Shown: piece after piece, positions 1 through 34,140 of the stretch
Numbering within the stretch: position 1 is the first letter of the stretch
Layout of the letters: each line of letters begins with the position of its first letter
DNA from: Parasporobacterium sp.
GTDB lineage: Bacteria > Bacillota > Clostridia > Lachnospirales > Lachnospiraceae
Length of the DNA: 34,140 nt
Assembly (NCBI GenBank): GCA_017510065.1
Contig: JAFWOB010000152.1
Coordinates: forward strand, 1-34,140
Reading direction: 5' to 3'
The notes under the pieces: generated by a model
What the model was told of the DNA's origin: nothing
The model's database searches: none
The model's input: only the letters and a program-made list of their open reading frames with translations
Program-made: the position numbers and the translations under genes

Positions 1-86
1 GTCAGGCTGTTGGAACCGTACATGTAGTAGGTGTCCCCGACCAGCAGGATAAAAGGATCCCGGATAATGATATCTTGGTTTTTCAT
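1..86 (-). CDS. GH43-like glycosidase, N-terminal fragment
   Basis: Only the first 28 codons are inside the window; the gene runs off the left edge. The start is the ATG at 86-84, preceded by an AGGAG box. The translated start contains an IRDPFIL segment followed by GDTYYMYGS. This is the usual opening of five-bladed beta-propeller glycosidases of family GH43, where the Asp of RDP is the general base. Such enzymes act on xylo- or arabino-oligosaccharides. The family call rests on this short motif alone, and substrate cannot be judged. The gene is transcribed away from the lar operon terminator and has its own -10 box. Confidence 0.65.
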   Translation of the reverse strand, partial: MKNQDIIIRDPFILLVGDTYYMYGSNSL

Positions 87-138
87 GGAATACTCCTGTT
101 CTTACTTAATAGTTATTCTTGTTATGAACGTTGACTTT

Positions 139-156
139 ATTATAACGGATAATCCG
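139..156 (-). promoter_or_regulatory. Promoter -10 region and palindrome upstream of the GH43 gene
   Basis: On the minus strand a perfect TATAAT lies at 144-139, about 50 bases before the GH43 start codon. No good -35 box is present at 16-18 bp. Directly upstream, at 146-156, is the perfect palindrome CGGATAATCCG. The weak -35 plus a palindrome in the spacer suggests an operator or an activator-dependent promoter. The promoter call is moderately sure; the operator role is inference. Confidence 0.5.
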
Positions 157-174
157 CCCGAGTACCACAAAAAA

Positions 175-206
175 ACCCCTGCAGAGCATAAAATGTCAGC
201 AGGGGT
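175..206 (-). terminator. Rho-independent terminator of the lar-lytTR operon
   Basis: An 8-bp perfect stem (ACCCCTGC with GCAGGGGT) encloses a 16-base loop. On the minus strand it is followed by a run of seven T. It begins 18 bases after the lytTR stop codon and therefore closes the larB-larC-larE-lytTR transcript. Confidence 0.88.
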
Positions 207-223
207 CTGTCTGTCAGAAAAGA

Positions 224-601
224 TCAGTTTCTTCTCATGAATTCGGTGCATGCAGCCAGAAAATCGTCTCTTCTCTGCATACTCAGGGGGATGGAATCTC
301 CATTTTCCATGGTGATATATTCTTTACCGATAAATGTGATCTTTTGAAGAGACACAATATAGTTTCTGTGACACCGGAAGAAACCGAACGGTACGAGCAA
401 AGGCTCTGCCTCGGCCGGCAATACAGTGCTGTCGATCCTTTGTTCTGCAAAAACAAAGCAAGTCTCATTTCGGTATATTTCCGCATAAAGCAGTTCTTCA
501 GGGTTGATCATCCTGACACCGGCAGCAGTCTGCACAGGGATGAGTTTCATCTGCCGGAGCATGATCCTGTTGTCATCACAGGCTGTAGTTTCTTTCATCA
601 T
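224..601 (-). CDS. Stand-alone LytTR-domain DNA-binding protein
   Basis: This 125-residue protein consists of about 15 leading residues and a LytTR DNA-binding domain (about 17-125). The signature FFRCHRNYIV is followed by a typical beta-strand end with ENGDSIPLS. LytTR domains normally bind short direct repeats in promoters. Here there is no receiver domain and no sensor. The ATG at 601 overlaps the larE stop in an ATGA arrangement, so translation is probably coupled to larE. A second ATG lies at 598. Because it is the last gene of the nickel-pincer operon, it may regulate that operon or the divergent sugar gene to the left; this is inference. Stand-alone LytTR regulators often pair with a membrane inhibitor, but none is visible next to it. 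Confidence 0.85.
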   Translation of the reverse strand: MMKETTACDDNRIMLRQMKLIPVQTAAGVRMINPEELLYAEIYRNETCFVFAEQRIDSTVLPAEAEPLLVPFGFFRCHRNYIVSLQKITFIGKEYITMENGDSIPLSMQRRDDFLAACTEFMRRN

Positions 602-1440
602 TGTTTCAGATCCTTTTCTGTCAGGACTTTGTTCATGCTTCCTGTCCGGTAGCCATCCAGGTCGAGTGTTACATATAAAAAACCAAGTTCATGAAGATAA
701 GCACAGACCTCGGAACGGATATTTCCCTGCATAAAACGATCTATCTCAGCAGGCTCCAGTTCGATGCGGGCCAGGCTGTCATGGATCCGTACACGGAACT
801 GCCTGAACCCCAGATCAAGAAGCCGCTGCTCGGCAAGTTCCACCATAGAGAGTTTCTGCTCCGTGATCTCCTCTCCATAGACAAATCTTGAAGCCAGGCA
901 GGCAAATGAAGGCTTATTCCAGGTGGGAAGATCCAGATCTTTCGATAAGGAGCGGATTTCTGATTTGGTGAGGCCGGCTTCCCTGAGAGGGCTTAGGATC
1001 TGAAGTTCGGCAATCGCCTTAAGGCCCGGACGGTAATCTCCCAGGTCATCCACATTAGAGCCTTCGACTACATGGGAAAAACCTTCCTGTCGGGCTGTCT
1101 CCTGAAACTGCCGGAATATGGAACGTTTACACAGATAGCATCTGTCCGGCGGGTTGCTGCTGAACCCATCGATGGAAAGTTCATCGACGTCCAACGTGAT
1201 CTGCCGGATCCCTTCCTTGCGGCAGAAGGTAGCTGCTTCCTTCGATTCCCTGGAAGGGAAGATCGAGGAACGGGCAGTCACGGCTGCACATTGATCTCCC
1301 AGGATATCGTGGGCAGTCTTTAACAGAAAGGTGGAATCCACGCCGGAGGAAAAAGCGACCAGAACACTCCCGAGGGAGAGCAGATACTGTTCCAGATGCT
1401 GTTTTTTCTCAGATAGTGTATTCATACGTAAAAGATTCAT
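598..1440 (-). CDS. larE: LarE, ATP-dependent sulfur transferase for the nickel-pincer cofactor
   Basis: LarE adenylates the two carboxylates of the pyridinium biscarboxylate mononucleotide and converts them to thiocarboxylates, the second stage of making the nickel-pincer nucleotide of lactate racemase. The 280-residue protein shows the PP-loop ATP site SSGVDS at 31-36 and the family segment ACLASR around 180-185. Cys181 corresponds to the sacrificial cysteine of the Lactobacillus enzyme. In addition there is a Cys101-x2-Cys104 pair. The combination of three cysteines fits LarE proteins that carry a [4Fe-4S] cluster and need not be consumed. The start at 1440 lies 5 bases after the larC stop, with only a weak AGG ribosome site. 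It overlaps lytTR by 4 bases. Confidence 0.93.
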   Translation of the reverse strand: MNLLRMNTLSEKKQHLEQYLLSLGSVLVAFSSGVDSTFLLKTAHDILGDQCAAVTARSSIFPSRESKEAATFCRKEGIRQITLDVDELSIDGFSSNPPDRCYLCKRSIFRQFQETARQEGFSHVVEGSNVDDLGDYRPGLKAIAELQILSPLREAGLTKSEIRSLSKDLDLPTWNKPSFACLASRFVYGEEITEQKLSMVELAEQRLLDLGFRQFRVRIHDSLARIELEPAEIDRFMQGNIRSEVCAYLHELGFLYVTLDLDGYRTGSMNKVLTEKDLKQ

Positions 1441-1445
1441 GCTGT

Positions 1446-2636
1446 CTACCTGTCGAGGAGTTCTCGTACTTCCTTAAGTGTCATGTTCTGTTCGGCGGCA
1501 ATCTTTAAGAGGTCATCGTATTCGTATTTCCGACGCTCTGTTCCGTATCCGGCTGAGATCTTGTAGCGTACAGGGCCATAAGAAGTTTCTATGGTTTCTA
1601 TGTGACGTTTCAGCACATATCTGCGAGTACTGCTTTCACGGATGCCGATGGTGGAGGTATGACGGAACATAGCTTTAAGGACCTGTTCCCTGTCTTCTTC
1701 CAGGCACATGGCACGGAGCAGGATACCGGGGCGTGACTTTTTCATTCCTATCGGGATCGTATAGACCTCTCTGGCGCCTGCTTCAAACAGACGGTCCATG
1801 GCAAAGCTGATCTCTTCCGCGGTCATATCGTCCACGTTGCAGGAAAGTTCCAGGACGATATCGGTGCGGTCTTTCGTTTCTCCCAGCATAGCGCGGATAC
1901 AGTTGGCAGCCTCGAAATCCTTCGTTCCCATGCCATATCCGATAGCGCTTGTTCTCATGGCCGGCATCGGACCGAAGCGGCTGACAAAATGTTTCAGAAG
2001 AGCAGCGCCGGTAGGCGTGCAGAGCTCCCCTTTGATATCGCCGGAATACATGGGAATATCCTGCAGAATATAGGCTGTTGCCGGAGCCGGAACCGGCAGG
2101 ATTCCGTGGGCGCACCGTACCTGTCCGGATCCTACGTGAACCGGAGATGCCACGATTTCGTCCGGAGCGATCCGATGAATCAGCATGCAGACAGAAGTTA
2201 CATCAGCTACCGCATCCATGGTCCCGACTTCGTGAAAATGAATCTGATTCACAGGCACGCCGTGGACATGGCTTTCTGCTTCCGCAATCAGGCGGTAAAC
2301 CGCAAGGATATCAGCCTTGACCGTTTCGGAAACGGAGAGATCGGATACGATATGTTCAATATCATGAAGGCTGCTGTGGTGATGCTCATGCTCGTGGTCA
2401 TGCTCATGATGATGATGCTCATGACCGCCTTCTTCTTCCCCGCTCACCAGCACACGGATGTGTGTCCCGGTGATCCCGCATTTTACAGCAGGTTCTTTCT
2501 GATACTGCACACCGGTGATCCCAAGATGGTTCAGTTCGTCAATAAAGCTGTCCGGATCCGGCAGAAGTTCTGTCAGAGCGGCAGTCAGCATGTCGCCTGC
2601 GGCGCCCATGCTGCAGTCAAGATACAGGGTTTTCAT
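1446..2636 (-). CDS. larC: LarC, CTP-dependent nickel insertase (cyclometallase)
   Basis: LarC inserts nickel into the pyridinium bis-thiocarboxylate mononucleotide to give the mature nickel-pincer cofactor. The protein has 396 residues, starts with the family hallmark MKTLYLDCSMGAAGDM, and has the HFHEVGTMDA motif downstream. Residues 72-87 form a histidine-rich loop (11 His in 16 residues), probably a nickel-binding or nickel-storing segment. In Lactobacillus plantarum LarC needs a programmed frameshift to join two halves; here both halves are in one continuous frame. The ATG at 2636 overlaps the larB stop (ATGA). Confidence 0.95.
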   Translation of the reverse strand: MKTLYLDCSMGAAGDMLTAALTELLPDPDSFIDELNHLGITGVQYQKEPAVKCGITGTHIRVLVSGEEEGGHEHHHHEHDHEHEHHHSSLHDIEHIVSDLSVSETVKADILAVYRLIAEAESHVHGVPVNQIHFHEVGTMDAVADVTSVCMLIHRIAPDEIVASPVHVGSGQVRCAHGILPVPAPATAYILQDIPMYSGDIKGELCTPTGAALLKHFVSRFGPMPAMRTSAIGYGMGTKDFEAANCIRAMLGETKDRTDIVLELSCNVDDMTAEEISFAMDRLFEAGAREVYTIPIGMKKSRPGILLRAMCLEEDREQVLKAMFRHTSTIGIRESSTRRYVLKRHIETIETSYGPVRYKISAGYGTERRKYEYDDLLKIAAEQNMTLKEVRELLDR

Positions 2637-3388
2637 TTTTTGGCCTCCATATGGTTGATCATATTGGCAAGATAGCCGGCGCCAAATCCGTTGTCGATAT
2701 TTACGACTGACACGCCGCTTGCACAGGAATTCAGCATAGATAAAAGGGCAGACAGACCATGGAAAGATGCGCCGTAACCCACGCTGGTAGGTACTGCGAT
2801 AACAGGACAGTCGGTGAGTCCGCCGATCACACTGGCCAGAGCCCCTTCCATACCGGCGATGGCGATGATCACACTGGCGCTCATAATCTCCTGTCTGTGA
2901 GCGAGAAGACGGTGAAGCCCCGCAACACCCACATCGTACAGACGGATTACCGGATTGCCCAAAAACTCTGCTGTCAGAGCAGCCTCTTCCGCTACAGGAA
3001 TATCGCTGGTGCCGCCGGTTGCAACAACAATGTTACCCAGCCCATCCGGCTCCGGAAGTTTACCAATGATCCCGACCCGGGCATCCTTATGATAAGTCAG
3101 GGGACAAATCGAAGAGACCGCGTCTGCTGATTCCGGGGAAAGACGGGTGATCAGGATTTTTTCCTGTCCATGTTCCTGCATGGTCTTTATGATACCGATG
3201 ATCTGCTCCGACGTTTTGCCGGCTCCGTAGATCACTTCAGACACGCCTTGGCGTGTTCCCCGGTGAAGATCCACTTTTGCGTAGCCGATATCTTCAAAAG
3301 GCTGGCTTTTCAGCTTCAGAAGGGCATCATCGATGGAAACGGATCCGTTTTTTACGCATTCCAGAAGATACCTGGTCTCATTGTTCAT
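2633..3388 (-). CDS. larB: LarB, pyridinium-3,5-biscarboxylic acid mononucleotide synthase
   Basis: LarB carboxylates the pyridinium ring of nicotinic acid adenine dinucleotide and releases AMP, the first step of nickel-pincer cofactor synthesis. The 251-residue product has a PurE-like (AIR carboxylase) fold from about residue 105, with ATGGTSDIPVAEEA at 123-136 and Cys222 in the SCASG segment at the position of the catalytic cysteine. An in-frame ATG exists farther upstream at 3496. I chose 3388 because it follows an AAGGA box, matches the family N-terminus, and lies 37 bases after a strong promoter whose transcript would not include the upstream ATG. It is the first gene of the lar operon. 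Confidence 0.94.
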   Translation of the reverse strand: MNNETRYLLECVKNGSVSIDDALLKLKSQPFEDIGYAKVDLHRGTRQGVSEVIYGAGKTSEQIIGIIKTMQEHGQEKILITRLSPESADAVSSICPLTYHKDARVGIIGKLPEPDGLGNIVVATGGTSDIPVAEEAALTAEFLGNPVIRLYDVGVAGLHRLLAHRQEIMSASVIIAIAGMEGALASVIGGLTDCPVIAVPTSVGYGASFHGLSALLSMLNSCASGVSVVNIDNGFGAGYLANMINHMEAKK

Positions 3389-3424
3389 GATCTTGAAATT
3401 CCTTTTTGGTCTTATTATCAAAAA

Positions 3425-3453
3425 TATATACCTGTAATCCCCTGCCTTGTCAA
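3425..3453 (-). promoter_or_regulatory. Promoter of the larB operon
   Basis: On the minus strand the perfect -35 box TTGACA (3453-3448) is followed after 17 bases by TATATA (3430-3425). The expected transcript start near 3418 leaves a leader of only about 30 bases, so a nickel riboswitch in the leader is unlikely. Confidence 0.85.
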
Positions 3454-3509
3454 GAAAGGCGGGGTGTCTGCGCCGGCATGCTTTTTCCAGGATCAAAACA
3501 TTTATCCGA

Positions 3510-3538
3510 TTGGATTTTCAGGAAAAATAAGATACAAT
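3510..3538 (+). promoter_or_regulatory. Promoter of the zinc-ribbon membrane protein gene
   Basis: TTGGAT (3510-3515), 17-base spacer, TACAAT (3533-3538), about 40 bases before the ATG at 3580. It stands back to back with the lar promoter, with 56 bases between the two -35 boxes. Confidence 0.75.
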
Positions 3539-3579
3539 ATTACAGTTTTAGATTAATTTGTTTCAAGGAAGAAGAAACC

Positions 3580-4578
3580 ATGGAAGTAAAATGCGAATAC
3601 TGCGGCAGTCTGATACCGGACGATGCCGCGGTCTGCCCCAATTGCGGAGCACCAAATGCCAATATGAACCGGGCGGCAGCCTCAACGCCCCGGACGATCG
3701 CGGAACTGGAGCAATGGTATAAGGACAGGGGACTGCCCCCTTATGAGACGACCCGTTTTTTTATCGGGATCAACTGCAAGGAGCCGAAGGCATTCGGGAT
3801 CTATCAGGACGGCGATAAATTTATCGTATACAAAAACAAGGCGGATGGTACCCGCTCGGTCAGATATAAGGGAACCGATGAAGACTATGCGGTCAATGAG
3901 CTGTTCCTGAAGTTGAAGAGCGAGATCCTGAACCAGAAAGAGCACACGCAGAGCAGGCAGACGACTTCTTCTCAGACGCATAAAAAAAAAGACCTGGGAT
4001 TTAACGGAGACTGGCTAAAAAGTGTTTTTCAGCTCGGAGCGATCATCATCGGAATGATCGTCGGGATCTATTTTCTGGTCACATCCATCTCCGCACATAT
4101 CTGGCTCATGATAGGCGGGATCGTACTGGCTTTGCTGATCTTTTTTATCGGAAGGAAGATTTTCCGGAATCATAAGATCATCGTTACCGTCGTTGCCTTC
4201 CTGGTGCTGGCTGCTGCGGTGGTCTTTTCTTTGATGCACGGGCATTACCGGCATACGCCGATCTATTACTGGTATAATGATCTTCCGTATGTGTGGTATG
4301 ACGATGACTATTATACCTACGATTATGACAGCAATGATTACATGCCATTATCGGAAGAAGATGTCCCTGAGGATCTTCGGACTTCTTCGGATGAGTATCG
4401 CACCGGCAGCGGGTCTGACTTTGGTTCGGCACCGGATTTTACAGAATCTTCGCACTATGACGACAGTTCCTGGAGCGATTCCATCAACTTTTCCTCGGAC
4501 AATGATGACCATGATTTTGACTGGGGAAGCGACAATGACTGGGATTTCGGTGATACCGACTGGGACAGCGACTGGTGA
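3580..4578 (+). CDS. Zinc-ribbon membrane protein with acidic aromatic tail
   Basis: The function is not recognised. The start at 3580 follows AAGGAAGAAG. The 332-residue protein opens with a zinc ribbon (Cys5, Cys8, Cys19, Cys22). A soluble segment to about residue 140 contains a KFIVYKNKADG stretch. Three membrane helices follow at about 150-170, 173-190 and 198-216. The last roughly 115 residues are very rich in Asp, Ser, Tyr and Trp and end in repeated D-W pairs. This tail is probably disordered and, since the helices number three, should lie on the side of the membrane opposite the ribbon. The gene stands alone between its own promoter and a terminator. Zinc-ribbon proteins with this layout are common and uncharacterised in Lachnospiraceae. 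Confidence 0.75.
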   Translation: MEVKCEYCGSLIPDDAAVCPNCGAPNANMNRAAASTPRTIAELEQWYKDRGLPPYETTRFFIGINCKEPKAFGIYQDGDKFIVYKNKADGTRSVRYKGTDEDYAVNELFLKLKSEILNQKEHTQSRQTTSSQTHKKKDLGFNGDWLKSVFQLGAIIIGMIVGIYFLVTSISAHIWLMIGGIVLALLIFFIGRKIFRNHKIIVTVVAFLVLAAAVVFSLMHGHYRHTPIYYWYNDLPYVWYDDDYYTYDYDSNDYMPLSEEDVPEDLRTSSDEYRTGSGSDFGSAPDFTESSHYDDSSWSDSINFSSDNDDHDFDWGSDNDWDFGDTDWDSDW

Positions 4579-4653
4579 TAACGTGCAGGAGTTTCGGAAT
4601 AACCCCGTTATTTCAGCCTATGAACGAATTCGTCAGGATTTCTGCCTGAAAAA

Positions 4654-4697
4654 ACAACCTGTGAATGATTTTTACAGAAAAACCGTTCACAGGTTGT
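4654..4697. terminator. Bidirectional terminator between converging genes
   Basis: A perfect 12-bp stem (ACAACCTGTGAA with TTCACAGGTTGT) encloses a 20-base loop. It is flanked by T runs in both directions (seven T on the plus strand, six on the minus strand). It serves both the zinc-ribbon gene and the converging ribU. Confidence 0.9.
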
Positions 4698-4726
4698 TTT
4701 TTTGAGCTATCAATGACAGGTCCCAA

Positions 4727-5407
4727 TCAGATGTTTCCGGTCCAAACCAGAACGACCAGGATCAGAGATGCGACCACAAAGATGGAGATCAGTGTCACGC
4801 CGACCGTCAGGCCTTTCTTCGGCGCATGGGAAGAAGAGGAGGGGGCAATCAGTTTCGTCCGGCGCAGTGCGGTAATGACCGGTTTATACAACAGTACGGT
4901 AAGGGCTGCATTGATCCCGCCTTTCAGCAGGTTGAAAGGGAGAAATGTGGGCAGCAGCATGGAGATTACAACCTCCCTGGGAACTCCCATATAAAGCGGT
5001 GTGATCAGCCAGTTCCAGAGCAGCATGACCACCGTCATGCAGAGCACGCCTGCCACAGCACCGATAATGGCGCTGGAGAAAACCCTTCTCTTATGATAGA
5101 TCAGAGAGATCGGGATCACGAAGGCACAGGTGGAAAGAACATTCATGAGAAGTCCGATGGGGCCTGTGGAACTGATGGTAAGCATTTCGATGAAAGAGAC
5201 AATGACGGATACGATCAGTGCCTGTATCGGTCCCGTGATCAGTCCGCAGATGGCAATGATCACATCTTTCAGGTCAAAGGTCAGAAAGCCTGCCACATTG
5301 ATAGGGATCAGTTTGGATAAGAGCATGACCACATAGGCAATGGCGCAGAACATACCGACGAGTACAATGGTCTTGGTGCTGAAGGTTGATTTTTTAGCTG
5401 CTGTCAT
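4727..5407 (-). CDS. ribU: ECF transporter S component, riboflavin (RibU-like)
   Basis: This is the membrane-embedded substrate-capture subunit of an energy-coupling-factor importer; it works with a shared EcfAA'T module that is not in this window. The 226-residue protein has about six hydrophobic helices. It carries the TFDLKDVIIAICGLITGP stretch after helix 2, which is typical of RibU-type proteins. Riboflavin as substrate is strongly supported by the FMN riboswitch and attenuator directly upstream. The ATG at 5407 follows an AGGAAAGGA box; an in-frame ATG at 5464 would begin inside the attenuator hairpin region and is rejected. Confidence 0.92.
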   Translation of the reverse strand: MTAAKKSTFSTKTIVLVGMFCAIAYVVMLLSKLIPINVAGFLTFDLKDVIIAICGLITGPIQALIVSVIVSFIEMLTISSTGPIGLLMNVLSTCAFVIPISLIYHKRRVFSSAIIGAVAGVLCMTVVMLLWNWLITPLYMGVPREVVISMLLPTFLPFNLLKGGINAALTVLLYKPVITALRRTKLIAPSSSSHAPKKGLTVGVTLISIFVVASLILVVLVWTGNI

Positions 5408-5429
5408 AATTGGTTCCTTTCCTGCAAAT

Positions 5430-5456
5430 AAAAAACCCTGGCATCTCATGCCAGGG
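5430..5456 (-). terminator. FMN-controlled attenuator hairpin
   Basis: A 9-bp stem (CCCTGGCAT with ATGCCAGGG) with a 3-base loop is followed on the minus strand by a run of T. It lies between the FMN aptamer and the ribU ribosome site, so it is the expression platform: FMN binding should favour this terminator and stop ribU transcription. A palindrome CAGATATCTG at 5470-5479 lies between the aptamer and the terminator and may take part in the antiterminator fold. Confidence 0.88.
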
Positions 5457-5477
5457 CATTGCACAAAAACAGATATC

Positions 5478-5588
5478 TGTTTCTTCCATCCGGACTATAC
5501 CGTCGGTTCAGGAATTGCACCTGATCGGCCCCTGAAGGGGTTCGCAGACTGTCACTGCCGGTGGGGAATCTCACCCCGCCCTGAAACA
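5478..5588 (-). promoter_or_regulatory. FMN riboswitch (RFN element)
   Basis: Read on the minus strand, the aptamer starts with the P1 strand TGTTTC (5588-5583) and ends with GAAACA (5483-5478). The highly conserved internal segments are present in order: CAGGGCGGGGTGAGATTCCC, the ACCGGCAGTGACAGTC block, GCGAACCCC, GCCGATCAGGTGCAATTCC, and GACGGTATAGTCCGGATGG. All the expected joining regions of an RFN element are visible. It senses FMN and controls the riboflavin importer gene directly downstream. Confidence 0.97.
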
Positions 5589-5598
5589 TTTCCCGTGT

Positions 5599-5627
5599 AT
5601 TATAGATAAAAATGCTGCTGTTGTAAA
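5599..5627 (-). promoter_or_regulatory. Promoter of the riboswitch-ribU transcript
   Basis: Minus strand: TTTACA (5627-5622), 17-base spacer, perfect TATAAT (5604-5599). Transcription would start just before the 5' strand of the aptamer. The promoter begins only 20 bases after the end of the VOC gene. Confidence 0.85.
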
Positions 5628-5647
5628 GCAAAAAATCAACAGCACAT

Positions 5648-6085
5648 TTATTCTTTATGCTGGTTGAAAGGATTGTCTCCTTTTTCCTCAAAGATTTCGA
5701 TCAGGTTGCCGGAATTATCATGGATAAAGCAGCCCCATGTACCGTCCACTTCGGCAATAAACACAATGTCGACTCCAAGCGCTTCCATTTCCGCTTTCGC
5801 CTTCGGGCCATCCGGCACACCAAAGGAGATGTGCTTGTTGCCCTGGACTTTCAGGTCTTCATTGGGGATCCTTCGGTAAGCAGGCAGGCTTTCCGATCCG
5901 GCTGCTTCAAAGATCTCGAGGATGAATCCTTTTCCCTGCAGATGAGCGACTTTCACATTTTGTCCCGGAATCTCAGAACGGTCGATCACCGTAAAACCCC
6001 AGATGCGGGAATACCACTCGATGGATTCTTCCAGATCTGCCACACTGATAGCAAAATGATTAACTCCGTTGTATGTAACTGCCAT
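5648..6085 (-). CDS. VOC-family (glyoxalase/dioxygenase-like) protein
   Basis: The 145-residue protein is a single vicinal-oxygen-chelate domain, two beta-alpha-beta-beta-beta modules. The first module starts with NHFAISVADLEESIEWY, the second at about 85 with KHISFGVPD, and the end carries the classical DNSGNLIEIFE. Such proteins bind a divalent metal through His and Glu residues and act as lyases, isomerases or dioxygenases on small molecules; the substrate cannot be deduced. The ATG at 6085 is chosen over upstream in-frame ATGs because it follows AGGAGG and lies after the promoter -10 box. The gene is divergent from the CoA-disulfide-reductase-like gene. No terminator is seen before the ribU promoter. 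Confidence 0.85.
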   Translation of the reverse strand: MAVTYNGVNHFAISVADLEESIEWYSRIWGFTVIDRSEIPGQNVKVAHLQGKGFILEIFEAAGSESLPAYRRIPNEDLKVQGNKHISFGVPDGPKAKAEMEALGVDIVFIAEVDGTWGCFIHDNSGNLIEIFEEKGDNPFNQHKE

Positions 6086-6110
6086 ATGATCCTCCTGAAC
6101 TGTTTTTCTA

Positions 6111-6139
6111 ATCATAGAACTTATCATCGTTTGCGTCAA
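6111..6139 (-). promoter_or_regulatory. Promoter of the VOC-family gene
   Basis: Minus strand: TTGACG (6139-6134), 17-base spacer, TATGAT (6116-6111). The 26-base leader supports the ATG at 6085 as start. Confidence 0.8.
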
Positions 6140-6216
6140 ACGGCCCTGTTCAAATCGAGACCTCTATATTACAATAAAAAAGAAATCTACAGTCAGAAGA
6201 AAGGAGCAGGAACATC

Positions 6217-7923
6217 ATGAAGGTAGTGATCGTCGGAGGCGTGGCAGGCGGAGCCACTGCGGCAGCAAGGCTGCGCAGGCTGGATGAGAAAGCACAGATT
6301 GTGGTGCTGGAGAGGACCGGTTATGTCTCTTATGCAAATTGCGGACTGCCATATTATATAGGAGGCGTGATCGAAGAGAAGGGAGAGCTGACCCTGCAGA
6401 CGCCGGAAAGCCTGCACAGACGGTTTGATATCGATGTCCGGGTAAAACAGGAAGTTACAAAGATCAACACAGAAAAGAAAACCGTTTCGGTGAAGGATCT
6501 TCAGACCGGCCGGGACTATGAAGAAAGTTATGACAAGCTGATCCTTTCTCCCGGTGCCCGCCCGTCGGTGCCGGATCTTCCCGGAGTCGACAGCCGGTAT
6601 CTGTTTACCCTCCGGACGGTGGAGGATACCCTGAAGATCCGCCAATATGCCCTGGAGCATAAAGATGGTTCGGCCGTGATCATAGGCGGCGGGTTTATCG
6701 GCCTGGAGATGGCGGAAAACCTGTTGGGACTGGGAATGAACGTGACCGTGATCGGACGCAGCCGGCAGATCATGAGCAATCTGGATTATGATATGGCTGT
6801 TCTGGTTCATGCACTCCTTCGCAGGAAGGGAATCAGGCTGATCCTGGAAAGAAAAGTGGAAGGCTTTGAAGAAGAGGGAAATGCTGTGAAGGTCCTGCTC
6901 TCAGGCAGCATGCAGGCGGGAGCAGAGAAGATCCCGGCAGACATGGTGATCCTGGCAGCCGGTGTAGTGCCGGAAACGGCTCTTGCGAAAGAGGCAGGGA
7001 TAGAGCTGGGACAGAAAGGCAGTATTGTGGTAAATGACCGGATGGAAACGTCCGTTCCTGATATCTATGCCGTGGGAGATGCTGTCCAGGTAAAACATCT
7101 GGTATCAGGCAAAGACGCCGTGATCTCCCTGGCAGGACCTGCCAATAAGCAGGGTAGGATCGCGGCAGATAATATCTGCGGCATCGACAGCCATTATAAG
7201 GGATCGCAGGGCTCTTTCGTGATCAAGCTGTTTCAGATGACGGCTGCAGGGACCGGCCTGAACGAAAAGAGCGCAAAGGCAGCAGGTCTTTCCTATGAGA
7301 AAGTGATCCTTTCTCCCTCTTCTCATGCGGGATATTATCCTGGAGCAAAGGTGATGACTATGAAGATCCTGTTTGAGAGGGGCACCGGCAGGATCCTGGG
7401 AGCCCAGATCGTAGGGCAGGAAGGCGTTGATAAGCGGATCGATGTGCTGGCAACTGCCATCAGCCTCGGCGCCTGTGCAGATCAGCTGAAAGATCTGGAT
7501 CTTTCCTATGCGCCGCCCTATTCTTCCGCAAAGGATCCTGTGAATATGGCAGGTTTTGTGATCGACAATCTTCTGTCCGGAAGGATCAAGCAATTCCACT
7601 GGGAACAGATTCCTGCGCTCCTGAAAAAACAGGATATCACCCTGGTAGATGCCAGAACGAAAGTAGAATACGACAGGGGGCATATAGAAGGATTTATCAA
7701 TATTCCGGTGGACGAGCTCCGCAAGAAGATGAAGGTCCTGGATCCGTCCAGACCGATCTACGTCATGTGTCAGAGCGGTATCCGCAGTTATATCGCCTGC
7801 TGTATCCTGTCAGGGTGCGGCTACGACTGCTACAATTTCTCCGGCGGCTATCGGTTCTATGAAGCCGTTACGAAAGAAAAACAACTCAGCGAAGAGACCT
7901 GGCCCTGCGGGATGGATCGTTAA
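6217..7923 (+). CDS. CoA-disulfide reductase/NADH oxidase-like flavoprotein fused to a rhodanese domain
   Basis: This 568-residue flavoprotein belongs to the CoADR-RHD family, cytosolic pyridine-nucleotide-disulfide oxidoreductases that reduce CoA disulfide, CoA persulfide or polysulfide with NAD(P)H. In order: FAD-binding GGVAGGATAAARLRR at 7-21; redox Cys42 in YANCGLPYYIGG; NAD-binding IIGGGFIGLEMAE near 150; the FAD-contacting IYAVGDA near 285; a dimerisation domain; and a rhodanese domain from about 455 with active-site Cys518 in MCQSGIRS. The TusA-like extra domain found in some relatives is absent. The start follows AAGGAG. A TACAAT box at 6170-6175 may be its -10, without a clear -35. 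It points to handling of sulfane sulfur or thiol stress. Confidence 0.9.
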   Translation: MKVVIVGGVAGGATAAARLRRLDEKAQIVVLERTGYVSYANCGLPYYIGGVIEEKGELTLQTPESLHRRFDIDVRVKQEVTKINTEKKTVSVKDLQTGRDYEESYDKLILSPGARPSVPDLPGVDSRYLFTLRTVEDTLKIRQYALEHKDGSAVIIGGGFIGLEMAENLLGLGMNVTVIGRSRQIMSNLDYDMAVLVHALLRRKGIRLILERKVEGFEEEGNAVKVLLSGSMQAGAEKIPADMVILAAGVVPETALAKEAGIELGQKGSIVVNDRMETSVPDIYAVGDAVQVKHLVSGKDAVISLAGPANKQGRIAADNICGIDSHYKGSQGSFVIKLFQMTAAGTGLNEKSAKAAGLSYEKVILSPSSHAGYYPGAKVMTMKILFERGTGRILGAQIVGQEGVDKRIDVLATAISLGACADQLKDLDLSYAPPYSSAKDPVNMAGFVIDNLLSGRIKQFHWEQIPALLKKQDITLVDARTKVEYDRGHIEGFINIPVDELRKKMKVLDPSRPIYVMCQSGIRSYIACCILSGCGYDCYNFSGGYRFYEAVTKEKQLSEETWPCGMDR

Positions 7924-7941
7924 CAATGGCAGGAAACAGTA

Positions 7942-7979
7942 AAAAGGGACTGTGAAGATGATCCTTCACAGTCCCTTTT
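7942..7979. terminator. Bidirectional terminator between converging genes
   Basis: A perfect 16-bp stem (left arm 7942-7957, right arm 7964-7979) with a 6-base loop. The arms begin and end with AAAA/TTTT so that it can act on both strands. It separates the flavoprotein gene from the converging unknown gene. Confidence 0.85.
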
Positions 7980-7990
7980 GGTTCACGGTT

Positions 7991-8458
7991 TTACAGTACT
8001 ACGACTGTCTTGACTTTGCTGGCCGGAATAGAGATTTCTCCGTCCGCTGTTTTCACAACAATATCAAGGAAGGTAACGACTGCCAGTTCTCCGTCATAGA
8101 CGGTATCAAAATCATTTCTGGTCACGTGCACCTTCTGTCCGGGTTTGAGAACGCTTTCCGGAGATTCGCTTTCAGAAACCCACTGGTCACAGATGGCCAT
8201 TTCCTTGATATCTTCCGGGTATAACTGCTTGAAATCCAGTTCAAAATACAGTTCCTTCTCATAAAAAATCCTGTCAATCTTCAGAAGTGCATGGATCTCT
8301 CCGCTTTTCAACTGTGTGGCTGCCGCATCATAGGAGGCGGTTGCAATCCGTTCCCCATCTTTCGTGGTGACGACAATGGCCAGTTTGATCTTTGACTTGC
8401 TGAGCATCAGCAGCGCCTTATCAATCTCTCCTTCGTGATATATATGCCAGATCTGCAT
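7991..8458 (-). CDS. Uncharacterised 155-residue soluble protein
   Basis: I do not recognise this protein. It has no signal peptide, no membrane segment and no cysteine motif; the single Cys lies in MAICDQWV. The C-terminal part (about 108-155) is rich in short beta strands with KPGQKVHVTRNDFD and alternating Val/Asp, which looks like a small beta-barrel. The N-terminal part mixes helix and strand. The ATG at 8458 follows AGAAAGGAG at good spacing, and a consensus promoter lies just upstream, so it is a real gene transcribed alone. It is divergent from the hydrogenase operon. Confidence 0.75.
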   Translation of the reverse strand: MQIWHIYHEGEIDKALLMLSKSKIKLAIVVTTKDGERIATASYDAAATQLKSGEIHALLKIDRIFYEKELYFELDFKQLYPEDIKEMAICDQWVSESESPESVLKPGQKVHVTRNDFDTVYDGELAVVTFLDIVVKTADGEISIPASKVKTVVVL

Positions 8459-8503
8459 GAAATACTCCTTTCTGTTTCAAGTGATCTATCATCGATAGGG
8501 ATT

Positions 8504-8532
8504 ATTGTAACAGCACTTTCCCGGAAATCCAA
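8504..8532 (-). promoter_or_regulatory. Promoter of the 155-residue protein gene
   Basis: Minus strand: TTGGAT (8532-8527), 17-base spacer, TACAAT (8509-8504). A short inverted repeat (CTATC with GATAG, 8486-8498) lies in the leader. Confidence 0.75.
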
Positions 8533-8617
8533 GAAAAGAAGGGGATGTTTTTTAAAAGGGACATAGCAGACTTCCCCCATGTATAAACAAAAAAACAGGA
8601 AAACGGCAAGTCTGTCA

Positions 8618-8646
8618 TTGCATAAAAACCGGCGGTCGGGTATAGT
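8618..8646 (+). promoter_or_regulatory. Promoter of the hydrogenase operon
   Basis: TTGCAT (8618-8623), 17-base spacer, TATAGT (8641-8646). The predicted transcript start falls near 8652, inside the Rex-type palindrome described next, 30 bases before the first gene. Confidence 0.82.
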
Positions 8647-8651
8647 ATAGT

Positions 8652-8669
8652 TTGTGAAAAAATAAACAA
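8652..8669 (+). promoter_or_regulatory. Probable Rex operator
   Basis: The 18-base sequence TTGTGAA-AAAA-TAAACAA matches the Rex consensus form TTGTKAAnnnnTTMACAA with one clear deviation (A for T in the right half). It covers the predicted start point, directly after the -10 box. Rex is the Firmicutes repressor that senses the NADH/NAD ratio and is known to control fermentation and hydrogenase genes in clostridia. The sequence match is seen; binding is inference. Confidence 0.65.
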
Positions 8670-8683
8670 ACTGGAGGATTCAG

Positions 8684-9172
8684 ATGGCGAAATTAAATGA
8701 AGCAGCCAAAAAAAAGATCAATAACATCTGTGACCGGTATAAAAACGAGGAGACTCCTCTGATGATGATCCTCAGCGATATCCAGAATGAGTATGGATAT
8801 ATCCCGCTGGAGGTACAGGAGATCGTATCACAGAAGACAGGGCTGTCCGTAGCGGAGATCTACGGTGTCGTTACTTTTTATTCCTTCTTCTCCCTGACCC
8901 CGAAGGGAAAATTTGTGATCGGTGTCTGCCTGGGAACCGCCTGCTATGTAAAAGGTGCCCAGATGATCATTGACAAGTTTTCCGAGATACTGGATATCAA
9001 ACCGGGACAGACCACAAAGGACAATATGTTTACGCTGGATGCACTGAGGTGTCTCGGAGCTTGCGGTATTGCGCCGGCGGTTTCCGTAAACGGCAAAGTA
9101 TATCCGAAGGTCAAGGTAAGCGAGGTTCCTGAGATCATCAAAGACCTGCGCAGAAAGGGGGCGGAGAAATGA
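8684..9172 (+). CDS. hydC: Hydrogenase/NADH dehydrogenase NuoE-like [2Fe-2S] subunit (HydC/HndA)
   Basis: This is the small electron-transfer subunit of a trimeric, NAD(P)-linked, probably electron-bifurcating [FeFe]-hydrogenase. The 162-residue protein is a thioredoxin-like NuoE ferredoxin. A helical N-terminal part (about 1-75) is followed by four cluster ligands, Cys82, Cys87, Cys123 and Cys127 (C-x4-C, C-x3-C), in VCLGTACYVKGA and LRCLGACGIAPA. The ATG follows GGAGG. It overlaps the next gene in an ATGA arrangement, so translation is coupled. It is the first gene behind the promoter and Rex-type site. Confidence 0.94.
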   Translation: MAKLNEAAKKKINNICDRYKNEETPLMMILSDIQNEYGYIPLEVQEIVSQKTGLSVAEIYGVVTFYSFFSLTPKGKFVIGVCLGTACYVKGAQMIIDKFSEILDIKPGQTTKDNMFTLDALRCLGACGIAPAVSVNGKVYPKVKVSEVPEIIKDLRRKGAEK

Positions 9173-11031
9173 TCAGGACATTTGAAGAACTGAAAGAACG
9201 CCAGGAGCAGTGTGCAGAACAGTTCAAAACCAAGATTACAGGCGCATCCGGAAAAAGAGCCGTTGTTCTGTGCGGCGGAACAGGATGCCTTTCTTCGAAT
9301 TCCGACGTGATCCGCAAGAAATTCGAAGTGCTTGTATCTGAGAATCATATGGAAGACAAAGTCTCCGTCAATCAGGTCGGCTGTTTCGGATTCTGTTCCC
9401 AGGGACCGTTTGTCAAGATCTTTCCGGAAGATACCCTGTATCGTCTGGTAACGATCGACGATGTGGATGAGATCTTTGAAAAAGATCTGATAGGCGGCCA
9501 GATCGTGGAGCGGCTTCTTTATGAGGACCCCAACACGGGCGAAAAAGTTACAAAACAGGACGATATCAATTTCTATAAAAAACAGCATCGTATTGCACTG
9601 GAACAGTGCGGTCAGATCGACCCGGAAAATATCAACGAAGCGTTGGGAACCGGTGCATTTGCCGGTCTTGCCAAAGCTCTTTCCATGGACCGTCAGGAAG
9701 TCATCAATATCGTGCTGGCTTCCGGCTTGAGAGGCCGCGGCGGTGCAGGATTCCCCACCGGCAGAAAATGGCAGTTTGCCTATGCTCAGCCGGAAGGACA
9801 GAAATATGTGGTCTGCAACGGTGATGAAGGCGATCCGGGTGCGTTCATGGACCGTTCCATTCTGGAAGGCAATCCTCTGGAAGTTATCGAAGGCATGATG
9901 ATCGCCGGTTATGCGATTGGCGCACAGAACGGCTATTTCTACGTCAGAGCAGAGTATCCCGTAGCAGTGCATCGTCTCAGGATGGGAATCCGGCAGGCGG
10001 AAGAGATGGGACTTCTGGGAGACAATATCCTTGGAACTGGTTTTTCATTCCGCTGTCATGTGAGACTGGGCGCCGGAGCCTTTGTCTGCGGAGAAGAAAC
10101 AGCTTTGCTGGGGTCTATCGAAGGACGCCGCGGCATGCCCCGCACCAGGCCGCCATTCCCGGCAGTGGAAGGTCTGTGGCATAAGCCGACCATCGTTAAC
10201 AATGTTGAGACGTTATCCCTTGTTCCCTATATCCTGCGAAACGGCGCAGAGGAATTTGCTTCCGTCGGAACCGCAGGCTCTAAGGGAACCAAAGTATTTG
10301 CCCTGGGCGGCAAGATCAATAATGTAGGTCTGGTGGAAGTTCCCATGGGAACCACTTTGCGCGAACTGATCTATGATATCGGCGGCGGTATCCCGGATGG
10401 AAAGAAGTTCAAGGCGATCCAGACCGGCGGACCTTCCGGCGGATGTCTGACGGAAAAAGATCTGGACTGCGAGATCGATTTCGATACCCTGCGGGAGCGG
10501 GGATCCATGATGGGTTCCGGTGGAGCGATCGTCATGGACGAGGATAACTGCATGGTGGATGTTGCCAAGTTCTATATGGACTTCATCTGCGATGAATCCT
10601 GTGGAAAATGTACCCAGTGCCGGATCGGTACCAGAAGACTCCTGGAGTATCTGGAAAAGATCTGCAATGGTCAGGGAACTATGACGGATCTGGACGAGAT
10701 GAGAGATCTGGCAGCTGTTATCCAGGTAGGCGCCCTGTGTGCCCTGGGACAGACGGCAGCCAACCCGGTCCTTTCCACCTTCCAGAATTTCCATGACGAG
10801 TATGTGGAACACATTGTCAACAAAAAATGTCCTGCCAAAGTCTGCAAGAACCTGATGGAATACAAGATCGATCCGGATCTGTGCCGCGGATGTTCTGCCT
10901 GCGCAAGACAGTGCCCGGCGGACTGTATCCACGGAGAGATCAAGTCACCGTTCACCATCGATGCATCTGCCTGCATTAAGTGCGGTACCTGCATCAGCGT
11001 CTGCAAATTCGGTGCGGTCTATAAGGATTGA
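9169..11031 (+). CDS. hydB: Hydrogenase NuoF-like flavoprotein subunit (HydB/HndC)
   Basis: This 620-residue subunit holds the FMN and NAD(P)H site of the hydrogenase and is the probable bifurcation centre. Domains in order: an N-terminal thioredoxin-like [2Fe-2S] domain (Cys35, Cys40, Cys72, Cys76); a NuoF core with FMN/NADH-binding GRGGAGFPTGRKW near 190 and CNGDEGDPGAFMDR near 220; the SLBB segment; a [4Fe-4S] site ESCGKCTQCRIGTRR near 475; and a C-terminal 2[4Fe-4S] ferredoxin domain (CRGCSACARQCPADC and CIKCGTCISVCKFG). The full-length domain set matches HydB/HndC rather than a plain NuoF. The product must work with the HydA encoded next. Its stop lies 14 bases before the hydA start. Confidence 0.95.
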   Translation: MIRTFEELKERQEQCAEQFKTKITGASGKRAVVLCGGTGCLSSNSDVIRKKFEVLVSENHMEDKVSVNQVGCFGFCSQGPFVKIFPEDTLYRLVTIDDVDEIFEKDLIGGQIVERLLYEDPNTGEKVTKQDDINFYKKQHRIALEQCGQIDPENINEALGTGAFAGLAKALSMDRQEVINIVLASGLRGRGGAGFPTGRKWQFAYAQPEGQKYVVCNGDEGDPGAFMDRSILEGNPLEVIEGMMIAGYAIGAQNGYFYVRAEYPVAVHRLRMGIRQAEEMGLLGDNILGTGFSFRCHVRLGAGAFVCGEETALLGSIEGRRGMPRTRPPFPAVEGLWHKPTIVNNVETLSLVPYILRNGAEEFASVGTAGSKGTKVFALGGKINNVGLVEVPMGTTLRELIYDIGGGIPDGKKFKAIQTGGPSGGCLTEKDLDCEIDFDTLRERGSMMGSGGAIVMDEDNCMVDVAKFYMDFICDESCGKCTQCRIGTRRLLEYLEKICNGQGTMTDLDEMRDLAAVIQVGALCALGQTAANPVLSTFQNFHDEYVEHIVNKKCPAKVCKNLMEYKIDPDLCRGCSACARQCPADCIHGEIKSPFTIDASACIKCGTCISVCKFGAVYKD

Positions 11032-11045
11032 GAGGGAGGAGAACT

Positions 11046-12824
11046 ATGGCATTAATAAACATTAAGATAGAAGGAATCCCTTATCAGGTAGAAGAGGGAC
11101 TGACGATACTGGAAGCAGCCAGAAGATGCGGCTATGAAATCCCGTCTCTGTGTGCGTTTAATCACGGAGAGTGTTCACAGGCATCCTGTCGTGTCTGCCT
11201 TGTGCAGGTCAATACCTCCAGGAGCCTTGTGGCATCCTGTGTATATCCGGTGACAGACGGGATCGAGATCTCCATTTCCTCGCCCATCGCAATCGAGGCA
11301 AGGAGAACTTCCGTGGAACTTTTGCTGTCCAACCATGCGCAGAACTGCCAGGCTTGCGATAAAAACGGAAAATGCGAGCTTCTGTATGTTGCCCAGCAGG
11401 TAGGACCCCGTGAAGGCAAATACAAAGGCTGCAAGACCCCGACGACCTATGACAGGCTTAATCCGTCAATCGTAAGGGATACTTCCAAATGCATTCTCTG
11501 CGGACGCTGCATCGCAAGATGTGCCAGCGCCCATGGCATGGGAATTCTTGGTTTTGAAAACCGCGGATTCAACACTATCGTGGGACCGGCGGAAAACAGA
11601 GGATTTGCCGACAGCCCGTGTATCATGTGCGGACAGTGTACCAGCGTATGTGCCACAGGCGCACTGATGGACCGGATCGATATCCTGGATATCGATGACG
11701 CCATCCGTTCCGGCAAATATGTGGTATGCCAGACTGCTCCGGCAGTCAGAGCTGCCCTGGGTGAAGAATTCGGGTATCCGGTGGGAACAGCGGTAACCGG
11801 CAAAATGGTAGCCTCCCTGAGAAGGTTAGGATTTAAGAAAGTATTCGATACCAACTTCGGTGCGGACCTTACGATCATGGAAGAAGCGACCGAGCTGATC
11901 GGCAGGATCAAGAATGGCGGCAAACTTCCGATGATCACATCCTGCTCCCCGGGCTGGATCAATTATGCGGAATATTTCTATTCAGATCTGCTTCCCCATG
12001 TTTCCAGCTGCAAATCACCTCATCAGATGCAGGGAGCGATCATTAAGCATTATTATGCAAAGAAGGTAGGGATTAAGCCGGAGGATGTTTATGTTGTTTC
12101 GGTTATGCCCTGTACCGCTAAGAAGTTTGAAAAAGAACGTCCCCAGATGGTGACAGAAGGACTCAAGGATGTAGACGCCGTGATCACCACCAGGGAGCTT
12201 GCCAAGATGATCCGCCGCTGCGGTATCAATTTCAACAAACTGCCGGATGAAGAATTCGATATGGATATCATCGGTCAGTATACTGGTGCCGGCGTGATCT
12301 TCGGCGTTACCGGCGGCGTCATGGAAGCGGCTCTTCGAACTGCCTGCTATAAGATGACCGGAAAAGAAGCGCCGGGCCTGACCTTTGAGGCTGTCCGCGG
12401 CGTCGCGGGACTCAAGGAAGCAGCCATCGAGATCGGCGGAGAGACCATCCATGTGGCGGTAGCCAGCGGTATGAAAAATGCCAAGATCCTTCTGGATGAG
12501 ATCCGGGAAGGAACATCCAAATACACGTTTATTGAGATCATGGGATGTCCGGGCGGCTGCATCAATGGCGGCGGACAGCCATATGTCAGAGAGTGCTTCC
12601 TTCCTCATGAATCACACGACATCGGTGATACCTATGTTGCGAAACGGGCTGTAGCGCTGTATAATGAAGACGAGAGGAAATTCCCGCGTCAGTCCCATAA
12701 CAACCAGCAGATCCAGATCCTTTACAAGGATTATCTGGGCGAACCCAATTCCGAACTGGCGCATCATCTGCTGCACACCACCTACAAGGCAAGGATCCCG
12801 TTCAATCCGATCCATCATAAATAA
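11046..12824 (+). CDS. hydA: [FeFe]-hydrogenase catalytic subunit (HydA/HndD)
   Basis: This 592-residue catalytic subunit makes or consumes H2 at the H-cluster in the cytosol. N-terminal relay: a plant-type [2Fe-2S] domain with four Cys (about 34-65); a His-ligated [4Fe-4S] site HAQNCQACDKNGKC; and two [4Fe-4S] ferredoxin motifs (CILCGRCIARC, CIMCGQCTSVC). The three H-cluster motifs are TSCSPGW (L1), MPCTAKKFE (L2) and EIMGCPGGCINGGGQP (L3). The C-terminus carries the small-subunit-like segment. In L1 the residue that is the proton-relay Cys in clostridial CpI is Ser. The ATG at 11046 follows GAGGGAGGAG and matches the ferredoxin-fold start; an in-frame ATG at 11028 is less likely. Maturases HydE, HydF and HydG are not in the window. 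Confidence 0.95.
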   Translation: MALINIKIEGIPYQVEEGLTILEAARRCGYEIPSLCAFNHGECSQASCRVCLVQVNTSRSLVASCVYPVTDGIEISISSPIAIEARRTSVELLLSNHAQNCQACDKNGKCELLYVAQQVGPREGKYKGCKTPTTYDRLNPSIVRDTSKCILCGRCIARCASAHGMGILGFENRGFNTIVGPAENRGFADSPCIMCGQCTSVCATGALMDRIDILDIDDAIRSGKYVVCQTAPAVRAALGEEFGYPVGTAVTGKMVASLRRLGFKKVFDTNFGADLTIMEEATELIGRIKNGGKLPMITSCSPGWINYAEYFYSDLLPHVSSCKSPHQMQGAIIKHYYAKKVGIKPEDVYVVSVMPCTAKKFEKERPQMVTEGLKDVDAVITTRELAKMIRRCGINFNKLPDEEFDMDIIGQYTGAGVIFGVTGGVMEAALRTACYKMTGKEAPGLTFEAVRGVAGLKEAAIEIGGETIHVAVASGMKNAKILLDEIREGTSKYTFIEIMGCPGGCINGGGQPYVRECFLPHESHDIGDTYVAKRAVALYNEDERKFPRQSHNNQQIQILYKDYLGEPNSELAHHLLHTTYKARIPFNPIHHK

Positions 12825-12844
12825 ATTGTCTGTAAGAGGCTGAT

Positions 12845-12885
12845 CATATCCGGCAGGGCTTAGGAACTGCCGGATATGTTTTTTT
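12845..12885 (+). terminator. Terminator of the hydrogenase operon
   Basis: A perfect 12-bp stem (CATATCCGGCAG with CTGCCGGATATG) with a 10-base loop, followed by seven T. It lies 20 bases after the hydA stop. Confidence 0.93.
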
Positions 12886-12941
12886 CGGCAGTTCCTGCTG
12901 GAAGCAGCCTGACTTGTCTGTACTTTATCCGATATCTCTTT

Positions 12942-13478
12942 ATGAAACAGAACGCAAACGCATTTTCATCCGGTCCCATCCTGCTGTATCCGGTACTTGC
13001 CTGTACAGGCTTTATCTGTGCGGCCTTTTTTTCAGAGCCGGGGCTGCTGCTTCGGAACTGGGGATTTCTATGTATCTTATTTCTGATTGCCCGGTTTGAT
13101 ACAGATTGCAGGAAGATTCCCGACCGATGTATTCTTGCGGCAGCAGGCATTGCTGTTTTGTTCACAGGACCGGCCGCCCTGGCACAAGGCCTTATATCAG
13201 TCTTACTGATCCTGTTGCTTCTGAACGCTGCCTATCTGATCCTGCGCTCCTTTGGAAAACGAATCTTACGGGGAAAGAGAAGATTTCTTGGCGGAGGAGA
13301 CGTAAAGCTTTTGATGGCGGCAGGTTTATTCCTGAAACCGTCCGAAAGTCTTGGCATGGTTTTTCTGGCAGGACTATTAGGAATTGTCACGGCTTTCTGC
13401 TTTCATTTCCGGAAAGAAGAGTCGTTTCCTTTCGGTCCGGCTATCGCAGCCGCAGCCGCTGTCATGTTGTTTAGATGA
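12942..13478 (+). CDS. Prepilin peptidase, A24 family (short CpaA-like form)
   Basis: This integral-membrane aspartyl protease cleaves the leader of type IV pilin-like proteins. From the ATG at 12942 it has 178 residues and about five to six hydrophobic helices. The two catalytic aspartates are visible: Asp53 in RFDTDCRKIPD and Asp120 in the GxGD motif LGGGDVKLL. The C-terminus has the usual SFPFGPAIA. The N-terminal methyltransferase/zinc domain of PilD is missing, as in CpaA/TadV. The start is uncertain: no ribosome site precedes 12942, and an earlier in-frame ATG at 12876 sits inside the hydrogenase terminator. No promoter is evident and no pilin, ATPase or secretion gene lies nearby, so it is an orphan here. 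Confidence 0.72.
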   Translation: MKQNANAFSSGPILLYPVLACTGFICAAFFSEPGLLLRNWGFLCILFLIARFDTDCRKIPDRCILAAAGIAVLFTGPAALAQGLISVLLILLLLNAAYLILRSFGKRILRGKRRFLGGGDVKLLMAAGLFLKPSESLGMVFLAGLLGIVTAFCFHFRKEESFPFGPAIAAAAAVMLFR

Positions 13479-13489
13479 GGATGACAAAG

Positions 13490-13574
13490 GGTGACAAAGG
13501 TGACAAAGGGACGGTTCTTTTGTCATCTACTGCTTAGATGACAAAAGAACCGTCCCTTTGTCACTTTTGTCACC
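13490..13574. repeat. Near-perfect 40-bp inverted repeat (REP/MITE-like palindrome)
   Basis: The left arm (13490-13529) and right arm (13535-13574) are each 40 bases and are complementary except for one position that can still pair as G-U in RNA. The loop is 5 bases. Each arm holds copies of the word GTGACAAAGG and the core GACAAAGGGACGGTTC. Extra partial copies of TGACAAAGG extend to the left (13482-13499). Similar GGGACGGTTC palindromes are, as I recall, dispersed in many clostridial genomes and may be moved by REP-type (Y1) transposases, but no transposase is present here. It starts 12 bases after the prepilin peptidase stop and could also end that transcript. Confidence 0.9.
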
Positions 13575-13599
13575 TTTCCTGAAAAATAAAAAGGATCAC

Positions 13600-13628
13600 T
13601 GTTTTTCATATCCGGGTTATGCTACAAT
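13600..13628 (+). promoter_or_regulatory. Probable extended -10 promoter of truA
   Basis: TACAAT at 13623-13628 is preceded by TG at the extended -10 position (TGCTACAAT). The -35 region is weak (CTGTTT/TGTTTT near 13599-13605). It is about 40 bases before the truA start. Confidence 0.55.
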
Positions 13629-13668
13629 CATGAAAAGATAACCGGGACGGTCAGAGGAACAGTAAGAT

Positions 13669-14418
13669 ATGAACAGCGGCAAAACGATCAATTATAAAAT
13701 GGAAATAAGTTATGACGGGACCAGATACTATGGCTGGGAACGTCAGCCTGACAGGGACACGATCCAGGGGAAACTGGAAAGTGTCCTGACTGTTTTAAAC
13801 GGCTCTTTTGTGGAGGTGACTGGGGCAGGAAGGACAGACGCCGGCGTTCATGCCAGGAAAATGACAGCCAATGCAAGACTTGAGACCAATCTATCCCCGG
13901 ACGAGATCAAGGCGTATATGAATCGCTATCTGCCGGATGATATCAGCATCAACCGTCTGGTGATCGCTTCGGACCGGTTTCACGCCAGGTATAACGCCGT
14001 CGGGAAGCTCTACACATACACCTGTTATATTGGGGATGAGAAACCGGTATTTGACAGGAAATTCGTAACGGTACTTGATTTTAAGCCTGATATTGAAGCC
14101 ATGAGACAGGCGGCAGTCTTTCTGGTGGGAACCCACGACTACAAAGCATTCTGCTCCAATCCGAAAATGAAAAAGTCGACGGTCCGCTATGTGGATCAGA
14201 TTGAGATCCTGACCAAAAAAGACCGTCTGTATTTGAATTTTCACGGAACAGGATTCCTGCAGAATATGGTCCGTATCATGACGGGAACACTGTTGGAAGT
14301 CGGTGCCGGTAACATGGAGCCCGGCCGTGTGCGGGAAATACTGGAAGGCCTGGACCGAAGAGAAGCAGGGCCTACCGCTCCGGCGAAAGGGCTGTGCCTG
14401 ATGAAAGTGGATTATTAA
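13669..14418 (+). CDS. truA: tRNA pseudouridine(38-40) synthase TruA
   Basis: TruA isomerises uridines 38-40 in the anticodon stem-loop of many tRNAs. The 249-residue protein matches the usual family length. Catalytic Asp57 sits in GAGRTDAGVHA. The second half has FHARYNAVGKLYTYTCYIGDEKPVF and the conserved FHGTGFLQNMVRIMTG. The ATG follows GAGGAAC. It seems to be transcribed alone or with the following zinc-ribbon gene, 105 bases downstream. Confidence 0.97.
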   Translation: MNSGKTINYKMEISYDGTRYYGWERQPDRDTIQGKLESVLTVLNGSFVEVTGAGRTDAGVHARKMTANARLETNLSPDEIKAYMNRYLPDDISINRLVIASDRFHARYNAVGKLYTYTCYIGDEKPVFDRKFVTVLDFKPDIEAMRQAAVFLVGTHDYKAFCSNPKMKKSTVRYVDQIEILTKKDRLYLNFHGTGFLQNMVRIMTGTLLEVGAGNMEPGRVREILEGLDRREAGPTAPAKGLCLMKVDY

Positions 14419-14523
14419 AAGCTATATAATGCGGTAATTTGCAAAGATTTCACAGAATAGACGAGACGTTTTTAGGTTGGATTAAGATTAAGTCTTTATG
14501 ATGGAAGACAAGGAGGAGGAATC

Positions 14524-15756
14524 ATGTCAATTTTAGATGCATTATTCGGCGGACTGTTTGGAGATGAGGAAGAAGAACAACAACAGCAGGAAGCGGCTAT
14601 CGAACGTCCCTGTTCAAACTGCCCCGGCATCTGCAGCATTGCACCTGATGCATGCAGTGTTTGTCAGCCCTATAAGGAAAAGATGATCGACGCGATCTAC
14701 TGGGTCGATCATAAGGACGAACTCATCAGCCGGTATGAAGTAGTGGGCGCGAATACTCAGCAGGGGGCTGTTATCTGCCCGCATTGCGGAGGTCATTCGG
14801 AAGACCATTATGTATGTGAATACTGTGGTTCAAAACTGCAGGAAGGAACCGGCAAGATCCAGGTGGCAAGTGCTGCTGATATCCCGAATCCGGTGATGGA
14901 GGCGCAGGATCTGATTTTTGCCCGGTATGAGGCAGTCAAGGATTTTGCAGGAGCAGACGAAGCCTATGGATTGGTGGATGCACTCTCCGGAGTCGGCTCA
15001 AAAGGACTTCTCTCAAGCATTTTTGATGCATTGATGGGAGACAGTGACGGCAATGATTCCAAAACGATCGGTAACAAGATGACGGAAAGCGAGATCAGGG
15101 AAATGGCGGATTATTACAAGGTATCGGTCAGCGAATATCTGACCGGCCTGGATAACGGAAAATACCTTACCCTGTCCAATAAGAAAACCGCGGCAGCAGC
15201 GGAACAGACTTATTCCAGCACCCATATGGATGATATGCAGGGCGGCAGCTCACTGTCAGGACTGGCAGGACTTGCCGGTGCGATCGGTCTTGGTAGCATG
15301 CTGTTTGGCGGATCTTCGTACAATTATTCTGCTGCCCGGCCGAAACCGGGATACCACGGATATGGACAGCATTATTTGAATACCGGTTCGAAACCTCCCC
15401 AGAGTACCAGCCCGTTTTTCGGAGTTCCGGTGCAGCAGCGGCCGGAAGTAAAGCCTCAGATGCAGCAGCCGCGGCCGGAGATCAAACCTTCGGTGCAGCA
15501 GTCGAAACCAGCGGTTAAGCCTTCGGTGCAGCAGCCAAAACCGGCGGTTAAGCCATCGGTGCAGCAGTCGAAACCCTCCGGAAAAACACCGTCTTCCGCA
15601 GCAAGACCGGCACGTACTCCTTCTGACCTGCAGGGAAGCAGAAAGCCTGCAGGAAATACCGTTTCCGGATCAAAATCTAAAGAAGACGCGATACGTAAAG
15701 CTATGGGAACGGTATCTTCCAACAGATCCAAGGCCCAGACGAAAAAAAGGCCTTAA
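14524..15756 (+). CDS. Zinc-ribbon protein with Pro/Gln/Lys tandem-repeat tail
   Basis: The function is not recognised. The 410-residue protein starts after AAGGAGGA. It opens with an acidic, Gln-rich stretch (13-23). A cysteine cluster (Cys30, 33, 37, 44, 47) and a zinc ribbon (Cys85, Cys88, Cys98, Cys101) follow, then a helical region to about 230. A Gly/Ser-rich hydrophobic segment (about 240-265, LAGLAGAIGLGSMLFGG) could enter or touch the membrane. The tail from about 300 carries repeats of the ten-residue type VKPSVQQSKPA (at least three copies, 30-bp period in DNA) and ends in a basic KKRP. There is no signal peptide. It resembles a cytoplasmic scaffold or nucleic-acid-associated protein, but this is only a guess. 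I see no confident promoter in the 105 bases upstream. Confidence 0.72.
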   Translation: MSILDALFGGLFGDEEEEQQQQEAAIERPCSNCPGICSIAPDACSVCQPYKEKMIDAIYWVDHKDELISRYEVVGANTQQGAVICPHCGGHSEDHYVCEYCGSKLQEGTGKIQVASAADIPNPVMEAQDLIFARYEAVKDFAGADEAYGLVDALSGVGSKGLLSSIFDALMGDSDGNDSKTIGNKMTESEIREMADYYKVSVSEYLTGLDNGKYLTLSNKKTAAAAEQTYSSTHMDDMQGGSSLSGLAGLAGAIGLGSMLFGGSSYNYSAARPKPGYHGYGQHYLNTGSKPPQSTSPFFGVPVQQRPEVKPQMQQPRPEIKPSVQQSKPAVKPSVQQPKPAVKPSVQQSKPSGKTPSSAARPARTPSDLQGSRKPAGNTVSGSKSKEDAIRKAMGTVSSNRSKAQTKKRP

Positions 15757-15781
15757 TACGTTCGCGCACAGGAGGACACGA

Positions 15782-17290
15782 ATGATCTTAAGAAAGGCCG
15801 CAGCCATAGCAGCTGTTCTGACGTTAACAATGAGTATGACCGCATTTGCGGCACCGCCGGACATGCCGCCGGGAGAGTCCCAGGGGGAATCCCAGGGAGA
15901 ATCTGACGGCGGGCCGGGAATGCCTCCAGGAGGCGGACCGGGAGAATCTGAGGGCAGACAGGGAATGCCTCCAGGAGGGAGCGGCGGATCTTCCGCACCG
16001 GAAGAATATGAAGCTGTTCTGAATATTACAGAAGATACCGAGATCACAGGAGAAGATCTGGCTTCCGAAACAGGAATGGAGAATGTCGTTCATATTTATG
16101 AGGGAGCATCTGCCGTGATCACGAACAGCTCTTTCTCCAACAGCGGGGAAGGAAATGGAGGAGATGCCGCCAGCTTCTACGGCGTCGGAGCAACACTTTT
16201 AGTTTCTGACGGCGAATTACATCTGTCTGACTCCACGATCACCAGCGAAACGGCAGGTGGAACGGGTGTATTTGCCTACGATAACGGAACAGCTTATATG
16301 TCGGATGTTACGATCCGCAATTCCGGACGGGGCGGATGCGGTGGTATCCACGTTGCTGGCGGAGGAACTCTGTACGCCTGGAATTGTGATGTGGAAACCA
16401 CAGGCGGTTCCAGTGCAGCAATCCGGTCTGACAGAGGCGGCGGAACCATGGTTGTCGACGGCGGCTCCTATGTGACGCAGAACGGTACCGGTGCTGTATA
16501 TTGTACCGCGGATATCACGGTTCATGATGCATATCTGTTTGCCGGGAAGAGCGAGGCGATGGCCATCGAAGGCAAGAATACGATCAGGCTCTTCGACTGC
16601 TCCCTGGAAGGAAATATGCAGGAGACGGATGTCAATGACAACCGGGTCTGGAACTGCATCGTTTACCAGTCCATGTCCGGAGATGCGGACGTGGGAACCA
16701 GCGAGTTTGATATGATCGGCGGCGAACTGATCTGCCATGCAGGTCCTGTCGTCTTCAACACCAATACTTCCAGTTATATTACCTTTGCAGATTGTGATAT
16801 CACTTACGGAGACGACACTACCTATTTCCTGCAGGTCACCGGTAATGCAAGCTCCAGGACCTGGGGAAAGGCAGGAGCTAACGGCGCGAACTGCATTTTC
16901 AGCGCTTATAATCAGAAACTCAGCCATGACGTGCTTTACGATACCATTTCCAATCTGGACTTCTATCTTCTGGATGGTTCTTCTTTTGAGGGAGCGGTTC
17001 TGTGTGATGATACTTACAACGGCGGTTATTCTGGAGACGCAACTGCCAGCATCTATGTAGATGCTTCTTCTGTATGGACCGTGACCGGCGACAGTGTGGT
17101 AACCGGCACCTTATATCTGGAAGGAAGCATTGAAGGAGCGCAGGTCGTCGGAACAGACGGCACCGTGTATGTGGAAGGAGAAGGGTATACTGTTACGGTA
17201 AATGCTTTTGCGGATACCGTAGATGTTTCCGCTGCGGGTCAGGTCCCGGTATGGGAAGATTATGCAGTGGAAAGTCCTTTTGAAACGTGA
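15782..17290 (+). CDS. Secreted beta-helix-like protein with Gly-Glu-Ser linker
   Basis: This 502-residue protein has a clear signal peptide (about 1-23, ending AFA). It continues with a low-complexity Pro/Gly/Glu/Ser linker (24-72, repeated GESQGES and GMPPGG words). From about 78 to 480 it shows short repeating beta strands with recurring Asn/Asp/Gly/Ser turns and phrases such as LHLSDSTITSETAGGTGVF, as in right-handed parallel beta-helices. There is no LPxTG motif, no membrane anchor and no catalytic signature that I can name. The start follows AGGAGG and lies 25 bases after the zinc-ribbon gene, so the two may be one transcript. It shares style and linker words with the 960-residue protein at 30945-33827; both may be surface adhesins or glycan-binding proteins (inference). 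Confidence 0.8.
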   Translation: MILRKAAAIAAVLTLTMSMTAFAAPPDMPPGESQGESQGESDGGPGMPPGGGPGESEGRQGMPPGGSGGSSAPEEYEAVLNITEDTEITGEDLASETGMENVVHIYEGASAVITNSSFSNSGEGNGGDAASFYGVGATLLVSDGELHLSDSTITSETAGGTGVFAYDNGTAYMSDVTIRNSGRGGCGGIHVAGGGTLYAWNCDVETTGGSSAAIRSDRGGGTMVVDGGSYVTQNGTGAVYCTADITVHDAYLFAGKSEAMAIEGKNTIRLFDCSLEGNMQETDVNDNRVWNCIVYQSMSGDADVGTSEFDMIGGELICHAGPVVFNTNTSSYITFADCDITYGDDTTYFLQVTGNASSRTWGKAGANGANCIFSAYNQKLSHDVLYDTISNLDFYLLDGSSFEGAVLCDDTYNGGYSGDATASIYVDASSVWTVTGDSVVTGTLYLEGSIEGAQVVGTDGTVYVEGEGYTVTVNAFADTVDVSAAGQVPVWEDYAVESPFET

Positions 17291-17325
17291 TCTTGTTTTT
17301 ACATTGAATGTGCTGCAGCGAATGT

Positions 17326-17545
17326 GAGGCTATGCATGATTTAGAAAAAGTGCATGTAACGTTCGCGAGGCTATGCATGATTTTTTGTAAGATATACGAG
17401 GCTATGCATGATTTCAACCCTTAAAAGGGGACCGAAATCGTGCATAGCCTCAATTTCGTTACACGGCATTTTTGAAAATCGTGCATAGCCTTTGGTTTGT
17501 TACATATTTTTCTGAAAAACCATGCATACCGTCTATTCTGTTACA
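17326..17545. repeat. Array of six degenerate 41-bp-spaced repeats in two opposed sets of three
   Basis: The 359 bases 17291-17649 hold no gene; they hold this array and a terminator. The repeat core is AAATCRTGCATAGCCTC. Copies on the minus strand are at 17326-17342, 17367-17383 and 17398-17414. Copies on the plus strand are at 17435-17451, 17476-17492 and 17517-17533. Start-to-start steps are 41, 31, then (after the turn) 41 and 41. A second element, GTTACA, begins exactly 23 bases after each plus-strand core (17458, 17499, 17540). It is mirrored by TGTAAC/TGTAAG at the same distance from two left copies (17355-17360, 17386-17391). The two innermost copies can form an 18-bp hairpin with one G-U pair. 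The array lies between the secreted-protein gene and the converging carboxypeptidase gene. Confidence 0.92.
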
Positions 17546-17577
17546 TAGGATGACCAAACTATCCATAAAGCTGCAAA

Positions 17578-17607
17578 ACGGCTGCCGTAGTTCAATGCGG
17601 CAGCCGT
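17578..17607 (-). terminator. Terminator of the malQ-carboxypeptidase transcript
   Basis: A perfect 10-bp stem (ACGGCTGCCG with CGGCAGCCGT) with a 10-base loop, followed on the minus strand by TTTTGC. The T run is short. It lies 43 bases after the carboxypeptidase stop. Confidence 0.75.
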
Positions 17608-17649
17608 ACATAAATCACGATTCACTGAAACAGGACATCCGGCGATCAT

Positions 17650-19194
17650 TCAGATCCGGTAGATATCCCGGTATTTGGTCTCCAGGTAATCCAGGTAGAC
17701 GCCGGGGTCAAACGGCTCTTGAAGGACTCTGTCCAGCAGCTCATCCGGCTTGTATAAAGAACCGTACTGCCAGATGTTCCGGCGGTTCCATTCGTTGATT
17801 GGACCGAAGTCTCCGGAAGAGAGACAGCTGTCCACATCCACAGTCTCTTTCATTTTGCGGAGGAACTGGGCGCCGTAGGCGCTTCCCAGAGCATAAGACG
17901 GGAAATAGCCGATCATGCCGCCGGACCAGTGGCTGTCCTGCAGGACGCCGCGGCGGTCATCCGGCACATCAATCCCCAGGTATTCTTTGTACAGGCGGTT
18001 CCATTCCTGAGGAAGATCTTTTACTTCCAGTTCGCCAGCCATCACGCGTTTTTCCAGTTCATAGCGGATCATGACATGGAGGCAGTAGGTTACCTCATCT
18101 GCTTCTGTCCGGATCAGAGATGGCTCGGAACGGTTGATAGCCCGGTAAAGTTCATCTGCGGTGATACCTTCCATAGACTCCGGGAACAACTCCCTGAGTT
18201 TGGGAAGGAGCAGGGAAGTAAACGCGCGGCTCCGACCGATGATATTTTCATAGAACCGGCTCTGGCTTTCATGGATTCCCATGGAAACGCCGCCGTCCAG
18301 GACTGTGAATGCCAGATCCCGGGCAGAGCCTGTATCATACAGAGCATGACCGCCTTCGTGGATTACGCTGTACATGGAGAATGTATAGTTATCTCTCTTA
18401 TAGTTGGTGGTAATACGCTCATCCAGATGAGATCCCAGAGAAGTCGTAAAGGGGTGTTCCGTTGTGGAAAGACCGCAATGTTCCCGGTCCAGCTTCATAA
18501 GATCCATCAGATAGACAGACAGCTTCTCCTGCACATATTCCGGAAAATCACCCCACAGGAAATGATCATCCACCTGCTGCGCCGTTCCGATCGCATGGAT
18601 CAGGGGAACCAGGCGGCTCCTCAAGGCGTCAAAGAACCGGTCGCAGATCTCCATATTGACCCCCGGCTCGTATTCATTCAGCCAGTAATCATAGGGAAGC
18701 ATATCCGGTGCACAGTAACCGGCAAACCGTTTCTGCGTTTCGAAGATCTTCTCCAGGAGAGGCTGAAACATCGGGAAGTCGCTGGCTTCCTTGGCTTTGT
18801 GCCAGACATCATCTGCCTGTACCAGAAGTTCCTGATAAGCAACGTACTCGTCCATGGGGATCTTCTGCATCTGACGGACATCCTTGAGCATCAGGAAGAC
18901 CATTCTTCTTAACCGGAACAATTCTTCTTCATCAGCTGCAGCCGTTTCCACCGGCTCTGCTTCTGCCGGGTTCAGTTCCTTATCCAGGTATTCCAAAAGC
19001 TCCAGCGTTTCGGAACTGGTAGCGATCCGATACATCTCCTCAGTCAGGATCCCCAGGCTGTGAGCCCTGTTTTCGGCAGTCCCTTTCGGCGCCGTCGTAG
19101 CACCGTCATAATACATGAGGGAAACGGCGTGGTCATAAGCACTTAGTTTTCCCTGCAGGTCATAAAGCGCTTTCTTTGCTTCTTCAAATTTCAA
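17650..19194 (-). CDS. M32-family metallo-carboxypeptidase (carboxypeptidase Taq type)
   Basis: This 514-residue cytosolic zinc peptidase removes C-terminal amino acids from peptides. Family M32 marks are all present: HPFT at 247-250, the DERITT segment near 258, the zinc motif HEGGH at 279-283, and HESQSRFYEN at 308-317, where Glu309 is the third metal ligand. Length is typical for the family. The start codon is TTG at 19194, placed 6 bases after a perfect AGGAGG; no ATG fits. The gene follows malQ by 12 bases and is in the same transcript, although peptide and glucan breakdown have no obvious link. Confidence 0.94.
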   Translation of the reverse strand: MKFEEAKKALYDLQGKLSAYDHAVSLMYYDGATTAPKGTAENRAHSLGILTEEMYRIATSSETLELLEYLDKELNPAEAEPVETAAADEEELFRLRRMVFLMLKDVRQMQKIPMDEYVAYQELLVQADDVWHKAKEASDFPMFQPLLEKIFETQKRFAGYCAPDMLPYDYWLNEYEPGVNMEICDRFFDALRSRLVPLIHAIGTAQQVDDHFLWGDFPEYVQEKLSVYLMDLMKLDREHCGLSTTEHPFTTSLGSHLDERITTNYKRDNYTFSMYSVIHEGGHALYDTGSARDLAFTVLDGGVSMGIHESQSRFYENIIGRSRAFTSLLLPKLRELFPESMEGITADELYRAINRSEPSLIRTEADEVTYCLHVMIRYELEKRVMAGELEVKDLPQEWNRLYKEYLGIDVPDDRRGVLQDSHWSGGMIGYFPSYALGSAYGAQFLRKMKETVDVDSCLSSGDFGPINEWNRRNIWQYGSLYKPDELLDRVLQEPFDPGVYLDYLETKYRDIYRI

Positions 19195-19206
19195 AGCAGT
19201 TCCTCC

Positions 19207-20775
19207 TTATCTTCCGTACAGTCTGGTAATATGTTTGATCTTTTCAGCCAGTTCGGATGTCAGCTCATCGGGCAGCAGCCGCCAGGTCCAGTTAGTACCG
19301 GAGGTGCTGGGAACATTCATACGGTTTCCTTTGCCAAGTTCCAGATAATCCTGAACCTGCACGATAAAAAGGTCAGCCACGGATTTCTGTCCGTCCCGGA
19401 TCACATGCCAGATAAAGTCAGACTTGTTCTGTTCCGTAAGAAGCAGGGTGGAGGCAGGAGCCTTTTTCCCTTTTCCGGACTTTGCGGCAGTTTTCTCCGG
19501 AACTTTCAGCTCCGGAACCGTGTCGATCCCCAGATAGTCAAAAGCAAACAGCACATCTTCCGGTTTGGCATCTTCCAGCCATTCCTTCAGGGTGGCATTA
19601 TCATGGGTGCCGGTATAGCAGATGCAGTGGCTGGTATAGCTGTGAGGCAGGAAGCTGCTTTCTTCTCCGGAGTCAAATGCAAATTCCAGAACCTTCATGC
19701 CGGGAAGACCGGAGTCTTTAAGGAGCTGCCTGAGAGCATCCGACGGAGCGCCCAGATCTTCGGCGATAAACTTGGTATCCCGGAACCAGCCGGTGACAGG
19801 TTCCAGCATGGTCATGCCGGGCCCTTTTACCCAGGAACCGTTCTTCGCTGTCTTGTCTCCGTATGGTACTGCCCAGTATTCGGAAAAACCGCGGAAATGA
19901 TCGATACGGATCACATCGAACAGTTTTGTGGCTCCGCCGATCCGGCGGATCCACCAGCCATAGCCGTCTTCGCGCATCTTATCATAATCATAAAGAGGAT
20001 TGCCCCAAAGCTGACCGTCTTTTGAAAAATAATCCGGCGGAACTCCTGCGACCTTTTTAGGCAGGTAGTTTTCATCCAGCTGGAAGAATTCCGGTTCGCT
20101 CCAGACATCTGCGCTGTCCAATGGCACATAGATCGGAATATCCCCAATCGTCAGGATCTCCAGTTTCTTCAGATACTCCCGCAAAGCTTTCCACTGCTTA
20201 TAGAACAGGAACTGGATATAGGTGAACAGTTCCACGTCTTCGGCCAGCTTTTCACGGTATTTTGCCAGAGCTTCCGGTTTTCGGAAGCGCAGATCCTTGT
20301 CTTTCCAGTCTGTCCAGGGCAGCATCTTAAAATGTCTTTTGCATGCCATGAACAGTGCGTAATCATCAATCCATTTGTTTTCCTTTACAAAGTTTTCGAC
20401 TTCTTCTTTGTCCCGTTCCCAACCGTTTTTCTTGGCAGTCTCCAGCATTTTAAAACGGGCTTCATAGATCTTGCCATAATCAACATGCCTTGGATCTTTC
20501 CCGAAATCGATCCCTTTGAGATCGCTTTTCTTAAGAAGCTTATCCTTGATCAGCATATCCGGATCGATAAAATAGGGATTGCCGGCAAAGGAAGAGCAGC
20601 TTTGATACGGAGAATCTCCGAATCCCGTGGGACCAAGCGGCAGCATCTGCCAATATTTCTGACCGGCTTTTTTCAGAAAATCGGCAAAGTCATAGGCAGC
20701 TTTTCCCAGCGTACCGATCCCGTAAGGAGAGGGAAGGGAAGAGATGGACATTAATATTCCGGCAGCTCTGTTCAT
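19207..20775 (-). CDS. malQ: 4-alpha-glucanotransferase (amylomaltase, GH77)
   Basis: MalQ disproportionates malto-oligosaccharides in the cytosol and releases glucose. The 522-residue protein shows the GH77 motifs: GDIPIYVPLDSADVW at 211-225, catalytic nucleophile Asp292 in RIDHFRGF, acid/base Glu339 in IAEDLG, and transition-state Asp392 in GTHDN. Residues about 421-450 form a Lys/Ala/Pro-rich insert (around KTAAKSGKGKKAPA) that interrupts the C-terminal part and is not usual in the family. The ATG follows AAAGGA. It lies downstream of the maltodextrin-type ABC operon on the same strand but behind a terminator, with its own promoter. It would process sugars brought in by that transporter. 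Confidence 0.95.
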   Translation of the reverse strand: MNRAAGILMSISSLPSPYGIGTLGKAAYDFADFLKKAGQKYWQMLPLGPTGFGDSPYQSCSSFAGNPYFIDPDMLIKDKLLKKSDLKGIDFGKDPRHVDYGKIYEARFKMLETAKKNGWERDKEEVENFVKENKWIDDYALFMACKRHFKMLPWTDWKDKDLRFRKPEALAKYREKLAEDVELFTYIQFLFYKQWKALREYLKKLEILTIGDIPIYVPLDSADVWSEPEFFQLDENYLPKKVAGVPPDYFSKDGQLWGNPLYDYDKMREDGYGWWIRRIGGATKLFDVIRIDHFRGFSEYWAVPYGDKTAKNGSWVKGPGMTMLEPVTGWFRDTKFIAEDLGAPSDALRQLLKDSGLPGMKVLEFAFDSGEESSFLPHSYTSHCICYTGTHDNATLKEWLEDAKPEDVLFAFDYLGIDTVPELKVPEKTAAKSGKGKKAPASTLLLTEQNKSDFIWHVIRDGQKSVADLFIVQVQDYLELGKGNRMNVPSTSGTNWTWRLLPDELTSELAEKIKHITRLYGR

Positions 20776-20825
20776 TGTTTTCTAGTCCTTTCTTTTCAGT
20801 TCTATGGATGGAAGCCTGTGCGCAT

Positions 20826-20860
20826 TTGGAGGCTCCAATCAAAAAATCCCGGTTATTATA
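20826..20860 (-). promoter_or_regulatory. malQ promoter (extended -10) and leader palindrome
   Basis: Minus strand TATAAT at 20860-20855 is preceded by TGT (extended -10); no good -35 box is present. Downstream of it, in the leader, is the perfect palindrome TTGGAG-G-CTCCAA (20826-20838), about 50 bases before the start codon. The palindrome may be an operator for a sugar-responsive repressor; this is inference. Confidence 0.6.
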
Positions 20861-20918
20861 ACATTTACAGTCCAAAAAATCTTCAGAAATCATATTTTTT
20901 TGTATGCTGCATTCCAAA

Positions 20919-20960
20919 AAACGGGCTGCCCTGCAGAAGGAATCGCCAGGCAGCCCGTTT
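20919..20960 (-). terminator. Terminator of the sugar ABC transporter operon
   Basis: A perfect 12-bp stem (AAACGGGCTGCC with GGCAGCCCGTTT) with an 18-base loop. On the minus strand it is followed by a T run (GTTTTTTGG). It lies 21 bases after the last permease gene. Confidence 0.88.
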
Positions 20961-20981
20961 GAGTCATGGAAGATACAAAGA

Positions 20982-21842
20982 TCAGCCTTTCACCGCACCG
21001 GCAGCAACACCTTTGATGATGTGCTTCTGGCATACCAGATAGAAAATGATAACCGGGATGATGCTCAGGAGGATGAGGGCCATCGTGGCGCCGAGGTCTA
21101 CGGTTCCGTAGCTTCCTTTCAGGAACTGGATCAGGATCGGGATCGTCATATATCTGGTCCGGTCCAGAACAAGATACGGAAGCAGATAGTCATTCCATAC
21201 CCACATGATCTCCAATACGCCGACGGAGATCAGAGTCGGCTTCAGCATAGGAAGGACTACGGTAAAATAAGTCTTGACCGGATTGCATCCGTCGATCACA
21301 GCTGCCTCTTCGATCTCCAGCGGGATGGATTTGACGAAGCCGGTAAACATGAAGACTGCCAGACCGGCTCCGAACCCCAGATAAATGATGGGGATCGTCC
21401 ATGGGGTATTGAGTTTCAGGGTGTCCGCTGTCTTAGACAAGGTGAACATGACCATCTGGAAGGGAACCACCATGGAGAAGACACACAGGAAATAAATGAT
21501 CCTGCAGAATGTGCTGTTGACCCTGGCAATGTACCATGCTGCCATGGAGCAGAACAGAAGGATCAGCGCTGTTGAAACAACGGTGATAAACAGGCTCAGG
21601 AAAGCAGCCTGCCAGAAATTGTAGTTTCCGAGGGTGATACCGGTGATAAAATTCTTGAAGCCTGCCCACATTTCCCCGAGAGGAAGGGCAAAGGTGGCTG
21701 TTTTAACAAAGGTATTGACTTTGAAAGAGTTGATCACAACAGCCAGTACAGGAAGCACCCAGATGATGCAGACCACGGTCAGGATCACGGACAGGGTAAC
21801 TTTTTTGCGTTTTTCTGCGGAAATAGAACCTGCTTTGCTCAT
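20982..21842 (-). CDS. Sugar ABC transporter permease, MalG type
   Basis: This is one of the two membrane subunits of a CUT1-family sugar importer. The 286-residue protein has six membrane helices. It carries the cytoplasmic coupling loop EEAAVIDGCNPVKTYFTVVLPMLKP (the EAA motif that contacts the ATPase), and ends in the typical CQKHIIKGVAAGAVKG. The ATG overlaps the preceding permease stop by one base (TAATG), so the two are translated together. It is the last gene of the operon. Confidence 0.94.
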   Translation of the reverse strand: MSKAGSISAEKRKKVTLSVILTVVCIIWVLPVLAVVINSFKVNTFVKTATFALPLGEMWAGFKNFITGITLGNYNFWQAAFLSLFITVVSTALILLFCSMAAWYIARVNSTFCRIIYFLCVFSMVVPFQMVMFTLSKTADTLKLNTPWTIPIIYLGFGAGLAVFMFTGFVKSIPLEIEEAAVIDGCNPVKTYFTVVLPMLKPTLISVGVLEIMWVWNDYLLPYLVLDRTRYMTIPILIQFLKGSYGTVDLGATMALILLSIIPVIIFYLVCQKHIIKGVAAGAVKG

Positions 21843-22765
21843 TACTGCTGCACCTCCTTCTTACGTGTTGCACGGAGCTGGATGATGCCGATCAGGGCGA
21901 CCAGGATGAAGAAGAGCACAGCTTTGGCCTGTGCAGTTCCTCTTGCGTTGGCGTTTTGCCCGTAGAACGTATTGTAGATATTGAGTGCCAGCATTTCCGT
22001 GGATTTGATCTGCGTGAACAGTCCGTTTTCAAATGTGGAAATGATCGGTGCACCGCCTGTCAGTGCCAGGTTCTGGTCAAACAGCTTGAAGCCGTTGGTC
22101 AGGGACAGGAATGTACAGATGGTGATGGAAGGCATGACATTCGGGATCGTAACGCGGAACAAAGTCTGCATCTTGCTGGCTCCGTCAATCTTGGATGCCT
22201 CTATAATGTCTTCCGGAACCGCCTGAAGTCCGGCGATGTAAATGATCATCATATATCCGATCTGCTGCCACAGCATCAGGATGATCAGTCCCCAGAATCC
22301 GAGCGAGGAATCCAGAACGATCGAAGTGCCGAAATTGATCAGGATGCCGTCAAAGATCATAGACCAGATATATCCCAGAACGATACCGCCGATCAGGTTC
22401 GGCATGAAGAACACGGTCCGGAAGATATTGGTTCCCCGGATATTCTGCGTCAGCAGATAGGCTGCCGTGAACGCCAGAACATTGATCAGTATCAGCGATA
22501 CGACGGCAAACAGAGCCGTATACCAGAAGGAGTGCATAAAGGTGGGATCCGAAAGGGCTTTCAGATAGTTGCCGAAGCCGATCACTTTTGCATCACTGGT
22601 TGTTGTAAATTTACAGAAAGAAAGATAGATGCCGTGAATAAACGGCCACACAAAGCCGATGGCGAATGCCAGCACGACCGGCAGCAGAAATAGCGGAGAC
22701 CACCGCCTGATCGGACGGATGATCAGCTTGCTGCTTACCGCTGCTGAGCTTCTTTTCTTTTTCAT
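21842..22765 (-). CDS. Sugar ABC transporter permease, MalF type
   Basis: This is the partner membrane subunit of the CUT1 importer. The 307-residue protein has a basic N-terminus, six membrane helices and the EAA coupling loop (IIEASKIDGASKMQTLFRVTIPNVMP). It lacks the large periplasmic insert of enteric MalF, as is usual in Firmicutes. The start follows GGGAGGTG. It is separated from the binding-protein gene by 133 bases that contain overlapping hairpins, which may lower permease output relative to the binding protein. Confidence 0.94.
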   Translation of the reverse strand: MKKKRSSAAVSSKLIIRPIRRWSPLFLLPVVLAFAIGFVWPFIHGIYLSFCKFTTTSDAKVIGFGNYLKALSDPTFMHSFWYTALFAVVSLILINVLAFTAAYLLTQNIRGTNIFRTVFFMPNLIGGIVLGYIWSMIFDGILINFGTSIVLDSSLGFWGLIILMLWQQIGYMMIIYIAGLQAVPEDIIEASKIDGASKMQTLFRVTIPNVMPSITICTFLSLTNGFKLFDQNLALTGGAPIISTFENGLFTQIKSTEMLALNIYNTFYGQNANARGTAQAKAVLFFILVALIGIIQLRATRKKEVQQ

Positions 22766-22804
22766 AATCCTTAAACACCTCCCTGTAAGAATGATTCAAA
22801 GTCT

Positions 22805-22887
22805 GCTCCGCATTGATATGATCTGTATCTTCCGGAAGGGATACATTTCATATCAATACGGAGCAATCCCGAAAGATTGCTCCGTAT
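22805..22887 (-). repeat. Overlapping hairpins between binding-protein and permease genes
   Basis: Two alternative stem-loops share one strand. Hairpin A is a perfect 13-bp stem (22856-22868 with 22875-22887) with a 6-base loop, 11 bases after the binding-protein stop. Hairpin B pairs 22805-22829 with 22840-22864 (22 of 25 positions) around a TTCCGGAA-containing loop. The segment 22856-22864, with the word CGGAGC, is used by both, so A and B cannot form together. No T run follows either stem in the operon direction. Likely roles are 3'-end protection of the binding-protein message and partial polarity; a regulated switch is possible. Confidence 0.85.
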
Positions 22888-22898
22888 GAAAAAACGGA

Positions 22899-24179
22899 TT
22901 ATTCGTTTGCAGCAGCGTACTGAGCAGCCCAGCCCTGTACGAATGCAGCTTCGACCATAGCCCAGTCTCCTCCGTTGTCGTACTGGTTCATAGCGGATAC
23001 AACACCTGCTCTCCAGTCGTCTACGTTCGGAGTATAGTTGAATGCCCATGTCATAACATACTTGCCGGCATTGGAGTATTCATTTGCCTGTGCCAGGAAT
23101 ACGTTGGTGGATTCAGCAGCATTCTTATACGGCATAGCGCCGAAGGTTGCAACTGCATCTTCGGAACCTGCTGTTACCAGCCAGTACATGAAATCCAATG
23201 TAGCTTGGATATCAGCTTCAGAAGCTTTGGCGTTAACAGCCCAGCAGTTTTCTGTACCGCAGTTGAGGCCGGCTTCTTCTTCACCTTCCACACCGCCGTA
23301 GAACGGGATCATAGCCAGGGTTGCAGGATCAAGACCATAGGTCTCGGTCAGAGCACCGAACTCCCAGTTGCCGTTCTGATAGAAAACAGCCTGCTTGTTG
23401 CCGAATTCAGCTTCTGCATCAAATCCGCCGGTAGCAAGAGCAGCTTTGTCGGTAGCGGTATCGGTGGTGTAAAGATCCCACAGGTTCTTGAAGTTCTCAA
23501 GATATGCGCCTGTGATTTCTGCAGGAGTATCTGTCCAGCCGCCTGCATCTCTTGACTCGTAGAACAGGTCAAGGTTTGCAAGATGTCCGGAGAATCTCCA
23601 GCTGGAGCTGTCATCCATGCCTGAAGATGTGAAAGCGTCAAATCCCAGTTCTTCAGCACGTGCATGAATATCATCTGCAACGGCTTTCAGGGTTTCGAAG
23701 TTGGTGATCTCATCCAGGCTGTGGCCTGCTGCTTCCAGAAGTTCTTTGTTGACGATGATGCCGAAGCATTCATAGCAGTAACCGATGGAGCAGAGCTTGC
23801 CGTCAGCGTCATACAGATTGTATGCATCGGTATTTAATTCTTCTGCAACAGGAGTTCCTGTCAGGTCATAGCAGTAATCTCCCCATGTCTGGACGCCCGC
23901 CTGATTGCCTACCACAAACAGGGTCGGAGCAGAGGATTTGTCCATCTCAGAAGTTAATGTCTGGCTGTAAGTTCCGCTTGCAGCAGTAACGACCTTGACC
24001 GGAACACCGGTCTCTTCGGTATACTTGGTAGCGATCGCCTGAAGAGCTTCATCAGACTCCGGCTTGAAGTTCAGCCAGTAAACACTGCCTTCCGGGGCGG
24101 CATCGCCTGCAGATACCGTCAGTGCAAATGACGGGATAACCAACATGCAGGCCAAAAGAATTGCTAATACTTTTTTCAT
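22899..24179 (-). CDS. Sugar ABC transporter substrate-binding protein
   Basis: This 426-residue extracytoplasmic binding protein of the CUT1 type captures an oligosaccharide for the importer. It has a signal peptide ending in TVSA before Gly25. The body has the expected layout, with KVVTAASGTYSQTLTSEM, NWEFGALTETYG, and a C-terminal WRAGVVSAMNQYDNGGDW. The usual lipobox is missing: the only early Cys (Cys11) is inside the hydrophobic core and the cleavage site looks like signal peptidase I. Such proteins in Gram-positives are normally lipid-anchored, so this one may be free or held by its permease. The ATG follows AAGGAG. Substrate is inferred as maltodextrin from malQ nearby, not from the protein itself. 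Confidence 0.92.
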   Translation of the reverse strand: MKKVLAILLACMLVIPSFALTVSAGDAAPEGSVYWLNFKPESDEALQAIATKYTEETGVPVKVVTAASGTYSQTLTSEMDKSSAPTLFVVGNQAGVQTWGDYCYDLTGTPVAEELNTDAYNLYDADGKLCSIGYCYECFGIIVNKELLEAAGHSLDEITNFETLKAVADDIHARAEELGFDAFTSSGMDDSSSWRFSGHLANLDLFYESRDAGGWTDTPAEITGAYLENFKNLWDLYTTDTATDKAALATGGFDAEAEFGNKQAVFYQNGNWEFGALTETYGLDPATLAMIPFYGGVEGEEEAGLNCGTENCWAVNAKASEADIQATLDFMYWLVTAGSEDAVATFGAMPYKNAAESTNVFLAQANEYSNAGKYVMTWAFNYTPNVDDWRAGVVSAMNQYDNGGDWAMVEAAFVQGWAAQYAAANE

Positions 24180-24195
24180 GTTTTTTCTCCTTTTC

Positions 24196-24235
24196 CTACT
24201 AGTAGTTTTTATTCTGCGGATCGCTCCGTTAGAAT
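24196..24235 (-). other. Short palindromes between ATPase and binding-protein genes
   Basis: The 71-base gap holds a perfect palindrome CTACTAGTAG (24196-24205), just upstream of the binding-protein ribosome site. It also holds an imperfect hairpin with ATTCT/AGAAT ends and an inner CGGA/TCCG stem (24211-24235). No good separate promoter is seen, so the genes are probably cotranscribed and these elements may shape mRNA processing. Confidence 0.5.
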
Positions 24236-24250
24236 CGTTTTATATGGATC

Positions 24251-25423
24251 TTACCATTCCAGGTTCTTTCCGGTCTCCGGATCAAACACATGGGCGTTGC
24301 TGCCGGAGAAAGTCAGATGTACGGTCGTACCGATCGGGAACCGGTTGATCTGGCCTGTCTCATTAGCTGCGATGGCAACAATATCCTTACCGGAAGAGCT
24401 GATATGCAGATGAGTGGAGGATCCCATCAGCTCGGCCACATCGATGGTGCCTTCAATACCGGTTTCGTCAAGGACCAGATGCTCCGGTCTTACGCCGAGA
24501 GTGATAGCCTGATCTTTTACGTCATTTGCGGCAAGACGCTGGTTTTTGGCATCGGACAAGTCCACTTTGAGACCGCCGGCATCTACCGCATATTTGTCTC
24601 CGGATCTGGTCAGGCGCGCATCAAACAGGTTCATCTGCGGCGTGCCGATAAAACTTGCCACGAACAGATTGGACGGATGATCAAATACCTGCTGCGGTGT
24701 TCCGATCTGCTGGATCACACCGTCCTTCATGATGACGATCCGGTCTCCCAGGGTCATGGCCTCTGTCTGGTCGTGGGTGACATAGATGAATGTTGTATTG
24801 ATCCTCTGGCGCAGTTTGATGATCTCTGCACGCATCTGGTTTCTGAGTTTTGCGTCCAGGTTGGACAGGGGCTCATCCATCAGGAAAACGGCAGGATCCC
24901 GGACGATGGCACGTCCGATGGCAACACGCTGCCGCTGACCGCCGGAAAGAGCTTTGGGCTTTCTGTCAAGATACTGGGTAATATCCAGGATCTCCGCAGC
25001 TTCACGTACCTTCCTGTCGATCTCTTCCTTCGAGGTCTTTTTCAGTTTCAGGGAGAACGCCATATTGTCGTAAACAGACATATGCGGATACAGGGCATAG
25101 CTCTGGAAGACCATGGCAATATCCCTGTCCTTCGGTTCCACGTCATTGACCAGTCTGTCTCCGATGTATAATTCTCCGCCGGAAATATCTTCCAGGCCGG
25201 CGATCATACGGAGCGTTGTGGATTTGCCGCAGCCGGAAGGACCGACCAGAACGATGAATTCCTTATCTTCGATCTCCAGGTTGAAATCCTGTACTGCAAC
25301 CACACCTTCATCAGTCACGAGAAGGTGCCCGGTCTTGTGCTCGGGCTCTGCTTTTTTCTTCTTGCTTTTTTTGACAGAATTCGGGTATACCTTTTTAATG
25401 TTTTTGAGAATAACTTTCGCCAT
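24251..25423 (-). CDS. Sugar ABC transporter ATP-binding protein (MsmX/UgpC type)
   Basis: This 390-residue ATPase energises the CUT1 importer. It has Walker A GPSGCGKST, the Q-loop VFQSYALYPHM, the signature LSGGQRQR, Walker B VFLMDEPLSNLDAK and the H-loop VTHDQ. A C-terminal regulatory domain contains LGVRPEHL. An insertion of about 25 residues, rich in Lys (KKSKKKKAEPEHK), sits between the first strand and VVAVQDFNLEI; I recall similar inserts in other Lachnospiraceae homologues. The ATG at 25423 follows GGGAGGTC; an ATG 15 bases upstream overlaps that ribosome site. It is the first gene of the operon, so the system seems to have a dedicated ATPase rather than a shared one. Confidence 0.94.
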   Translation of the reverse strand: MAKVILKNIKKVYPNSVKKSKKKKAEPEHKTGHLLVTDEGVVAVQDFNLEIEDKEFIVLVGPSGCGKSTTLRMIAGLEDISGGELYIGDRLVNDVEPKDRDIAMVFQSYALYPHMSVYDNMAFSLKLKKTSKEEIDRKVREAAEILDITQYLDRKPKALSGGQRQRVAIGRAIVRDPAVFLMDEPLSNLDAKLRNQMRAEIIKLRQRINTTFIYVTHDQTEAMTLGDRIVIMKDGVIQQIGTPQQVFDHPSNLFVASFIGTPQMNLFDARLTRSGDKYAVDAGGLKVDLSDAKNQRLAANDVKDQAITLGVRPEHLVLDETGIEGTIDVAELMGSSTHLHISSSGKDIVAIAANETGQINRFPIGTTVHLTFSGSNAHVFDPETGKNLEW

Positions 25424-25473
25424 TTTTTGACCTCCCACTGCCTGTCGGATATTTGATATTTAAATCACGAAAC

Positions 25474-25502
25474 ATTATATCTCCAAACATCTCACAAAAC
25501 AA
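25474..25502 (-). promoter_or_regulatory. Promoter of the sugar ABC operon
   Basis: Minus strand: TTGTTT (25502-25497), 17-base spacer, perfect TATAAT (25479-25474). The leader is about 45 bases. Upstream lies AT-rich DNA with the inverted repeat TAATTT-agc-AAATTA (25520-25534), which could be an UP element or an operator for this promoter. Confidence 0.75.
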
Positions 25503-25571
25503 CACGAAAATATCGGTAATAATTTAGCAAATTACACAAAATAAGCGGGGAAGGTTTAGCCTCTTGTCTTG

Positions 25572-25600
25572 TTTTCATTTGCAGGTATCAATGATAAAAT
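25572..25600 (+). promoter_or_regulatory. Promoter of pyruvate carboxylase
   Basis: TTTTCA (25572-25577), 17-base spacer, TAAAAT (25595-25600) with TG in the extended -10 position. It lies about 75 bases before the start codon. It is divergent from the ABC operon promoter; the 242 bases between the two reading frames hold no other gene. Confidence 0.6.
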
Positions 25601-25680
25601 TATCTTATTATAGAAGGGTTTGGCAGCATACCAGGAGTGTATCTGCGTGTGCTATTTTCGCTTATTGGAGGATAATGAAA

Positions 25681-28600
25681 ATGGAAGTAAAAAAGATCAG
25701 AAAAGTACTGGTAGCGAACCGGGGCGAGATTGCCACAAGGATCATCCGTGCCTGTTTTGACCTGGGGATCAGTACCGTTGCCATTTATTCAAAGGAAGAT
25801 ATTTACAGTGAGCACAGGATCAAAGCTGACGAAGCGTACATGATCGGAGAGAGCCTGAGCCCTCTCGGCGCTTATCTGGCTATTGATGAGATTGTGGATC
25901 TCGCAAAAAGGAAACATGTTGACGCAATCCATCCGGGTTATGGTTTCTTAAGTGAAAACGCAGCTTTTGCGAAGGCCTGTGAAGACGCGGGCATCAAGTT
26001 CATCGGTCCGGATTCTACTGTTCTGGGTCAGATGGGCGATAAGCTGTCTGCCAAGGAGATGGCGATCCGGTGCAATGTCCCGATCATTCCCGGAAGTACG
26101 GAACCGTTAAAAGACGGTAAGGAAGCCCTTGAGAAAGCGATTGAATATGGCTTTCCGGTAATCCTGAAAGCTGCTTCCGGAGGAGGCGGCAGGGGCATGC
26201 GTGCCTGCTTTAAGGAAGAAGAAGTGGAACCTGCTTTTGAACTGGTCCGTTCCGAAGCCAAGAAAGCCTTCGGCAATGATGATATCTTTATTGAAAAATT
26301 CCTGGTGGAGCCTAAGCATATCGAGGTTCAGATCCTGGCAGATGAACACGGAAATGTAGTTCATCTGTATGAGCGTGACTGCTCCCTCCAGAGAAGATAC
26401 CAGAAGGTAGTCGAGTATACGCCGGCATGGTCTCTTCCGGTGGAAGTCCGGGAAGCTATCTGTGCCGATGCGGTAAAGATCGCAAAGGAAGTCGGCTATA
26501 CCAATGCGGGTACTGTGGAATTCCTGGTCGACAAGTCCGGCGCCCACTATTTTATCGAAATGAATCCCAGGATCCAGGTAGAGCATACCGTTACGGAAAT
26601 GGTTACAGGTATTGACCTGGTACGGGCGCAGATCATCGTGGCATCCGGATATCCGCTGTCCCATCCGATGATCGGGATCAACAGCCAGGAGGATGTCACA
26701 ACAAGAGGATATGCGATCCAGTGCCGTATCACAACAGAAGATCCGGCCAACAATTTTGCTCCCGATACCGGCAAGATCACGGCATATCGTGCCTGCGGCG
26801 GCAACGGCATCCGCCTGGACGGCGCTAACACCTACGTCGGCTCGGAGATCACTCCCTATTATGACAGCCTTCTGGTAAAGGTAACCTGCTTTGACTCGAC
26901 GTTTGACGGCGCGGCGCGCAAAGCTCTCCGGGCTCTTCGGGAGACTACGATCCGCGGGGTCAAGACCAATGTGGGATTCATCAGCAACATCCTGCGTCAT
27001 GAGCGGTTCCTGTCCGGCATGTGCTATACGAAATTTATTGATGAGACGCCGGAACTGTTCGATCTGCCGGACAGCAAGGACAGAGCCACCAAGATGCTCA
27101 AATATATCGGCAACATCTGCGTGAACGACCCGCTGGCGGGCAGCAAGATGTTCGATACGCCGAGATTTGTCAAAACATCCGGAGAACCGCCGAAGGACGG
27201 CCTGAAACAGCTTCTGGATAAAGAGGGACCGGAAGCGGTCAAACAGTATGTTCTTGATCAGAAACGTCTGATGGTAACAGATACCACCATGCGGGATGCA
27301 CAGCAGAGCCTCCTTGCCACAAGGCTTCGTACCCGTGATATGGTAAAAGGTGCCGATGCCATGGCAGAGATCCTGGCTGACTGCTTCTCCCTGGAAATGT
27401 GGGGCGGCGCTACTTTTGATACGGCGTACCGGTTCCTGTATGAGTCTCCCTGGGAGAGACTGGATCTGCTGCGGGAGAAGATCCCGAACATTCCGTTCCA
27501 GATGCTGCTCAGAGGTTCCAATCTTCTTGGGTATTCCAGCTATCCGGACAATGAAGTCCGCAGATTCATTGAACAGTCTGCCAAAGGCGGCATCGATGTA
27601 TTCCGTGTCTTTGATTCCCTGAACTGGATCCCGAATATGGAAGTTGCAATGGATGAAGTCCTGAAACAGAACAAGATCCTGGAAGCCACCATGTGTTATA
27701 CCGGTGATATCTCCGATCCTTCAAAGGACAAATATACGCTCGAGTATTATGTCAACATGGCAAAGGAACTGGAGAAGAGGGGAGCGCATTTCCTGGCGAT
27801 CAAGGATATGTCCGGTCTTCTGAAACCGTACGCAGCCGCGAAACTGGTGAAGACACTGAAGCAGGAAGTCGGTCTTCCGATCCATCTGCATACCCATGAC
27901 ACTGCCGGCAACCAGGTTGCAGCCTGCATCATGGCAGCGGAAGCGGGCGTGGATATCGTGGACCTGGCGATCTCTTCCATGTCCAGTCTCACCAGCCAGC
28001 CTTCCCTGAACTCGGTCGTCACTGCCCTGCAGGGAACAGAACGGGATACGGGATTTGATATCCGCAGACTGGAAGCTCTTTCCGAATACTGGGAGGATAT
28101 CAGGGGACGCTATGACACCTTTGAGTCGGATCTGAAGACTCCATTGACAGATATTTACCGGTATGAGATTCCGGGCGGCCAGTATACCAATCTCCGTCCG
28201 CAGGTACAGAGCCTGGGTCTCGGCCATCGGTTCAACGAAGTCCGTGAAATGTTTGTGACCGTCAACCAGATGCTGGGCGATATCGTAAAAGTTACGCCTT
28301 CTTCCAAGATGGTGGGTGACCTGGCGATCTTTATGGTACAGAACGACCTGACGCCGGATAATATTGTAGAAAAAGGAGAGGCTTTATCCTTCCCCGATAG
28401 TGTGGTAAGCTATTTCAAGGGAATGATGGGACAGCCTGCCTGGGGTTTTCCGGAGGACATCCGAAAAGTAGTCCTGAAAGGCGAAGAGCCGATCAGCTGC
28501 CGCCCCGGGGATCTTCTGTCTCCTATAGACTTTGATTCTGTCAGGGAACATCTGAAAGAATTTAAAGAGGAAAAGGATATCACAGACAGAGATCTTGTCA

Positions 28601-29112
28601 GCTGGGTCATGTTCCCGAAGGTGCTGGAAGACTTTTACAAAAAGCGCAGAGAGTACGGGTATATCACAAGGCTCGGCAGTCATGTGTTCTTCCACGGACT
28701 GGCAGAAGGCGAGACCAATAAGGTCAATATCGAAGACGGCAAGACCCTGGTCATCAAATATCTCGGCAAGGGCGATGTTCACAAAGATGGTACCAGAACG
28801 GTGCATTTCGAACTGAATGGTTCGCTCAGGGATGTGGACGTACTGGATAATACCGCATCCCAGAATGTGGTGAAGGTTCCGATGGCGGATCCTACGGACA
28901 AGAGCCAGGTCGGTGCTTCGATCCCTGGCGCTGTCTCCAAGATCAATGTCAAGGTCGGCGATACGATCGAAGAGAACCAGGCACTGGCCGTTGTGGAAGC
29001 CATGAAGATGGAGACCAGCGTGGTCGCCCGTATGACAGGCGTGGTAGAAGAGATCCTGATCTCCGAAGGCGATACCGTAAAAGCCGGCCAGCTTCTCATG
29101 AAGATCAAATAA
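25681..29112 (+). CDS. pyc: Pyruvate carboxylase
   Basis: This biotin enzyme carboxylates pyruvate to oxaloacetate using ATP and bicarbonate, feeding aspartate synthesis and the reductive branch to succinate. The single 1143-residue chain has all domains: an N-terminal biotin carboxylase (KVLVANRGEIATRI at the start, Gly-rich ATP loop SGGGGRGMR near 165, IEMNPRIQVEHTVTE near 295); the carboxyltransferase (DTTMRDAQQSLLATR from about 535, metal ligands in HLHTHDTAGN near 740); the allosteric linker; and the C-terminal biotinyl domain with biotin-accepting Lys1109 in EAMKME. The ATG at 25681 is 9 bases after GGAGG; the in-frame ATG at 25675 is too close to it. DUF3048 follows after 21 bases. Confidence 0.97.
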   Translation: MEVKKIRKVLVANRGEIATRIIRACFDLGISTVAIYSKEDIYSEHRIKADEAYMIGESLSPLGAYLAIDEIVDLAKRKHVDAIHPGYGFLSENAAFAKACEDAGIKFIGPDSTVLGQMGDKLSAKEMAIRCNVPIIPGSTEPLKDGKEALEKAIEYGFPVILKAASGGGGRGMRACFKEEEVEPAFELVRSEAKKAFGNDDIFIEKFLVEPKHIEVQILADEHGNVVHLYERDCSLQRRYQKVVEYTPAWSLPVEVREAICADAVKIAKEVGYTNAGTVEFLVDKSGAHYFIEMNPRIQVEHTVTEMVTGIDLVRAQIIVASGYPLSHPMIGINSQEDVTTRGYAIQCRITTEDPANNFAPDTGKITAYRACGGNGIRLDGANTYVGSEITPYYDSLLVKVTCFDSTFDGAARKALRALRETTIRGVKTNVGFISNILRHERFLSGMCYTKFIDETPELFDLPDSKDRATKMLKYIGNICVNDPLAGSKMFDTPRFVKTSGEPPKDGLKQLLDKEGPEAVKQYVLDQKRLMVTDTTMRDAQQSLLATRLRTRDMVKGADAMAEILADCFSLEMWGGATFDTAYRFLYESPWERLDLLREKIPNIPFQMLLRGSNLLGYSSYPDNEVRRFIEQSAKGGIDVFRVFDSLNWIPNMEVAMDEVLKQNKILEATMCYTGDISDPSKDKYTLEYYVNMAKELEKRGAHFLAIKDMSGLLKPYAAAKLVKTLKQEVGLPIHLHTHDTAGNQVAACIMAAEAGVDIVDLAISSMSSLTSQPSLNSVVTALQGTERDTGFDIRRLEALSEYWEDIRGRYDTFESDLKTPLTDIYRYEIPGGQYTNLRPQVQSLGLGHRFNEVREMFVTVNQMLGDIVKVTPSSKMVGDLAIFMVQNDLTPDNIVEKGEALSFPDSVVSYFKGMMGQPAWGFPEDIRKVVLKGEEPISCRPGDLLSPIDFDSVREHLKEFKEEKDITDRDLVSWVMFPKVLEDFYKKRREYGYITRLGSHVFFHGLAEGETNKVNIEDGKTLVIKYLGKGDVHKDGTRTVHFELNGSLRDVDVLDNTASQNVVKVPMADPTDKSQVGASIPGAVSKINVKVGDTIEENQALAVVEAMKMETSVVARMTGVVEEILISEGDTVKAGQLLMKIK

Positions 29113-29133
29113 AAAATGGTAAAGGAAAAGTCT

Positions 29134-30303
29134 ATGAAAAAATTACTGTCATTACTGATCGCTGTAACAATGTTGTTTGTCACCTGCGCCGGCAGTCTCA
29201 TGACGGTCTGTGCGGAAGAAGCACCGAAAGCTTCTGTGGTCACATCCAGAAGCGGAGAGGACGCTCCTGCTGAAGAGGATGTTCAGGAAACGGCTGTTCC
29301 GGAACCTGAATACATCGGGGAAGAGACGGAAGAGCCGTACAATGTAAATCCCCTTACGGGTATTGCGGATCTGGATGAGGCTGCTGTCGGCAAGAGACCT
29401 GTGGCGGTTATGATCAACAACCATCCAAACAGCTATCCGCAGCTGAATATCAGTCAGGCGGACGTGATCTTTGAAGTGGTGGTGGAACATACCCTGACCC
29501 GGTTTATGGCCCTGTTTGCGGACTACAACAATGTTCCCAATCTGTGTTCTGTCAGAAGCTACCGGTATTATTTCCCGGCAATCTCCAATGGATTTGATGC
29601 TTATTATATCCACTGGGGGGAAGACATGACCATGATGTGGTATTATGAGGAACTGAACCTGGATTCCTATGACGGACTGTCTAATACTTATCTGTTTGGA
29701 CGCGATCAGAACAGGCTGGATGCAGGGTATGATCTGGAGCATACTTCCACATTCTATGGTACTTTACTGCCGGATCAGCTGGCGGCGGACGGCAAACGAA
29801 CGGATCTGGACGAAGCACATCAGGGACCGGCATTCCGGTTCGTCCCCTATGGGACGGTCAGGATCCCGGGAGAGGAAACCTGTAATTTCATCGATATTCA
29901 GTTCGGAGAACAGACCGGGCAGTTTACCTATGATCCGGAAAGCGGCCTGTATCTGAAATATGCCAATACCGAGCCCCAGATCGACGGCATGAACGGCGAG
30001 CAGCTGTCCTTTGAAAATGTCCTCACCCTTGAAACGCTGATCATTGACCGGGAAGACGAAGCGGACAGAAAACTTCTGAATGTTTTCGGCGGACTGGATG
30101 AAAGCTATGCAGTCGGATATTATGCCTCTGAAGGACATGTCCAGAAGATCAGATGGGCCAAGGAAGATGAGAGTGCAAGGCTGAAATTCTACGATGAAGC
30201 CGGCAATGAGATCGACATCAACCGGGGCAAAACTTATATCGCATTTACGTATCCCGGAAGCATCACTGTTTCGGATACCATTCCGGAAGAATATCTTTGG
30301 TAA
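29134..30303 (+). CDS. Exported DUF3048-domain protein (YerB-like)
   Basis: The 389-residue protein has a signal peptide (about 1-28, ending TVCA before EEAPK) and an acidic Pro/Glu linker to about 70. It then has the DUF3048 domain, with NVNPLTGIADLDEAAVGKRPVAVMINNH, ISQADVIFEVVVEHTLTRFMALF and a C-terminal half with NRGKTYIAF. YerB-type relatives are surface proteins of unknown function and are often lipoproteins; no proper lipobox is visible here. The ATG at 29134 follows AAAGGAAAAG. It is 21 bases after pyruvate carboxylase and probably cotranscribed with it, although a functional link is not evident. Confidence 0.88.
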   Translation: MKKLLSLLIAVTMLFVTCAGSLMTVCAEEAPKASVVTSRSGEDAPAEEDVQETAVPEPEYIGEETEEPYNVNPLTGIADLDEAAVGKRPVAVMINNHPNSYPQLNISQADVIFEVVVEHTLTRFMALFADYNNVPNLCSVRSYRYYFPAISNGFDAYYIHWGEDMTMMWYYEELNLDSYDGLSNTYLFGRDQNRLDAGYDLEHTSTFYGTLLPDQLAADGKRTDLDEAHQGPAFRFVPYGTVRIPGEETCNFIDIQFGEQTGQFTYDPESGLYLKYANTEPQIDGMNGEQLSFENVLTLETLIIDREDEADRKLLNVFGGLDESYAVGYYASEGHVQKIRWAKEDESARLKFYDEAGNEIDINRGKTYIAFTYPGSITVSDTIPEEYLW

Positions 30304-30337
30304 GAATCGGAATAGAACTTAAGACAATTCAGAACAA

Positions 30338-30371
30338 GATGGGCGGATTACATTATTCGCCCATCCGTTTT
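30338..30371 (+). terminator. Weak terminator after the DUF3048 gene
   Basis: An 8-bp perfect stem (GATGGGCG with CGCCCATC) with a 12-base loop, followed by CGTTTTAT. The T run is short, so read-through into gtrA, which starts 17 bases later, is likely. Confidence 0.6.
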
Positions 30372-30387
30372 ATCAGTCGGATACGAT

Positions 30388-30798
30388 ATGGAGACCATAA
30401 AAAGACTTTGGACCAAATATAAAGAATACATCCTGTATCTGGTTTTCGGAGGCCTGACGACATTGGTCAGCTGGCTCTCCTTTTATCTGTGTACCCATGT
30501 GATCGTCATGGATGTTGTGCCGGCCAATGTGATTTCCTGGATTCTGGCAGTGGCATTTGCCTACGTGACAAACCGAAAATGGGTTTTTGAAAGCCGTGCC
30601 CGCGGGGGCAGAAAGATCCTTCGGGAGGCTGCGGAATTTACAGCAGGAAGAGTATTGACCCTGGTCATTGAAACGGCATTTCTGTGGTTTACCGTGGACG
30701 TGATCGGTTGGAACGATCTTTTGATGAAGGTCATCATCAGTATCGTTGTCGTGATCCTCAATTATGTGATCAGCAAGCTGTTTGTGTTTCGGAAATAA
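30388..30798 (+). CDS. GtrA-family membrane protein
   Basis: This is a small integral-membrane protein of 136 residues with four membrane helices. It has the family features YLVFGGLTTLVSWLSFYL in helix 1, WILAVAFAYVTNRKWVF between helices 2 and 3, and the C-terminal VIISIVVVILNYVISKLFVF. GtrA proteins are linked to polyprenyl-phosphate-sugar flipping or cell-surface polysaccharide synthesis. No glycosyltransferase accompanies it here. The ribosome site is weak (GGATACG), and the gene may depend on read-through from the DUF3048 transcript. Confidence 0.9.
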   Translation: METIKRLWTKYKEYILYLVFGGLTTLVSWLSFYLCTHVIVMDVVPANVISWILAVAFAYVTNRKWVFESRARGGRKILREAAEFTAGRVLTLVIETAFLWFTVDVIGWNDLLMKVIISIVVVILNYVISKLFVFRK

Positions 30799-30853
30799 GT
30801 CTCATCCTTGTGGAATGTGCTCATAAATACACGGACTGCTGCGATTTCATTTG

Positions 30854-30909
30854 TTGAAAAGTCCTATATCGAATGCTATAATAAAACCGGTTTGGTTTTG
30901 GTAAACCGG
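30854..30909 (+). promoter_or_regulatory. Strong promoter and leader hairpin of the 960-residue secreted protein
   Basis: TTGAAA (30854-30859), 17-base spacer, perfect TATAAT (30877-30882) with TG in the extended -10 position. A stem-loop (CCGGTTT 30887-30893 with AAACCGG 30903-30909) lies at or just after the start point, followed by an AGGAGGG ribosome site. The combination predicts high expression with a protected 5' end. Confidence 0.85.
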
Positions 30910-30944
30910 GAGATATTCATTATTATATTTTATAGGAGGGAACT

Positions 30945-33827
30945 ATGAAGAGATTAATTGCGATCCTGGTATCTGCAGTTATGATCTTTGCCATGACATC
31001 CGCAGTGTTTGCTGCACCGGCAGAGGTGACATGGGAAGATTATCAGCAGTACCTCATTGACACAGCAGGCGCAAACGCCCCTGATCTTCAGGAATTTACC
31101 GATCAGGTCAAAGCGATCGGAAGCTGGGAAGAAATTGATCAGACCGTATCACCGTGGGATCAGTTCTTTACAACACTCGGCCTTTCCACCTGGGAAGAAT
31201 TCCAGGCCGGCGAAGTAAAGGAGCTGGCGGTGATGGGCGCTATGGGAGGCCCCGGTGGTGAATCACCGGAAGGCGAGTCACCGGAAGGACAGGCACCGGA
31301 AGGCGAGTCACCGGCACCTCCGGCAGAAGGCGAATCACCGGAAGGTGAATCTGCAGGCGGACCACCGAGCGGTACCAAGCAGAGCATTTCCGAACTGAAG
31401 GTTTCTTCTTTTGCAACCAATGACAGCGACAAGAGCAGACCGCAGGATGAAGGCCATATCTATGTCGGCTATGCCATTACCGACGGACAGCTGGATGCAG
31501 ATAATTCCAACTGGGAAGGTGACATCTCCCAGATCACTCTTGACAATGTTGTGGAAGGAGAAGGTTTCACAGCGATCCGTGCGGAAGGCAATACTACTGT
31601 TAACGTGACCGGTAACCTGGTTCTGCAGGACGACTCCGACGGACAGGTCGCTTCCGACTTTACCGGTACCGGCGTCGGTATCACAGGCGCAAACGGAGCA
31701 ACTATCTATGCAGACAAAATGATGTTCCTGAGCTCCGGCTTTGTAAGAGCTTTTGCGATCATCCAAAACGGTACCCTGGTACTTACCAATTCCGACATTA
31801 CCGCGCTGGGTAAAAATCCTCTGACAGGTGCATGGGATGGTTATTACAATTCCGCTAATACATCTATGATGATCTCACCTCCGTGGGTCCTTGGTATCCA
31901 GGGTGGTATTCGTGCCCTGAATGTGCTTGGCTCCAACTCCACACTGGTTGTTGCTGATTCTACTGTAACAGCAGGCGGATGGGGAGTTCTGTCCACAGAT
32001 GGATGCCAGCAGCCGTCTCTGCATCTGTACAACTCCACGCTGAACATTCTTCCGGAATCCGAAGGCGGCATGAACAGCGGCTGGGCGATCCTGGGATATG
32101 ATGAAAATGCATACGGTTCAGGCTATGGCTCCTACATTATCGGAAGCGCACAGGAGTACTTCAAGGGCATGACCATCAACGGCGCAACCTATGCATCCAT
32201 TTTGACAGGCGGCGATGCTTACTATGACAGCCTTGTTGCAGGCGATACATATCAGGCAACGGCACCGGACGGAACAGTGATCGGGGCCTATACTGCAAAA
32301 GAAGATGTACCGACAACCATCAATACTGTATTTGGCTTCATGGCACACAACTCCGGTTCCATGAATATCCTGAACGGCACAGTAGTCAATACCGCTGCAG
32401 CAACTGCTCTTTACAAGAGCGCAGATTCTGTCTGGACATTTGACAGTGCTGTTCTGAATCCGGGCAACGGCATCATCTTCCAGATGATCGATAACGATGA
32501 CTCCACCGTCGGCGGTTTCAACCCGTTTGGAACTTATCTGACAGAAGAAGCCGGATTCCCGAAGGATGCATATGCAGATGCGGTTGCTTATGTGTTCACG
32601 ACCGACACCAAGGTGGACCCGGCGAAGACCTATTACACATCCGATACCGATGATGCATCCGGTTATGCAGTTGTTGAAAATCCGACCGATGAAGGCACAG
32701 TAGCATACTATGAGAAATCTACCGGCGGCAACCAGGTTACCGTTAATTTCAAGAACAATCTTTATGAGGGCGATTTATACAATGCAACCGGCTATTACAA
32801 ACAGGCATCCGATGCCCTGACCGTCAATATTGATGTCAGCGCAACCCTGAAAGGTGATATTGCCCTGGCTTCTCATGTCCATGGTATCTGGCTGAACGGC
32901 AGACCGGTGGATGATGTGATCGCTGCGATCGATGAAGCCAATGCAAATCACGCAAACATCGGTGGTTACTATGAAGGACTTGAGGATATCGAGTATGTAT
33001 TCCTGGATGCAGAAGGCGCTGTGACTGAAGATAAGGATGCAGCAGTTGCGATCCAGTTCACCAAGTTCTCCACGGCAGAATATTATCTGCTTGGACAGGT
33101 GCTGAACATGATCAACAATAATGGCCTGTCAACGATCGATGTTTATGTAGACGGCGTATGGTATCCGCAGGTAGCTTCCCTGGTGACCTATCTGAAAGTT
33201 GCGGAAGGTTCTCATGTATATGGTACGGTCACCGAACTTGAGGATGGCAGCATTCTGATCACTCCGTCGGAAGAGACCGTTGAACCGGGTGAATACGGCA
33301 AAGCATTCATCTTTGTCCAGGGCCCGGGATCAGGCGGCGGCCCCGGCGGCGGTGAGTCACCAGAAGGCGAATCTCCGGAAGGTGAGTCTCCGGAAGGCGA
33401 ATCTCCGGCTCCGGAAGGTGAGTCCGCAGAAGCACCGGCACCTCCGGCAGAAGGCGAGTCACCGGAAGGACAGGCTCCGGAAGGTGAGTCCCCGGCACCT
33501 CCGGCAGAAGGAGAGTCACCGGAAGAACAGGCTCCGGAAGGCGAGTCCCCGGCACCTCCGGCAGAAGGAGAAGCACCGGCAGCACCGGCGGCAGCTCCGG
33601 CAGCAGACGATGAACTGTATGCAGCTTTTGTCGAGTATATTCATGAATGGCTGCTGAATGAACAGGCAAACAATGCGCAGATGACGCTTGACATTGTCGA
33701 AAATGAATTCATGCCTCTGGTCCAGGCAGGTGATTTCGAATCCTTCCCGGCAGATATGCTGTACAACGGCATGCTGGAAACCGGAAGCCCGATGACATTT
33801 GAGGAATTTGCTGCTTCCCAGAAATAA
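30945..33827 (+). CDS. Large secreted beta-helix-like protein with PEGES repeats and paired helical ends
   Basis: The function is not recognised. The 960-residue protein has a signal peptide (1-23, ending VFA). A helical domain follows (about 27-92, ending STWEEFQAGE), then a first Pro/Glu/Gly/Ser repeat block (101-141). The large beta-rich core (about 145-790) has beta-helix-like turns such as TTVNVTGNLVLQDDS and STLVVADSTVTAGGWGVLSTD. The second, longer repeat block (793-887) contains a 19-residue unit, APPAEGESPEGQAPEGESP. The C-terminal helical domain (888-960, ending MTFEEFAASQK) resembles the N-terminal one. No anchor motif is present. A strong promoter and its own terminator suggest an abundant exported protein, perhaps surface or matrix-like (inference). 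Confidence 0.8.
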   Translation: MKRLIAILVSAVMIFAMTSAVFAAPAEVTWEDYQQYLIDTAGANAPDLQEFTDQVKAIGSWEEIDQTVSPWDQFFTTLGLSTWEEFQAGEVKELAVMGAMGGPGGESPEGESPEGQAPEGESPAPPAEGESPEGESAGGPPSGTKQSISELKVSSFATNDSDKSRPQDEGHIYVGYAITDGQLDADNSNWEGDISQITLDNVVEGEGFTAIRAEGNTTVNVTGNLVLQDDSDGQVASDFTGTGVGITGANGATIYADKMMFLSSGFVRAFAIIQNGTLVLTNSDITALGKNPLTGAWDGYYNSANTSMMISPPWVLGIQGGIRALNVLGSNSTLVVADSTVTAGGWGVLSTDGCQQPSLHLYNSTLNILPESEGGMNSGWAILGYDENAYGSGYGSYIIGSAQEYFKGMTINGATYASILTGGDAYYDSLVAGDTYQATAPDGTVIGAYTAKEDVPTTINTVFGFMAHNSGSMNILNGTVVNTAAATALYKSADSVWTFDSAVLNPGNGIIFQMIDNDDSTVGGFNPFGTYLTEEAGFPKDAYADAVAYVFTTDTKVDPAKTYYTSDTDDASGYAVVENPTDEGTVAYYEKSTGGNQVTVNFKNNLYEGDLYNATGYYKQASDALTVNIDVSATLKGDIALASHVHGIWLNGRPVDDVIAAIDEANANHANIGGYYEGLEDIEYVFLDAEGAVTEDKDAAVAIQFTKFSTAEYYLLGQVLNMINNNGLSTIDVYVDGVWYPQVASLVTYLKVAEGSHVYGTVTELEDGSILITPSEETVEPGEYGKAFIFVQGPGSGGGPGGGESPEGESPEGESPEGESPAPEGESAEAPAPPAEGESPEGQAPEGESPAPPAEGESPEEQAPEGESPAPPAEGEAPAAPAAAPAADDELYAAFVEYIHEWLLNEQANNAQMTLDIVENEFMPLVQAGDFESFPADMLYNGMLETGSPMTFEEFAASQK

Positions 33828-33852
33828 AAAGCAAAGCATAATTCAGATGACC

Positions 33853-33891
33853 GGAAACGGCCGTGGTCTTCAGGACCCGGCCGTTTCTTTT
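33853..33891 (+). terminator. Terminator of the 960-residue protein gene
   Basis: A 9-bp outer stem (GAAACGGCC 33854-33862 with GGCCGTTTC 33879-33887) encloses an inner GGTC/GACC hairpin and is followed by TTTT. It starts 26 bases after the stop codon. Confidence 0.85.
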
Positions 33892-33936
33892 GTGAGGATG
33901 ATGCTTGCGAGAACTTTGCTTGCAAGAATCTGTGCA

Positions 33937-34011
33937 GTTCTCAATTCTGCCATTCGCAGGATTTGAGAACGCGGGGTGTTCTCAAATTGAAGTTTTTCCA
34001 TATTTGAGACT
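33937..34011. repeat. Degenerate tandem block with 41-bp period built from TTTGAGAAC half-sites
   Basis: Bases 33828-34140 hold no gene that I can support; they hold a terminator and this block. Four related ten-base half-sites alternate in orientation: GTTCTCAATT (33937), ATTTGAGAAC (33961), GTTCTCAAAT (33978) and ATTTGAGACT (34002). Steps are 24, 17 and 24 bases, so the pair repeats with a 41-base period. The central two form a perfect 10-bp hairpin with a 7-base loop. Looser relatives (GCTTGCGAGAA at 33904, GCTTGCAAGAA at 33919) lie upstream. Any gene beyond the right edge that would explain it is out of view. Confidence 0.8.
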
Positions 34012-34140
34012 AACTATTAAAAGTCAACAGTAAAATCAGTCAGTTCGCAGAAATGCGTTTTACATAAACAAGCACCTTGAAAATCGCATGACAAACAGAG
34101 TATCAAGGATACCCTGAAAAAACATATGGGAGATGTATCA

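Follow-up and report, generated by a model that had tools for sequence, protein, structure and literature searches.

The window that we analysed, by which we mean the whole stretch of 34,140 nucleotides presented here, carries a mirror-image array of two-part repeats between two convergent genes. The question raised by this locus is what kind of element the array is and whether a particular protein belongs to it.

A mirror-image array of six bipartite units

The array spans positions 17314-17545 and is made of six 29-bp units in two opposed arms, the left one (17314-17414) on the minus strand and the right one (17435-17545) on the plus strand. Each unit of this kind, which we call type I, is bipartite and consists of AAATCRTGCATAGCCTC, six bases and then GTTACA or a variant of it. 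The array and its neighbours are laid out as follows:

15782..17290, plus strand: neighbouring 502-aa ORF without a Pfam family, ending about 24 bp ahead of the array
17314..17342, minus strand: unit B3 (outermost left), second element GCTGCA
17355..17383, minus strand: unit B2, second element GTTACA
17386..17414, minus strand: unit B1 (inner left) with CTTACA as its second element, separated from B2 by the conserved short step of 31 bp
17415..17434, no strand: 20-bp centre, CCC(C)..TTTT..GGG(G); length as in 46 of 50 centres from the source genome and its sister species
17435..17463, plus strand: unit A1 (inner right), whose core covaries with that of B1 from array to array
17476..17504, plus strand: unit A2
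17517..17545, plus strand: unit A3, core degenerate
17650..19194, minus strand: convergent neighbouring gene for a Peptidase_M32 carboxypeptidase, with its 3′ end about 105 bp away from the array

The minus-strand units start at 17342, 17383 and 17414 and the plus-strand units at 17435, 17476 and 17517, giving steps of 41 and 31 bp in the left arm and of 41 and 41 bp in the right arm, with the innermost units 20 bp apart. An earlier note on this DNA had described six copies in two opposed sets of three, and its coordinates and spacing are correct. It had also placed GTTACA 23 bases after the core in all three right-hand units and in two of the three left-hand ones; the former is exact, whereas only one left-hand unit has GTTACA and the other two have CTTACA and GCTGCA. 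Other arrays also use GTTGCA and GATGCA. The fifth core of the window array ends in CTT, and the sixth, AAACCATGCATACCGTC, has three differences. We agree that this is not a CRISPR, as the arms are mirror images and the spacers are related.

Dozens of arrays with regular spacing in the source genome

In the whole source genome (G000), an assembly of 242 contigs and 3.47 Mb that is 90% complete, the type I core had 238 matches with two mismatches or fewer, against 4 for a reversed-pattern control. Strict-type central dyads number 28. We took 35 stretches of this genome beyond the window and 14 from a sister species of the same genus (G012), and later a further 8 and 4, respectively. The G000 stretches, of which L150 and L151 begin alike, together with the window hold 46 clusters of at least two units (38, then 8). 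The unit profile found no match with a score of 4 or more in 312,759 shuffled bases, and the units that we counted score 10 to 49. The window array is one of dozens of scattered copies of a spaced DNA element. The profile search of the genome and its relatives that had been proposed as a check thus returned many copies with regular spacing, not a single copy or random spacing.

The canonical layout reads A4 -52- A3 -41- A2 -41- A1, centre, B1 -31- B2 -41- B3, with one to four units per arm and usually five to seven per array. Among 175 same-strand steps in the arrays of both species, we found only values of 31 (45), 39 (1), 40 (1), 41 (115), 42 (7), 52 (3) and 53 (3) bp, in support of the two-part unit, constant offset and helical phasing proposed earlier. 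Measured from first base to first base, 46 of 50 centres are 21 bp, with 3 at 20 and 1 at 31. The 31-bp step, which the window array carries on its left arm, had been taken for a loss of 10 bases; with 45 occurrences, almost all of them the step nearest the centre in one arm, it is instead a conserved asymmetry.

An alignment of 29 G000 arrays, including that of the window, has 151 columns and 84% mean column identity. With L151 and the arrays without a clear A/B orientation left out, the cores covary with z 5.0 for A1/B1, 3.0 for A2/A3, 5.4 for B2/B3, 1.8 for A2/B2 and 0.0 for A3/B3; columns 59/104 of the A1/B1 pair are GC in 15 arrays and CG in 10. A long RNA stem is disfavoured because A2/B2 and A3/B3 do not clearly covary. 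The RNA role that had been considered possible is not supported, as only the inner unit pair covaries in a hairpin-like way and the outer arms do not.

Conservation and gene context

Among the first 14 G012 loci, 11 align with G000 loci and have the array at the same place, and therefore show no sign of recent mobility; two loci taken later (L156 and L276) were also paired, and no empty site or recent insertion was found for any array. Substitutions were counted in 10 G000/G012 pairs, as one of the 11 (L160/L035) gave nothing. They affect 34 of 643 fixed unit positions (5.3%), 46 of 300 spacer positions (15.3%) and 23 of 146 positions in the centre (Fisher p 1e-6 for fixed unit positions against spacers and 6e-5 against the centre), in G012 loci that were chosen by near-exact core matches and with fixed positions that were defined from the units themselves. 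At one site shared by the two species, L144 (G000) has one A-arm unit and L159 (G012) has three, as if units had recombined with each other.

The 35 G000 arrays with a called gene on each side lie in 15 convergent, 17 same-direction and 3 divergent gaps, compared with 8, 25 and 18 for 51 other gaps used as background, so that convergent gaps are enriched (p 0.007) and divergent gaps depleted (p 0.005). Genes were called by ORF length and not from annotation. The count leaves out the 8 later G000 stretches, the arrays that lacked a called gene on one or both sides, and L151, which duplicates L150. The median distance from an array is 37 bp to a gene 3′ end (47 ends) and 109 bp to a 5′ end (23 ends). 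Array orientation in same-direction gaps is 9 against 7, with 1 undetermined, and no strand is preferred. The position of most arrays just downstream of genes, in either orientation, points to DNA, not RNA. A scan of 20 array-flanking genes revealed no common family. In G012, IS-end-like sequence (by eye) abuts or interrupts arrays at L162 and L276, which have the common end GCTCCGTCCCCCAAAAAGTAGAGTTG, and at the contig ends of L160 and L161; the arrays may be IS targets, as REPs are.

Further unit types with the same design

We searched 14 genomes of the genus with a profile of the type I arrays (R1). Among the best candidates of each genome, up to 150, there were at least 144 matches in G000 (both strands), 52 in G012, 3 in a third species (G006) and 2 in G001, which has only a single dyad; outside this profile search, G002 gave one match with three mismatches. 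Across 295 relatives, at least 6 matched from the best candidates, at most 10 per genome, and the matches in G201 and G471 (E 6.1e-4 and 4.8e-4) were rejected, as no array was seen there by eye.

The arrays of G006 have a like design with another unit, AACACnCAnAnnCnTnAnnnnGTGTCA, steps of 40-41 bp and a centre of 14. Their profile (R2) matched only G006, G000 and G012 among the 295 relatives, with best E values of 2.4e-6 in G000 and 2.1e-6 in G012. Both of these genomes also carry arrays of type II (AAATCGTTCATACCCGGCAAATCGTTGCA) and type III (AAATCRCGCATACCTCnnnATTYGTTGCA), with steps of 41-43 bp, and across the unit types of G006 the steps are 40-41 or 51 bp.

A detector of mirror clusters that left the step free between 25 and 60 bp, with shuffling inside 2-kb blocks as its control, found 10 clusters in 383 kb of G006, with main steps of 40, 41 and 51 bp only, and none after shuffling; it missed the arrays of L297, a G006 locus described below. 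In the loci of G000 and G012, 44 of 50 clusters have main steps of 40-42 bp and 6 have 27, 30 or 54. Elsewhere, the same detector returned 7 clusters from 681 kb of unrelated loci, at other steps (33, 36, 45, 46 and 60), a single cluster with a step of 30 from 32 kb of genus loci, and 3 clusters (30, 32 and 40) from 100 kb of Collinsella. With seven step values, of which type I contributes three, phasing of this kind was reached in 2 of 20,000 random draws.

A nuclease-like gene accompanies the arrays

A gene that the earlier note had overlooked lies between or beside such arrays. All six relatives of a nuclease-like protein of about 330 aa that we saw in the genus adjoin mirror arrays, of five unit types. 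The 334-aa gene of G000 whose product we call P0003 lies at L036 (C128) between two type I arrays. An 84%-identical copy in G012 (L166) sits beside a type I array on the only side visible, as the contig ends on the other side of the gene, and a 55%-identical gene on another contig of G012 (C80, L273) is enclosed by type III arrays. The outer flanks of L036 and L273 are 94-95% identical, and this likeness stops about 60 bp or less short of the array edges; array, gene and array appear, from this comparison, to have been exchanged together as a block. G012 thus holds two versions of one locus, perhaps from mixed strains.

A profile of the protein family found three genes in 383 kb of G006 (E 1.6e-76, 1e-62 and 2.1e-61; next match 0.36), and all three adjoin mirror arrays, each with a unit of its own (three further types). 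Arrays with 51-bp steps flank the gene of L294 on both sides and are inverted copies of each other (170 nt at 78%), 40-bp-step arrays flank that of L297 on both sides, and the gene of L292 adjoins one 51-bp-step array, with a second one lying 1.8 kb off on its opposite side. The gene is therefore flanked on both sides at L036, L273, L294 and L297, and on one side at L292. An array stands within 300 bp of 24 of the 314 ORFs in the G006 sample; only two ORFs are flanked by arrays on each side, and these are both nuclease-like genes (p 4e-4 and 6e-5, from a list of arrays compiled by hand and uncorrected for the fact that some of them were first noticed while viewing the nuclease flanks). The sample is also biased in that the partner genes of G000 and G012 were found via arrays and the G006 contigs were chosen for holding arrays. 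We consider the association of the arrays with one nuclease-like gene family to be strong in these three species.

Being flanked is not unique to the nuclease-like gene: a 391-aa gene at L165 (3339-4514), which by eye encodes a UDP-galactopyranose mutase, also has arrays on both sides, one of type I and one of type II. No partner gene was seen in the G006 sample for the commonest unit type of that genome (AACAC..GTGTCA). Plasmids and phages were searched without finding an array, a single 36-base phage match (E 0.8) being judged chance, and neither the type I nor the G006 unit pattern turned up an array in viral contigs. The partner protein was likewise not found in phages or viral contigs, where none of 17 pattern matches was confirmed.

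P0003 alone has no Pfam or NCBIfam family and no solved-structure match, and it matches the PADLOC homing-endonuclease model weakly (E 0.015). In profile-profile comparison, its residues 163-291 match three mycobacterial MTES_1575/DUF559 proteins (95.5%, E 1.3e-8). The L294 protein exceeds the DUF559 cut-off, that of L283 reaches only E 0.007, and P0003, L292 and L297 taken alone have no DUF559 match at the limits used. Five residues (D242, E253, Y254, H260 and D269) do not vary among the seven aligned relatives, and we take this D/E/Y/H/D set to fit a Vsr-like PD-(D/E)XK nuclease. Judging from the sequence, the most probable partner is a predicted nuclease whose C-terminal domain is Vsr/DUF559-like. 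Its likeness to DUF559 and REase_MTES_1575 (PF04480, PF18741) lies in the C-terminal domain and the conserved D...E...H...D pattern, and one source describes such a domain as a Vsr-type domain of a conflict-system protein (PMC3710099).

Simpler repeats in Collinsella and mycobacteria

Two relatives of the protein in Collinsella, found by protein search alone, are followed 13 and 30 bp past the stop codon by an inverted pair of 42 or 52 nt. Counting the gene-adjacent one, there are 6 inverted pairs of like kind in 100 kb of Collinsella; they are simple, without a phased array, and their units were not seen again in the 100 kb.

The protein search also gave three weak mycobacterial matches (E 0.05-0.35). 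In Mycobacterium sp. ST-F2 (L109, 5370-6370), the AbiEi/DUF559 gene, whose product is one of the three in the profile comparison, is bracketed by an interspersed palindrome, with GnGATTTGTGCACGATTTTCCGCGG and its mirror as the two copies. L117 has the palindrome on one side only, and at L059 a related gene is 1.3 kb from it. As these loci were chosen by core pattern, their likeness to the core of the window was selected; the gene between the copies was not. The mycobacterial repeats are simple inverted pairs and not phased arrays. Palindrome pairs with similar spacing also lie at L092 (5765-6765) and L101 (6660-7642), around genes that by eye are relatives of the L109 gene.

A proposed explanation and its alternatives

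On balance, we think it probable that the arrays are putative binding sites of this nuclease family, present as scattered non-autonomous copies, in a logic like that of REP and RAYT with an unrelated enzyme. The array in the window would then be a non-autonomous copy within this interspersed family. Each unit, whose two-part architecture is observed directly, would be a bipartite protein-binding site, a natural inference from the sequence, and steps in multiples of about 10.3 bp around a central dyad would keep the units on one face of the helix. The partner would be the protein of about 330 aa with the C-terminal Vsr/DUF559-like PD-(D/E)XK domain, encoded between or beside arrays, and distinct members of its family are associated with distinct unit types, as seen for six genes and five types in the genus. 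We presume that the protein binds the array cooperatively and nicks or cuts at or near it, which could spread the arrays or keep them alike via copying or break repair. A broader proposal, which we make tentatively and with some doubt, is that Vsr-like (PD-(D/E)XK) nucleases coevolve with, disperse or homogenise phased mirror arrays, as a new class of repeat system in which the phasing of about 10.3 bp is kept while unit sequences change rapidly from one species to the next, with simpler one-pair versions in Actinomycetota.

An unlikely alternative is that the arrays are sites that serve the host, bound by an architectural, boundary or roadblock protein, and that the nuclease-like gene merely sits on a segment carrying such sites. 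Arrays crowd in convergent gaps and close to the 3′ ends of genes (median 37 bp), which would agree with this, as would the constraint on unit positions and the retention of loci in two species. However, REP-like selfish repeats also gather between genes, several unit types coexist and differ between related species, and unit types pair with particular nuclease-like genes. In addition, 10 of the 14 genus genomes had no type I profile match among their best candidates, although other types would escape that profile.

Array edges look sharp by eye, the outer edges are defined, the units end in CA/TG and the 29 aligned copies are alike at 84%, all of which could describe an ordinary MITE, that is, the ends of a DDE or HUH transposon placed back to back, with the autonomous copy lost. 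We regard this as decidedly improbable, as Y1_Tnp is absent from G006 and G012 and its three copies in G000 have no type I unit nearby, the units are constrained, the arms vary from one to four units, and no exact target duplication was seen by eye in four arrays, with one near-match of 4 in 5 bases. The ends of the Mu and Tn7 transposons have several direct transposase sites each, and the arms here also have several direct sites, but they face each other across a 20-bp centre and hold no cargo; Mu-transpos_C is absent from the array-bearing G000, G012 and G006 (incomplete assemblies), and ends of this type were rejected. That the arrays are a transcribed structured RNA, forming a long hairpin in 3′ UTRs, is scarcely credible despite the covarying inner A1/B1 pair, since A2/B2 and A3/B3 are not clearly above shuffles while the direct neighbours A2/A3 and B2/B3 are, orientations are split 9 to 7 with 1 undetermined, and no Rfam family reaches its gathering score over the array, with matches only far below.

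Comparison with known systems

REPs are short palindromes with a GTAG/CGTC-type tag. The type I consensus is not, and the element here is instead a phased mirror array of 29-bp bipartite units. The enzymes also differ, as RAYT is a Y1/HUH tyrosine transposase and the partner of the arrays is Vsr/DUF559-like. The putative nuclease binding sites nevertheless resemble REP, REPIN and BIME with RAYT in that many inverted repeats are interspersed between genes, an enzyme gene lies by or between its cognate repeats, and repeat type pairs with enzyme type (PMC2817692, PMC3116915). The RAYT gene is reported to lie always between inverted REPs and to coevolve with them (PMC2817692). A RAYT was rejected as the partner of the arrays on the distribution of Y1_Tnp (none in G006 or G012, three in G000, without type I units nearby). 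A RAYT-like 279-aa gene of G000 (L239) has no type I unit within the 3.3 kb examined around it.

BOX elements are laid out as boxA-boxB(n)-boxC and, to our knowledge, form no mirror-image phased arrays and have no known nuclease partner. Like the arrays, the BOX elements of Streptococcus pneumoniae are interspersed repeats restricted to closely related organisms, and they are regarded as parasitic (PMC3049150). In the open-licence literature, we found no paper that ties DUF559, MTES_1575 or AbiEi domains to interspersed repeats, and the position of the arrays beside genes for an uncharacterised nuclease-like protein suggests a previously undescribed system of an enzyme plus repeats. If our reading is correct, the pairing of an enzyme gene and dispersed repeats, as in RAYT and REP, would have arisen again with an unrelated nuclease fold, and DUF559/MTES_1575-like proteins would gain a testable DNA target. 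The phased mirror site, with its measurable rule of n x 10.3 bp, would also offer a clean system for the study of cooperative DNA binding on one face of the helix.

Other palindromes and features were observed during this work. A core-pattern scan of genome contigs had the mycobacterial palindromes and others adjacent to tRNA genes among the matches listed, which at first seemed unrelated. The latter, TGCACGATTTTGTG..CACAAAATCGTGCA, lies beside an apparent tRNA 3′ end in several MAGs of uncultured Clostridia (L048, L049, L116 and L135). A viral contig (L137) carries two near-identical 43-bp palindromes with the same half-site at 3101-3143 and 3771-3813, 670 bp apart. Elsewhere in the window, an FMN riboswitch aptamer lies at 5474-5592 on the minus strand (E 1.8e-24).
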